DNA of 55,045 nt from Candidatus Auribacterota bacterium (GTDB lineage Bacteria > Auribacterota > Tritonobacteria > UBA1439). Under the pieces are notes generated by a model, which ran no database searches, had not been told where the DNA came from, and worked only from the letters and a program-made list of their open reading frames with translations. The stretch spans positions 1-55,045 of the forward strand of contig JAPLCX010000078.1 of assembly GCA_026392035.1 (NCBI GenBank). The letters are read 5' to 3'. Shown here piece after piece: positions 1 through 55,045 of this stretch. The position numbers and the translations under genes are program-made. Each line of letters opens with the position of its first letter. Position 1 is the stretch's first letter.

Positions 1-327
1 GGCATGAATCTGGCCACGGCGGCGAAGAGAATCTGACCAGGGGCGGGAGGGGAAGTCTCTTTCAGGTATGAAGGGGGAGATAATAGCCGGTGCTCTCGCG
101 TATACAATCCGAAAAATACTTTTTCAGGAGACCCTACTTATCCGTCTCTCTATTGTAGGGGTTCGATTCATCGAACCCGAATCGCGCCGGGCCACGCATT
201 TTGCGCGGCAAGCGTGATACTTGCCCGACTTAGGCGGGAATCACGCCCCTACACTGCAATATATAATCGAGTGCCCGAAGGCTGATCTCCAGTTGATGAA
301 TATATCGGGCTAGGGTGAGCGCTGATC
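1..327. repeat. Gene-free stretch with a TGTAGGGG-ended inverted-repeat element
   Basis: I see no complete gene here. Short open frames run in from the left edge on the plus strand and stop at about base 36 or 111. Either could be the tail of a gene outside the window, but they are too short to call. Bases 154-253 form a small element with inverted ends TGTAGGGG (154-161) and CCCCTACA (246-253). It holds an inner palindrome around GTTCGATTCATCGAAC. Related copies lie at 13709-13790 and, degenerate, near 35726. Confidence 0.6.
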
Positions 328-522
328 CTACACGACCATCCATACGAGCAGCGCAACAATGATCGCGAGCGCCACAAGGACGAAGAAGAATCCCCTCCCG
401 CCATACCTCAATTTTGTGAACACACCGATTCTGTGAGGAAGCGCAGATCCGCAGTAGATGCAGTTGAGGTTCTCACCGGGGGTCTCTCCACGGCACTGGG
501 GACAGATGAGGTAGCCTTCCAT
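328..522 (-). CDS. Small zinc-ribbon single-pass membrane protein
   Basis: This 64-residue protein starts at the ATG at 522, just before the sequence MEGYLICPQC. Upstream in-frame codons to 579 are possible but lie in repeat-like DNA. Two CxxC knuckles (CPQC and CIYC, about 14 residues apart) form a classic zinc-ribbon. A basic stretch (KLRYGGRG) follows, then a C-terminal hydrophobic helix of about 20 residues ending MVV. This layout is common in small zinc-ribbon membrane proteins of unknown role; the ribbon would sit in the cytoplasm. The Shine-Dalgarno match is weak. The gene is monocistronic, with dispersed repeats on its 5' side. The function is unknown. Confidence 0.7.
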   Translation of the reverse strand: MEGYLICPQCRGETPGENLNCIYCGSALPHRIGVFTKLRYGGRGFFFVLVALAIIVALLVWMVV

Positions 523-554
523 AAATTTTAAATACGACCAATATTGAAGGATGA

Positions 555-720
555 CATTATAGAAACCACAGATGAACACGGATAAACACAGATGCGTGTT
601 GTGAAACAGGATGCACGCAGATACACACAGATTAAAATAATATTTCCAGAAACGAGAAACTGGAAACCTATACCTGTTTTTTACATCAGTGTTAATCTGT
701 GTTTATCCGTGGTTATAAGT
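555..720. repeat. Intergenic CCACAGAT/ATCTGTGG hairpin repeat
   Basis: The left end reads AACCACAGATGAACACGG and the right end reads as its near reverse complement (AATCTGTGTTTATCCGTGG). The interior is made of word-like variants of CACAGAT. The whole could fold into a long imperfect hairpin. It is the first of about ten similar elements in the window, all between genes. Confidence 0.7.
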
Positions 721-742
721 TAATTTGCGTATTTGGTTGAAG

Positions 743-1276
743 TTAGACCACGCGGGACATTACGAGGGCGCAGATTGTTTTCGCGTCAACGATTCTCCTC
801 CTGGCCAGGAGCCTCGCAATATCTTTCCTTGAGAACACCCGCGGCGTTATTATCTCATCCTGATCCCTTCGAGATCTGACTCGTTCCAACCCCTCGGCCG
901 TGAAGAGGTGGATTCTCTCAGTGGTGTAGCCAGGGGCGGGATAGATATATCCGATCCTCTTCCATACCTTCGCCGTGTAACCGATCTCCTCCACCAGCTC
1001 ACGCTTGGCGCAGCGGAGCGGCGTTTCATTCCTCTTGAGCGTGCCGGCGGGCAGCTCCCATATGTACGCGTCGATGACCGGACGGTACTGCCGTATGAGG
1101 ATGACCCTGCTTTTGCGGAGGAGCGGCACGATCAGCACGGCCCCCGGATGGCGCACGACTTCCAGATCCGCGACATATCCGCCCGGGAGCCTTTTTCTCT
1201 TGAGGGAGAGCTGGATAAGCTTGCCGCTGTAAATTCTTTTTTGTTTCACATCACGAGGCCTCCGCGCGCACGGCAT
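743..1276 (-). CDS. nudF: Nudix hydrolase, ADP-ribose/ADP-sugar pyrophosphatase type
   Basis: This 177-residue protein has a complete Nudix box at about residues 78-100 (G-x5-E-x7-REL-x-EE-x-G-Y). Upstream is the beta-strand region RQYRPVIDAYIWELPAGTL, which is typical of ADP-ribose pyrophosphatases. The family hydrolyses ADP-ribose or related nucleoside diphosphate sugars to AMP plus sugar phosphate, using Mg2+ held by the glutamates of the box. The conserved PAPGYTTE-like loop after the box (YPAPGYTTERIHLF) also fits the ADP-ribose subgroup. The start is uncertain: the ATG at 1276 lies 10 bases after the stop of the preceding propeller gene, and a GTG at 1249 would give the more usual N-terminus KQKRIYSG. 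The role is probably metabolite housekeeping. Confidence 0.9.
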   Translation of the reverse strand: MPCARRPRDVKQKRIYSGKLIQLSLKRKRLPGGYVADLEVVRHPGAVLIVPLLRKSRVILIRQYRPVIDAYIWELPAGTLKRNETPLRCAKRELVEEIGYTAKVWKRIGYIYPAPGYTTERIHLFTAEGLERVRSRRDQDEIITPRVFSRKDIARLLARRRIVDAKTICALVMSRVV

Positions 1277-1285
1277 TCACACGCA

Positions 1286-4200
1286 TTACTGAACCACCGC
1301 TGAGGTCTTGGCGAAGGCAATCACATACCTGGTGTCAGCGGTGAGCTGCGACAGGCGCGAGACCGGCGGCAGCTTTCCGGCCTCCACCGCGACGCTATAG
1401 AACCAGACTGTGGAGCCTGCCAGCGCCCTGGGAACGGTTCCGGCCGAACGGATTGAGAGTGAATAGGGCGCCTTACGGCCCGGGACATTCTTATATAAGG
1501 CTTTTATACCACGTTTGACCGTGCCTTTCGGGAAAATCCTGTAAGTCCCCAGGGAGGTATCGGCGAGAATGTAGAAATCAAACCGGGCGGTGATGCTCTG
1601 TGAAAGTGTGACGCCGAGCCTGAACCGTTCACGCACGACCAGAGGTCCTGCCTCGATAGACAGCGTCGGCACCGGCGTGGGAGTGGGCACAGGTGGAGTC
1701 GTGGTGGACGTCGGCACCAGTGTCGGCGTGGAGGTGGGAGGACTCGTGGGCGTTCTCGTGGGCGTCACCGTCGGTGGCGGCGTGATGGTCGGGGTTCCGG
1801 TTGGCGTGCCGGTAACCGTGGGAGTGGGAGTGCTGGTCGGCGTCGGAGTTACCGTTGGTGTCGGGGTAATCGTTGGTGTCGGCGTGATGGTCGGCGTCTC
1901 CGTAGGCGTTCCCGTCGGCGTCCGCGTCGGTGTGACCGTCGGCGTGAGGGTCGGGGTGAAGGTCGGTACGAGGTCGAGGCAGTAGATCGAACTATCCTGC
2001 GCGCCGATATAGAGCCTCCTCCCCTCGCCTATCGCGATGGAGCTCGACACGATTTGTCCCCCTATGTAATAATTCCACAGCAGGTCCCCAGAGGGGCCGA
2101 GGCCGTACACGCTCCTCCCGTCTTGCGCGCCTATAAAAACCTTCCCGGATGAATCAATGGCAGGGGCGGAGTTGAGGGTCGAAATCGCGCGATAGCTCCA
2201 TCGCAGTCCGCCCGATGACGACAGCGAGTATATTCTCTGGTACTCGCCTCCGAAATAAATCGCTCCGTCGGAATCGAGCGCCGGGCAGTTGCGCGCCCCC
2301 CCGTCAAACGTCCACAGAAGGCCGCCCGACGATGAGAGGGCGTACAGCTTGTTGTCGTTCGAGCCTATGTACGCACTCCCATCGCCCCCCACCGCCGCCG
2401 ATCCCGCGACCATGTCGCCGGTGCCGTAGCTCCACTCAAGCGACCCGGCCGCGTTGAATGCGTATATGTTCTTATCATACGCGCCGGCGTAGATCCTTGT
2501 TCCCGCGTACGCTGACGGAGAGGAGTCCATCCTGTTCGCCATCGCATAGCTCCACCGCAGCACGCCGGCAACGGCCAGGGCGTACAGCCTTTTATCATGG
2601 GACCCGGCGTACACGTTGCAATCGCCGTCGAGCATGGGAGAGAGGAACGGGGATGTTCCCTCATAGCTCCATGCCAGTCCGCCGGATTGGGACAGGGAGT
2701 AGATGCATCCGACGAGGCCAGCCGTTGTTGCTGCATAGACATTTCCGTTGGAACCGAGGGCCGGGGAGGATACCGTGCGGCCCACGCCCATATAGTAGCT
2801 CCAGCCGAGCGCGCCCTCAGACAGGAGCTCATATAACCTGAAATCATCCGATCCGATATAGCACGCATTCAAGGGCCCTATCGCGGCAGATGATTGGATT
2901 ACGCCGCCGGTGCGGTAGCTCCACCTGAGTCCGGCGAAGCTCGGCCCCTCGAGGTGGCTGAATCCCCTGTGCCACATGTCATAGTGGAACATCGGCCACG
3001 GGGCATAGGGGGTGGGCGTCACCGTCGGCGTGATTGTCGGTGTCGGCGTGGGGGTGACCGTCGGGGTATCGGTTGGTGTGCCGGTATCCGTAGGCGTGGG
3101 AGTTATCGTTACTGTCGGCGTGATCGTCGGCGTCGGGGTTATTGTTGGCGTATCGGTGATCGTCGGCGGCGGCGTGATCGTCGGAGTATCGGTGGGGGTG
3201 GGCGTGGGGCCGGTGGGAGTCGGGGCCGGTGTGCCTCCGAAGATATACAGTCTATTATCATCAGATCCCACATAGACACGTCCATCTGATCCCAGTGATG
3301 GAGAAGAGTACACCGTGTTTCCAGTGAAATAACTCCATATAAGATTCCCTGCTGACGTAACTACATAGAAATTGTTATCGTTAGAGCCAAGATATATCTG
3401 CCCGTCAGAAGCGAGGGCGGCAGAAGATTCCACACTGCCCACCGTTGCGTAACTCCATGCGAAACTCCCTATTGAACTAATGTGATACAAGCTATTGTCA
3501 TTGGATCCAACATATAAGCCCCCGTCTGATCCGAGCGCGGGAGAAGAGGTCACCAGACCTCCAGTTCCATAGCTCCACATAAATGCACCTGAAGAACCGA
3601 GGGCATATAAATTGTTGTCCCACGACCCGACATAGACCTCTCTGTCAGATCTCACGCAGGGTGAAGAATAAATATCACCTCCGGTGAGATAGCTCCATAT
3701 AAAGGTACCTAACGAAGCGATTGCGTACATATTGTTGTCATATGATCCGATATATGCCTGTCCCTCGGAATCTACTGCGGGAGAAGAAGATATCCAATTT
3801 CCAGTGCCATAGCTCCACAGCATCGTCCCTGTAGAATGAAATGCATAAAGATTATTGTCGAGAGACGCGATATACACCATCCCCGCAGATCCTATAGCTG
3901 GAGAAGAAGATACTGTATTCCATGTTAAGTAGCTCCAGCACAATGTGCCTGATGAATTGAAGGCATAGAGATTCTTGTCATTGGACCCCACATACGCTCG
4001 TCCATCAAAGTCTATCGCAGGACATGACCTGATCCAACCATCGCTCGCATAGCTCCAGAAAAGGGATCCAGTTGAATTGATCACATAAAGGTTGTCGTCA
4101 TTAGACCCCACATGCAACCGGCCATCCGATCCAATGGCGGGAGAAGAACTCACCTCTCCTCCTCCTTCATAGCTCCACACAAGGGCCACAGTCGAAGCAC

Positions 4201-4336
4201 CCAGGAAAGGGCTCTGAGCCGTGTGCGCCGGATTGTAACGGAACATAGGCCAGTCGCCGGCGACTTGCGCCACTACGGCTCCGGAAATAAAAACCGCAAC
4301 GGCTATACATCCACAGGAGACCGCTAACCGCTTCAC
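1286..4336 (-). CDS. Secreted protein with two 8-bladed PQQ-like propellers and Pro/Thr linkers
   Basis: I start the 1016-residue protein at GTG 4336 because AGGAG lies about 9 bases upstream and the product then opens with a clean signal peptide (MKRLAVSCGC... AVVAQ). An ATG at 4372 is the alternative. Layout: signal peptide; propeller 1 opening with DWPMF and eight blades ending in the WSY motif (about residues 30-360); a Pro/Thr linker of about 90 residues; propeller 2 opening PWPMF with eight blades, two of them degenerate (WTF, WNY); a second Pro/Thr linker; and a C-terminal beta-rich domain of about 125 residues. The blade consensus ([22 protein letters not shown]) is the PQQ/BamB-like fold, but no catalytic residues of quinoprotein dehydrogenases are visible. 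I infer an extracellular binding or structural role rather than an enzyme. Confidence 0.85.
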   Translation of the reverse strand: MKRLAVSCGCIAVAVFISGAVVAQVAGDWPMFRYNPAHTAQSPFLGASTVALVWSYEGGGEVSSSPAIGSDGRLHVGSNDDNLYVINSTGSLFWSYASDGWIRSCPAIDFDGRAYVGSNDKNLYAFNSSGTLCWSYLTWNTVSSSPAIGSAGMVYIASLDNNLYAFHSTGTMLWSYGTGNWISSSPAVDSEGQAYIGSYDNNMYAIASLGTFIWSYLTGGDIYSSPCVRSDREVYVGSWDNNLYALGSSGAFMWSYGTGGLVTSSPALGSDGGLYVGSNDNSLYHISSIGSFAWSYATVGSVESSAALASDGQIYLGSNDNNFYVVTSAGNLIWSYFTGNTVYSSPSLGSDGRVYVGSDDNRLYIFGGTPAPTPTGPTPTPTDTPTITPPPTITDTPTITPTPTITPTVTITPTPTDTGTPTDTPTVTPTPTPTITPTVTPTPYAPWPMFHYDMWHRGFSHLEGPSFAGLRWSYRTGGVIQSSAAIGPLNACYIGSDDFRLYELLSEGALGWSYYMGVGRTVSSPALGSNGNVYAATTAGLVGCIYSLSQSGGLAWSYEGTSPFLSPMLDGDCNVYAGSHDKRLYALAVAGVLRWSYAMANRMDSSPSAYAGTRIYAGAYDKNIYAFNAAGSLEWSYGTGDMVAGSAAVGGDGSAYIGSNDNKLYALSSSGGLLWTFDGGARNCPALDSDGAIYFGGEYQRIYSLSSSGGLRWSYRAISTLNSAPAIDSSGKVFIGAQDGRSVYGLGPSGDLLWNYYIGGQIVSSSIAIGEGRRLYIGAQDSSIYCLDLVPTFTPTLTPTVTPTRTPTGTPTETPTITPTPTITPTPTVTPTPTSTPTPTVTGTPTGTPTITPPPTVTPTRTPTSPPTSTPTLVPTSTTTPPVPTPTPVPTLSIEAGPLVVRERFRLGVTLSQSITARFDFYILADTSLGTYRIFPKGTVKRGIKALYKNVPGRKAPYSLSIRSAGTVPRALAGSTVWFYSVAVEAGKLPPVSRLSQLTADTRYVIAFAKTSAVVQ

Positions 4337-4519
4337 GAGATCTTCTCTCCTGAAGAATCTTCCATCCGCCATTTCCAGTCCGAGGGATCCCCCACGGGCA
4401 CGACGCCATGCGGCATCGCATGGAGCCCGGGCTCTTCTGCTCAGGCGGATAAACCTACCAGTCTGAACTTACCATAAGTGTCTCTCAATGTCAAAAACCT
4501 CCCAGAATGCTCCCTGCCC

Positions 4520-4548
4520 TTGACATATTGGTTTTATTGATGTAAATT
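4520..4548 (+). promoter_or_regulatory. Sigma-70 promoter of the pseudopilin operon
   Basis: TTGACA (4520-4525), a 17-base spacer and TAAATT (4543-4548). Transcription would begin near 4555, about 40 bases before the conserved core of the c-di-GMP riboswitch, so the aptamer is inside the leader. Confidence 0.75.
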
Positions 4549-4594
4549 TTAGGTGGAAAGAGGAGAGGGCAGGAAGCCCTCTCCGATGGAGACC

Positions 4595-4706
4595 CTGATA
4601 AAGGCAAACCATCCGTAAGGGTGGGGCGCAAAGCTCAAGAGCCCTGAGACTCCTCTCAAAAAAAAGGAAGAGGGTCGTAGGACAGGGCAGTCAGTTGCCG
4701 GGTCTT
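4595..4706 (+). ncRNA. Cyclic-di-GMP-I (GEMM-I) riboswitch aptamer
   Basis: The conserved landmarks are all present in order. GGCAAACC (4603-4610) is followed by a six-pair hairpin, 4609-4614 with 4619-4624, closed by a GUAA (GNRA) tetraloop at 4615-4618. Then comes GGCGCAAAGC (4625-4634), then a second arm with GCCCUG (4641-4646) paired to CAGGGC (4683-4688), and finally the closing strand UUGCC (4695-4699), which pairs with GGCAA (4603-4607). By my alignment the base equivalent to Vc2 G20 is G4603 and to C92 is C4699. That is the canonical c-di-GMP arrangement, not the A20 form linked to cyclic GMP-AMP. It lies directly upstream of pseudopilin genes, a known class of GEMM target. Confidence 0.92.
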
Positions 4707-4713
4707 ATGTCCG

Positions 4714-4745
4714 CGCCCGCCTCTATCAGATGGCGGGCGTTCTGT
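4714..4745 (+). terminator. Intrinsic terminator / expression platform of the riboswitch
   Basis: CGCCCGCC (4714-4721) pairs perfectly with GGCGGGCG (4732-4739) around a 10-base loop, and TTCTGTT follows. It sits between the aptamer and the first gene. I infer transcriptional control: ligand binding would favour or prevent this hairpin. The sign of the control cannot be told from sequence alone. Confidence 0.75.
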
Positions 4746-4760
4746 TAAGAGGTGAGGGAG

Positions 4761-5192
4761 ATGAGCGCGCATAGATTAGAGAAGCGAAGATGCCGGAGGC
4801 CAGAGCACGGCCTCACGATAGTCGAAGTCCTTGTGAGTATCGCCGTATTCGGCATTTGTATACCGGTCCTCCTCGGGGCGATGCTGTTCTGCTACAGCAC
4901 CACCAAAATCAATGCGCATAAAATGACCGCGCTCACCCTCGCGCAGAAGAAGATAGAAAATCTGATGAATCTTAAATTCGCGAGCTTATCGACGACGGCC
5001 CATGCGTACGATGAGAATAATGTGCCGTTGGATTCGGCGGGGTCCCTCAGGGGGAATGTTGCCGCCGTGGTCACCTCTGATGGGAGCCAGCGGAAGAAAA
5101 TTACGGTTGCCGTGAAATGGAACGAGTGCAGGCGCAATCTCAACGTGGCACTCGACACGCTCGTGAGTGACAATATTGTCACCAAACCATGA
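4761..5192 (+). CDS. GspI/PilV-type pseudopilin
   Basis: This 143-residue protein has a type IV prepilin leader: a basic N-terminus, then the cleavage motif G|LTIVEVLV with the conserved Glu at mature position 5. A hydrophobic helix of about 20 residues follows and then a small soluble head. The ATG at 4761 is chosen because AGGTGAG lies just upstream; a GTG at 4752 would overlap that site. Prepilin peptidase (PilD) would cleave and methylate it, and it would act as a minor pseudopilin at the tip of a type II secretion or type IV pilus fibre. It is the first gene of an operon of four under the c-di-GMP riboswitch. No assembly ATPase, PilC/GspF or secretin is encoded next to it. Confidence 0.85.
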   Translation: MSAHRLEKRRCRRPEHGLTIVEVLVSIAVFGICIPVLLGAMLFCYSTTKINAHKMTALTLAQKKIENLMNLKFASLSTTAHAYDENNVPLDSAGSLRGNVAAVVTSDGSQRKKITVAVKWNECRRNLNVALDTLVSDNIVTKP

Positions 5193-5204
5193 CGGTGATG
5201 CCCT

Positions 5205-5954
5205 ATGAACGCGCGGGAGATGAGACAGAAAAAGGGATTTACCCTGATAGAGGTTCTCTTCGCCTCTTCATGCTCGATCATCGTCGCGGGAGGAGTGCTG
5301 GGGCTATTCATCACGCTCTCTCGCCTCTTTAGCGATGGTTCAACCCAGATGCGCCTGACATCCGAGGCGCGCTACGGGATGGAACGTATCGCCGCCGATG
5401 TGAGGGGCGCCGAGCTGCTCTCCGTGCAACCAACGGGTGATCAGATCAATCTCACTATCCCGGTCACCAATCTCCGTGCGGATATCGCCAGTTCGGATAC
5501 TGCTATCCCCGTGGACTCGACGGGCCCTTTACCCTCATCGGGGGTAATCTATATCGGTGGCGAAGCGATACTCTACGGCGGTGTCACGGGCAGGGGACTG
5601 CCGAATCCAGAGATCTCTTCGTGCACGCGCGCCTACAACGCGACCACCGCTGCGCCTCACAAGGATAATGAAGTCGTGTACGTGAAACCAATTTACTACC
5701 TGAATGGCGGCAGGGTGTGCCTGAACACAAACGGCACCCCGAACCCCGCCACCGATGGAGTCCTTCTCAGGAACGTGGAGAAGATCAGCGGCACAAACCT
5801 GTTCCAGCAGATACCGGTGGGGAGTTCATCATATAAAACAGACCGCGTCCAGCTCGTCTTCCGCTGCTTTCAGGACAGAGACGGAGATCACCTGAGAGAC
5901 CCTAACGAGCCGGGGCTCGATTTCAGCATGGAACTATTTCCGAGGAACAAATGA
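5205..5954 (+). CDS. PilW/GspJ-type minor pseudopilin
   Basis: This 249-residue protein has the leader QKKG|FTLIEVLF, with Glu at mature position 5, then a hydrophobic helix and the segment SEARYGMERIAADVRGAEL, which is typical of PilW/GspJ proteins. The soluble domain is predicted to lie outside the cytoplasm at the fibre tip. It begins 12 bases after the previous stop and ends 4 bases before the next start, so it is clearly cotranscribed. Family knowledge suggests that these minor pilins prime fibre assembly and may carry adhesive or cargo-binding heads. Assignment to PilW rather than GspJ is not certain. Confidence 0.85.
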   Translation: MNAREMRQKKGFTLIEVLFASSCSIIVAGGVLGLFITLSRLFSDGSTQMRLTSEARYGMERIAADVRGAELLSVQPTGDQINLTIPVTNLRADIASSDTAIPVDSTGPLPSSGVIYIGGEAILYGGVTGRGLPNPEISSCTRAYNATTAAPHKDNEVVYVKPIYYLNGGRVCLNTNGTPNPATDGVLLRNVEKISGTNLFQQIPVGSSSYKTDRVQLVFRCFQDRDGDHLRDPNEPGLDFSMELFPRNK

Positions 5955-5958
5955 TGCC

Positions 5959-7704
5959 ATGAAAACACAACGCATGACAAATGAATCCGGCAGCCTGCTG
6001 CTCATCGTGCTCCTGGTGATCCTGCTTTTCACAGGGCTCATCGTCGGCGTCGTATTCGAGCCGATCAGCAGTAGCGGCTCCTACTCTGAGCAGGCTGGGC
6101 AAACTTTCGGCTGGGGGCAAGGCTGGCTCTGTGCCGTCCATACCGACGTTCGGCACACATCGCGAAAAATCAAGCACACCGCCGCGCTCTACCTGGCAGA
6201 GGCGGGGAGTGAACACGCAAAGCAGTGGCTCTCCAGCCAGGCTTCTTCGCCTACGACTCCCCAAACCATCCCTGCAGCCACCGTTCTTGGCGCGAGCTCG
6301 GTCAATCTCGGAAGCGGCTCTTACACCGCCCGGATCGTGGTTTCATCAGGCGCGTTCGGTATCCCCTGCTATACCATCACCTCTACCGGCACCGTCGTCG
6401 ATAACGACCCCGATCCAGCCATGACAACCAATCTCAGGACCATCAAGCGCGCAATCGTCGTCAAAGCCATCCTGGGGAGTTTCGCACGCTACGCTTATTT
6501 CACGAATACCGAGCCAACTATATGGTTCACTACGCAGGATGCATTGCTGGGGCTCGTGCATACCAATGGCACGCTTCACCTGGCCGGCGAACCGGACTTC
6601 TGGGGCCTGGCAAGCCAGAGCGGGAGCACCTTCACTTTTTACAATAATGGCAATCCCATCTCCAGCTCGAATCCCTCGAACTCGCCCATGGATGTGCCGA
6701 ACTTCCGGGATGGCTATAAGCTGAGCGCCCCGAACGTTCCCTATCCCACAAGCACCACCGACATAGAAGCAGCGGCGCAGGGGAGCCAGGGCATCGTCGT
6801 CAACGGCGATTCTGAAATCACGCTGAGCGTGGGAGGGGGAAATGTCGGGGAGGTGCAATACACGCAGCCGGAGGAGCAACAGGTCTGGCACGATCCGGTC
6901 ACCCACACCCACAGTTGGGTAGGAACGCACGCCGGCATCTATCATCGCACCAACTACTCTCAGACGCATACACACGCCGGCTACTACACCACCGAGACGG
7001 TGACGGTGACGTATAACGCAACAGTGTACGACGGGGAAGCCAACCCGGGCGGCAAGGCGGTCATCTACGTCAACGGAGATGCGGAGGTGCAGGGGGCACT
7101 CGCGGGCCAGTTCACCGTCCTCACGAAGGGCGATATCATCGTGACCGATAATGTTGTGTACCGCGTGAATCCTGTGGACTACGATGGTGACGGATTGTTA
7201 AGCGATGCCAATGACAACGGTGTCAACGATCCCCATTTTGACCGGGACGGCGATGGGGATTACGACCTCCCTGGCGAGGCTGCAGATGACACGGATGATA
7301 ATGGCGACGGCATTCCCGATGCCGCGGGATACAATCAGCCGGAATCCTCCGACACGCTCGGCCTTGTCGCGAAAGGCGATGTCATTGTCGCTGATGATGA
7401 TGGCCCTGCAATCAATCGCACTATTTCTGGCAGCATCATGGCGCTCGGGACTTCTGATAATCTCAATGGGAGCGTCGGTAGCTTCCGAGTCGAGGATTAC
7501 GCAAGCCATCTCGAGGGAGTATTAACCGTGGTGGGCGGAATCGTCCAAAAAACGCGCGGAGCGGTGGGCCAGGGCATCGCCCCGAGGACAGGAGGCTATT
7601 CCAAAAACTACATTTATGACAAGAGACTCCTCTACTATCCCCCCCCCTACTTCCCGCCCGCGAAGGCGTATGATCTCATCTACTGGCAGGAGGTGCCGCA
7701 ATGA
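5959..7704 (+). CDS. PilX-like large minor pilin with Ca-binding-like Asp-rich segment
   Basis: This 581-residue protein starts with a short basic leader, then ESGSLLLIVLLVILLFTGLIVG, the hydrophobic helix usual for PilX-type minor pilins. The class-typical LAEAGSEHA motif follows. About 30 extra residues separate helix and motif, which is unusual. A long extracellular region follows. Near residues 395-455 it holds repeated DxDGDG/DxNGDG-type loops (DYDGDG, DRDGDGDYD, DDNGDG) resembling EF-hand or thrombospondin-3 calcium sites. A His-rich stretch around residues 310-335 could also bind metal. I infer a fibre-tip protein whose head is stabilised by calcium. Its stop overlaps the next start (ATGA at 7701). 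Confidence 0.75.
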   Translation: MKTQRMTNESGSLLLIVLLVILLFTGLIVGVVFEPISSSGSYSEQAGQTFGWGQGWLCAVHTDVRHTSRKIKHTAALYLAEAGSEHAKQWLSSQASSPTTPQTIPAATVLGASSVNLGSGSYTARIVVSSGAFGIPCYTITSTGTVVDNDPDPAMTTNLRTIKRAIVVKAILGSFARYAYFTNTEPTIWFTTQDALLGLVHTNGTLHLAGEPDFWGLASQSGSTFTFYNNGNPISSSNPSNSPMDVPNFRDGYKLSAPNVPYPTSTTDIEAAAQGSQGIVVNGDSEITLSVGGGNVGEVQYTQPEEQQVWHDPVTHTHSWVGTHAGIYHRTNYSQTHTHAGYYTTETVTVTYNATVYDGEANPGGKAVIYVNGDAEVQGALAGQFTVLTKGDIIVTDNVVYRVNPVDYDGDGLLSDANDNGVNDPHFDRDGDGDYDLPGEAADDTDDNGDGIPDAAGYNQPESSDTLGLVAKGDVIVADDDGPAINRTISGSIMALGTSDNLNGSVGSFRVEDYASHLEGVLTVVGGIVQKTRGAVGQGIAPRTGGYSKNYIYDKRLLYYPPPYFPPAKAYDLIYWQEVPQ

Positions 7705-8150
7705 CACGCATGCAGAATATTGCGCATCAGATAAGGAGGCCCGAGACTCCGTATATTATCCTGATCATCATCCTCATTGCGCTCTTCTTTACAAGCGGTA
7801 GAAAGCCCCTCGACTCCGGACATCACGATTTGGCTTTATCGCACCCTGCGAAACACACATCTGCGAATGCCGCCCCGCAGCCTGAAGAAAGCGCCGTCAC
7901 CACTTCGGAGAACCAGCAGACTATCTCCCCACCTGTTCCTCACTCGAACCGATTTGCCAGGGCACTGAGGCCGGTCTCTCCGGCAACTGAACCCCCTATT
8001 CCTGGTGCGAGCTTCCGGGTAAAAACAGAGCCCCTTCGGAAAATCAATTGGAAGGAGATGCACGCCTCGCCGCGGGAGGAAACCCCTTTTCAAAAAGATT
8101 CTGATAACATTCATCCTACCGCCGGCACGTTTGAACCACTGCCGATGTAA
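7701..8150 (+). CDS. Single-pass membrane protein of the pseudopilin operon
   Basis: This 149-residue protein starts at the ATG overlapping the stop of the PilX-like gene, so translation is coupled. It has a basic N-terminus, one hydrophobic segment at about residues 18-32 (YIILIIILIALFFTSG), then a long low-complexity, Pro- and Ser-rich tail without recognisable domains. I do not recognise a family. Topology (short cytoplasmic N-terminus, extracytoplasmic tail) and position suggest an accessory protein of the fibre, perhaps a spacer or anchor. It is the last gene before a MITE-like element. Confidence 0.65.
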   Translation: MTRMQNIAHQIRRPETPYIILIIILIALFFTSGRKPLDSGHHDLALSHPAKHTSANAAPQPEESAVTTSENQQTISPPVPHSNRFARALRPVSPATEPPIPGASFRVKTEPLRKINWKEMHASPREETPFQKDSDNIHPTAGTFEPLPM

Positions 8151-8211
8151 AAAGCTACCACACATTCGAAAGATTGAGTCACTGAGAAAAAACCTCAGGG
8201 TCAAAAAAACT

Positions 8212-8486
8212 TCAGGGTCAAACCTCGTCTATTGACTAAACAAAGTTCGATACATCCTATCGACGTTTGAACAACTGTTTATCCGTCTGGATATTCTCCC
8301 GGAACCGCTCGCAATCATCTTCCACGGCATCCCCCCTACCTCACTTAGCTCCGCTCCGAGGAAATGCAGTAACCTCGCCTCACCATTCCACCCGGCAGAT
8401 CAACTCGAGTACCACCTGCCGAGCCTCGCGCCATTGTCACCGATCATCCGGTTGTCTCGCAGTCAATAGACGAGGTTTGACCCTGA
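8212..8486. mobile_element. MITE-like element with perfect 26-bp terminal inverted repeats
   Basis: Bases 8212-8237 (TCAGGGTCAAACCTCGTCTA...) and 8461-8486 are exact reverse complements over 26 bases. The 223 bases between them carry no convincing gene. A GGGTCAAA motif recurs at 8191-8206, just outside. No transposase is present in the window, so any movement would rely on one supplied elsewhere. It fills the 400-base gap between the pilin operon and trpB2. Confidence 0.75.
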
Positions 8487-8550
8487 TTTTTGCATAAAGA
8501 GCCATTTGCCACAACTGGTGCTCATCTCATATGAAAGAACGTTAACAGGT

Positions 8551-9942
8551 TTACCACTTTCCCGACTTCTGCGATTTCGGCCGGGGGTGGTGCTTGATAA
8601 CCTCTATCGACTCCTGGAGGGCCTCGTCGGGGAGCACGTAATCGGTGAGCTGGCCGGAAAGGAATTTGTCGTAGCCCGTGAGGTCCATGAGCCCGTGACC
8701 GCTGTAGTTGAACAGGATCACCTTCTGTTTCCCCTCCTCCCTGGCCTTCGCGGCTTCATCGATGACGCAGGCGATCGCGTGGCTCGTCTCGGGTGCGCAA
8801 ATCGCTCCCTCGGTCGAGGCCCAGAGCATCGCCGCTTTGTAACACTTTAGCTGATCGTAGGAGCGCGGCTCGACAAGCCCCTCGACGATCGCCTGGCTCA
8901 CGAGGGGCGCCATGCCGTGGTAGCGGAGCCCGCCGGCGTGGATCGGCGGAGGGACGAACGCATGGCCGAGCGTGTACATGGCGATGAGCGGCGTCATGCG
9001 GGCGGTGTCGCCGTGGTCGTAGGCGAAGGGGCCGCGCGTCATGGTCGGGCAGGCCGTGGGCTCGACCGGCATTATCTTGATTTCGGCGCCGTGGATCTTG
9101 TCGCACACGAACGGGAACGACAGTCCCGCGAAATTGCTGCCTCCCCCGGCGCACGCAATGACGATATCCGGCTTCTTCACTCCCGCCATCGCGAGCTGCT
9201 TCTTCGCCTCGAGGCCGATGATCGTCTGGTGGAGCAGCACGTGGTTCAACACGCTCCCCAGTGAATAGCGGGTCTTCCCCGAGGGATCGGTAACCGCGGC
9301 CTCGATCGCCTCGCTGATGGCGATACCGAGGCTGCCGGGGGTGTCCGGCATTTTATTCAGGATTGCACGCCCCGCGTTCGTTTCGCTGCTCGGGCTCGCC
9401 ACGCAGTCGGCGCCCCAGACCCGCATCATGATCTTCCGAAGCGGCTTCTGGTCGAAGCTGATCCGCACCATGAAGACCTTGCACTCCAGGCCGATCAGCG
9501 TGCATGCGTACGCGAGGGCGCACCCCCACTGGCCGGCGCCCGTCTCGGTGCAAAGCCTCTTGATGCCGAATTGTTTGTTGTACCACGCCTGCGCCACGGC
9601 CGTGTTCGGTTTGTGGCTCCCCGGCGGACTCACACTCTCATCCTTGTAATAGATGCGCGCCGGGGTATTCAAGCGCTTCTCGAGATGGATCGCCCTGCGG
9701 AGGGGCGTCGGCCGCCAGCGGCACAGGATCTCGAGTATCCCCTCGGGTATGTCTATCCAGCGTTCCGCTGTCATCTCCTGCTCTATCAGGTTCATGGGGA
9801 ACACCGGGGCGAGCATATCCGGGGTGACGGGTTTCCCGTCGGGCCCCAGGGGAGGCTCCGGGGGGCTGGGCAGGTCTGCGGCCAGGTTATACCACTGCCT
9901 GGGAATGTCTTTTTCGCTTAGAACAATCCTCCATGTATCCAT
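8551..9942 (-). CDS. trpB2: Tryptophan synthase beta chain-like PLP enzyme (TrpB2 type)
   Basis: This 463-residue protein matches the TrpB2 branch. The PLP lysine is in SHKPNTA, the catalytic ETGAGQWG loop follows, and the phosphate-binding loop is CAGGGSNFAG. It has the longer N-terminus typical of TrpB2. TrpB2 makes tryptophan from indole and serine (or, in some proposals, salvages indole). No trpA or other trp gene is nearby, which fits the stand-alone TrpB2 pattern. I start at ATG 9942, with GAGG about 9 bases upstream; a TTG at 9948 is the alternative. It follows the receiver gene by about 80 bases. Confidence 0.9.
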   Translation of the reverse strand: MDTWRIVLSEKDIPRQWYNLAADLPSPPEPPLGPDGKPVTPDMLAPVFPMNLIEQEMTAERWIDIPEGILEILCRWRPTPLRRAIHLEKRLNTPARIYYKDESVSPPGSHKPNTAVAQAWYNKQFGIKRLCTETGAGQWGCALAYACTLIGLECKVFMVRISFDQKPLRKIMMRVWGADCVASPSSETNAGRAILNKMPDTPGSLGIAISEAIEAAVTDPSGKTRYSLGSVLNHVLLHQTIIGLEAKKQLAMAGVKKPDIVIACAGGGSNFAGLSFPFVCDKIHGAEIKIMPVEPTACPTMTRGPFAYDHGDTARMTPLIAMYTLGHAFVPPPIHAGGLRYHGMAPLVSQAIVEGLVEPRSYDQLKCYKAAMLWASTEGAICAPETSHAIACVIDEAAKAREEGKQKVILFNYSGHGLMDLTGYDKFLSGQLTDYVLPDEALQESIEVIKHHPRPKSQKSGKW

Positions 9943-10021
9943 ATGCAATCCTCTTTGCGATGCCGTTGCCGTTCACTGTGTGAACGCCCCCTCGCGGAGG
10001 GCGCGCGGTTCCACCCGCTGT

Positions 10022-10393
10022 TCACCGCATCCCCAGGTACAGTTTTATCTTCCGTATCAGGAGTTCGGGCACGGTCGGTTTGATAATGTAGTCATCCGCC
10101 CCCGTATGGAACGCCTTCGTGATATCCTCGATGTCGTCCTTGATGCTCAAGACTACGACGATCGTCTTTTTCAATACGGCCTTCTCCTTGAGCTGCGCGC
10201 ACACGTCGAATCCGCTGATATCCGGGAGGATGAGGTCAAGAACGATCAGATCGGGCTTGAGGCACACCGCCTTCTCCACGCCGGTTTTCCCGGTGATGGC
10301 GATCTCAACCTTCATCCCCTCCTTATCGAGGAGATCTTTCACAATCGCTGCATCGGTGGCGCTGTCCTCAATAATCAACACTTTTTTAGGCAT
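10022..10393 (-). CDS. CheY-like single-domain response regulator
   Basis: This 123-residue protein is a receiver domain only. It has acidic residues near the N-terminus (IIEDS), the phospho-acceptor Asp in LIVLDLILPD, the Thr/Ser-type position in VVVLSIKDD, and the conserved Lys in DDYIIKP. The ATG at 10393 is supported by a strong GGGAGGGGG upstream. There is no output domain, so it should act by protein-protein contact or as a phosphorelay step. It lies just downstream of an HPt gene and the pair probably exchange phosphate. No histidine kinase is encoded in the window. Confidence 0.9.
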   Translation of the reverse strand: MPKKVLIIEDSATDAAIVKDLLDKEGMKVEIAITGKTGVEKAVCLKPDLIVLDLILPDISGFDVCAQLKEKAVLKKTIVVVLSIKDDIEDITKAFHTGADDYIIKPTVPELLIRKIKLYLGMR

Positions 10394-10433
10394 TGTTCCC
10401 CCTCCCCTCTCTCGCTTCACCCCTCGCCGCTGC

Positions 10434-10766
10434 TCACTCCTGTTCGCACGCTATTTTTTCCAGCAGCATTTCCATGGATGTAAGCTGCCCGGCTATCTTA
10501 TCGAGAAGCGGCCTCCACATGGTAATCTCCTGACTGAGCGCCCCCTCCAGCCCGGACTCCAGTTCCCGCGCGATGGCCGCAATGCGCGCATACCCCAGCA
10601 TGGTGGCGGATCCCCTGATCGTATGCGCCCCCTTAATAATATTCCTCAGGGCGTCTCCGCGACCAGCTTTTTCCCTGCATGCCGTTAGCCATCGCGCCAT
10701 TGCCTGGAGGCGCTCTCGCGACTCCTCCTTGAATTGCGCTGTGTATTTCGATCGCTCAAATGCCAT
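10434..10766 (-). CDS. HPt (histidine phosphotransfer) domain protein
   Basis: This 110-residue all-helical protein carries the HPt signature AHTIRGSATMLGY, with the phospho-accepting His in HxxxGSA. The N-terminal stretch AQFKEESRERLQAM is typical of HPt domains. Family role: shuttling phosphate between a hybrid kinase and response regulators. The downstream receiver gene is about 40 bases away, so this is a two-gene phosphorelay module. The ATG at 10766 is preferred over a GTG at 10784. A TATAAT-like -10 box at 10793-10798 suggests its own promoter, but no good -35 is seen. Confidence 0.85.
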   Translation of the reverse strand: MAFERSKYTAQFKEESRERLQAMARWLTACREKAGRGDALRNIIKGAHTIRGSATMLGYARIAAIARELESGLEGALSQEITMWRPLLDKIAGQLTSMEMLLEKIACEQE

Positions 10767-11012
10767 TGTCAGCCATAGTGCCACGTCCGCACATTATAAT
10801 ACAACATTCCGAAAATTCGTACTTTTTTGAGCGTGCCGCACCCGGGAACTTGCCGCAGCGAGGAGCACGACCAGCAGGAGAAGGAGCACACCGACATACA
10901 GCCCTCGTCTCGACCAGACGGGATACCTGACTCATGGAGAAGGGATGGGGTGGCTGGGTAGACCAGGTTAGAACCTGTTTGATAGCCGGGAAATAGCTGT
11001 ATTGAGAAGCCG

Positions 11013-12845
11013 CTAATTCACCACCGCCGCGTGCTTATCCATAAGGATCACATACTGGGTGGTCGGCGTGAGATCGGACAGCTTTTTCACTGGCGGTTTC
11101 TTCCCAGCCTGTATGAAAGCGGCGTAGAAGGTGATCGTCTTCCCTTTCATGGATGCGGGAATTTTGATCTTTGGGCGTATCGTCGTTATGTAGTCCTTGG
11201 TGAAGCTCTTCACCTTCCTGTAGAGCGGCGCGATCCCCTTCTCGACCTTCCCGTTCAGGTAAATCGTGTAGACCCCTGCAGGGGTGTCGGCGAGCATATA
11301 GAAGTCGAATGGCTGGGTGATATCCTCAGTCAGTCCCACATAAACCGAGAAAGTCTGGCCGGTCGTCAACGTCCCCGGGAGGACGACCAGCGGCGGGATG
11401 GGTGTGGCTGTGGGAGCCGGAGGCGTAACCGAAGGTGTCTCCGTCGGTGTCGCGGTAGGCGTCTGAGTGGGCGTGTCAGTCGGCGTTGATGTTGGCGTAT
11501 CTGTCGGCGTGTTCGTTGGAGTGTTCGTTGGTGTTGGAGTTATCGTGGGCGTTTCTGTAGGTGTCTCAGTTGGTGTCGGCGTGATCGTGGGTGTATCAGT
11601 GGGCGTCTGAGTCGGCGTATCTGTGGGCGTTACTGTGGGAGTTGTGGTCGGCGTGCTGGTAGGTGTGACTGTCGGGGTATTCGTAGGAGTTGCAGTCGAC
11701 GCCTGCTCAATGGAATACATGTTGTAATCAAACGACCCGATATAGAGCCTCCCGTCACTCCCGATCGCGGGAGAAGAATACAAGTAGTCCCCGGTCTTAT
11801 AAGTCCATGCCCGCGCACCAGCTGAGTCCAGGGCGTAGATATTGCAGTCGTAAGAACCTACATAGACCTTCCCGTCGCTCCCGAGCGCGGGAGAGGAGGA
11901 ACGTATATCGCCCGCCGTGAGATAACTCCACGCCAGCTCGCCCGTTGAATTCAGGGAGTATAAATTATTATCATAGGATCCGACATAAATCCTCCCGTCG
12001 CTCCCGAGCGCGGGGGAGGAATACACATCCTCCTTCGCGCAATAACTCCACGTAAGAGCGCCCGCCGAGCCCAGGCAGTATATGTTATTGTCGTTAGATC
12101 CGACATAAAGTTCCCCGGACCCCCCGATCGCTGGAGAGGAATCCACATAGTCCGCCGCGCGATAACTCCACGCAAGAGCGCCCGCCGAGCCCAGGCAGTA
12201 TATGTTGTTATTTGCACTGTCGGACCCTATATAAATCCTCCCGTCACTCCCGATCGCGGGTGAGGAATACAGATCGCATACTCCTGCGTGATAACTCCAC
12301 GACAGCCCGCCTATTGACTTTAAGCAGTATATGTTGTTATCTTGCCAGCGGGTGCCGAAGTAAATCATCCCGTCACTCCCGATCGCCGGAGAGGACAGTG
12401 TGCCGTAATATGCGCGATAGCTCCACGCCAGCCCGCCCGCTGAGCTAACGCAGTATATGTTGTTATCACCCTCAAAGACGGGGGCGGTCGTGACATGAAT
12501 GTTGCCGTCAAGGCCGATCGCGGGACCCGTGCCAATCCAATTCGCCGCGAGATAACTCCAATACAGCCCGCCCGCTGAGCCAAGGCAGTATATGTTACTA
12601 TCACCCCCGAAATAAAGCCTCCCGTCGCTCCCGATCACGGGAGGGGAGTACACCCCGCCCGCAGTTTTATAACTCCATGCCAGAACAGGCGCGGACGGGC
12701 CGGTGTATGACCAGCTGAGTCCTGTATGCAGCGCGTTGTTGTGGAACATCGGCCAGGGGGAGCCGGGTTGCAGCTGGCCGAATGTCAATGATGTCATCGA
12801 AACCATAACCGCCGCGCTCAATGTCATAAACAGTCTTGCTCTCAT
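11013..12845 (-). CDS. Secreted one-propeller PQQ-like protein with Pro/Thr linker
   Basis: The 610-residue protein starts at ATG 12845, which has GGAGGA a few bases upstream. Order: signal peptide ([24 protein letters not shown]); the [14 protein letters not shown] opening motif; eight WSY/WTY blades of about 40 residues; a Pro/Thr linker of about 100 residues built on the TPT unit; and a C-terminal domain of about 120 residues ([18 protein letters not shown]...). The C-terminal domain closely resembles that of the 1286-4336 protein, which even shares the ending TxxYVI. I infer an extracellular surface or secreted protein. Its promoter contains a poly-G tract (see 12889-12918), so expression could be phase variable. 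Confidence 0.85.
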
Positions 12846-12888
12846 CTCTTCCTCCGTTGCCTGACAGCGGGCCATATTCCACAACAGT

Positions 12889-12918
12889 ATACTACACATG
12901 GGGGGGGGCGGAAGGCAA
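12889..12918 (-). promoter_or_regulatory. Promoter with a 9-G homopolymer in its spacer
   Basis: On the minus strand TTGCCT (12913-12918), an 18-base spacer and TAGTAT (12889-12894). The spacer contains nine C on this strand (nine G at 12900-12908 on the plus strand). Losing one base would give the optimal 17-base spacing. Candidate slipped-strand phase-variation site driving the propeller gene; the promoter itself is a moderate match. Confidence 0.5.
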
Positions 12919-12943
12919 CGAATTATTTTGTTTCGCGAGAAGC

Positions 12944-13022
12944 TGGGGTGGATGAGGGGATTTGAACCCCCGGCCCCCTGGGCCACAGCCAGGTGCTCTA
13001 ACCAGACTGAGCTACATCCACC
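12944..13022 (-). tRNA. tRNA-His (anticodon GTG)
   Basis: A full cloverleaf is readable. The acceptor stem GTGGATG (13015-13021) pairs with CATCCAC (12948-12954). The D-arm contains AGCTCAG. The anticodon stem CCTGG/CCAGG encloses the loop CTGTGGC, and the T-arm carries GGGGGTTCAAATCCCC. Discriminator C and CCA are encoded (12944-12947). Base 13022 supplies the G at position -1 that is diagnostic of histidine tRNA. Confidence 0.95.
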
Positions 13023-13127
13023 GTCACTACGGCAACTACCGTTTCTGGTCTCTAGTTATTAGAATAATGAGGAGGTTAGGGACAGTATAATACAGCTTCA
13101 AGGCGAATTCCAGCGCCTTTTTGCTTT

Positions 13128-13622
13128 CTAAAACCTCTCCCAGTGGAGCACCTCTTTGAGCGGTCTCTTTGGAGGCGCCGGGGGATCTTCCTTGCCATAC
13201 CCGATCGCGATGAGCGAGATGAGACGATACCCCGCTGGAACGCCCAGCAGCTCCGAGACGGCCCCGGCGTACGGCTTTTTATCGCCTGCGACCCAGCAGT
13301 GGCCCAGGCCGTGCGCGCGCGCCGCGATGATTATGTTCTCGGTGGCCGCGCAACCATCCTCGAGCCAGTACTTCGTATCAGCACAGAAGACGGCGACGCA
13401 CACAGGGGCGTCAGCGATATAAGGCCCCGTCGTCGCGAGCTGCGCGAGCGCGACACGGGTATCTGGATTTGTGACCACGACGAATTCCCATGGCTGAACA
13501 TTCCGGGCCGTGGGGGCGAGCCTTCCGGCGTCAACGATCTTTTCTATTATCTTCACCGGTACCGGCGTGGCCGTGAAGGATCTGACGCTCCTCCGCTTCA
13601 TGATTGCGTCCATTGCATCCAT
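13128..13622 (-). CDS. Nitroreductase family FMN-dependent oxidoreductase
   Basis: This 164-residue protein is a compact nitroreductase. It has the N-terminal FMN-phosphate binding motif KRRSVRSF, then the conserved RLAPTARNVQPWEFVVV and the C-terminal glycine-rich stretch ISLIAIGYGKEDPP that closes the FMN pocket. Such enzymes reduce nitro-compounds, quinones or flavins using NAD(P)H; the true substrate cannot be told. The ATG at 13622 follows a strong AGGAGGGTG ribosome site. It lies upstream of tRNA-His on the same strand and has no metabolic partner next to it. Confidence 0.9.
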   Translation of the reverse strand: MDAMDAIMKRRSVRSFTATPVPVKIIEKIVDAGRLAPTARNVQPWEFVVVTNPDTRVALAQLATTGPYIADAPVCVAVFCADTKYWLEDGCAATENIIIAARAHGLGHCWVAGDKKPYAGAVSELLGVPAGYRLISLIAIGYGKEDPPAPPKRPLKEVLHWERF

Positions 13623-14006
13623 ATCACCCTCCTGGTCTCTCCCCGAGCATTATATTTCCATGACCCGGCCCGCACAAGATAAAACGACGCCCTCAAACGG
13701 CATATAAATGTAGGGGTCGGATTTATCCGACCCGCGCGACGGGCTTGATAAAACTTGTCCTGAGCGAAACCGAAGGATCAAGCCCCTACATAAATAAGCA
13801 TTATCCCTCCGTCAATGAGGTGTTACTCCGGGGGGCCCGCTGGCGCTATACCATCCCATCTACCACACGGCGGCGCAGGGTGGGGGAGAAAATATTTGCA
13901 TAATAATGCTTGTCAACAGGGACTCGACGTGCGATAGTGTGCAACACTCACCTGATCGCAGAGGGTTGGCTGCACTCAGGCATATAATGGAGAGCCGACG
14001 CTACAT
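13623..14006. repeat. Gene-free stretch with a TGTAGGGG-ended inverted repeat
   Basis: Bases 13709-13790 form a second copy of the TGTAGGGG...CCCCTACA element. Its inner part starts TCGGATTTATCCGA and later carries GAGCGAAACCGAAGGATCAAG. The rest has no gene. TTGTCA (near 13909-13914), a 17-base spacer and GATAGT form a possible promoter for the small gene starting at 14007. Confidence 0.6.
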
Positions 14007-14189
14007 ATGTATGCTCCTGTCGAGCAGAAGGTATTTACCCTCGCCGACCGCTGCGATGAAGCGTTTCTCATAGCCCGGTTTGAAGGATTTGAAACCTCAA
14101 TCAGCATCCACGCCGCGGATCAGGACCAGATCATCGCCCTCTTGAAGAGACTCACCACACGCCTGGAAAAAGGCAAGGGCGCAGCGTGA
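14007..14189 (+). CDS. Small hypothetical protein
   Basis: This is a 60-residue reading frame starting at ATG 14007, with only a weak ribosome site (GGAGAG, about 12 bases upstream). Composition is protein-like: mixed acidic and hydrophobic residues, and an amphipathic C-terminal helix (DQIIALLKRLTTRLEKGKG). No signal peptide, cysteine pair or membrane segment is seen. I do not recognise it. It converges on the gene at 14205, with a gap of only 15 bases. Confidence 0.45.
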   Translation: MYAPVEQKVFTLADRCDEAFLIARFEGFETSISIHAADQDQIIALLKRLTTRLEKGKGAA

Positions 14190-14204
14190 TCACGGGAACG
14201 CGCA

Positions 14205-14603
14205 CTATCTCCTAAAAAAGAACGTCCCCGCGAAGCGGTGGGCGGAGCGGCTGATAATGCTGTAGCATATGATTGAGGTCGGGTTGGTGAACGCATCCAG
14301 CAGTAGATGAATGGCCATCCCGAACCCGAGAGGAACGAGAACGACTCCCGCAGCGGGGAGAAACCAACCTGCCATGAGTGCCATCGCGACCAGCTCCCAT
14401 GAGTGGAGCACCACGTAGACATTTACCAGCCTCGCGCCGGTGAGCACCTCAAAGAAATGGCGCAGATCGAATCCGCGCTTCTCTGTACGATAGGGGTACC
14501 GCGCGTAATCGTAGAGGTGATCGAGGTCAATGAGCGTTCCCCCGACGATGCTCCACGCGCTGACCGCCAGCGAACGAAAAATGCAATAGAGGATCCCGCC
14601 CAC
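14205..14603 (-). CDS. YdjM/DUF457-like integral membrane protein
   Basis: This protein has at least 132 residues and several hydrophobic helices, with the motifs GGTLIDLDHLYDY, LHSWEL and GFGMAIHLLLDAFTNP. The spaced Asp/His residues (DxDH, LHS, HLLLD) are those of the YdjM-type membrane-bound putative metal-dependent hydrolases. I list the GTG at 14603, but the reading frame stays open upstream to about 14657. The best ribosome site (GGAGGG) precedes an ATC codon at 14637-14639, which would give an N-terminus IKARIHLVASVAVGG. So either a rare start or a base change has removed the original ATG. No neighbour explains its role. Confidence 0.7.
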   Translation of the reverse strand: MGGILYCIFRSLAVSAWSIVGGTLIDLDHLYDYARYPYRTEKRGFDLRHFFEVLTGARLVNVYVVLHSWELVAMALMAGWFLPAAGVVLVPLGFGMAIHLLLDAFTNPTSIICYSIISRSAHRFAGTFFFRR

Positions 14604-14689
14604 GGCAACTGACGCGACGAGGTGGATTCGTGCCTTGATACGATGTTCCCTCCACGTTCGATCTATTCATATATGCAAGCTAATTTATA

Positions 14690-14818
14690 ACCACTGATAA
14701 ACACAGATAGGGCTACAGCTGAAAGTGTAAAGTTGAAGTTTTAAGATGATATCATTTCTTTGAACTTTAGGCCTTACACTTATGGCCGTAGTATTCATCT
14801 GTGGTTTTACATATATGA
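14690..14818. repeat. Intergenic CCACTGATAAACACAGAT hairpin repeat
   Basis: The left end reads AACCACTGATAAACACAGAT and the right end CATCTGTGGTTTT. Between them AAAGTGTAAAGTT and ACTTTAGGCCTTACACTT are inverted too. It fills the gap upstream of the YdjM-like gene and downstream of murA. Confidence 0.65.
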
Positions 14819-14838
14819 TTTTTTAACATGAGTTGCAT

Positions 14839-16101
14839 TTAGCCGGTGCGTTCGATTTCGGCCCCGACATTCCGCAACTTCCCCACGATGTCCTCGTACC
14901 CGCGGTCAATGTGGTAGACCCTGTCCACCACCGTCTCGCCGCGCGCAACCAGCCCCGCGAGGATGAGGGCCGCGCTGGCCCTCAGGTCGGACGCCATCAC
15001 GGGGGCGCCGCTCAGCGCCCGCACCCCCTTGACGATCGCGCTGGAACCCTCAAGCGATATGCAGGCTGCCATCCGGTTCAGCTCGGGAACATGCATGAAG
15101 CGCTCGGTGAACACCTTCTCCGTGATCACGCTGATGCCGGGGGATATCGCCATGAGAGCGATCAGCTGCGCCTGGAGGTCGGTGGGGAACCCGGGATAGG
15201 GATGCGTGGTGACATCTACGACCCGCCTCTTCTCTCCTCCCCTCACCCGCATCGTCCGCGCTCCGGCGTGAATGGAAACACCGGCTCCCTCAAGCGTTTC
15301 GATCACCGCCCGCAGGTGGGCCGCCCTGCACCCCTTGAGCGTCAGATCACCCCCCGTGATGGCCGCCGCGATCATATAGGTCCCCGCCTCGATGCGGTCA
15401 GGGATGAGATCGTACGCGGCTCCGCGAAGGCTCTTCACGCCCTCGACCACGAGCGAGTGCGAGCCCACGCCCTCGATCCGCGCTCCCATCTTCCTGAGAA
15501 ACTGCGCCAGGTCAACAACCTCTGGCTCGCAGGCGGCGCCCTCGATCCGCGTGACACCCTTTGTCTTCACCGCAGCCATCAATACATTGGCAGTCGCCAG
15601 CACACTCGAACTAAAGCGGCCCCCGAGAAATACATCCGCCCCTCGCATACGCTTCCCGTCCGCGATGACAAAACCATGGGAGAGGTCCACGGCGGCGCCG
15701 AGCTGCTTCATCCCCTTGAGGTGGAGATCAATCGGCCTGTTGCCGATGGCGCACCCTCCCGGCAGGGATATGCGCGCCCTGCCGATCGCCCCCAGGAGGG
15801 GGCCGAGCACGCATATTGACGCGCGCATTTTGCGCACGAGCTCATAGGGGGCGGTGGGATTGTCCAGCCCGCGCGGATCAATCACCATCTCATGGGGCGA
15901 GGGGCGCTCGATGCGGGCGCCGAGCGAGGTGAGAATATCGGCCATGGTAGTGATGTCGGTCACCCGGGGGACGTTTGTGATGCTCGATGGACTGTCGCCG
16001 AGCAGCGCGGCCGCCATGATCGGCAGGGCGGCATTCTTGGAGCCGCCGATCTGCACCGTCCCCCTGAGCCTCCTGCCCCCCTTCACTATGATCTTGTCCA
16101 T
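14839..16101 (-). CDS. murA: UDP-N-acetylglucosamine 1-carboxyvinyltransferase
   Basis: This 420-residue protein is full length for MurA, the first committed step of peptidoglycan synthesis (phosphoenolpyruvate plus UDP-GlcNAc). It has the two-lobed EPSP-synthase fold and the N-terminal GGSKNAAL with the substrate-binding Lys-Asn. The catalytic loop PGGCAIGNRPIDLH keeps the Cys that fosfomycin alkylates, so the enzyme should be of the drug-sensitive type. The C-terminal region includes MASDLRASAALILAGL. It sits at the end of the coaE-rho-rpmE-prfA-prmC-murA run. A hairpin repeat of about 180 bases separates it from prmC. Confidence 0.97.
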   Translation of the reverse strand: MDKIIVKGGRRLRGTVQIGGSKNAALPIMAAALLGDSPSSITNVPRVTDITTMADILTSLGARIERPSPHEMVIDPRGLDNPTAPYELVRKMRASICVLGPLLGAIGRARISLPGGCAIGNRPIDLHLKGMKQLGAAVDLSHGFVIADGKRMRGADVFLGGRFSSSVLATANVLMAAVKTKGVTRIEGAACEPEVVDLAQFLRKMGARIEGVGSHSLVVEGVKSLRGAAYDLIPDRIEAGTYMIAAAITGGDLTLKGCRAAHLRAVIETLEGAGVSIHAGARTMRVRGGEKRRVVDVTTHPYPGFPTDLQAQLIALMAISPGISVITEKVFTERFMHVPELNRMAACISLEGSSAIVKGVRALSGAPVMASDLRASAALILAGLVARGETVVDRVYHIDRGYEDIVGKLRNVGAEIERTG

Positions 16102-16120
16102 AATCCCATCCTTCTACGTT

Positions 16121-16300
16121 TTTCACCACGGAGGACACGAAGGTTGATTGTAAACCAGTTAGCCGCGGATTTGCGCGGATTATCACGGATAGAAACTGAT
16201 TTCACTTTAAACCTCAATCCAATCCGTGTCCATCCGTGTGCATCCGCGGCTCATTATTAAAATATTTTTCTCCGTGCTCTCCGTGCCTCCGTGGTAAAAC
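16121..16300. repeat. Intergenic inverted repeat with ACCACGGAGG ends
   Basis: ACCACGGAGG (16125-16134) and CCTCCGTGGT (16286-16295) are exact reverse complements. The interior carries GCGGATTTGCGCGGATTATCACGG and, inverted, CCGTGTCCATCCGTG. It belongs to the same word-like family as 555-720 and lies between prmC and murA. Confidence 0.7.
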
Positions 16301-16305
16301 AATTT

Positions 16306-17229
16306 TCATTTTTTAACGGCGAGTACGACCCGCTCTATGCCTGAATAATCCCTGTGGATCTCCGTGCGGCCATATTCCCCGGAGCGTGCGATCAGCTCCT
16401 TCACGGCGCGGGCCTGCCCCGCTCCAACCTCGATGAGCAGCCGCCCCCCCCTCCGGAGACAGCGCGGGGCCCCGGCGACGAGCCGGCCGATCATCCCCAA
16501 TCCGTTCTCGCCGCCGTAGAGCGCGATCTTCGGCTCCCGCTCTCTCACCTCCCTGGGCAGCGCTGCCCACTCGCCGGCGGACACGTAGGGCGGGTTCGAA
16601 ACGACCATGTCCAGACGATCCCGACCGGCGCCTGTGAACGGTTCGAGGAGATCCCCCGCGAGCAGGCTGATGGCGCCGTCAACGCCGTTGGCGCGCGCGT
16701 TGGCTTCGGCGAGGGCGAGGGCGTCCGCCGAGATATCAGTGGCGTATATGAAGACATCGCTGCGCGACCGTGCGAGGGAGATCGCGATATTGCCGCTCCC
16801 GGTCCCTATATCGGCGACATACCTCACCCCCGCACCCGTTTCCCTGTCCAGCTCTTTGAGGGCGAGCTCCACGAGCAGCTCCGTCTCCGGCCGGGGAATG
16901 AGCACCCGATCGTTCACGCGCAGCGTCACGCCATAAAATTCAACCGATCCCACGAGGTGCCACAGCGGGTACCGGTTGAGCCTCTTCTCTATATACCCGC
17001 GCACGAGCTCCAGCTCGCGCGGCGAGAGGCGATAGTCATAGTCGAGATAGAGTTCCGCGCGCTTCTTCCCCAGGATGTGTTCGAGGAGGACCTCGATGTT
17101 GTACCGCGCGTGGGGCACATCCCGGGTAAGGAAAAGCTCCCGCCCCCAGTTGATCACATCGATCACACGGTTGGATTTCAGTTCCATCTGTCGATTCAGG
17201 CCCCCGCCCCGATGCCGCGCAGGGCTCAC
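16306..17229 (-). CDS. prmC: Peptide chain release factor N5-glutamine methyltransferase
   Basis: This 307-residue protein methylates the Gln of the GGQ motif of release factors, here the adjacent prfA product. It has an N-terminal helical RF-binding domain (to about residue 100), then a Rossmann methyltransferase domain with the SAM loop [16 protein letters not shown] and the catalytic NPPYVS motif. [11 protein letters not shown] is the usual linker. The GTG at 17229 overlaps the prfA stop as GTGA, implying coupled translation. An ATG at 17187 is possible and would give a more typical N-terminus ([11 protein letters not shown]). Confidence 0.95.
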
Positions 17230-18296
17230 AGGTTCTTCAGCTTCTCCTCCCGGTCATTCAGGAGGAAGGCGGCGGTCAGCTCCTCCATGTTCCCCGCGAT
17301 AACGTTCTCTAAATTATAAATCGTCAGTCCGATGCGGTGATCCGTTACCCTGTTCTGGGGAAAGTTGTAGGTGCGAATCTTCGCGCTGCGGTCACCGGTG
17401 GAAATCTGCGACCGTCGCAGGTGGGACATCTGCGTGGCCTGCTCCGCCTCCATCGCCTCCTTCAACCTCGCCCGCAGCACCCGCAGCGCCTTCGCCTTGT
17501 TCTTGTGCTGTGATTTTTCATCCTGGCAGGTGACGATGAGCCCAGTGGGGAGATGGGTGATGCGGACCGCCGAATCGGTGGTATTCACGCTCTGACCCCC
17601 GGGCCCCGAGGAGCGGTACACATCCACGCGTATCTCGCTCGGATCTATCTCCACCTCCACCTCTTCGGCCTCGGGGAGCACCGCGACAGTCGCCGCCGAG
17701 GTGTGGATTCGGCCGCTCGCCTCAGTCACCGGCACGCGCTGAACCCGGTGCACGCCGCTCTCGTATTTCATGCTCCGGTAGACGTCTTTCCCCTCGACGG
17801 AGAAGATAATCTCCTTGAAGCCGCCGATGCCGGTGGGATGACTGTCCATCGTCTCAACCCTCCACCCCATCTTCTCGGCGTACTTTGAATACATGCGGAA
17901 GAGGTCAGCGACAAAAAGCCCCGCCTCCTCGCCCCCCGTTCCCGCGCGGATCTCAACAATCGTGTCCCGGTCATCGTCCTTATCCCTGGGGAGGAGAGAG
18001 AGCATGATTTCCTCTTCGAGTTTCTTCCGCCGGTCAGTGAGCGACCGGATCTCACCCTCGACGAGCGTCGCGAACGCATCGTCCCCGTGAGACTCCTTGA
18101 GCAGCCGCTGGTTCTCATCGATCTCGCGCAGCACCTTGGTGTACTCTCCATAAAGGGAGAGGACATCCCTGAGGCTTGCGTGCTCCTGGGCGAGGCTGCG
18201 GTATCTCGCCTGTTGGCGGATGACCGCGGGGTCGCTCATCTGCTCTTCGATGGTCTTGAGCCGCGCGGACAGCACTTCCATGCGCGCATCAAACAT
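17226..18296 (-). CDS. prfA: Peptide chain release factor 1
   Basis: The product, about 356 residues, terminates translation at UAA and UAG. The PVT tripeptide in [10 protein letters not shown] matches the P-x-T anticodon-like motif of RF1 rather than the SPF of RF2. The GGQ loop ([17 protein letters not shown]) that triggers peptide release is intact. The start at 18296 (MFDAR) is favoured by GAGAGAGGGAA just upstream; an ATG at 18314 is also in frame. No prfB is in the window, yet TGA stops are common, so RF2 must be encoded elsewhere. Confidence 0.97.
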
Positions 18297-18364
18297 ATTC
18301 CCTCTCTCTTCCATGGCTCGTGAGCTCCAACGGCCGGCTTATAACCGGGCCAAGCGCGGCGCGT

Positions 18365-18784
18365 TCATTCTGCGGGTTCAGCGCCCGGGGCAGCCTGAGG
18401 CGCTCCCCCCTCCGCGGGGCCTGCCGGGGGCTGCCCTGCGGCGGGCGGCGCGCCCTCGGGAGCAGGGGGTGCCTCCCGTGCGGGGGGTTCAGCGGCGCCC
18501 TCCGCGGCAACGGGACGGGCTCCCGCCTCCACCGCAGGGACCGTAGTTTCTCCCGCTCTCGTGCGGATCTTTTTCTTCGCGATCTTCACGCCGGCGTACT
18601 TCTTCATGAATTTTTCCACGCGACCGGCGGTATCGAGATACTTCTGCGTCCCCGTGAAAAACGGGTGGCACTTGGAACAGACGCCGACCTTGATCTCTTT
18701 CTTCGTCGAGCGCGTCTGGATCACCTCTCCGCAGGCGCAGATGATCGTCGCGTCCGCGTACTTGGGATGAATGTCCTTCTTCAT
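18365..18784 (-). CDS. rpmE: Ribosomal protein L31 with an Ala/Pro-rich C-terminal extension
   Basis: This 139-residue protein starts at ATG 18784 (GGAGG just upstream). The first 70 or so residues are a zinc-type L31 ([19 protein letters not shown]... [28 protein letters not shown]), with the Cys set that binds zinc. Ordinary L31 ends there. Here a further 70 residues or so follow: a Lys/Arg stretch ([12 protein letters not shown]), then an Ala-, Pro-, Glu- and Gly-rich tail predicted to be disordered. The gene lies between rho and prfA, its standard place. The tail could be a lineage-specific rRNA- or inter-subunit-contacting extension; that is inference. Confidence 0.93.
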
Positions 18785-18802
18785 AAAATCCTCCATTTCT
18801 GA

Positions 18803-18882
18803 ATAAAGTAGTTAGTAGTTAGTATCTAGTAGTTAGGGAATGATGCCCTAGCTACTGACTGCTAGCTACTGGCTACTTTTTT
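18803..18882. repeat. TAGTTAG word repeat forming a hairpin between rho and rpmE
   Basis: The minus strand reads variants of GTAGCTAG and CTAACTAC. These can pair around CATCATT (GTAGCTAGGG with CCCTAACTAC). It may act as a processing or attenuation hairpin in the rho-rpmE transcript, or simply be a dispersed repeat. Confidence 0.5.
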
Positions 18883-18884
18883 TA

Positions 18885-20279
18885 TCACTGGTTCAGCGAC
18901 ATAAGGAACTCGGCGTTGCTCTTCGTCTTCTTGACCTTTTCGACAATCAGCTCCATGACCTCCACCGGATTGAGCCCGCCGAGCGCCTTGCGCAGGATCC
19001 AGACCTTGGCGAGCTCGTCCGGGTGCAGGAGCAGCTCCTCTTTCCGCGTGCCGGATTTCTCGATATCAATCGCGGGGAAGATCCTCTTGTCAACGAGGCG
19101 GCGGTCGAGGTGGAGCTCCATGTTGCCGGTCCCCTTGAACTCTTCGAAGATCACGTCGTCCATGCGGCTCCCGGTGTCAATGAGGGCGGTCGCGATGATC
19201 GTAAGGCTCCCCCCCTCCTCGATGTTGCGCGCGGCGCCAAAAAACCGCTTCGGTTTCTGGAGCGCGTTGGAATCCACGCCGCCGGAGAGAATCTTGCCGC
19301 TGTGCGGTTGAATAACGTTGTACGCGCGGGCCAGCCGGGTAATGCTGTCCAGCAGGATGACCACGTCCCGCTTGTGCTCCACGAGCCGCCTCGCCTTGTT
19401 GATCACCATCTCCGCCCCCTGCACGTGCCGGTCCGCCGGCTCATCGAATGTTGAACTCACCACCTCACCCTTGACCGTCCGCTCCATGTCCGTGACCTCC
19501 TCTGGACGCTCGTCTATGAGGAGCACGATGAGGTAGCACGCGGGGTTGTTCGCGGTGATGCTGTTCGCAACCGCCTGGAGGAGCATCGTCTTGCCCGCCC
19601 GGGGCGGGGAGACAATCAGTCCGCGCTGCCCCTTGCCGATCGGCGTGAGGAGGTCGAACACCCTCATGCTGGTATTCTCCGGCGTGGTCTCCATGATGAG
19701 ACGCTCGCGGGGATAGAGGGGGGTGAGGTTATCGAACAGGATCTTGTCCTTGGCCTTCTCCGGATCCTCATAGTTGATCGCCTCGACGCGAATGAGCGCG
19801 AAGTAACGCTCCTTGTCCTTCGGTGGCCGGATCTGCCCGGAGACGGTATCGCCCTTCTTGAGGTCAAATCTCCGTATCTGGGACGGCGACACGTAGATAT
19901 CCTCGGGGCAGGGGAGGTAGTTATAGTTCTGCGAGCGAAGAAAACCAAAACCGTCGGGGAGAATTTCGAGACAGCCCTCGCCGAACATGAGTCCGTTCTC
20001 CACAGCCTTGGCCTTGAGAATTTCAAAAATGAGCTGATGCTTCTTCAATGTCGCGATGCCGAGGATCTTCAGATCTTTGCCCATCTTGCTGAGCTGCGAG
20101 ACGGTCATCTGCTGAAGCTTGCTGATATTGACCTGCTCTCCCTTCCCCGGAGCCGCCTCCCGCCCGCGGGGAACCCTCGGAGTCTCCACGCCCGCCGCGC
20201 TCGTCGCGGTCATCTCCGCCGCACCGTTATTCGTGCTGTTGGTCTGCTGCACCGGTTCGCTCTTCGTTCTCTGTCTCAC
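18885..20279 (-). CDS. rho: Transcription termination factor Rho
   Basis: This 464-residue protein is a full-length RNA-dependent helicase that ends transcription. It has a poorly conserved N-terminal extension of about 55 residues (Thr/Asn/Ala/Gly-rich), then the Rho N-terminal helix domain ([18 protein letters not shown]). The cold-shock-like RNA-binding domain follows ([15 protein letters not shown]...). The RecA-like ATPase carries Walker [11 protein letters not shown] and Walker [17 protein letters not shown]. The Q- and R-loop region of the hexamer is present. The GTG start at 20279 overlaps the coaE stop as GTGA, so the two are translationally coupled. Confidence 0.97.
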
Positions 20280-20881
20280 GCGCTACCTCCTGTTAGTATT
20301 CTCCACATATCCCTCACCTGTCGCTCTGTATTTTTAAGCGTTCCGCCGTTGTCGATCACAAAATCAGAACGCCTTATTTTCTCCGCGATGGGCATCTGCA
20401 TCCTCACCCTGCGCTCGATCTCCCTCCGCGAGAGCCCATCCCTCTCACCGCAGCGCGCGACCTGCGCTTCGCGCGGGCACGCGACGACGACCGTTCTGTC
20501 AAACTCGCCCTCCAGGCCAACCTCGAAGAGGAGCGGCACGTCGGCGACCGCCACGGCGTACTCCCCCTCTCTGGCGGCGCGGGCGAGCTTCAGCCTCATC
20601 TCCCGTATCACCGGCGGGTGCACAATGGCGTTTAAACGCTTCACCTTCCGCGGATCACTGAAGACGATTCCGGCGAGGGCGCGCCGATCTATGGACCGAT
20701 CGGCCCTGAGGACGCCCCTGCCGAATGCCTCGACGATCCGCCTCCACGCCCGCCGCCCCGGCCGTACCGTTTCACGTGCGAGCTCATCGGCGTCAACCAC
20801 GAGGGCCCCGCGGCGGGCAAACATCTTCGCCACGGTCGCCTTCCCCGTCCCCATGCCGCCCGTTAATCCTATCCGTATCAA
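20276..20881 (-). CDS. coaE: Dephospho-CoA kinase
   Basis: The product, about 201 residues, phosphorylates dephospho-CoA in the last step of coenzyme A synthesis. The P-loop [12 protein letters not shown] is present at the N-terminus; its usual Ser/Thr after the Lys is Ala here, an oddity worth noting. The conserved HPPVIREM and the [11 protein letters not shown] lid follow. I prefer the TTG start at 20881 (IRIGLTGG follows immediately, with GGAG about 8 bases upstream) over a start at 20917 that adds 12 unusual residues. It is the first gene of the coaE-rho-rpmE run and follows polA. Confidence 0.92.
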
Positions 20882-21269
20882 TGACCCGGCTCCATCATCA
20901 GAAAGCAACAATATCAATTGCCCGGATTGAACCGTCTAAACTGTTTAAGTCGTTTAAATCGTTCAAATAATCGCGCCGACTCGCCCCCGCTCCGGTTCGA
21001 AGGTAATGTCAAAAGATATTGTAAAGCAACCACAGATTTCTCTGATTATTTACGCCTTTTCTGAGTAAATCAGTGGTGATTCATCTGTGGTAACATCCGT
21101 ATAATTAAGCCGCTGTATGGAAATTCTTTTCTTTCTCCATTTACCACAGATTTATTCACCACAGATTGGCGCAGACTTCCTCCCCCCCCAAAAATCTTCA
21201 CAACTATCTGTGCAATCTGTGGTTGCATTCAGCTCTTTCATAGAACTTTTAACACTACCGGTTCGAAAG
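20882..21269. repeat. Gene-free stretch with CCACAGAT-type hairpin repeats
   Basis: No gene is seen. Bases 20935-20970 carry short GTTTAAGTCGTTTAAAT words. Bases 21028-21105 hold a pair of opposed words (AACCACAGATTTCTCTGATT ... ATCTGTGGTAAC). Bases 21140-21228 repeat the scheme (ACCACAGATT ... AATCTGTGGTTG). Confidence 0.6.
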
Positions 21270-23993
21270 TCACAGCTCCCCCCAGTTCTTCCCCGTCTTC
21301 ACGTGCGCCCTGATTGGAACGTTGAGTTTCCAGACGCCTTCCATTTTCGCGCTCACCATGTCGCCGAGAGACTGCGCCTGGCCGCCCGCCACCTCGAACA
21401 GGAGCTCGTCATGGATCTGAATCAGCATCGCCGCCCGCCACCTCCCCTCCCTGAGATCCTTCGCTATCTCCCGCATGGCGATCTTGATCAGGTCAGCGGA
21501 TGATCCCTGGATAGGGGTATTGATCGCGATCCTGCGCCCCAGATCGCGGGTTGACTGACTGCGGCTCGTGAGCTCCGGCACCGCGCGCCGGCGGTTCAGC
21601 ATGGTGCTGACATACCCCCGTTCGGTTGCCTCGACCAGGCTCTTCTCAATATAGTCACGCAGGCCGCGGTAGTGCTCAAAGTAACGGTCTATCACGCGCT
21701 GAGCCCCGGACGGCTCTATACCGAGCTCGCGCGCGAGGCCATAGGCGCTCATGCCGTACACGATCCCGAAGTTGACCGTCTTGGCCTGCCTCCTCATCTC
21801 GGGTGTCACCCGGGCCGGCTCGACGTCGAAGAGCGCGGCAGCCGTGCGGGTATGGATATCCTCGTCTCTCCGGAACGCCTCCATCAGCTCCCTGTCCCCT
21901 GAGAGGTGCGCAAGGATGCGGAGGTCGATCTGCGAATAGTCCGCCGAGAGCAGCACCATCCCCTCGCTGCCGGGGATGAAGGCCTCCCTGATGCGCCGTC
22001 CCAGCTCGGTGCGAACAGGAATGTTCTGGAGGTTCGGGTCGCTCGACGACAGCCTCCCGGTCGCCGTCCCGGCCTGATTGAACGAGGTATGAATCCTCCC
22101 CGTGCGCGGGTTGACCATCCGAGGCAATGCGTCAACGTAGGTCGTCTTCAACTTGTTCAACTGCCGGTACTCGAGCAGCTTCGACGGCAAGGGATGGATT
22201 TTAGAGAGCTTCAGGAGCGCATCGTAATCGGTCGAGTGACCCGTTTTGATCTTCCGCGAGGCAGGCATCTTCAGCCTCTCGAACAACACCCGCCCGAGCT
22301 GCGCGGGGGAATTGATATTGAACGGTTCACCCGCCATCTCATAGATTGATTTTTCGAGCTCATCCAGCTGCGCCCCTATTTCACCGGACAGGCGCTCGAG
22401 CAGTGCCGTATCAATCCTGACGCCGACGGCCTCCATCTCCGCGAGCACCCCGACGAGCGGCATCTCAACCTCCTGGAAGAGCCCCCACATCCCCTGTTCC
22501 TCGAGGCGAGGCCGCGTCAGGCGGCACAGCCGCAGGGTGACATCCGCGTCTGCGCACGCGCAGTCGCAGACCGTCTTCAGCGGCACGTCCCTCATGCTGA
22601 TCTGTTTCTTGCCCGCGCCGATCAGGTCCGAGATGGGCGTGAGCCTCATGTCCAGGTACTCGAGGGCGAGGTCAGCGAGGCCATAGGCCGCCTGTGAGGG
22701 ATTGAGCAGATAGGCGGCGAGCATCGTGTCAAATGAACCCCCCCGCAGCTCCACGCCGCACCGCCTCAGGACGAGCATGTCATATTTGATGTTCTGACCT
22801 ATTTTCCGAACGGCGGGGTTTTCAAGCACGGGACGGAGCGTGGCCATGATCTTCTCAGGCGCGAGGCTCCCGTTGAGGGGAACGTAAAAACCCTCTCCCG
22901 GCCGCCAGCTGAACGACACACCAACGGGATCAGCGCGCATCGGATCCCCGCCGGTGGTTTCCAGATTCATCGAAACCGCCTCCTGGCGAGCCAGCGCTGA
23001 GGCGAGTTCTTCCAGGGCGATTGCATCGGTGACGCACGCGTAGGCCTTCTCCCCCGATTCCGCCCCGCCGGCAACCTCCGCGTGGAGCTTTCTGAATTCG
23101 AACCTGCGGAAGAGCGCGGAGATCCTGTTTCGATCAGGACTCCTCACCAGGCACTCGTCGGGGCCAAATTCAAGCGGGACATCCCCCTTGAGCGTGACCA
23201 GTTCACGGGAGAGCCGCGCCTGATCGGCGAAACGCTTCAGGTTCTCCCGCCGTTTCTCCCCCTTGACCCGCTCCATATTCCCCAATACCCCCTCCAGATC
23301 ACCGAACTCCCTCACGAGCTCGATTGCCGTCTTCTCGCCTATCCCGGGCACGCCAGGAATGTTATCGCTCGCGTCACCCGCGAGGGCGAGCACATCCACC
23401 ACCTTCCCCGGCTCGACGCCGTAGCGCCGCATCACCGCGTCCTCATCATAGATCTCGCCGTTGTCCGGCCTGAAAACCGAGATGCCGCTCCCCACGAGCT
23501 GGAGCATGTCCTTGTCGCTCGTCACGAGATACACGTCGTAACCCGAACGTGATGCCGCGACTGCGAGGCTCCCCATGAGGTCGTCCGCCTCGAGGCCGTC
23601 TCGCTGGAGGATCATGATCCGGTATGCCTCGATGACCTCTTTGATGAGGGGGAGCTGCCCCAGGAGATCCTCCGGCATCGGCTTCCGGTGCGCCTTGTAC
23701 GCCTCAAAGCGCTCATGGCGAAATGTGGGTGTTGCGCTGTCGAAGACAACGGCGATCGCGTCAGGCTTCCGCTCCCGCATGAGCTTCAGCAGCATGTTCG
23801 TAAACCCGTACACGGCGTTCGTCGGCTCCCCGGATGAAGTGCGCAGATCGCGGATGGCATAAAATGCCCTGTACGCGCATGACATGCCGTCTATGAGGAA
23901 AAGCTTCCGCCGTTGCAGGGTCAAACCCGAAGTTCTAAGTTGTCTATGGGAAGAAGCTTCCACCGTTGCACCTGCTACTGAAGATCGAACCAC
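21270..23993 (-). CDS. polA: DNA polymerase I with a degenerate proofreading domain
   Basis: This 907-residue protein has three parts. First is an N-terminal 5'-3' flap exonuclease (KLFLIDGMSCAYRAFYAI... LVTSDKDMLQLV, GVPGIGEKTA). The middle is a 3'-5' exonuclease fold. The C-terminal polymerase has motif A LSADYSQIDLR, motif B RRQAKTVNFGIVYGMS and motif C QIHDELLFEV intact. In the exonuclease fold the first catalytic Asp is Asn (about residue 343, MNLETT), and the Tyr that precedes the last Asp is Cys (about residue 478), so proofreading is doubtful. The start is uncertain: GTG 23993 gives about 29 extra residues, and a TTG at 23924 gives a more usual N-terminus. A 29-base near-duplicate (23889-23917 and 23942-23970) disturbs this region. 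Confidence 0.95.
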   Translation of the reverse strand: MVRSSVAGATVEASSHRQLRTSGLTLQRRKLFLIDGMSCAYRAFYAIRDLRTSSGEPTNAVYGFTNMLLKLMRERKPDAIAVVFDSATPTFRHERFEAYKAHRKPMPEDLLGQLPLIKEVIEAYRIMILQRDGLEADDLMGSLAVAASRSGYDVYLVTSDKDMLQLVGSGISVFRPDNGEIYDEDAVMRRYGVEPGKVVDVLALAGDASDNIPGVPGIGEKTAIELVREFGDLEGVLGNMERVKGEKRRENLKRFADQARLSRELVTLKGDVPLEFGPDECLVRSPDRNRISALFRRFEFRKLHAEVAGGAESGEKAYACVTDAIALEELASALARQEAVSMNLETTGGDPMRADPVGVSFSWRPGEGFYVPLNGSLAPEKIMATLRPVLENPAVRKIGQNIKYDMLVLRRCGVELRGGSFDTMLAAYLLNPSQAAYGLADLALEYLDMRLTPISDLIGAGKKQISMRDVPLKTVCDCACADADVTLRLCRLTRPRLEEQGMWGLFQEVEMPLVGVLAEMEAVGVRIDTALLERLSGEIGAQLDELEKSIYEMAGEPFNINSPAQLGRVLFERLKMPASRKIKTGHSTDYDALLKLSKIHPLPSKLLEYRQLNKLKTTYVDALPRMVNPRTGRIHTSFNQAGTATGRLSSSDPNLQNIPVRTELGRRIREAFIPGSEGMVLLSADYSQIDLRILAHLSGDRELMEAFRRDEDIHTRTAAALFDVEPARVTPEMRRQAKTVNFGIVYGMSAYGLARELGIEPSGAQRVIDRYFEHYRGLRDYIEKSLVEATERGYVSTMLNRRRAVPELTSRSQSTRDLGRRIAINTPIQGSSADLIKIAMREIAKDLREGRWRAAMLIQIHDELLFEVAGGQAQSLGDMVSAKMEGVWKLNVPIRAHVKTGKNWGEL

Positions 23994-24210
23994 CCCACAC
24001 CCCAGTGAACAGTGGAGAGTGGATAGTGTTATTAAGATCAGTCTCGTCTATTTAAGCTAAGAAACCTGCTATGGATTGCCGCTGGATTAACTTCATATAG
24101 GTTAGAAAGGGGTGGGATGATCGTCCCCTACAACACCTTCATCATAAAGGGTAGACTAGCACACCCACCATTCTGCCGTCAATAATTATTTTGATGACGT
24201 TGGGCGTCTC

Positions 24211-25272
24211 CTATTTGCTCCTCAGCTGGATCAAGATCTGCTCCGGATCCTGTGCCGCGGCCATCATCGACTCATAGCTGATCGTGCCCTTGCGGTACAT
24301 CTCCATGAGCGACATATCCAGGGTCTTCATTCCGAACCTGGACCCCGTCTGAATATCAGACTGGATCCTGAATGTCTTATTTTCCCTGATCAGATTCTGG
24401 ATTGACGGGGTGGCGATCATGATTTCAAATACCGCCACTCTCCCCCTGCCGCCCGCCCTCACCAGCAGGATCTGCGAGATGACCGCCACAATGCTCTGCG
24501 AGAGCTGTGATCTCACCTGGGCCTGTTGCCCGACGGGGAAGGCGTCAATGATGCGGTCCACCGTGCGCCCGGCTCCCGTGGTGTGGAGCGTGGAGAAGAC
24601 GAGATGCCCGGTCTCCGCCGCCCTGATCGCAGCCTCCATGGTGGCGAGGTCGCGCATTTCACCGACAAGGATGACATCAGGATCCTGGCGCAACCCGCGG
24701 ACGATGGCCTCGTGGAAATCGGGCACATCCACTTCAACCTCGCGCTGGGTAACAACCGCCTTGGCGTGGTCGTGAAAATATTCAATGGGATCTTCAATGG
24801 TGAGTATGTGGCACTCCTTCTCCTGATTGATGACATTGAGCATCGCCGCGAGGGTCGTGGTTTTTCCGCACCCGGTCGGCCCCGTGATAAGGACCATGCC
24901 GCGCGGCGCGTAGAGGAGGTTTTTGATCATCGGCGGGAGTCCGATCTCCTCCATGGTCATCATGCAGGAGGGGATCAGACGAAGCGCCATCGCGAACGAC
25001 CCCTTCTGTTTATAGACGCTCACCCTGAAGCGCGCCCTGTCGCCGAAGCTGAATCCGAAATCCACTCCTCCCCGGGACCGCACCTTTTCCTGATTCTGGT
25101 CAGAGGTGATGCTCCTGACAAACTTCTCGGTATCGGTCGCGACGAGCGGGGGCATCTCCAGAGGCAGCAGCCTCCCATCCACGCGAATCGTCGGGGGGCA
25201 CCCCACGCATATATGGAGATCAGAAGCCCCCTCCGCCACCACACGCTCCAGCAACTCCTTCATGTCAACCAT
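24211..25272 (-). CDS. pilT: Type IV pilus retraction ATPase PilT
   Basis: This 353-residue protein is a hexameric ATPase that depolymerises pili for twitching motility or DNA uptake. It has an N-terminal PAS-like domain (ASDLHICVGCPPTIRVDG), Walker A GPTGCGKTTT, the Asp box region, Walker B DVILVGEMRD, the His box AETGHLVFSTLHT, and the PilT-type AIRAA motif. The start is ATG 25272, with GAGGTGATAGG upstream. It begins 12 bases after larC on the same strand. A PilT gene plus the pseudopilin operon at 4.7 kb indicates a working type IV filament system whose remaining parts lie outside the window. Confidence 0.96.
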   Translation of the reverse strand: MVDMKELLERVVAEGASDLHICVGCPPTIRVDGRLLPLEMPPLVATDTEKFVRSITSDQNQEKVRSRGGVDFGFSFGDRARFRVSVYKQKGSFAMALRLIPSCMMTMEEIGLPPMIKNLLYAPRGMVLITGPTGCGKTTTLAAMLNVINQEKECHILTIEDPIEYFHDHAKAVVTQREVEVDVPDFHEAIVRGLRQDPDVILVGEMRDLATMEAAIRAAETGHLVFSTLHTTGAGRTVDRIIDAFPVGQQAQVRSQLSQSIVAVISQILLVRAGGRGRVAVFEIMIATPSIQNLIRENKTFRIQSDIQTGSRFGMKTLDMSLMEMYRKGTISYESMMAAAQDPEQILIQLRSK

Positions 25273-25283
25273 GACCTATCACC

Positions 25284-26510
25284 TCATTTCTGGTTATAGT
25301 AAATGTTTTTGTCAAAAAGCAATGCTTTTCTCTTTTTTATTTCTGCCTCGGCCGCCCGCGAGGCGGCCGCCATCACCCTGATGAGGGGGACGCCGCGCTT
25401 TGATGCCAGGCGGGCGCAGTCGTCGTGCTCGGGCGAGACGCTGACATGGCCGTCCGGCCGCTTCGCCAGCTTCACCCGCACGCGCCCGTAGGGCGTCCGC
25501 GCGCTCACCACCACCCTCGGGAGAATCAGGCGCTGCGCCTCGCTGAACCGCACGCCGAGCGTCGTGCTCTCCATAAAGATGATATCCGCCACGAGGGGTA
25601 TCTTCTCCGGCGCGCACAGCACCGTGAGGAGCTGCCCGGGCCTGTTCTTCTTCATCATGATCTGAGTGATATACACATCGAGCGCCCCGCCGGCATACAA
25701 TCTTCCGCTCAGGTAGTCGTAAATGGCGGGCGACATGTCATCTATCTCGGTTTGGACCACCCCCACCGCATCCGTTTCGCAACAATCCCCCCCCTGGCCA
25801 ATCACGAGGCGCAGGAGATTCGGAAATTCCTTGAACTGCTCCCCGCCCGCCCCGTAGCCCACATGGGTTATCCTCATCGCCGGCATCTGCCCGATCCGAT
25901 TCGCGCAGGCCTTTAAAATGGCGGCACCGGTGGGGGTAACCATCTCGCCGTGGATCCTGTGCTGATAGACCGGCATGCCCCTCATGAGCTCGGCCGTCGC
26001 GGGCGCGGGAACCGGCAACGTCCCGTGCGCGCACTCCACCGTGCCCGAATTCCAGGGGAGCGCCGAGGAATAGATTTCACTCACGCCCAGCGCGTGCAAT
26101 CCGGCGAGCGAACCAATCACATCAACAAGCGCATCAACCGCGCCGAGCTCGTGGAAATGTGCGCGGGCGAGCCTGGTCCTATGAACCCTCGACTCCGCCC
26201 GTGCCAGTTCCAGGAAGGCCCGCTCGGCTCCCGCGCTGACACGCTCCGGGAGCTTGCTCCGCCGCACGATCGCGAGGATGTCCCTGATCCCGCGGACCCT
26301 CTTCCCCGCTCCTGGCTCAACACGAACGATGACCCTCGTCCCCCCCAAACCGCCGCGCGTCACGCGCCGCGCATCGAGCCGATATCCCCTCACGGGGACA
26401 CGGCTGAGGGCGCGCTCGAGCTCCTTCAGTTTCAAGCCGGCATCGAGGAGCGCCCCGAGAATCATGTCGCCGCTGACCCCGGCGAAACAGTCGAAATAGG
26501 CAATTTTCAT
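25284..26510 (-). CDS. larC: Nickel-pincer cofactor biosynthesis protein LarC
   Basis: The product, about 408 residues, inserts nickel into the pyridinium dithiocarboxylate mononucleotide cofactor in a CTP-dependent step. The start MKIAYFDCFAGVSGDMILGA is the family signature. The C-terminal part (TPYGRVRVKLA) that carries the metal-handling region is present in one continuous frame, whereas in some lactobacilli it is made by frameshift. ATG 26510 is chosen because the signature begins there; upstream in-frame codons lie in repeat-like DNA. It follows larB by 77 bases. No larE or larA is seen here. Confidence 0.93.
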   Translation of the reverse strand: MKIAYFDCFAGVSGDMILGALLDAGLKLKELERALSRVPVRGYRLDARRVTRGGLGGTRVIVRVEPGAGKRVRGIRDILAIVRRSKLPERVSAGAERAFLELARAESRVHRTRLARAHFHELGAVDALVDVIGSLAGLHALGVSEIYSSALPWNSGTVECAHGTLPVPAPATAELMRGMPVYQHRIHGEMVTPTGAAILKACANRIGQMPAMRITHVGYGAGGEQFKEFPNLLRLVIGQGGDCCETDAVGVVQTEIDDMSPAIYDYLSGRLYAGGALDVYITQIMMKKNRPGQLLTVLCAPEKIPLVADIIFMESTTLGVRFSEAQRLILPRVVVSARTPYGRVRVKLAKRPDGHVSVSPEHDDCARLASKRGVPLIRVMAAASRAAEAEIKKRKALLFDKNIYYNQK

Positions 26511-26587
26511 ATACCGATGACCCGTCATTCGTCGCTCGTCGTTCGTACTTCGCATCTCGTTGCTAATCCCGATATACGAACCACGAA

Positions 26588-27340
26588 TCACGAACGACGA
26601 TTTATAAGGGCTGCGGCATAGCCCGCGCCGAACCCGTTGTCTATATTCACCACCGTGACCCCCGCAGCGCAGCTATTGAGCATCCCGAGGAGCGCGGCGA
26701 TCCCTCTGAAACTCGCCCCATAACCGATGCTCGTCGGCACGGCGATCACGGGCGCGCCCACGAGCCCCCCCACCACGCTCGGCAGCGCCCCCTCCATGCC
26801 CGCGACGACAATGATCACCTGCGCGCGGGAGATCTCACGGATCTTACCGGCCACCCTGTGCAAACCCGCGACGCCCATGTCGTAGAACCGCGCTACCCGA
26901 TTCCCCATCATCTCCGCGGTCACCGCCGCCTCTTCCGCCACCGGAGCGTCCGAGGTTCCCGCGCTCACCACGGCGATAAATCCGCGCGCCTTCCGAAGCT
27001 TCCGCTGCTCAACCGTCACCACCCTGCCGCGCGCGTGGTACACCGCCCCCCGGAACCGCTCGCGCAGGCGGCGGTACACCTCCTCCGAGGCCCTCGTCGC
27101 CAGAAGATTCTCTCCGGTCGAACAGATGCGCCAGGCGATTGCGTCAATCTCATCGAGCGTCTTCCCCTCGCAGAAAATCACCTCGGGGAATCCCTGTCTG
27201 AGCGCCCGGTGCCGATCCACGGTGCTGTGGCCGATCTCCTCGAACGGGAGATGCCTCAGCTTCTCCATCGCCGCCGCCACCGAAAGTTTCTTGCGGGCAA
27301 CGTCTGAGAGAAGTTTCTTTATCAGGGATGGATTCATCAT
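26588..27340 (-). CDS. larB: Nickel-pincer cofactor biosynthesis protein LarB
   Basis: This 250-residue protein belongs to the LarB family. The N-terminal part includes RALRQGFPEVIFCEGKT. The C-terminal part resembles the PurE fold (FIAVVSAGTSDAPVAEEA, GVAGLHR, VAGMEGALPSVVGGL, VPTSIGYG). LarB carboxylates and hydrolyses nicotinic acid adenine dinucleotide to give the biscarboxylate precursor of the cofactor. Together with larC downstream it supplies two of the three synthesis steps; the sulfur-adding enzyme LarE is not in this window. The cofactor serves lactate racemase and other LarA-type racemases or epimerases. The first two codons are both ATG. Confidence 0.93.
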   Translation of the reverse strand: MMNPSLIKKLLSDVARKKLSVAAAMEKLRHLPFEEIGHSTVDRHRALRQGFPEVIFCEGKTLDEIDAIAWRICSTGENLLATRASEEVYRRLRERFRGAVYHARGRVVTVEQRKLRKARGFIAVVSAGTSDAPVAEEAAVTAEMMGNRVARFYDMGVAGLHRVAGKIREISRAQVIIVVAGMEGALPSVVGGLVGAPVIAVPTSIGYGASFRGIAALLGMLNSCAAGVTVVNIDNGFGAGYAAALINRRS

Positions 27341-27399
27341 TTTTCGTGATGCGTCGTTCGTGAAGCGTGAAGCGCCTATAATGATTCACGCTTCACGTT
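27341..27399. repeat. Short CGTGAAGCGTGAA word repeat between tsaD and larB
   Basis: Opposed copies of GTGAAGCGTGAAGC and TTCACGCTTCACG can pair as a hairpin. Similar words (TCGTCGTTCGT, ACGAATCACGAACGACG) lie at 26520-26600 between larB and larC. Confidence 0.5.
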
Positions 27400-28443
27400 T
27401 CACGCCTCACTCTTCACTAGTTTCAACCCGGGGGCGATGTCGAGGGACCAGTCGTCCCGCGCCCCGTCCGTGTACTTCCGGTATCCGAGTGCCGCCACCA
27501 TCACCCCGTTGTCGGTACAGTACTCTTTCGGCGCGCAGCGCAGCTCGATCCCGATCGTCAGAGCGCCCTCACGCAATCGTCGCCTCAGTGATTCATTCCG
27601 GGCAACGCCCCCCGCGAGCATGATGCACCTGGCGCGCGCGCTGCGCGCGGCGTGCAGCGTTTTCTTCAGCAGCACCTCTATCACCGCCTCCTGAAAACCA
27701 CGCGCGACACCGTCAATCTCATCCGCGCTCAGCGGTTTCCCCGCATGCTTCTTCAGCCAGTAGAGGACCGCCGTCTTCAGGCCGCTGAAGCTGAAATTCA
27801 AGTCGCCGCTCCCCAAGAGGGGGCGGGGGAAACTCACTCGCTCGCAGGCCGCGCGGCCCGTGCCGGGGTCCGATCCGCAGTGCATCGCACGAGCCTCTAC
27901 CGCGGGGCCGCCGGGGAACGGGAGACCGATCATGGATGCGACCTTATCATACGCTTCACCGACCGCGTCATCCTGCGTCTGACCCAGGATCTCATAGCGC
28001 CCCCACCCCCTGAGGAGCGCGAGGAGCGTGTGCCCCCCGGATACCACAAGCGCGAGGGCGGGGAACTCCACATCGCCGGCGAGGGAACACGAATATATAT
28101 GAGCCTCGATATGGTTGACGCCGAGCGCGGAAACGCCGAGGCCGTACGCGAGCCCCTTCGCGAAGCTCACGCCCGAGAGCAGGCAGCCCGCGAGCCCCGG
28201 CCCCCTCGTTACGGCGACCAGCTCGATCTGCGGGAGGCTCACCCCCGACTCACGCACGCACTTCTGGAGCATCGCACCGAGCAGGCGAAGGTGCTGGCGA
28301 GAGGCGAGTTCCGGGACGACACCCGCGTACGGTGCGTGGATATCTTCCTGGGACGCGACCGCCTCTGATAGAATCCGTTCACCATCCTCAACCAGCGCGA
28401 TACCGGTCTCGTCGCATGAAGTCTCTATGCCCAGAACCAACAC
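27400..28443 (-). CDS. tsaD: tRNA N6-threonylcarbamoyladenosine transferase subunit TsaD
   Basis: This 347-residue ASKHA-fold protein transfers threonylcarbamoyl to A37 of tRNAs that read ANN codons. The start LVLGIETSCDETGIAL and the metal-binding HIEAH motif are present, as are the nucleotide-binding VSGGHTLL and LAGGVARN loops. It begins with GTG at 28443 behind AAGGGG. Its partner TsaC (threonylcarbamoyl-AMP synthase) is at 46.1 kb. TsaB and TsaE are not seen here. It ends 59 bases before larB. Confidence 0.96.
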   Translation of the reverse strand: MLVLGIETSCDETGIALVEDGERILSEAVASQEDIHAPYAGVVPELASRQHLRLLGAMLQKCVRESGVSLPQIELVAVTRGPGLAGCLLSGVSFAKGLAYGLGVSALGVNHIEAHIYSCSLAGDVEFPALALVVSGGHTLLALLRGWGRYEILGQTQDDAVGEAYDKVASMIGLPFPGGPAVEARAMHCGSDPGTGRAACERVSFPRPLLGSGDLNFSFSGLKTAVLYWLKKHAGKPLSADEIDGVARGFQEAVIEVLLKKTLHAARSARARCIMLAGGVARNESLRRRLREGALTIGIELRCAPKEYCTDNGVMVAALGYRKYTDGARDDWSLDIAPGLKLVKSEA

Positions 28444-28965
28444 AATGATCCCCTTAACCTGTTCTATTCACCAACCGCTGATATTCTGCCTACCCGCCTT
28501 CAACGTTTTCTATCCACGGATTACACCGATTGCAACCACAGCAAAAGTTGAAAGTATAAGGTTTAAAGTGTACGTGCATCCTTTTGCTTTCAGCTTTAGG
28601 CTGTTTTTACATCCGTGAAAATCAGTGAAATCCGTGGATGTAACCTTTTATTATTGGAATCCGCTCAATCCGGAGAATCCGCGGCTACTATTATTCTTTC
28701 ATGAATTATTCAGGTTAATTATATGGTAGAGGGTTGAGAGTTGAGGATGTTGATACTGCATGGCCCCCAACGCTCCGCACGCATCGCCCGACTCAATAAG
28801 TAATCTTCAAGTTATAGCAGCTATGTACCGGCTGTCATTCCCGCCCCGTTTTCACGGGGTAAACTGCAGCGGGAATCCAGCATAGAATCTGGACTCCTGC
28901 TTCCGCAGGAGTGACAGATGCTAAAACATCCACCCCTAACCGACCCATTACCTCAATACTCAGCC
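28444..28965. repeat. Gene-free stretch with two different dispersed repeats
   Basis: Bases 28456-28689 are a copy of a dispersed repeat of about 235 bases that recurs in the same orientation at 42800-43061 (both begin AACCTG.TCTATTCACCAACC). Its interior carries CCACGGATTACACCGATT and the inverted AATCAGTGAAATCCGTGG. Bases 28832-28917 form a different element with CTGTCATTCCCG at one end and GAGTGACAG at the other, the common type seen around many bacterial genes. I see no gene. Confidence 0.65.
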
Positions 28966-30312
28966 TCACAGGGCATTCGGTCTCTTGGCCGTTCCCTTCT
29001 TCGCGTGCAATGTATCGCTGCCGCGCCCGGGGGATGAACCCCTGTGCGCGAGGAGGCCCTGGAGCAGATCAACGGCTCTCTCCAGCTGCACATCGGTCAC
29101 GTCGGAGAGCTTTTTGAGCTCCTCCTTCTCCTCGTCCATATCCTTGCTGTCGGGGTTATCGCTGATCATCTTCTCAAGCCGGTGCTTGACGAGCAGCTGT
29201 ATTTCTTCTTCATCGGTCAGTTCCACAACAATGTCAGGCTCGATTCCGATTTTCTGGATACACCTCCCCTTTGGCGTGAAGTACTTCGCGGTGGTCAATC
29301 TCAGCGCGGAGCCGTCCGGGAGGGGCAGCACGCTCTGCACCGAGCCCTTGCCAAACGTCGTGCTCCCAAGAATAATCCCCCTCCCCCAATCCTGCACCGC
29401 TCCGGCAACGATTTCCGAGCCGCTGGCGCTCCCCTTATTCACCAGTACCACCAGCAGGCAGTCCGGAAACGCAGCCTTCCCGGGAGATTTGAATTCAATA
29501 TTCTGCGTCCTGAGCCGCCCCTTCGTGTACACCAGGAGCTTCTCGCCGCCGATGAATTTGTCGGCGATCTCAATGGCGACCTGGAGCAACCCTCCCGGAT
29601 TGTTGCGGAGGTCAAGGATGAGCGCGCGCATCCCCTTCTTTTTCAGATCCTGGATCGCCTTTTCAAAATCGCGCCCCGTGCGCTCCTGGAACTGCGTCAT
29701 CCTCAGGTACCCGACACCGTCCTTGACGACCTTCGCGTCCTTGATGCTCTGGATCTGAATGTTCGCCCTGGTCATGGCGAATGGGAGCAGCTCCCCCGTC
29801 CCCGACCGCATCACCGTGATGCGCACCACGGTTCCCGGGGGCCCCCGCAGCTTCCGCACCGCTTCGACAAGGCTGAGGTCCTTGGTGGATTTACCCTCGA
29901 TTTCGATGATGCGGTCACCTGCCCTCACGCCCGCCTTGAACGCGGGGGTATCCTCAATGGGAGACACCACGATCAGGAACTGATCCCTGATGGTAATCTC
30001 AATTCCCAGTCCGCCGAACTCCCCTTCCGTCTCAACCTTCATCTCCTTGTAGATTTCCTCATCCATGAACTGGCTGTGCGGATCGAGCGCGGCGCACATC
30101 CCCTTGAGCGCGCCGTAGGCCAGCTCGCTCTCCTTCACCTCCCGGTAATAGTTACTCTGGATGAGATCCAAGCCGCAGACAAAAAGGTCCAGATCTCTCT
30201 TGAGCGGCGCATCGGCGGCAGGGCTCGAGAAGGGGGCCGCAGTGAAGAGCAGATACCATGCCCCGAGACTCGCACACACCACCGCCGCTGTGTTACGCGT
30301 ACGCACGGTCAC
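28966..30312 (-). CDS. Carboxyl-terminal processing protease, S41 family (active)
   Basis: This 448-residue protein has an N-terminal hydrophobic signal/anchor, then a PDZ domain at about residues 90-175 (GGLGIEITIRDQFLIVV... AGVRAGDRIIEIEG). The S41 core has both catalytic residues: Ser297 in NKGSASGSE and Lys322 in TFGKGSVQ. Family members cleave periplasmic proteins at their C-termini. The tail (about 60 residues) is charged and of unknown use. GTG 30312 overlaps the stop of the upstream paralogue as GTGA, so an active and a degenerate S41 protein are made together from one transcript. Confidence 0.93.
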   Translation of the reverse strand: MTVRTRNTAAVVCASLGAWYLLFTAAPFSSPAADAPLKRDLDLFVCGLDLIQSNYYREVKESELAYGALKGMCAALDPHSQFMDEEIYKEMKVETEGEFGGLGIEITIRDQFLIVVSPIEDTPAFKAGVRAGDRIIEIEGKSTKDLSLVEAVRKLRGPPGTVVRITVMRSGTGELLPFAMTRANIQIQSIKDAKVVKDGVGYLRMTQFQERTGRDFEKAIQDLKKKGMRALILDLRNNPGGLLQVAIEIADKFIGGEKLLVYTKGRLRTQNIEFKSPGKAAFPDCLLVVLVNKGSASGSEIVAGAVQDWGRGIILGSTTFGKGSVQSVLPLPDGSALRLTTAKYFTPKGRCIQKIGIEPDIVVELTDEEEIQLLVKHRLEKMISDNPDSKDMDEEKEELKKLSDVTDVQLERAVDLLQGLLAHRGSSPGRGSDTLHAKKGTAKRPNAL

Positions 30313-31562
30313 TCCCTCTCCTGGGGGTTGATGATGCGGATGCCTTTAATCAGATCGATTGCGCGCTGCACCATGGGATCCAACGGCTTTTCCTCTTTCT
30401 TCTCTTTTACCTTTTTCTTCTCGGGCTTTTTCTCTTCAGCGGTTTCAGGGGGCAGCGGGGGGATCGGCACCTCGATGTCCGGGTCAAGCCCTTCGTCCTG
30501 AATTTCCTGCCCATCCGGCGTTTCATAGACCGCAGTGATCATCTGTATCACCGAACCGTCCTTGAGGTTGAAGGAGCCCTCCTCAAAGGCGCAGCCGAAA
30601 CTCTTCTGCCCCATGAGCATGCCCCCTTTTCTCCCCTGGAACGCTCCCGCGAGCACCTCCGCGGCGCCGCTCGTCCCACCGTTGATGAGCACCACAAAGG
30701 GCCCCCTCTCAAAAACCGGTTTTGACTGCGATCTGAATTCCTTGCTGGTCCCCTCAGCCCTCCCCCTGAGCGTGGTGATGAGTTCCCCCTGGGGGAGGAG
30801 GAGCTCGGCAACGGCTATGGCGGCAGCAGTGTCACCCGCCGGGCAGTCTCTCAGATCTATGATGAGACCGTTCGCTCCCACTGCCTTCAGCTTTTTTAAA
30901 CAATCCACGATGCCGGGAGCGGTGTGCGGGTCGAAGCGCGTGATGCGGAGCAGCCCTACCTTCTCCGCAAGCATCTCTGAGCGCGCCGGGGGTCCATCGA
31001 TCTTCCCCGGCCTGATGGTGAGGTTGAGGAAATCGCGCTCGCCCCGCCGCGCCACCTGTAGGAGGAGTTCCTTCGAGGCGCTCCCCCTGAACTGATGCAC
31101 GAGCTCGTCGAAGGGGCGCTCCTCTACAGACTCCTCACCGATCTTGAGGATGATATCGCCGCTCTTAAGGCCGCTCTTCCATGCCGGCCCATTCTCTATT
31201 GGCGCGACCACCGTGAGAAGCTTGTTCTTATACGCGACCTCCAGGCCGTACGTGCCAAGGTCCTGGGGAGGAGCCCCGCCCGCGGGAGTTACCTTCGGTT
31301 CCGGGGGAGGGATGTAATGACTGTAGCTGTCGAGAGACGCGAGCATCCCCCTCAGCGCGTCCTGTATGAGTTTCTCGGAGCTTACCTTCTCGATGTAATC
31401 CCGCTGAATGATCGTGATCACATCGGAGATGATATCGAGGGTCTTATAGATATTTGTCTCTCCGGCCTGAAGCGAGGCATCATGTGAGCAGACGAATATG
31501 GCGCCAGACGCAATCAGAACTAACACACACAGAAATCGTGCTATCCCTAACCTCGTTCTCAT
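30309..31562 (-). CDS. S41-like protein that has lost the catalytic Ser and Lys (pseudoprotease)
   Basis: This protein of about 417 residues is a paralogue of its downstream neighbour: signal peptide (MRTRLGIARFLCVLVLIASG), PDZ domain (about residues 100-180) and S41 fold. In the active-site loops it reads NGGTSGAAE instead of NKGSASGSE, and SFGCAFEEG instead of TFGKGSVQ. By alignment the catalytic Ser is Gly299 (a Ser is at 298, one place off) and the general-base Lys is Cys324. I infer a non-catalytic partner that binds substrate or regulates the active protease. The start at 31562 follows GGGAGATACG; the C-terminus has a Lys/Glu-rich stretch. Confidence 0.85.
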   Translation of the reverse strand: MRTRLGIARFLCVLVLIASGAIFVCSHDASLQAGETNIYKTLDIISDVITIIQRDYIEKVSSEKLIQDALRGMLASLDSYSHYIPPPEPKVTPAGGAPPQDLGTYGLEVAYKNKLLTVVAPIENGPAWKSGLKSGDIILKIGEESVEERPFDELVHQFRGSASKELLLQVARRGERDFLNLTIRPGKIDGPPARSEMLAEKVGLLRITRFDPHTAPGIVDCLKKLKAVGANGLIIDLRDCPAGDTAAAIAVAELLLPQGELITTLRGRAEGTSKEFRSQSKPVFERGPFVVLINGGTSGAAEVLAGAFQGRKGGMLMGQKSFGCAFEEGSFNLKDGSVIQMITAVYETPDGQEIQDEGLDPDIEVPIPPLPPETAEEKKPEKKKVKEKKEEKPLDPMVQRAIDLIKGIRIINPQERE

Positions 31563-31627
31563 CGTATCTCCCTTGATTATCTCATTAGCCATGCCATGTT
31601 TTTGATTTTGTGCTTCTGCTCTGGGAT

Positions 31628-32641
31628 TTATTTTGGATTTGTGATTTTACCCGCCTGCCCCCGCCTGCCGGACGGGCAGGGGTCGGGCAGGGATTTGGGA
31701 TTTTCTTTTCTGCTCAGGGCTCTCTTCGCTGCCTTGCAGATATCCTCCACCGTCAATGCGTACTTCCGGAGCAACTCATCCGGCTCCCCGGACTGTCCGA
31801 ACTTGTCGTGGATACCCACCATTTCAACCGGAACCGGGCAGTGACGGACGACCGCGTCGGCCACCGCGCTCCCGAGACCGCCGATCACTGAGTGCTCTTC
31901 AGCGGTCACCAGGGCGCCGCATTTTCGCGCCGCGCTGAAGACGGCCTGATCATCGAGCGGCTTGATGGTGTGCATATTTAAGACTACCGCCTCAATTCCT
32001 TCAACCGCCAAACGGCGCGCCGCCTGGAGAGCATGTGCGAGCATGATCCCGCAGGCGATAATCGCCAGATCCGTACCCTCCCTCATGCGAGCCGCTTTCC
32101 CGATGGTAAAGCGGCCCCCCTCATCCGTCACCTGTTCCGTTTTGGGCCTGCTCGTCCGGATATAGACCGGCCCCTTCAGTTCAGCGGCTGCGAATACTGC
32201 CTTCTTCGCCTCGAGCCAATCGCACGGCACGATCACCGTAAAATTGGGAATTGCCCTCATGAGCGCTATGTCCTCCACACACTGATGGGACATACCATCA
32301 GCCCCCACCGTGAGGCCGCCATGGCTCCCGACGATCTTCACATTCGCCCTCATCGCCCCGAGGGAATTACGCAGCTGCTCCCAGCAACGCCCGGCGGCAA
32401 AGATGGCAAAACTGGAGGCGAATACCGTCTTGCCCGAGAGGGCAAGGCCGACCGCCATGTTCACCATATTCTGCTCGGCGATCCCCGCATTAAAAAAGCG
32501 CTCGGGGAAAACCTTGGCGAACATGCCCGTTCGCGTCGATTCGGAGAGGTCGGCGTCGAGCACCACGACGTTCTGGTTCCTCTTGCCCAGCTCGACCAGC
32601 GCCTCACCGTAACCGTCCCGTGTCGCCTTGAGCGTGGCCAT
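31628..32641 (-). CDS. Transketolase, C-terminal subunit
   Basis: The product, about 337 residues, holds the pyrimidine-binding and C-terminal domains of a split transketolase: RDGYGEALVELGKRN, LDADLSEST, the catalytic Glu region FNAGIAEQNMVNMAVGLA, and HGGLTVGADGMSHQ. It works with the N-terminal subunit, which ends 4 bases upstream, to move two-carbon units between sugar phosphates with thiamine diphosphate. ATG 32641 is chosen because it opens the domain (MATLKATRDGYG). The last 20 or so residues (LPDPCPSGRRGQAG) are encoded by a dispersed palindromic repeat inserted just before the stop. Confidence 0.92.
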   Translation of the reverse strand: MATLKATRDGYGEALVELGKRNQNVVVLDADLSESTRTGMFAKVFPERFFNAGIAEQNMVNMAVGLALSGKTVFASSFAIFAAGRCWEQLRNSLGAMRANVKIVGSHGGLTVGADGMSHQCVEDIALMRAIPNFTVIVPCDWLEAKKAVFAAAELKGPVYIRTSRPKTEQVTDEGGRFTIGKAARMREGTDLAIIACGIMLAHALQAARRLAVEGIEAVVLNMHTIKPLDDQAVFSAARKCGALVTAEEHSVIGGLGSAVADAVVRHCPVPVEMVGIHDKFGQSGEPDELLRKYALTVEDICKAAKRALSRKENPKSLPDPCPSGRRGQAGKITNPK

Positions 32642-32645
32642 CCGC

Positions 32646-33503
32646 CTATCCCTCACCAAGTTCCATGAGCGCCTGCCTGGCTTCCTCCGGAGAGGGAGCC
32701 ACGCCATGCCAGTTGGCCTTGGACTCCATGAATGAGACACCCCGCCCCTTTATCGTATGCGCCACGATGGCGGCAGGCTTCCCTTTTACCCCCGCGGCCC
32801 AATCGATCGCCGGAATGATCTGGCCGAAGTCGTGCCCGTCGATCTCCTTAACCTCCCAGCCGAAGGCACGCCACTTCTCGGGGATCGGTTCCGGATTCAT
32901 GACATCCTGGATCCTTCCGTCTATCTGAAAGCCGTTGAAATCAATGATGGCGCACAGGTTGTCGAGCTTATAGTGCGCCGCCGCCATCGCCGCCTCCCAC
33001 ACCTCTCCTTCTTGAAGCTCTCCGTCCCCCAGGATGGCGTACACGCGGTAGTGCTTCCCGTCAAGTCTGCCGGCAAGCGCCATACCAACCGCTATCGATA
33101 TGCCCTGCCCCAGAGAGCCGGTGGATGCCTCAACGCCGGGGGTTCTCGTCATGTCCGGATGCCCCTGGAGGATTGATCCCATCTTCCGGAGGCTGAGGAG
33201 GGTGCTCTTGGGGAAATAGCCGCACTCCCCCAGCACGGCGTACAGCGCGGGGACGGAGTGCCCTTTTGAAAGCACCACTCTATCCCTGTCCCTCCAGCGT
33301 GGATCTTTTGGGCGGTGATTCAATCTTGTGAAATAGAGGGCGGTGAGTATATCGCTGATCGAGAGGGAACCGCCAGGATGGCCCGAGCCGGCCCTGGCAA
33401 GCATCTTGATGATGCTTCGCCGCACAGCCCTCGCCCGCTCTTCCATTTCTCGTATGACGGAAGCCGTTACGGGGCGCTCGCTCGCTTTTATTGTATCTGG
33501 CAT
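32646..33503 (-). CDS. Transketolase, N-terminal subunit
   Basis: The product, about 285 residues, holds the thiamine diphosphate-binding domain of a split transketolase. It carries AGSGHPGGSLSISDIL, the DRVVLSKGHSVPALYA segment, the GDG motif of the cofactor site (LGDGELQEGEVWEA... IIDFNG), and HTIKGRGVSFME. Split transketolases are common in anaerobic and candidate-phylum bacteria. ATG 33503 has AAGGTGGAAAAG just upstream. A strong promoter (33542-33570) precedes it, and the pair probably form their own transcript with the S41 genes downstream. Confidence 0.94.
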   Translation of the reverse strand: MPDTIKASERPVTASVIREMEERARAVRRSIIKMLARAGSGHPGGSLSISDILTALYFTRLNHRPKDPRWRDRDRVVLSKGHSVPALYAVLGECGYFPKSTLLSLRKMGSILQGHPDMTRTPGVEASTGSLGQGISIAVGMALAGRLDGKHYRVYAILGDGELQEGEVWEAAMAAAHYKLDNLCAIIDFNGFQIDGRIQDVMNPEPIPEKWRAFGWEVKEIDGHDFGQIIPAIDWAAGVKGKPAAIVAHTIKGRGVSFMESKANWHGVAPSPEEARQALMELGEG

Positions 33504-33541
33504 CTTTTCCACCTTATACACGTCACGAAGGGGGGAGGGTG

Positions 33542-33570
33542 ATAGTACCAATGCTCGCGCGGACTGTCAA
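33542..33570 (-). promoter_or_regulatory. Sigma-70 promoter of the transketolase genes
   Basis: On the minus strand TTGACA (33565-33570), a 17-base spacer and TACTAT (33542-33547). The transcript should start near 33535, about 30 bases before the start codon at 33503. Confidence 0.75.
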
Positions 33571-33605
33571 TTTCAAATGCGCGCTGGGAGCTTCCCTATT
33601 TTCAC

Positions 33606-33944
33606 CAGGAACCCTCACTGTTTTACCACGGAGGACACAGAGATTGACGTGTGACACAGATTCACACAGATAGACACAGATGAACGCAGATTATTCAGTG
33701 GTAAAAAGATCATCATGCAGTTTGAAAAACTTTCTCAAATGAAAAAGTTTTGCACACTTGTAATACAGATCCTGCCGGCAGGCAGAGATACACACAGATT
33801 AATCTCTTTCCAGAAACCAGAAACTAGAAACTGTTGTTGCTGTTGTAACAATCTCCGTGATCTCCGAGGCCCTCCGTGGTCCCTGCCCGTCCCTGTCTGC
33901 CGACAGGCAGGCGGCAGGCGGGTCCGTGGTGAAAATGTTGTATT
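33606..33944. repeat. Gene-free stretch: long CACAGAT/CCGTGG hairpin repeat with palindrome insertions
   Basis: The left end reads TTTACCACGGAGGACACAGAG and the right end CTCCGTGATCTCCGAGG...TCCGTGGTGAAAA. Inside are runs of ACACAGAT words. Two units of the CCTGCC..GGCAGG palindrome are embedded: a short one at 33771-33785 and a doubled, degenerate one at 33881-33922. No gene is seen. Confidence 0.7.
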
Positions 33945-34466
33945 TTACTGCGCCTTTGCTTTGTAATCCGCTCTGACGCTATTGAAGAAAGTAATGGCGG
34001 CGGCCGTCCGGTAATCCGGGTATGTCCACGGCCATGGATGGTAACTCCCCTTTTCATACCACAGCATCGGCTGGGCGTAAATCCCCCCCCCGAGATATGT
34101 GCGGCAGGTCGCGTCCTTTGTCGAGGCGACGACGAGCTTGCTCAAATCGAGGTAGCCGGGGTCAACGTTCGCCCTCCTCCTGCCCCCGACAGAGAGGCAC
34201 GCCTCGAGCTCATTGCTCATCACCTTGGCCTCCCGCAACGTATCCGGGCGGACCGGCGCGCCGAAGGCGACAAACTGCCTCTTCAGGTGAGGGCCGATCT
34301 CGCGCTCGTAGTAATTGGTGAAATCAAAATCGAACAGCTCGCTCCTGTGCGCCACGGCCCCCCAGAGCTTTTCGACCTCTCCTATGAGATCTTCCATCGC
34401 CGGAGCGCCGGGGGCGAGCAGCCCCGCCACGAGTATGACATTGCCTTTTTCGACTACCTTACCCAT
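33945..34466 (-). CDS. DUF4416 family protein
   Basis: This 173-residue protein matches the DUF4416 pattern: the opening VILVAGLLAPG, the central FDFTNYYEREIGPHLKRQFVAFG, NELEACL, and the C-terminal VDPGYLDLSKLVVASTKDATCR followed by a Gly/Tyr-rich end. It is cytoplasmic, with no signal peptide or membrane segment. The function of this family is unknown; it occurs in many anaerobes. It follows the GH-like gene by 64 bases on the same strand, but no functional link is evident. Confidence 0.88.
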   Translation of the reverse strand: MGKVVEKGNVILVAGLLAPGAPAMEDLIGEVEKLWGAVAHRSELFDFDFTNYYEREIGPHLKRQFVAFGAPVRPDTLREAKVMSNELEACLSVGGRRRANVDPGYLDLSKLVVASTKDATCRTYLGGGIYAQPMLWYEKGSYHPWPWTYPDYRTAAAITFFNSVRADYKAKAQ

Positions 34467-34529
34467 AGATTTCGCCGCGGATGGAACTAGATTTAGTTGC
34501 GCCCTATGGCCGCACTGTGCCCTCAGTGG

Positions 34530-35684
34530 TTACAACTTCGATCCGAATGCCCGCTTCCCGAGGTAAGAAAAAATCCCCGGATGCTTCGTCATATTGTCAT
34601 ACGAAAAGAGCGCCACGCCGCCCGCGCCCAGGCTGCGGCAGTCCTTTATCTGCGCGAGGAGGGCGCCGGGGGAATCGAGCAGCTTGTAGGCCCCCAGGCC
34701 AATGATGACCCTGTCTTTCGCAACGGGCGCGGCGTTCAGGAGTGACTCGGTATTCTTCTTCGCGACGCTTCTGGCGCTGCTATAGTTCATTGGCACGGCG
34801 AAGTCAATGAGCTTCTCGCGGAGCCAGCGGGGCCAGTCCTGAAACGTGAGGGAGCGATACTTTTTCTCATCAGCTACTGCTGCGACAGATAACTTTTTAC
34901 CCCGCCTGTGCACAACCACCGCGGCCTCCCTGACAAATTCGCTCACCTGGTCCCGCCGCCACTCGTCCCAGAGGGCGCGCTGTGAGGCAGTGCATCCGAG
35001 AGGGTTCACCCCGTAAATCTTTTTAAACCTCGCGATACTCGTCCGGCCATACCCGAAACCCACTTTCCCCTTCTCGTCGTAGGGAAAGCGCGTGTAGTCG
35101 AGATGGATACCGTCAATGTCAGGATACTGTTCAAGGATTTCTTCTATGATGGAAATGAGATAGTTCCTCACCCTCGGGTCGCCCGGATCAAGCCAGTAGC
35201 CCCCGTCGGGGAGGGATGCTTTGGTGTAGTCGAGGAGCGAACGCCCCCTGTTGTCACAGGTAACTGCCGTCCTCCCCAGCTTACGAATGATCTTCGCATC
35301 AGCGTTTCCCCACACCCGGAACATGTTGACCCACGCATGCACCTGTATGCCTTTCGTGTGTGCAAGGTCAATTGCAATCTGCAGAGGGCTTGTTTTCTCT
35401 TTTGTGTAGAATTCATGGTAGGGAGCAGGATCAGCGAGTTTCGACTGGTACCAGGCTTTGTTGCCGCGATATACCTGTACGAAAACCGTGTTGAATCCGG
35501 CGATCCCCACACGATTGACCATCTCCTCAATCGTGCCACGGTTGGAAAGAGTGGAATTGATCCCCTCGCACTCCGCCCAGATTCCGCGGACTTCGTTGCG
35601 TCCCTTGCTGCCGCTCAGGCCCAGCGGCAATGCACCTTGGATGCCCAGGAGTGCGATCACGGCACACTCAGTGAGGGAAGGCAT
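34530..35684 (-). CDS. Glycoside hydrolase-like family 10 (YngK/DUF187) secreted protein
   Basis: This 384-residue protein starts with a hydrophobic segment (ECAVIALLGIQGALPLGLSG) that fits a signal peptide. The GHL10/UPF0748 barrel follows: EVRGIWAECEG, the strand GFNTVFVQVYRGNKAWYQS, then LDLAHTKG-type text (AIDLAHTKGIQVHAWVNMFRV). The signature DIDGIHLDYTRFPY comes next, then a late strand IDFAVPMNYSSA. Members are thought to act on cell-wall or envelope glycans. The start ATG 35684 has AGAGGACC upstream. Product and substrate are not known, but a secreted hydrolase of bacterial polysaccharide fits. Confidence 0.85.
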   Translation of the reverse strand: MPSLTECAVIALLGIQGALPLGLSGSKGRNEVRGIWAECEGINSTLSNRGTIEEMVNRVGIAGFNTVFVQVYRGNKAWYQSKLADPAPYHEFYTKEKTSPLQIAIDLAHTKGIQVHAWVNMFRVWGNADAKIIRKLGRTAVTCDNRGRSLLDYTKASLPDGGYWLDPGDPRVRNYLISIIEEILEQYPDIDGIHLDYTRFPYDEKGKVGFGYGRTSIARFKKIYGVNPLGCTASQRALWDEWRRDQVSEFVREAAVVVHRRGKKLSVAAVADEKKYRSLTFQDWPRWLREKLIDFAVPMNYSSARSVAKKNTESLLNAAPVAKDRVIIGLGAYKLLDSPGALLAQIKDCRSLGAGGVALFSYDNMTKHPGIFSYLGKRAFGSKL

Positions 35685-36432
35685 ATCTTGTGGTCCTCTT
35701 AACCCGAATTATTCATCTCCCCAATTGCAGGGGTTCCCTGCCTACCGGCAGGCAGGGATTTATCGAACCCGCCATAGAAACGGGTCGCGCGTTTTACATG
35801 GCAAGCTTGATATTTGCCCGCCTATGGCGGGGGGGAGGTTAGGGGTTGAACTACTGTTAAAAGCTCAAGGCCGAAAGTTGAAAGTCGATATACCTTACGC
35901 TTCGAACTTTAAACTTCTGCCTGCGGTCAAGATACCCCGGTCAGAACCTCACACCCGGACTCAAGTTTGGCTGGTTCTCCCATGGCTCAGGCCGCGCCCA
36001 GGGGATGGAAGATCCCCCCTCCGGCGTCGAGCAACCTGAAAGGATTGCCAGTAAAGTCGCAAGGCATATGATACTCAGGACCAATCGAACGTGGCACATT
36101 ATGTCACTATCCTATCGCCATTATCTTAACGTGTTATTGTAATACCCCTCCACTCAGAAATCAACTAATTCTGCCTCTCCAGAAATTGCGCATAACCGAT
36201 TACAACCTTCACCAACCGGGCGCGCGTCAATCAGAAATGGCAATCTTGCGATATCTGAAAACGAGAATGCGGACAAGATTCCTGAATATCGAAGAATGAG
36301 CTTTGCCAAAACGCCGAAAATTGTACTATCGTTAGTAAAGGTAGCAAAGGCTTCTGCGGAATGGTATATTTGAGGTATTCGATCAGGCGGAGGATGCATG
36401 GCAGCGAGGTTGCTTTTGTAAGAAAGGGCAAA
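35685..36432. repeat. Long intergenic stretch with a nested repeat and one small lipoprotein gene
   Basis: Bases 35726 to about 35830 are a degenerate TGTAGGGG-type element (TGCAGGGGTT ... ATTTATCGAACCCG), interrupted at 35736-35757 by the CCTGCCTACCGGCAGGCAGG palindrome. Bases 35860-35925 carry the AAGTTGAAAGT word repeat. A small lipoprotein gene occupies 35941-36099 on the minus strand. Bases 36100-36432 are AT-richer and form the leader of the following metallo-beta-lactamase gene. An 81-residue minus-strand frame (36154-36399) there is unsupported. Confidence 0.6.
35941..36099 (-). CDS. Small lipoprotein (52 residues)
   Basis: The frame runs from ATG 36099 to TGA 35941. It opens with a basic N-terminus, a hydrophobic helix (LVLSIICLATLLAIL) and the lipobox LSGC, with Cys23 as the likely acylated residue. 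The mature part, about 30 residues, ends IPWARPEPWENQPNLSPG. An IPW..P..WE motif after a lipobox is a pattern I associate with small lipoproteins of PVC-type bacteria; that link is from memory. The ribosome site (AGGATAG) is modest. Because of its size it is easily overlooked. It lies about 255 bases upstream of the GH-like gene, on the same strand. Confidence 0.72.
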   Translation of the reverse strand: MCHVRLVLSIICLATLLAILSGCSTPEGGSSIPWARPEPWENQPNLSPGVRF

Positions 36433-39400
36433 ATGAAGAGGGTGTTTTTTTATTCGCTTATTTCTTCTCTGGTCTTGATTGCGGGTATCGCCTCCGCCCA
36501 GGAGCTACAGATCTGGTGCGTGTGGGCCAACGGCCACTCGGGGATCGGCACCGTGATCAAGGGGCCGGGGACGGGCGGGAAGGTCGTCCTCTTCGACGAG
36601 GGCGGTGGTGCTGACTGGGCGGCCTACGCGAAGGACCTTTGTACTTCCGTGGGGATCAGCAACGTCGACTACTGCGTCGCTACCCACTACGACAGGGACC
36701 ACATTTACGGCATCGACGATTTCGTCTCGGACATGGGTGGGCAATCCCACTTTGGCACATACTATGACCGTGGCGGCAGCTATGACTATGATGGTGATGC
36801 CATCGACGCGAACTACATAGTCACCGTTTCTGGGAAGAGGGCGACCGTCATGGTCAACCCTGCATCGGACATTGACCTCGGCAACGGCGCGATCCTCCGC
36901 TTCCTCACCGTCGGCGCGCCGGACGATCCCGGCCCGACGAACACCCTCTACGTCAGGGGCAGGCCGGATGTCACCAGCGGCATGAGCGAGAACGACAAGT
37001 CCATCACCTGCCTGGTGACCTACGGCGGGTTTGACATGTACCTTGGGGGCGACGCCGAGGGGACGGACGAGGGGCAAGTCGCCCTTGTGAAAGGCGACCT
37101 CGGTCGCCACGTGGACGTGATGCTCGTGGACCATCATGGTTCAGATACCAACGGCATCAGCTCTCCGACGTTCCTCGGCAGCATGGACCCGGAAATCGCC
37201 GTCATCTCCGTCTGGTCCAACTCCTATGGCCATCCCAGGGAAACGACCGTAGAGAATTTCACCGCGGTGGTGGATTCAGGCGTCATGAGCATCATCCGCC
37301 TGTATCCGGGCGATAGCGGCGGCACGGGCTGGGCCCCCGAGACGCCGAGTCCTCCGCGCTTCACCACCAACCGCCACGCGTACATTCATACGGATGGCAG
37401 CACCTATTCCGTCGAGGCGGTGCTGCCGGGCAGCACCCCCACGCCGCTTATCACCGGTCATCTGACGGACGACCCGGGCCTCGCACCCACACCAACACCG
37501 AGGCCAGAGGATCTGTGGCCCATGTTCCACAACGATGCCCTTCATGCGGGAAAGAGCACCCTCTCGGGACCGCGCGCCCCTGTGTTTGTCTGGAGCTATG
37601 TCTCCGCCGATGACATCAATTCGTCCCCCGCGCTGAGCGGGACCAGTTCAGTCTACATAGGCTCCCGAGACCGTAATCTTTACGTCATCGATTCCCCCGG
37701 CAACCTGCTGTGGAGCTACGAGATCTACGAGGGCGCCTACACCGCTCCCCTCTCTTCATCCGCCGCGGTGAGCACCCAAACGGTGTACATCGGCTCGGAT
37801 GACAACGTGCTCTACGCGCTGCGGCAGGACGACGGGTTGCTGCTCTGGAGCTACGGGACGGGGGGCGACATCTCCTCCTCGCCGACTTTCGATCCAACCT
37901 CCACGGTTTATGTGGGTTCTGAAGACAGCCGGCTCTACAGTCTCAACTCTGTTGGTTCTCTGTTGTGGAGTTACGAGGCCTCCGAGCCTATCGCTTCGTC
38001 GCCTGCGATAAGCACCGACACGGTGTACGTTTGTTCTGATGACAACCGTCTCTACAGCGTAACCAATCTCACCGGTGTGCTCTCATGGAGCTATGTAACC
38101 GGAGATAAGATATCCTCCTCACCTGCGGTGAGCGGGACAGAGACGGTCTATATCGGTGCACGGGACAACACCCTGTATAGCATCAGCTCCGCGGGAGCGC
38201 TGGTGTGGAGCTACGGGATGGCGGGGGATATTCTCTCCACGGCGGCATTGAGCACCGACAAAGTCTGTGTCGGTTCATATGACAATGTGCTCTACGCGCT
38301 GTGGCAGAGCGGGGGACTGTCCTGGAGTTACGAGACGGCGGACGACATCGACTCTTCTCCCGCGGCGGACGCGGTGGATGCGGTGTGTGTGGGGTCTGGA
38401 GATGGCATTTTCTACAGCGTTGACTCGCTCGGGAGGCTCCAGTGGAGTTACGAGACGACAGCGCCGATACGCTCATCGGTCGCGATAGGCACCGACACGG
38501 TGTACATCGGCTCCCAGGACAATGTCCTGTATGTCATTGCCGAGGCAACGTCCACCCCCACACCGACGAGCACACCCACACCGACAAAAACACCGACAAA
38601 CACACCGACAATAACGCCCACGAGAACCCCGACTCGAACTCCCACGGCGACGCCGACGATCACACCCACGCCGACAGAAACACCGACCTGGGATCCGAGT
38701 ATTCCGACATATACCCCCACCGAGACCCCCACGATCACCGCGACCCCGACCATAACACCCACACCCTATGCGGACTGGCCGATGTTTCGTCATGATGCGA
38801 GGCATACCGGGCTGAGTAATTATGAGGGGCCGTCCATACCAGTATTCGCATGGAGCTATGTGACCGAGAGTTCGGTGGATTCTTCTCCCGCGATCGGTGC
38901 CACAGGGGAAGTTTATATCGGCTCTGGTTGGGGTGGCAATAATCTCTACGCGATGAATTTTGACGGCGTGCTCAACTGGAGCTATAAGACTGGGAGTGAG
39001 ATATATTCCTCTCCCGCGATCGGCAGTGACGGGAGGGTGTATGTCGGCTCCGGTTATTATGACAAGAATCTCTACGCATTTAACCAGAACGGCGTGCTCA
39101 ACTGGAGCTATAAGACTGGGAGTCAGATATATTCCTCTCCCGCGCGGGGCAGTGACGGGAGGGTGTATGTCGGCTCTGCCTGGGGTGATAATAATCTCTA
39201 CGCATTTAACCCGAACGGCGCGCTCAACTGGAGCTATAGGACTGGTGCTGCTGTATATTTCTCCTCTCCCGCGCGGGGCAGTGACGGGAGGGTGTATGTC
39301 GGCTCTGAGGATTATAGATTCTACGCGATTAATTCTGACGGCGCGTTCAACTGGAGCTATCGGACTGGGAGTTATATAGAGTCCTCTCCCGCCCTGGGGA

Positions 39401-40365
39401 GTGACGGGAGAGTATACGTCGGCTCTGAGGATTATAGATTCTACGCGATTAATTCTGACGGCGCGCTCAACTGGAGCTATAAGACTGGGAGTGAGATATA
39501 TTCCTCTCCCGCGATCGGCGCCACAGGGGAAGTTTATGTCGGCTCTGGGGATTATAGATTCTACGCGATTAATTCTGACGGCGTGCTCAACTGGAGCTAT
39601 AAGACTGGGAGTGAGATATATTCCTCTCCCGCGCGGGGCAGTGACGGGAGGGTGTATGTCGGCTCTGCCTGGGGTGATAATAATCTCTACGCATTTAACC
39701 CGAACGGCGCGCTCAACTGGAGCTATACGACTGGTGCTGCTATATATTTCTCCTCACCCGCGATGGGGAGCGACGGGAGGGTGTATATTGGCTCTGGGGA
39801 TAGCGCTCTCTATTGTATCGAGCAACCGCCGACCGAGACACCTACACGAACACCCACTCCGACAAAGACGCCGACGATCACGCCGACAGCTACGAACACT
39901 CCGCTCCCCATGCCAACGGCCACTCCCACCCGGACCCCCACTGCTGCCCCAACAAGTACGCCCACGCATACAGCATCACCGCTGCCGACGCCCACTCCGT
40001 CCGGCCTCGTGGTCACGCTCAACAAGCAGATTGCTTCGCCAGGGATGGTGGTGGTTGCCCGCGCGAAGATCCCCCCGGTCCCCCCGAGCAATCCCGTAGA
40101 TGCCTATATTCTCGTGCGCTATCCCTCGGGACAAATCTACTCCGTGATGTTCGACGGCGCTGTCATGAAAGGTGTTTTCCCCTGCGCAACGGGAGTGCGC
40201 ACGCTGGGCAATGGATGGTCGGGCGACCTTTTCAGCCACAGGGTATGCAGGGAGGCGATGGAAGGCATCTACACCGTGGGGCTCATTCTGATGCCAGAAG
40301 GAATGCCGATGAGTCTCTGCAAAGCCGTCACTTACAACCTGATGAATGTCACTATAGTGAAGTAG
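36433..40365 (+). CDS. Metallo-beta-lactamase domain fused to two 8-bladed PQQ-like propellers
   Basis: This protein of about 1310 residues has a signal peptide ([23 protein letters not shown]) followed by a ComEC-type metallo-beta-lactamase domain (to about residue 330). The metal site is [10 protein letters not shown] (HxDxDH form), with MYLGGDAEG and LVDHHGSDT further on and the typical YGHPRE near its end. Next come propeller 1 ([12 protein letters not shown], eight WSY blades), a Pro/Thr linker, propeller 2 ([13 protein letters not shown], eight WSY blades of near-identical sequence), another linker and a C-terminal domain of about 125 residues. The metallo-beta-lactamase part looks catalytic; ComEC-like domains often act on nucleic acid or phosphodiester substrates. 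The substrate here is unknown. The propellers may tether the enzyme to the surface or a ligand. Confidence 0.85.
38990..39800 (+). repeat. Near-identical tandem blade repeats (about 120-130 bp)
   Basis: Seven consecutive blades share long stretches of DNA (for example CTCAACTGGAGCTATAAGACTGGGAGTGAGATATATTCC in parts). They differ mainly at loop codons, so this half of the propeller looks recently duplicated or homogenised by recombination. The first propeller of the same gene shows no such identity. Confidence 0.8.
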
Positions 40366-40761
40366 TTATAAATGCTGCTTCTCTGCCGATTGGTTTCTTC
40401 GCCCTCTCCAATCCCGCAAGACTGCGCAATCCTCCGGCTCTGTGTCCCCCGATAATGCTCAGGATCTGCATCGGGCTACATTTATCGCGACCATCACACT
40501 GAAACCACCAACCAGAAATACCCGATAGCGCGGGAATACACGTAATGAGTGGGGAGGTCATATAGTTTTTGTTTTTGGAATTGCGTTCATCCGCGCACAT
40601 CCGCGGCTAAACTTGTGTTCAGTGAATTCAGTGTCCCTGCCCGCCGGCAGGCAGGTCTGTGGTGAAAATTACTCTCTTCTGCTTTTCCCCCTTGCGCCGA
40701 TTGCAAATGGGCTTATAATATGTAGATTCGCCATAGGCATACCTGAAAGAAAGGCGCTCAC
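40366..40761. repeat. Gene-free stretch with an inserted palindrome and a promoter
   Basis: Bases 40580-40670 carry GCGCACATCCGCGG words and CAGTGAATTCAGTG. The palindrome CCCTGCCCGCCGGCAGGCAGG lies at 40635-40655, splitting CAGTGT and CTGTGGTGAAAA. The remainder to 40690 is ordinary. The ppiD promoter lies at 40692-40719. Confidence 0.6.
40692..40719 (+). promoter_or_regulatory. Sigma-70 promoter of the ppiD-like gene
   Basis: TTGCGC (40692-40697), a 16-base spacer and a perfect TATAAT (40714-40719). The transcript would start near 40726, about 36 bases before the ATG at 40762. Confidence 0.7.
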
Positions 40762-42699
40762 ATGCTCTCGTTCTTCCGCCGCAGGATGAAGCTCATCCTC
40801 TGGATTCTCGTCGTCGTCGTCATTGTCACCTTCATTCCCTGGGGGGTCGGGGTTCGCATGCGGTTCCGCGGCGAGAAACGCCTCAGCGCCGCCGGCGAGC
40901 TCTTCGGCAAAACCGTGTCCCGCCCCGACTTCGACGACGCCTGCATGGCCATACGCACGGACAGCCTCCTGCGCCGCGTGCAGATGAACGACGCCGAGAT
41001 CAGTCAGCGCGCCTGGGAACGACTCCTCATGCTCACACAGGCGCGCAGGGAGGGTATCTCTGTCTCCGACAGGGAGCTTGCCCGCGCGATACGGGCGCAG
41101 TTCGGCGGCGAGGGAAGTTTCGACCAGCGGGTGTACGAGAATATCCTCAGAAACATGGGGCTAACCCCCGACGTATACGAAGGGTGGACACGGGAATCCT
41201 TGATGATCGCTCGACTCATTGAACTGGTCCGCCTGACGGCCTGGATGCCCGATGAAGAGCTGGAGCGCCGCCGCCGCGAAGAGGAGAGCAGGCTCACCAT
41301 CAGATACGTCCTCGATGGGATCGGAGAGGCCGAGAAGGGCGTTACGGTCGGCGATGAAGAAATAAAAAAATATTATGATGCCCATATGGGAGAATTCAAA
41401 TTGCCGCCCACGGTGAGCGCACGCTACCTCCTCATCCCCTCCGGCAGCGCCGGGGAGAAAGCCGCCGTGACCGAGGAGCAGATCACGCAGTACTACAACG
41501 ATCACCCCCGTGAGTTCGCGCACGAGAAGCGCGTCAGGGCGCGCCACATCCTGCTCAAGATAGAAGGGAAGGACAGGGATACGGCGGAAGCGGCCGCGCG
41601 GAAGCTGGCGGATGAGATCAGCGCGAACCTCAAGAAGGGGACGGACTTCGCCGCGCTCGCCCGTAAATATTCACAGGATGAAAAGACAAAGAAAAAGGGC
41701 GGAGACCTCGGCTACGTGGAGTCACGTGAGATGCCCAAGGCGTTCTCGGACAAGGCATTCGCCATGAAGGAGGGGGAGACCAGCGACGTCGTCAAAACCC
41801 CTATGGGATTCCACATCATCAAAGTAGAAGGCATCCAGGAGGCGGGGACAAAGCCGCTTGATGAGGTCAAAGGAGATATCAAGGCACTTTTGGAACGAGA
41901 TCAGAAGGAACGCGCACAGGAAGAGACAAAGCGCGCGGCGTACGCCCGGGCAGTGGATATCTCGCTCGCGCTCGTTGACAATCCCAAATTAGATGACCTC
42001 GCAAAGAAATATTCACTCGAAATCAAGGAGACGGGGCCTTTCACTGAAAACGGCACGGCGAAGGGAATCCCGGCCGGAGGAGAATTCGCCAGGGCGGCAT
42101 TCAAAACAGATATTGGTTCATTCAGCGACATAGTCGAAATCCCCGATAAGGGCTACTGCATCATCGTCCCGAAAGAGAAAACGGAGGAAAAAACCCAGCC
42201 ATTCGAGGAGGCGCGCGCGGAAATCGCCAAGAAGCTCAGGGAGCAGAAGGCAAAGGCCAAGGCCAACGAACTCGCCGCTGCGCAGCGTGCGCAGGTCGAA
42301 AAGCGGATGAAGGACGAAAAGCTCGACTTCGCCTCCGCCTGCAAGGCCCTCTCGATAAAGGCCGAGGAGAGCACATCGTTCACGCCGAGAGGATTCATCC
42401 CCGGAATCGGATTTGAGCCACAGCTCTGCGCCGCCGCTTCCAAACTAAAGGTGGGGGAACTCAGCGCGGTCTTTGATATCGCAAAGGGGAGCTGCTTCTT
42501 CTCACTGATGAAACGGGAGGAGCCCCCCGCCCAAGATAAGACTCTGGGAGCCGAGGGGTTCGCCCGGCGCGCCATGAACAGGGAAGGGGGCAAAATTGTG
42601 GGTGAGTGGAGCAAGTGGGTCCACGATCAGGCCAAGATGGTTGACTACACCTCGGCGGCTGCCCGATCGTCTGAGAAACCCGAAGAGTCTGAAGAGTAA
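40762..42699 (+). CDS. PpiD/SurA-like membrane-anchored peptidyl-prolyl isomerase
   Basis: This 645-residue protein is anchored by one N-terminal membrane helix (LILWILVVVVIVTFIPWG) with the rest in the periplasm. A SurA_N-like helical chaperone domain follows (residues about 45-190), then a parvulin rotamase domain with VRARHILLKIEG and the typical KGGDLGYVESREMPKAFSDKAF and GFHIIKVEG. A second, degenerate parvulin-like half (EIPDKGYCIIVPKEKTEE) follows, then a coiled, Lys/Glu/Ala-rich helix. The family helps outer-membrane and secreted proteins fold after the Sec translocon, so clients could include the large propeller proteins. It has its own promoter and faces convergent genes. Confidence 0.9.
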   Translation: MLSFFRRRMKLILWILVVVVIVTFIPWGVGVRMRFRGEKRLSAAGELFGKTVSRPDFDDACMAIRTDSLLRRVQMNDAEISQRAWERLLMLTQARREGISVSDRELARAIRAQFGGEGSFDQRVYENILRNMGLTPDVYEGWTRESLMIARLIELVRLTAWMPDEELERRRREEESRLTIRYVLDGIGEAEKGVTVGDEEIKKYYDAHMGEFKLPPTVSARYLLIPSGSAGEKAAVTEEQITQYYNDHPREFAHEKRVRARHILLKIEGKDRDTAEAAARKLADEISANLKKGTDFAALARKYSQDEKTKKKGGDLGYVESREMPKAFSDKAFAMKEGETSDVVKTPMGFHIIKVEGIQEAGTKPLDEVKGDIKALLERDQKERAQEETKRAAYARAVDISLALVDNPKLDDLAKKYSLEIKETGPFTENGTAKGIPAGGEFARAAFKTDIGSFSDIVEIPDKGYCIIVPKEKTEEKTQPFEEARAEIAKKLREQKAKAKANELAAAQRAQVEKRMKDEKLDFASACKALSIKAEESTSFTPRGFIPGIGFEPQLCAAASKLKVGELSAVFDIAKGSCFFSLMKREEPPAQDKTLGAEGFARRAMNREGGKIVGEWSKWVHDQAKMVDYTSAAARSSEKPEESEE

Positions 42700-43085
42700 C
42701 CGAGGGCGAGCATCTCCTCCCGAATCTAACTTCAACAGAATAAACAAATTAACTTATAACCACAGATAAACACAGATGTGAAAATGGTTATTGGTTTCTA
42801 ACCTGATCTATTCACCAACCGCTGATAGTGTGGCTACCTGCTTTTAACGTTTTCTATCCACGGATTACACTGATTGTAAACACAGCAAAAGGTTGAAAGT
42901 ATAAAGTTCAAAGTGTAAGTGCATCCTTTTGCTTTCAGCTTTAAGCTTCAGGCTGTTTTTACATCCGTGGAAATCAGTGAAATCAGTGGATGCAACCTTA
43001 TTTTACTAGAATCCGCTCAATCCCTGCCTACCGGCAGGCAGGCGCAGACTCCGCGGTTACTTACTGCTTGTTATGGGCCACCGTA
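42700..43085. repeat. Gene-free stretch holding the second copy of a 235-bp dispersed repeat
   Basis: Bases 42755-42778 carry ACCACAGATAAACACAGAT words. Bases 42800-43061 match 28456-28689 closely and in the same direction. They differ by an insertion of about 20 bases, CCCTGCCTACCGGCAGGCAGG, at about 43022-43042. I see no gene. Confidence 0.75.
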
Positions 43086-43994
43086 CTAATTACCTGTCTT
43101 CGGTGCCGGCGTGGCAACCTCTTCCTTGGAAACCGTCCTCGTCACGCGGTCAACGAAGAACGCGCTCCGCAATCCCTTGGGCGTCTCCTTCACCCTGATC
43201 CTGCCATAGATCTGTACCTTGGCCCCGAGCGGAACGCTCTTGAAACCCTCAGCGTTCGACTCGCTCTTCGAAACATAGCAGGGCATCTGCATCCCTTTCA
43301 CGGCGAACTTGATCACTTTCTCAGGCGTCAGGCCCGCGGCCTTCTCGCCCTCGCTGAAATTCTCATCGAAGCCGCCGTACGCCCCCTCGAACCAGATCGA
43401 CCGTTCAACGAGTTTCTCCGGCTCACCCGTGATCGCTTCGGGAGAGACCTGCTGGTAGTGTTCCTCCGCGAGGTTCTTCCCCTCGGCGAACATATCCTCG
43501 GGAGAATCTTGCCTCCCCCATCCTTTTTCAATCTTTATGACGTTGAAGTAATACTCGCTCTGTAGCGGCCCGTAGACATACACTCGCTCCTCCCACGACC
43601 TCCCGCCGGTATACTTTCCGCGCACCGTCTCCATCGTCCGCTTCTCGTAGACCTTCTGGAGATTGCCTGTAATCCTGATGAGCTCACCCCTCATGCACCC
43701 CCCCAGCGCGTCTTCAAGCGATGGGCTCCTCGGGGCGATGCAGGGATAGGGGCATTGCCCGAGCTTGAATTTAAGGTATCGGTCGGGCGTGAGATAGTTC
43801 TGGATCTCGATTCGGCTGAATGGATCAACGATCTTTCCAAACGTGTCCTCAAGGGCGACCGGCTGCTCGAGATAGCGCTCCGGTGAGGCATTGAACAGCT
43901 GGAACTTCTGCCCGGTGATCGTCTCATCGGCCCTCACCATGAGCGAGCTCACACATACAAGGGCGACTGCGAGCACCAACGCATTCCTCTTCAT
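43086..43994 (-). CDS. Secreted hypothetical protein with an internal duplication
   Basis: This 302-residue protein has a signal peptide (MKRNALVLAVALVCVSSLMVRAD) and a start at ATG 43994 behind GAGGAGG. It has two related halves of about 110 residues. Each has an L-E/V-R-S-type strand (EQPVALEDTFGKI / ERSIWFEGAYGGF), a segment LTPDRYLKFKL or LTPEKVIKFAV, then PCIAP or PCYVS, and an end GELIRITGNLQKV or GAKVQIYGRIRV. This pattern is OB-fold-like. I do not recognise the family. Cysteines in the first half (CPYPC) could bind metal or form a disulfide. No linked function is evident. Confidence 0.8.
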   Translation of the reverse strand: MKRNALVLAVALVCVSSLMVRADETITGQKFQLFNASPERYLEQPVALEDTFGKIVDPFSRIEIQNYLTPDRYLKFKLGQCPYPCIAPRSPSLEDALGGCMRGELIRITGNLQKVYEKRTMETVRGKYTGGRSWEERVYVYGPLQSEYYFNVIKIEKGWGRQDSPEDMFAEGKNLAEEHYQQVSPEAITGEPEKLVERSIWFEGAYGGFDENFSEGEKAAGLTPEKVIKFAVKGMQMPCYVSKSESNAEGFKSVPLGAKVQIYGRIRVKETPKGLRSAFFVDRVTRTVSKEEVATPAPKTGN

Positions 43995-44310
43995 ACCGAC
44001 CTCCTCTGTTAAAATGACAGACACCCAAGAGCGAATGACAAATACCAAATGACAAATACCAAAAATCAAATGACAGAGACAAAACAGCTCAAACCGGCAC
44101 TCATACTACCATACTTTTAATCACTAGAGATTGAAAATTCAATGTAAGGCCTCAGTCACAGAGGAAATAAGGAGGATATCCACCGATTTCACGGATTTTA
44201 TTGAAAAAATTTTGTGGCTGTTCTGTTAATCCGTGCTCATCCGTGTCAATCCGTGGATAAAAATCACTATTTACATAGATTCATTACCCACAGTAACCGA
44301 CCATTATTAT
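43995..44310. repeat. Gene-free stretch with AATGACAAATACC words and a CACGGATT hairpin
   Basis: Bases 44030-44090 hold CAAATGACAAATACCAAA words, similar to the sequence near 45540-45585 at the start of glyA. Bases 44150-44270 hold CACCGATTTCACGGATTTT with opposed words TCCGTGTCAATCCGTGG. No gene is seen. Confidence 0.55.
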
Positions 44311-45582
44311 TCAATAGGGGAGTGCGAACGTGGCGCACAGGGCGGCAACCTCGCCCTTCACCGACGCGATCACACGCTCATCGCCCGTATCGCGCACCAC
44401 ACGCGCAATCATGTGGGCGATGAGCTTCATCTCTTCTTCTCTCATGCCGCGCGTCGTCACCGCGGGCGTTCCGAGGCGGATGCCGCTGGTGACGAACGGC
44501 TTCTGCCGGTCGAATGGAATCATGTTCTTATTGACTGTTATCCCCGCGGCGTGGAGCGCCAGCGCGGCGTCTTTCCCCGTGATGCCCTGCGGCGTCAGAT
44601 CAACGAGCATGAGGTGGTTATCCGTTCCCCCCGAGACGAGCCTGAACCCCTGTGCCGCGAGCTCGCCTGCGAGCGCGGCGGCGTTCCTGATGATCCGCTT
44701 CTGATAGGCGATAAATTCCTCCCCCTGCGCCTCCCTGAGCGCGACTGCCTTCGCGGCGATCACGTGCATGAGGGGGCCGCCCTGCATGCCGGGGAAGACA
44801 GCCTTGTCGAGCTCTTTCGCAAACTTCTGCCGGCAGAGGATGAGGCCGCCGCGTGGCCCGCGGAGCGTCTTGTGGGTTGTGGTGGTCACAAAATCGGCGT
44901 GGGGGACCGGCGACGGATGACACCCCGCCGCCACGAGCCCCGCGACATGGGCCATGTCAACCATGAGGAGACACCCCGCCCCTCGCGCGATGTGAGCGAA
45001 GCGCTCGTAGTCAATGAGCCTGGGGTACGCGCTCGCGCCCGCGATGATCAGCTTCGGTTTCGCATGCGCGGCCTTCCGCTCGACATCCTCATAGTCAATG
45101 AGCTCTGTGTCGCGGCGCACGCCGTAGGAAAATACCTTGTAGAGCTTGCCGGAAAAGTTGACCGGGCTCCCCATGGAGAGATGCCCTCCGTGGGCGAGAT
45201 CCATGGAGAGAATCGCATCGCCCGGAGAGAGGATGGTGAAATAGACGGCCATGTTGGCCTGGGTGCCTGAGTGAGGCTGGACATTGGCGTGCTCTGCGTG
45301 AAAAAGCTCGCGCGCCCGCGCGATTGCCAGCTCCTCGACCCGGTCCACGTTCTCGCACCCGTCGTAGTAGCGCCTGGCGGGGTAACCCTCGGCGTACTTG
45401 TTGGTCATTACCGATCCGGTCGCCTCGAGCACCGCGGGACTCGTAAAATTCTCCGAGGCGATGAGCTCTATCTCCGACGACTGCCTCTGCATCTCCCGCT
45501 CGATCGCGCTGCACACCTCCGGATCAGTTGTTTTTAGATGGTTCAGATGCAATTTTGTCATTTGAATTTTGTCATTTGTCAT
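44311..45582 (-). CDS. glyA: Serine hydroxymethyltransferase
   Basis: The product, about 423 residues, interconverts serine and glycine while charging tetrahydrofolate with a one-carbon unit. It has the family-typical [11 protein letters not shown], the PHSGTQAN motif, the PLP lysine in [14 protein letters not shown] and [18 protein letters not shown] 45582 overlaps the rpiB stop (AATGA), giving translational coupling; a later ATG (45561) would give a more usual N-terminus. It follows rpiB, tsaC and purH in one direction. Its one-carbon product feeds the PurH formyl transfer, so the grouping is meaningful. Confidence 0.96.
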
Positions 45583-46019
45583 TTCTTTTCCAGTCTCTTT
45601 ATTTTTTCCACGCGCCTCCCGTGCCGGCCGCCCTCGAATGCGGTGCGCAGCCAGACATCCAGGATGCGGCACGCGCGCGCCGGCGGCGTGCGGCCCCCGG
45701 AGAGCACGAGCACGTTCGCATCATTATGCCGTCTGCTCAATTCGGCCATCTCCTCATCGAGGCAGAGCGCTGCGCGCACGCCTGCTATCTTGTTGCCCAC
45801 CATGCTCATGCCGATTCCGCTCCTGCAGATGAGCACCCCGCTCCCGCACTTCCCTGTCGCGACCGCGCGGGCCGCAGGGGCGCCGTAGTCAGGATAGTCC
45901 ACTGCATCAGCCCTGTCACAGCCCAGGTCATCCACCTCATGGCCCAGGGACATGAGGTACTTTTTTACCGCTTCTTTCAACTCATAGCCGCCGTGATCAG
46001 AGCCCAGTGAGATTCTCAT
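45579..46019 (-). CDS. rpiB: Ribose-5-phosphate isomerase B
   Basis: The product, about 146 residues, isomerises ribose-5-phosphate and ribulose-5-phosphate in the pentose phosphate pathway. It has the N-terminal [13 protein letters not shown] and the active-site loop [13 protein letters not shown] with the conserved Cys; the usual GTG there is [11 protein letters not shown] and [14 protein letters not shown] follow. ATG 46019 begins the family motif. Upstream in-frame codons would overlap tsaC in another frame and are not supported. It pairs with the split transketolase as a second non-oxidative pentose enzyme in the window. Confidence 0.94.
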
Positions 46020-46083
46020 AAAAGCGACCGTTTCCCATTCCCATTCCTTCGCCGCAACATATCCCCTGAGGGACCGTCGTTCC

Positions 46084-46719
46084 TCAGTCCGCCCCACACG
46101 CGCACCCGAGGAACGCCTCCAACTCATCCCTCGTGACAACCCCCTCGCGGACAAGGCGCGGCGCCGGCCCGCTCAGATCGACGATGGTGGACTCCCCCCG
46201 GCAACGCGTCACCCCTCCCTTCAAAACGATGTCAGCGAGGCCGTCCATCGCCATCACCGCTTCTCCTCCACTCATCGGGGAGGCGCCGCCGCTCCTGTTT
46301 GCGCTCGTGGCGACGACCGGGACCCCGGATGTCTCGATCAACGCGAGGGCATTCTCTTCATCAGGGAACCTGAATCCCACGCGCCCCCCGCCCACGTACC
46401 GCGCCAGGAGTATGGTGAGAGGGCCCGGCCAGAAGCGCTCCATTACCCTCTCGGCAATTAGGGCGACCTCAACATCGTACCTGAGCATCCCCAGCCTCGA
46501 GGAGAGGTAGCACGCGAGGGGCTTGTTCCACGGACGGCCCTTGATCTCGTAGAGACGCTTCACCGCCGATCTGTCCGATGCGTTGCACCCGGCGCCATAC
46601 ACCGTCTCGGTCGGGAATACGACGATCTTTCCCTCCGCGAGCGCCCGCGCGGCCTGTTCGATACGGCTGCGATCTTCGGGCCCTCCGGTGAGCTCAAGTA
46701 TCTTTGTCCGAACCATCAT
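46084..46719 (-). CDS. tsaC: Threonylcarbamoyl-AMP synthase (TsaC/Sua5 family)
   Basis: The product, about 211 residues, makes threonylcarbamoyl-AMP from threonine, bicarbonate and ATP for t6A37 in tRNA. It has the conserved VVFPTETVYGAGCNA, KGRPWNKPLACYLS, WPGPLTILL and VATSANRSGG loops. ATG 46719 (or the next codon, 46716) lies behind a weak GGTG site; an in-frame GTG at 46731 is less likely. Its partner TsaD is at 27.4 kb. It lies between purH and rpiB on the same strand. Confidence 0.94.
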   Translation of the reverse strand: MMVRTKILELTGGPEDRSRIEQAARALAEGKIVVFPTETVYGAGCNASDRSAVKRLYEIKGRPWNKPLACYLSSRLGMLRYDVEVALIAERVMERFWPGPLTILLARYVGGGRVGFRFPDEENALALIETSGVPVVATSANRSGGASPMSGGEAVMAMDGLADIVLKGGVTRCRGESTIVDLSGPAPRLVREGVVTRDELEAFLGCACGAD

Positions 46720-46724
46720 ATTTT

Positions 46725-46900
46725 TCACCACAGACCTGCCTGCCGGCAGGCAGGGGCACGGAGCGCACAGAGTGGAGGAAAAACCCTTCAGTGTCTTCAG
46801 CGGATTCAGTGGTAAAAACTCTTAACCACTGAAGACACTGAAACCACTGAAAATCTATTATGTTTCTCCGTGTCCTCCGTGTCTCCGTGGTGGATCTTTT
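46725..46900. repeat. Hairpin repeat holding a perfect 20-bp palindrome
   Basis: TTTTTCACCACAGA is followed directly by the perfect palindrome CCTGCCTGCCGGCAGGCAGG (46735-46754). CTCCGTGTCCTCCGTGTCTCCGTGG closes the element. It lies between tsaC and purH. Confidence 0.7.
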
Positions 46901-46910
46901 TAGCGGGTAG

Positions 46911-48476
46911 TTAATGTTTGAAACATCTCATCCCCGTGAATACCATCGCCACTCCCAGCTCGTTACAGGCGGCGATAATCTCTCCATCCATTTTCGAACC
47001 GCCCGGCTGCACGATTGTTTTGACGCCGGCGCGGGCGAGCTCATCAATCGCATCCCTGAACGTGAAGAATCCGTCAGACGCGGCGACGCATCCCTCGACC
47101 GGTTTTTTCGCCTTATAGACGGCGAGCCTGGCCGCATCCACGCGGCTCATCTGTCCAGCCCCTATCCCCACCGTTTCTTCTTCGGAAGCGATCACGATCG
47201 CGTTGGAGCGCACGTGTTTCACCACCGTCCACGCAAAAAACACCGCTGCGGCCTCCGCGGCTGAGGGCTTCGCCTCTGTCACCTGGGTGATATCCCCCAG
47301 CCCGATGGTACCGAGATCCCGCTCCTGGAGGAGCATGCCCCCGGTGATCGAGCGCATCTCGCGCCCGCCCGCCCTCGTGCCCCCCCCGCTCAGCCACGCG
47401 GAAAAAGACGGCACCTCGAGAATGCGAAGATTCCTTTTCGCCTTCAGGGCCTCAAGGGCGGCGCCAGTGAAGGCGGGGGCAATCACACATTCAATAAACG
47501 ACGCGGAGAGCTCCGCGGCGACGTCCTCGTCCACCGCCGCGTTGAACCCGGCGATCCCCCCGTAGGCCGACTCCTGATCAGTTGCCCTCGCCCTCCGGTA
47601 CGCCTCAACCGGCGCATCGGCCACGGCAACGCCGCACGGGTTCGCATGCTTGACAATGGCGCACGCGGGTCTGCGAAACTCTTTCACAATCTCAAATGCG
47701 GTGTCCAGATCAATGTAATTATTGAACGAGAGCGCCTTTCCGCTCAAAAGAACACTCTCCACCACCGATGGCTCACCGCACTCCATGGCCCTGTACACGG
47801 CCGCGCGCTGGTGCGGATTCTCACCGTAGCGCAACTCGCCGATCTTATTGAGATCGAGTCTGAGCTCCACCGGCATCACATCGGCAGCGGGCGCAACGAA
47901 CGCGTAGAGCGTGCGGTGATAGACGGCATCGCAACAGGCAACAGCCTCCAGGGCCTCACGGGCGAGGCGCGCCCGCAACCCTTCTGGAATGATGCCCGCG
48001 CCGCGCGCGAGCTCGTCAAGGACAAGCGTGTATCTGGCGGGATTACAGACGACGATCACATCGCGGAAATTCTTGGCTGCGGCGCGCAGGAGGGCATGCC
48101 CGCCTATGTCCATCGTATCCATGAACTCGCTCAGATCGGTCACCCCCTCTCCCTGCGCCATGGTGAGGTTGACCGCCACCAGATCAATGTAGTCCCAGCC
48201 GAGATGTTCCATCTCGAGCCGGTGAGCCTCGCTCTCTCGCGACGCGAGGATTCCGGCGTGAATTTTCGGATGGAGCGTTTTTACCCGCCCGCCCAGCGCC
48301 TCGGCCTGACCCGTGAACGCTGCCACATCGGTCACGGGGATTCCCGCCTTGCGCAACTGCTCCGCAGTTCCGCCTGTTGATATGATTCTGATACCCAGGT
48401 TGCTGAGGCCGCGGGCGAAATCCGCTACCCCCTTCTTGTCATGAACGCTGATAAGGGCACAGCGCGCCTGACGCAT
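46911..48476 (-). CDS. purH: Bifunctional AICAR transformylase / IMP cyclohydrolase
   Basis: This 521-residue protein makes IMP in the last two steps of purine synthesis. The N-terminal cyclohydrolase half starts CALISVHDKKGVADFA and carries GGRVKTLHPKIHAGIL. The C-terminal formyltransferase half has the catalytic Lys-His in AIVKHANPCGVAVAD, SAYGGIAGFNAAVDEDVA, and a C-terminal DGFFTFRDAIDEL. The ATG at 48476 is backed by GAGGAGGGG. It is the second gene of a run that starts with the small lipoprotein and a promoter at 48717-48745. GlyA downstream supplies the one-carbon pool that it uses. Confidence 0.97.
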   Translation of the reverse strand: MRQARCALISVHDKKGVADFARGLSNLGIRIISTGGTAEQLRKAGIPVTDVAAFTGQAEALGGRVKTLHPKIHAGILASRESEAHRLEMEHLGWDYIDLVAVNLTMAQGEGVTDLSEFMDTMDIGGHALLRAAAKNFRDVIVVCNPARYTLVLDELARGAGIIPEGLRARLAREALEAVACCDAVYHRTLYAFVAPAADVMPVELRLDLNKIGELRYGENPHQRAAVYRAMECGEPSVVESVLLSGKALSFNNYIDLDTAFEIVKEFRRPACAIVKHANPCGVAVADAPVEAYRRARATDQESAYGGIAGFNAAVDEDVAAELSASFIECVIAPAFTGAALEALKAKRNLRILEVPSFSAWLSGGGTRAGGREMRSITGGMLLQERDLGTIGLGDITQVTEAKPSAAEAAAVFFAWTVVKHVRSNAIVIASEEETVGIGAGQMSRVDAARLAVYKAKKPVEGCVAASDGFFTFRDAIDELARAGVKTIVQPGGSKMDGEIIAACNELGVAMVFTGMRCFKH

Positions 48477-48491
48477 ATGTCCTTCCCCTCC

Positions 48492-48671
48492 TCACTTCGA
48501 AGGCCCAGTCAGGCGAGAGCGACCATCGTCCGTAAAGAGGGTATCCGTGAAGAGGATGCCCTCCGCGGTTTGTCCCTGGTTCTTGACCACCGACTTTCCC
48601 AACCTCCCCACCCTGCACCCGCAGCAAGACACTGCCCACGCGAGCAGGCACACAATCGCAAGATTCCTCAT
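48492..48671 (-). CDS. Small Cys-rich putative lipoprotein
   Basis: This 59-residue product starts at ATG 48671 with GGAGGAG upstream. A short basic N-terminus and a hydrophobic helix (LAIVCLLAWAVSCC) lead to a lipobox-like AVSC or VSCC, with several cysteines close by (CCGC). The mature part is short, Gly- and Thr-rich, and not recognised. It is the first gene after a good promoter and ends 15 bases before purH, so it is probably cotranscribed with it. Confidence 0.62.
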   Translation of the reverse strand: MRNLAIVCLLAWAVSCCGCRVGRLGKSVVKNQGQTAEGILFTDTLFTDDGRSRLTGPSK

Positions 48672-48716
48672 CGTGTTTCGTCTCCTCCCCCACCCAGACA
48701 CAACAAGAACGCCCTC

Positions 48717-48745
48717 ATTGTATAACGATTGTACTCCATTGTAAA
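48717..48745 (-). promoter_or_regulatory. Sigma-70 promoter of the lipoprotein-purH run
   Basis: On the minus strand TTTACA (48740-48745), a 17-base spacer and TACAAT (48717-48722). The transcript would start about 38 bases before the ATG at 48671. Confidence 0.65.
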
Positions 48746-48858
48746 CCAGGTTACAGATACCCACACGCGATCAGATCTGCGATTGGTAATCTGCTCGTGG
48801 TTCTAGAATCGACAACTGCCGGATTGCCTCGGGGAAGGCAAGGGTCCTGTGGGGAGCC

Positions 48859-50865
48859 CTACGGCAGCACATCCACAGTCGCCGATGAGGGATTGTGGAT
48901 CCAGCTCGAAGCATTGCGGGGATCACCCCCGGGCGTGACAATGGCTGCGTAAATCGTATAGCGGCCGGGAGCCATATTCGCCAGGAGCACACCGGGGATG
49001 AGGGACCCTTTCATATCAACCGCGGCCATTCCTTTCACAAAAGGAGATTGCGCCGCCGCCACACGGTGCTCTGCCGTGATGAATTTCGCAGGTCCAATGG
49101 GCGGTATCACTACCAGGTAGGCGGTTCCGTAATTTGTGCTCATATCCGACCCCTGGAGGAGTGAGAAGTTTAACGACAACGTGTTCCCGCGCCGGAGCGA
49201 CGGGGGATTTGCTGAAATGGCGAGCTGGGGATGCCTCGTCCTCCCCGTGAGCGCCGCGTAGGCATTGATCCTCCCGCTGCCGTACCAGATGCTCTGCCCC
49301 GCCAGGTTGTACCGCGCGCCCTGAAGATCAACGCGGTCAGCAGTGCTCCTCAGCCGCTGCATCACCTCTGCCCTGGTGAGGTCAGGCTCGCTCGAAAGGA
49401 GGAGCGCTGCGATCCCGGCAGCCAAGGGAGCGGCGGATGAGGTGCCGCCAAACTCACTGGTATAGTTCCCCGCCGCATCTCCAAACAGAGGCCCTCCCTG
49501 GTTGTAACCCTCCACACCCATATAATCGGTCGTCCAGATACCGGAGGTCCTTCCTCCATTCGATGGCGCGCACAGGTCAAGTTCGGGACCATAGTCGCTG
49601 TAGTACGCCTTCCGCCCCTGGTCGGTGCACGCCCCGACCGCCATGACCTTTTCATAAGACGCGTAGCCGTCATAGCCAACAGGTTCATTCCCGTTTCCAG
49701 CGGCCCAGGATATGACACAGCCCTTCCCGCCGCGCCCGCTGTCGGCGGCGTAGTCAATGGCCTCCCTCACGATGTCCGGGAGCGGATAGATCATTTCGTC
49801 CCCCAGTATAAAGGGATTGCCGTCGGGCGGGCCCCAGCTGTTAGAGATGATCCAGGCGCCGTTGTCCACAGCGAAGCGTATGGCGCTCGCATCCTGCTCA
49901 TCGCTCGTTGGCCCCGCGACCAGGCGTATCGGCATAATCCGGCAGGCTGGCGCGATTCCCGTTACGCCGATTCCGTTATTCCCATTTGCGGCCGCCACGC
50001 CGATCACTGCCGTCCCATGGCAATCCTCATTTTCGGCCACTGCGGTGGGATCGGCGTCATTATCGTAGAAATCATAGCCGGGGACAAACTTGTCACCCTG
50101 GAGGTCCTCATGGGTGAAATCCACCCCATCGTCAATGACCGCGATGATCACCTCCGGGCTGCCACGCGTCAGATCCCAGGCGGCGGTCGCCTGTACATCC
50201 TGCCCCGGGAGCGCTCCGCCCTGCCCCACGCTGAGGAGGTGCCACTGGTAAACACTATAGGGGTCGTTCGGGATGAAGCGTTTCTTCTTCTGCGAGATAA
50301 AGTTCGGATGGGCAAATACCGCGTCCCCGTTCTCAACGTACGCATTCGCAAGGTCGAGCGCAGCCAACTCCTTCGTCGCCTCAGCCCTGAGAACAAAGGT
50401 GCGAGGCGACACCTTCCTGAGAATGACGGCTCCATAGCGCCTGTTGATCCTCTCTATCTCATCCTTCCCAAGATCGGGTGGGAAACACACGATAAACTCA
50501 TCCGTCACCACGAGGGGCTCGCCGCCGCCATAATCAAAAACGGGATTCACGAAGGAACGCGGGCGAGTCGCCGTGGCACGGGCCGCGAGCGCGTCTCGCG
50601 CCTCGCGCGACCCTACAATCCGGACGGCATGCCTCTCCCATCCATTGAGCTGTGAACGCGCGCGATCCACGGTAGCAGCACGACCGCTGCCTGCGATCGG
50701 CGCGCGCACGACCCAGACGTTCTCGAGGCGCGTGAGCGGATGTTTTCCACCGGAGGAGTAGAAATAATCGCCCGCGGCGCACGTCGCGCAGTGCAGGAAA
50801 ATGATCTGTGCCCCTAGGAAGAGAGGCAAGAAATACGGGAGATACGCCCTGTGTTTATCGTACAT
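48859..50865 (-). CDS. Secreted subtilisin-like serine protease (S8)
   Basis: The product, about 668 residues, is a secreted subtilase: signal peptide (LPYFLPLFLGAQIIFLHCATCAAG), a propeptide of about 150 residues ending with the I9-like segment (DEFIVCFPPDLGKDEIERI), then the S8 domain. The catalytic triad is visible: Asp in IIAVIDDGVD, His in EDCHGTAVIGVAA, Ser in GGTSSAAPLA. The oxyanion Asn lies in SWAAGNGN. After the protease come about 125 residues of beta-rich sequence (LSLNFSLLQGSDMSTNYGTAYLVVIPPIG...) that resembles the C-terminal domain of the propeller proteins. ATG 50865 is only a few bases from the predicted transcript start, so the mRNA looks leaderless. Confidence 0.92.
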   Translation of the reverse strand: MYDKHRAYLPYFLPLFLGAQIIFLHCATCAAGDYFYSSGGKHPLTRLENVWVVRAPIAGSGRAATVDRARSQLNGWERHAVRIVGSREARDALAARATATRPRSFVNPVFDYGGGEPLVVTDEFIVCFPPDLGKDEIERINRRYGAVILRKVSPRTFVLRAEATKELAALDLANAYVENGDAVFAHPNFISQKKKRFIPNDPYSVYQWHLLSVGQGGALPGQDVQATAAWDLTRGSPEVIIAVIDDGVDFTHEDLQGDKFVPGYDFYDNDADPTAVAENEDCHGTAVIGVAAANGNNGIGVTGIAPACRIMPIRLVAGPTSDEQDASAIRFAVDNGAWIISNSWGPPDGNPFILGDEMIYPLPDIVREAIDYAADSGRGGKGCVISWAAGNGNEPVGYDGYASYEKVMAVGACTDQGRKAYYSDYGPELDLCAPSNGGRTSGIWTTDYMGVEGYNQGGPLFGDAAGNYTSEFGGTSSAAPLAAGIAALLLSSEPDLTRAEVMQRLRSTADRVDLQGARYNLAGQSIWYGSGRINAYAALTGRTRHPQLAISANPPSLRRGNTLSLNFSLLQGSDMSTNYGTAYLVVIPPIGPAKFITAEHRVAAAQSPFVKGMAAVDMKGSLIPGVLLANMAPGRYTIYAAIVTPGGDPRNASSWIHNPSSATVDVLP

Positions 50866-50874
50866 TGTAATAAT

Positions 50875-50902
50875 ATTATAGCACATTATGCGAATTTTTC
50901 AA
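50875..50902 (-). promoter_or_regulatory. Sigma-70 promoter giving a near-leaderless mRNA
   Basis: On the minus strand TTGAAA (50897-50902), a 16-base spacer and TATAAT (50875-50880). The expected transcript start, about 7 bases after the -10, is near 50868, so the ATG at 50865 would have almost no 5' leader. No ribosome site is seen in front of it. Confidence 0.7.
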
Positions 50903-51023
50903 GCGAAAAGCCGTTGCCGGGTAAAGACCCTCACAGGGGAGGGATCCCCCCTTACGGGGCTGCGGCTGAAGTCCCGGCTACGTGATACGATGGTTAAACG
51001 TGCGCACATTTTAATACATGACA

Positions 51024-51058
51024 GAAAAAGAGAGGACCGCCCTCGTGGAGCAGTCCTC
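51024..51058 (-). terminator. Rho-independent terminator of the small Cys gene
   Basis: On the minus strand GAGGACTGC (51050-51058) pairs with GCGGTCCTC (51032-51040), with one G-U pair, around a 9-base loop. It is followed by TCTTTTTC. It ends the transcript of the gene at 51088-51291 about 30 bases after its stop. Confidence 0.75.
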
Positions 51059-51087
51059 CATCAATTTTCCGGTTCTGATGCAGCGCC

Positions 51088-51291
51088 TTATTTCAGATAA
51101 TTTTTATTTGCACCAGGCTTTTTCGTGAAACGGCATTTCGCCTCCACGCACTCCTCGGTCATGTTGAGACACTCGATGGGGTGCCAATTGACGTTCGGGT
51201 TCCCGCTTTCTCGGATACCTTCATAGTTCACTTTCACATCCTGATTCTTGAATGTGCACATCTTCTTATGGAATCTCTGCACAACCTGCAT
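51088..51291 (-). CDS. Small Cys-containing protein of unknown function
   Basis: This 67-residue protein starts at ATG 51291 behind GGGAGAG. It has no signal peptide or membrane segment. Cys residues at about positions 12, 41, 48 and 53 (MCTF, IECLN, EECVEAKC), with an acidic and a basic stretch, give the look of a small metal-binding or RNA-binding protein. I do not recognise a family. A clear terminator just downstream (51024-51058) and a proper ribosome site support it as a real gene. Confidence 0.62.
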   Translation of the reverse strand: MQVVQRFHKKMCTFKNQDVKVNYEGIRESGNPNVNWHPIECLNMTEECVEAKCRFTKKPGANKNYLK

Positions 51292-51503
51292 GGTCTGTCT
51301 CTCCCTTCCCGGGACCAGCGAGCCATGGCACCCATGCCGCGCTGCCCCTCAGTGACTCACCGATGCACCGGTCTCGAGTGCCGCGCCTCGTACTTGACAC
51401 AGATGCAACCGGTGCTCCAAGCACCATACTACCATACGCACTCGCATGATGCATCAGTGCACCTTCCTCACGATAGGGCGGGCACGCCCCACGAACTATC
51501 CTC

Positions 51504-51995
51504 TCAGCCAGATGGCGCGGGTGGCACGAGTGCCTTTTTCATCGGATAGGCTTTTATGACATCAAGGAAAAGGAATGGTTCTCCGTCCGCGCAGTAACCA
51601 TTTCTTTTATAAAATGGGACTGCGGTGGCGGTGCTCCCGAGCTTGAGCTCCCTCAAGCCAAGGCGCGCCGCTTCCCTCTCGAGGGCGAGGAGGAGGGTCT
51701 TCCCCACTCCCCTATGGAGCACCTCCGGAAGGACATAGCACGCGAGGATATCGCCCCTGCGGTGCAACCCTCCCAGCCCAACGATCTTGCCTGACGCCTC
51801 GGTGGCAATGAGGCACACGATATCCCTGTCAGCGAGCAGCGCGCGCACCCGCTCGACGGTCTTCGTTGAGCACCATCTGTCGAGCAACTCCCGGTCGTTC
51901 CCGTAGTCGGGCCCGCAGATCTCACTGATCGAGCGCAGCCAGACCGCTCGCATCTGCTCCGCATCATCAGGCCCCGCAACCCTCAGGAAAAACAT
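51504..51995 (-). CDS. GNAT family N-acetyltransferase
   Basis: This 163-residue protein has a GNAT fold: the N-terminal FFLRVAGPDDAEQMRAVW (beta1-alpha1), motif A with acetyl-CoA-binding YVLPEVLHRGVGKTLLLAL (R-G-x-G-K/T), then ATAVPFYKRNGYCADG, the usual FYKRNGY motif. Start ATG 51995 with GGGAG upstream. It transfers acetyl from CoA to an amine. The substrate is not recognised; candidates include small molecules or protein N-termini. No linked gene points to one. Confidence 0.88.
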   Translation of the reverse strand: MFFLRVAGPDDAEQMRAVWLRSISEICGPDYGNDRELLDRWCSTKTVERVRALLADRDIVCLIATEASGKIVGLGGLHRRGDILACYVLPEVLHRGVGKTLLLALEREAARLGLRELKLGSTATAVPFYKRNGYCADGEPFLFLDVIKAYPMKKALVPPAPSG

Positions 51996-52110
51996 CCCGG
52001 TAATCTCCCGTATATGTAACGTATAGATAGTGCTGAAAGTTCAAAAACGTCTTCGAGTATTTTCGCTTTGTATATAACCACTTGTCTTCAGGAAAGCATA
52101 TTCCCCACGG

Positions 52111-52314
52111 TTATAGCCCTTCCTCAATCTTTATCTCATTCGTCCGGCCTAATTGTTCCAGTATTTGAATCAGGTGGCGATATACTTCGGCATTGCTTTC
52201 GCTTAATCCCCGCTGGACTGCCAGAAAGGCCTCAGCATTTCCTCTATAGCGCGAGTTCTCGAGGAGGTCCAACTCCTGATACTCGCCCCTGGCCGCGACA
52301 AACAGCTCGAGCAT
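52111..52314 (-). CDS. Small hypothetical helical protein
   Basis: This is a 67-residue frame starting at ATG 52314, seven bases after the stop of the preceding (broken) gene. It is rich in Glu, Leu and Arg and mainly helical in pattern (VYRHLIQILEQLGRTNEIKIEEG). No signal peptide, cysteine pair or membrane segment is seen. I do not recognise it. It could be the last gene of the unit that starts with the gene at 52879. Confidence 0.5.
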   Translation of the reverse strand: MLELFVAARGEYQELDLLENSRYRGNAEAFLAVQRGLSESNAEVYRHLIQILEQLGRTNEIKIEEGL

Positions 52315-52321
52315 CAGCGCT

Positions 52322-52879
52322 TCATCTGCCGGGCTTTGAAACGTGCTCCATATTCGTCCAATAATCAGCGGTCTCGCCCTTGCGTCTGACTTTCAAAAGA
52401 CCGCTGAATATCGCCGTGTCCGTTGTGAAGACTTCCTCGCCCGCGCTGAAGGTTGTACACCGTCAAGATACAACGCCCTCAGCTAGTGCGCGATTGAACG
52501 TATCACGGTCTCCGTCTCGTGCATATCCGAGTAGCTTCGAGTAGTAGTCCTTGGTGATGCTCCTGCCGGATGCTGATGTGGCTTTAGGATGCTGGGAATC
52601 AAGAAGCCCGCAACTGTTAATTCCAGCTTGCTGACGATCTTTTTCTTTTGCTTCTACATCCCTATCCCAATCCCAACGATTTATCTTTTTTATCTGTTTC
52701 CATGGTATCTCCTTGCGTGTCTTGCCATTCCAGAGGATTATAACACTATCATCTGACTCCTTGATAATCTTACCGTTATAGTTAAAATTTCTGGTAAAGA
52801 CAGTGTCAGCAAGGGCGAAACTAGCCATTAGGGATAATCCGAGAATAGATAAGAACGCTCCCATTAGTGCTGGTTTCAT
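52322..52879 (-). pseudogene. Secreted-protein gene interrupted by an in-frame UGA
   Basis: ATG 52879 (GGAGG upstream) opens a signal peptide (LMGAFLSILGLSLMASFALAD) and about 115 further residues, and the frame then meets TGA at 52463-52465. The same frame stays open for another 46 codons (RCTTFSAGEEVFTTDTAIFS, GLLKVRRKGETADYWTNMEH, then VSKPGR) to a TGA at 52322-52324. The downstream part reads like protein rather than noise. A Gly codon (GGA) to TGA change would explain it, as would stop read-through or recoding. Since TGA is a normal stop in this genome, a recent nonsense mutation is most likely. Confidence 0.6.
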
Positions 52880-52931
52880 GCTCTGTATCCTCCAGAGGGA
52901 GCCATGCTCTTGATACTCGCCAGGATGAGCC

Positions 52932-54647
52932 TCACAGTTTCGTAGTTATAGTCACTGTCCCCTGCCATAAGCAACCCGGGATTGCGTTTTGTAATCTGGG
53001 CTGCGCCGCGGCGGGAACAAGTCCCACGATGAAAAGATATTGCCCGGTCAATCCGCTGGGGACATAGACTGCATATAGTCTCCGCTGGAATGGTTCCCAA
53101 AGGCCCGGTACATCCTTATAAAGAGGTATCAAACCTGTCCGCAGAAAGCGCGGATTTTCGAGGTTGAACGAGTAAATCTGTCCCCCTGGGGCGATTATCA
53201 CCCCGTAAGTATCAAAAGTGTCAAGCAGCGGCTGTACTATCACGTCAATCGTAAAAAGCTCCCCCGGCGATGGCGTAGTGCTGTTCAAAATCACGACTAG
53301 GAGCGGCGTCGGAGTTACCGTTGGTGTTCTGGTCGGAGTAATTGTCAGGGTTATAATCGGCGTCGGCGTGCACGTAGGTGTTGTCGTCGGAGTATTCGTA
53401 ATCGTCGGCATATCTGTAGGCGTCATCGTCGGCGTTGGAGTCTCCATCGGTGTCTCTGTCGGAGTTTCTGTCACCGTTGGCGTCTCCGTAGGCGTCGGCG
53501 TGATCGTCGGAGTAGGCGTGCATGTTGCAGTAGGTCCCTGCTCGATGCAATACAAATTATAACCAGAGCCAACATAGATACACCCATCACTTCCGAGTGT
53601 GGGTGAGGAAGACATGTCTCCCCCGGCCGGATAAATCCAGCTGAGTGTACCATTTGAATTAAGAGCATATAGATTATAGTCATGAGAGCCGACATATACC
53701 ATCCCGTCACTCCCCAACGCGGGAGAGGAATTTACACCATCCTGGGCCCGATAGCTCCAGTTGAGCGCGCCGTCCGAGCCAAACGCATAAAGTTTATTGT
53801 CAACAGAGCCTACGTATACCATCCCGTCACTCCCCAACGCGGGAGAGGAATACACCTCATCTTGCGTCCGATAGCTCCAATTGAGCGCGCCGTCCGAGCT
53901 AAACGCATAAAGTTTAGAGTCATAAGAACCAATATACACCCCCCCATCACTTCCAAGTGCGGGAGAGGAGTATACATAACCACCAGTCGGATACGTTCTG
54001 GCGAGTGTGCCGTTTGAGTTAAACGCATAGAGATACCAGTAATAAGCAGAGCCGATATACGCTCTCCCGTCACTCCCGATCGCGGGGGAGGAATACACAG
54101 ACATATAATATGCAATCCGATAGCTCCAGTTGAACGCGCCGTCCGAGCTAAACGCGTAGAGATTATTATCCCAAGAGCCGACATACACCCTCCCGTCACT
54201 ATCCAGTGCGGGGGAGGATATAACCCAATCTCCCGTCCTATAACTCCATGCGAGGCCTCCGGCTGAGCTGAAGGAGTAGAACTCATCATCAGCGAAGCTG
54301 ACATATATCCTCCCATCTCTCCCCAACGCGGTAGAGGAGAGCACACCGCCACCAGTCCGATAGCTCCAGTTGAGCGCGCCGTTAGAATTAACCGCGTAGA
54401 GATTATTGTCACCCCCAACATACACCCTCCCGTCACTCCCAAGCGCGGGGGAGGAACCGCCTCCCGTCTCATAACTCCACGCGAGTCTGGGTATTGACAG
54501 CCCCGCGTATTCGCTCTGGCCTGTGTGCCGTGCATCGTGGTGAAACATCGGCCAGGGGGAATTGGCGAGCTGGGCGTAAGGTGCTGGGATGAGGAGGCAG
54601 AGCAGGATGAATGTTTGACTAACACCGCTAAGAATCCTGCATTTCAT
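52932..54647 (-). CDS. Secreted one-propeller PQQ-like protein with Pro/Thr linker
   Basis: This 571-residue protein has a signal peptide ([17 protein letters not shown]), the opening motif [14 protein letters not shown], eight blades of which two end in degenerate motifs (RTY, WIY), a Pro/Thr linker of about 75 residues and a C-terminal domain of about 120 residues ([21 protein letters not shown]...). The ATG at 54647 is preceded by GAGGGAGAG. It closely resembles the protein at 11013-12845, and the C-terminal domain resembles that of the subtilase. I infer a secreted or surface protein. The broken gene at 52879 starts about 50 bases after its stop. Confidence 0.85.
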
Positions 54648-54966
54648 AACTCTCCCTCATGGTCTCTGCATCACGAATTCCATGTTGCCCGGGTCCACAA
54701 GGTGACGGCCATGTCAGATTGCTAGATCCATCTTTGCTGGTGTTACCCGTAATGTCTGGTGAATCCGGCAGAAGTTATAATACATAAAATAGAGAGCAAC
54801 GGGAAGTGCCTGTTATATCGGCCAGCAGATATACAGTTTCTTTATAACATTCTGAACCGTAGCAAATATGGCGGGCATGACGCCTGCCCGCCGAAGTCCC
54901 GCTCAGCAGCCATTTTTGGGGGTCAGTTTATTGGACTTCGGCCCCCGAAAAGGCGGAGGTCAACGT
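54648..54966. other. Gene-free stretch with a GC-rich hairpin
   Basis: The first 110 bases are the leader of the propeller gene, with no recognised riboswitch. GGCGGGC (54870-54876) and GCCCGCC (54886-54892) form a hairpin after the end of the incomplete gene to the right. A second inverted pair, CCGAAGTC (54891-54898) and GACTTCGG (54935-54942), overlaps it. These may act as a terminator, but no T-run follows. A 71-residue plus-strand frame here is not supported. Confidence 0.5.
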
Positions 54967-55045
54967 TTATTTGAAGCGGAAGTCAAGTTTGTAATCATAG
55001 AGCCAAGGGACTTTGGGATTGACGCCCTGCTGCTGCAATTTTTTG
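54967..55045 (-). CDS. C-terminal end of an incomplete protein
   Basis: The window ends inside this gene. The last 25 codons read KLQQQGVNPKVPWLYDYKLDF followed by a short basic/aromatic end and a TAA at 54967-54969. The run of Tyr and Phe with a final FRFK would fit an outer-membrane or barrel-type C-terminus, but so short a stretch does not allow a firm call. The gene continues beyond 55045. Confidence 0.55.
   Translation of the reverse strand, partial: KKLQQQGVNPKVPWLYDYKLDFRFK

Follow-up and report, generated by a model that had tools for sequence, protein, structure and literature searches.

Organization of the locus

The window in the present study is the whole stretch of 55,045 nucleotides of contig JAPLCX010000078.1, which belongs to the MAG of an uncultured Candidatus Auribacterota bacterium (2.8 Mb, 122 contigs; genome G000). 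On its forward strand, a promoter, a c-di-GMP-I (GEMM-I) aptamer, a terminator-like hairpin, and four genes (4761-8150) follow each other in one line and in the same direction. This arrangement had been proposed in an earlier sequence-only reading of the DNA, and it is supported by model matches, folding, and open reading frames. The sigma-70-type promoter (4520-4548) consists of TTGACA (4520-4525), a 17-nt spacer, and TAAATT (4543-4548), with 10 out of 12 consensus matches, and 24 of its 29 positions are identical in the leader alignment with a sister genus (genome G001). The leader between the promoter and aptamer is poorly conserved, with just 11 of 42 positions being identical to G001, and a 9-bp hairpin predicted in this interval by minimum free energy (MFE) folding, near the predicted 5' end of the transcript (4562-4584), is not present in the aligned G001 leader.

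Genes 1 (4761-5192) and 2 (5205-5954; 249 aa) were predicted to encode prepilin-type minor pilins, which are PilV/GspI-like and PilW/GspJ-like, respectively. The prepilin N_methyl motif (PF07963) was detected over the Pfam cut-off in both (23 and 23.5 bits), which supports the earlier designation of the cluster as a pseudopilin operon. The product of gene 1, which also showed weak matches to gspI, ComGE, and PilV, comprises 143 aa from the likely ATG at 4761, which is preceded by a Shine-Dalgarno-like AGGUGAGGGA (4750-4759) read from the sequence, or 146 aa from a GTG at 4752. Regarding gene 3 (5959-7704; 581 aa), an N-terminal hydrophobic helix and the gene order agree with a protein in the PilX/GspK position. 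It contains Asp-rich D-x-D-G-D-G loops and a C-terminal GYSKNYIYD that is kept as far as Omnitrophota; no solved homologue was found, and the structure model was poor (mean pLDDT of 46.5). Gene 4 (7701-8150; 149 aa), which overlaps gene 3 by ATGA, is an open reading frame for a membrane protein with one predicted helix. Neither gene 3 nor gene 4 had a family match over the cut-off in searches with Pfam and family profiles.

The cassette is not clustered with gsp genes, as would be expected for pseudopilins of type II secretion; a separate cluster of a gspF-like gene and four pseudopilin genes is located on contig C9 of the same genome. The cassette in the window is also not beside other pilus genes, which counts against the pilus reading.

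Relatives of the operon

Among the 41 relatives searched (own genome excluded), orthologues of gene 3 were found only in G001 (65% identity) and in a further Auribacterota genome, G003 (61% identity), and remote relatives occur in Omnitrophota. The order of genes for a PilV-like, a PilW-like, a PilX-like, and a small one-helix membrane protein was shared by three genera of Auribacterota and two genomes of Omnitrophota, which weakens the earlier suggestion that genes 3 and 4 are not standard for known GEMM operons. The sister genus G001 carries a matching leader with a promoter, aptamer, and terminator. In G003, a TTGACA/TATAAT promoter lies directly before gene 1, and a hidden aptamer in front of the operon was considered and rejected, with none being detected at E values up to 1.

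The two Omnitrophota cassettes (L090 and L091) have the identical gene order and share the C-terminal GYSKNYIYD of gene 3. In L090, the four genes are directly followed by genes that, on a reading of their translations, are pilM-, pilN-, and pilO-like, and an aptamer (RF03167, 66.2 bits) sits between genes 2 and 3, whereas that in the window precedes gene 1. The four genes are also present in L091, in which no aptamer was found on the stretch examined. Gene 4 of the window showed no sequence similarity to its counterpart in L090, and this position is held in Omnitrophota by an unrelated-looking small membrane protein.

The aptamer and its probable ligand

A covariance search with RF01051 matched positions 4593-4702 at 54.1 bits, with all 87 model positions covered, against a gathering cut-off of 35 bits, and the class GEMM-I assigned in the sequence-only reading was thus borne out. 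P1 is formed by GACCC (4591-4595) and GGGUC (4700-4704), P2 by 4609-4614 and 4619-4624 with a GNRA-type GUAA loop (4615-4618), and the P3 arm is larger by about 36 nt. A second model, RF03167 (c-di-GMP-I-GGC), reportedly defined by Weinberg in 2017, was the top-scoring model in a small-window search, and its consensus likewise lacks the canonical receptor strands. Its score of 55.9 bits was slightly above that of RF01051; however, assignment to RF03167 was rejected because this score is below its gathering cut-off of 59.

Both binding strands, GGCAAA and one of the GACGCAAA type, are present in the covariance alignment, and the latter reads GGGGCGCAAAG in the window and GGGACGCAAAA in G001. 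The first G of GGCAAA (G4603) is aligned with the ligand-specifying G20 of Vc2, and the G20A substitution has been shown to shift GEMM-I toward cGAMP (PMC6274999). With a G at this position, the ligand of the aptamer is probably c-di-GMP and not cGAMP, as had been proposed for G4603 previously. The aptamer had also been credited with all conserved GEMM-I landmarks, which holds for the binding strands and the presence of a GNRA loop on P2, but not for the canonical receptor: the loops are GUAA and GCAA, and the GAAA loop with its 11-nt tetraloop receptor is absent, no CCUAA/UAUGG being found in the aptamer. In a sample of 134 aptamers from Auribacterota and Omnitrophota, the receptor was wholly missing in 42 out of the 46 whose GNRA loop was not GAAA versus 29 out of 79 with GAAA; the GAAA loop and 11-nt receptor are common in RF01051, not obligatory.

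The missing receptor and enlarged P3, together with a score in the middle-to-low range for the phylum (54.1 bits, compared with values of up to 82.1), may be taken as signs that the aptamer has degenerated or changed, such that it recognizes another dinucleotide or has no ligand in vivo. We regard this as very improbable, considering that the binding-site strands are intact with the c-di-GMP base at 4603, that 52 of 55 core positions are identical between the window and G001, which belong to different genera, and that aptamers lacking the receptor and having other GNRA loops are frequent in both phyla.

The probable terminator hairpin

The hairpin CGCCCGCC-loop-GGCGGGCG (4714-4739; -18.4 kcal/mol) has a stem of eight G-C pairs (4714-4721/4732-4739), a loop at 4722-4731, and the tail UUCUGUUAA, and supports the terminator that had been proposed from the sequence; a consensus terminator scan missed it because of its 10-nt loop. 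The stem (16 of 16) and loop (9 of 10) are almost identical in the window and G001, and the aptamer and terminator form blocks of high identity within a poorly conserved leader. The U-tract is weak in the window and also in G001 (5-6 U in 9), and termination may, therefore, be leaky. This weakness in both genomes, as well as the location of the Shine-Dalgarno sequence just 10 nt past the stem, would also fit an aptamer whose main effect is on translation or the stability of the mRNA, with the hairpin being a pause site or spacer rather than a terminator. However, the stem ends 5' of the Shine-Dalgarno sequence, no strong alternative fold masking this sequence appeared in the MFE series, and hairpins that stand apart from the aptamer and carry a U-rich tail are common among relatives, such that we consider an effect mainly on translation or stability to be unlikely.

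The terminator lies wholly 3' of the aptamer, and both can form together. Mutual exclusion of the two structures, which the earlier reading had proposed to examine by folding, was rejected because the full-length fold holds both, and they instead compete jointly with an antiterminator. In the terms used herein, the separate terminator is the OFF-type layout, while a terminator that shares the aptamer 3' strand is the ON-type layout. An ON-switch, in which the binding of c-di-GMP blocks a terminator sharing a strand with the aptamer, has precedents in 24 out of 55 Auribacterota aptamers, including the second aptamer of the present genome (G000:C80:30523-30605), that use the aptamer 3' strand as the terminator 5' arm, and the riboswitches of Geobacter pilM and Clostridioides difficile pilA1 are both of the ON direction (PMC9262584; PMC6366702). 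In the window leader, however, a search for segments that could pair with the aptamer 3' strand and that precede a U-rich stretch found none, the best strand-sharing hairpin reached only -3.9 kcal/mol versus -18.4 kcal/mol for the separate terminator, and the separate hairpin was also the best one in G001. Accordingly, an ON-switch appears to be quite unlikely at this locus.

The predicted antiterminator

The OFF-switch that we favor requires a competing structure, and the leader contains a candidate built from the aptamer sequence. A complement of the 5' strand of the aptamer, CUGAUAAAGGC (4595-4605), is found in GCCUCUAUCAG (4719-4729). The latter segment spans the 3'-terminal three bases of the 5' arm of the terminator and the adjoining eight bases of its loop, and most of the conserved loop is thus complementary to the aptamer strand. 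The match is 10 of 11 in the window, with an A-C mismatch at 4601/4723, and 11 of 11 in G001, and was reached by 1.3 and 0.15% of random shuffles of the downstream stretch, respectively. A second segment, GGGCGC after P2 (4624-4629), was predicted to pair with 4713-4718 in the transient MFE structure at transcript end 4730, in which most of P2 is kept.

In stepwise MFE folding, which is thermodynamic and takes no account of the ligand, tertiary contacts, or kinetics, P1 was present until transcript end 4718, the antiterminator appeared at 4730-4734, and the aptamer was seen together with the terminator from 4738. At end 4730 in the window, the antiterminator was more stable than the aptamer fold by 10.2 kcal/mol, and the corresponding margin in G001 (end 354) was 13.8 kcal/mol. 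In both genomes, the fold with the aptamer and terminator won once the terminator 3' arm emerged. In 600 trials, shuffles of the arm and loop matched this energy gap in 1.0% for the window and in none of the 600 for G001, while shuffles of the loop only did so in 3.2 and 0%, respectively. Complementarity and folding both predict the antiterminator, and the evidence for pairing comes from two related orthologous leaders with no compensatory changes.

In a control with non-cognate aptamers, the best simple duplex ranked 0.013 in G001 and was unremarkable in the window (rank 0.29) since the conserved strand is common to all aptamers. Among the OFF-type members (n = 78), terminator arms showed higher complementarity to the cognate aptamer than to non-cognate ones (KS p 0.0006). 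Complementarity to the own aptamer was in the best 5% for 16 of the 78 members, a group that, by this conservative measure, does not include the window. The partner strand of the antiterminator varies among these members, being the 5' strand, the P2 3' strand, or the aptamer 3' strand.

Proposed mode of regulation

Taken together, these results suggest that the leader is, with good probability, a c-di-GMP-I riboswitch of the OFF type that controls the transcription of a type IV pilus minor-pilin cassette. In the ligand-free state, positions 4595-4605, including G4603, and 4624-4629 would pair with the terminator 5' arm and loop (4713-4729), and the antiterminator thus paired would block the terminator and allow the operon to be read. 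When c-di-GMP is bound, both segments would be held within the aptamer, the hairpin at 4714-4739 would then form, and transcription would halt 5' of gene 1. The predicted antiterminator takes up both strands of the pocket, and ligand binding should, therefore, favor termination.

The genome contains one other c-di-GMP-I aptamer over the cut-off (G000:C80:30523-30605), which has the ON-type layout and precedes a gene for a predicted secreted protein of 350 aa. An aptamer in G001 (L048) is also of the ON-type layout and precedes a protein with a similar N-terminal sequence, and G001 thus has both layouts. A GGDEF protein (303 aa, GGDEF motif intact) and six PilZ matches were detected in the genome, with no second GGDEF protein being found. 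The presence of this GGDEF protein, as well as the position of the L090 cassette immediately before pilM-, pilN-, and pilO-like genes, favors the OFF-switch reading of the pilus cassette. We tentatively propose a more specific scheme, which is somewhat less likely than not to be correct: the 5' ligand-binding strand of the aptamer would serve as the antiterminator of the OFF-switch, with the c-di-GMP-recognizing base in the read-through helix, and the one detected diguanylate cyclase would drive a reciprocal program in which minor pilins are turned off and a secreted surface-type protein is turned on through the only other c-di-GMP-I switch, with G001 retaining both layouts. A circuit of two c-di-GMP-I switches and a single detected GGDEF protein would be small enough for rebuilding in a laboratory host.

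At E values up to 0.01, c-di-GMP-I aptamers were present in 23 out of 59 genomes, including the present one (22 over the cut-off), and at E values up to 1e-6 in 156 out of 193 Omnitrophota genomes, which suggests a heavy reliance of these phyla on this sensor. Aptamers before prepilin-type genes recur in Auribacterota and Omnitrophota. In the Auribacterota sample, which is phylogenetically clustered, pseudopilin genes followed 8 of 17 OFF-type and 0 of 19 ON-type aptamers when layouts were assigned by hand (p 0.0008); under an automatic rule, the corresponding counts were 6 of 21 and 0 of 24 (p 0.007). No association was found in Omnitrophota (4 of 59 versus 3 of 26, p 0.67), and a general preference of pseudopilin genes for OFF-type switches is, therefore, not claimed, the association being confined to Auribacterota and not replicated in Omnitrophota.

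Comparison with known systems

ON and OFF logics are both already known for the c-di-GMP-I class, to which the window adds one member; the features that appear to be distinctive are the predicted 5'-strand antiterminator and the predicted repression of pilin genes. In Cd1, a c-di-GMP-I OFF-switch in the flgB leader of C. difficile, the aptamer and terminator are present together in the ligand-bound state, and an antiterminator competes with them (PMC9262584); the window is similarly predicted to have an aptamer-compatible downstream terminator that competes against an antiterminator. The antiterminator of Cd1 consists of strands T, A, and H and is built on the aptamer-stabilizing strand A (PMC9262584), whereas that in the window is predicted to be built on strand P, the 5' strand, and to include the G20-equivalent base in its helix. 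Furthermore, Cd1 governs flagellar genes, whereas the switch in the window precedes putative pilus genes.

The pilM riboswitch of Geobacter metallireducens, a GEMM-I relative that senses cGAMP, is an ON-switch of a pilus operon (PMC9262584) and resembles the present locus in having a GEMM-I-type aptamer before type IV pilus genes; however, its terminator shares aptamer strands, a layout found here at the second aptamer of the genome and not at the pilin operon. In C. difficile, pilus genes (pilA1) are switched on by c-di-GMP via a class II riboswitch (PMC6366702). If the proposed scheme is correct, the window will provide a testable case, in an uncultured phylum, of c-di-GMP activating one surface gene and repressing pilus genes via a single class of sensor, the repression being in the opposite direction to the riboswitch-run pilus genes of C. 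difficile, which respond to c-di-GMP, and Geobacter, which respond to cGAMP.

Riboswitch operon in related genera

Regarding the four-gene minor-pilin-type operon of the window, the same genes were present in a third genus at L088 (G003:C14), where the aptamer was absent and a near-consensus promoter was located immediately upstream of gene 1. The comparison of this locus with the window represents a case in which a riboswitch has been naturally gained or lost between genera. In the sister genus G001, a REC-GGDEF gene (L076, 7666-8541) was located approximately 4 kb away from the riboswitch operon, whereas no such gene was located near that in the window. A strong 9-bp hairpin at 4562-4584, close to the predicted transcript start in the window, had no counterpart in G001 and may protect the 5' end of the mRNA.

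Other c-di-GMP-I aptamers

The second c-di-GMP-I aptamer of the genome (L032, G000:C80:30523-30605) showed an ON-type layout, with genes for a histidine kinase and a response regulator upstream and one encoding a predicted secreted protein of 350 aa after it. WSYxT repeats and Thr-Pro linkers were observed in four proteins encoded in the window, at 1286-4372 (-), 11013-12986 (-), 36361-40365 (+), and 52932-54647 (-), the last of which shared a C-terminal domain of approximately 100 aa with the protein after the ON-type aptamer (41% identity, E 2e-13). ON-type aptamers preceded WSY-repeat genes in G001 and in G006, another relative.

Omnitrophota genomes carried up to 13 c-di-GMP-I aptamers each, and a limited literature search found no study joining this phylum with c-di-GMP riboswitches; it is a riboswitch-rich phylum that has apparently received little study so far. 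In the c-di-GMP-I aptamers L083 (G003:C4:11962-12093) and L079 (G017:C53:59272-59402, from a further relative), an extra hairpin was inserted within the GGGACG/CGCAAAG strand in the P2-P3 interval, near the ligand pocket.
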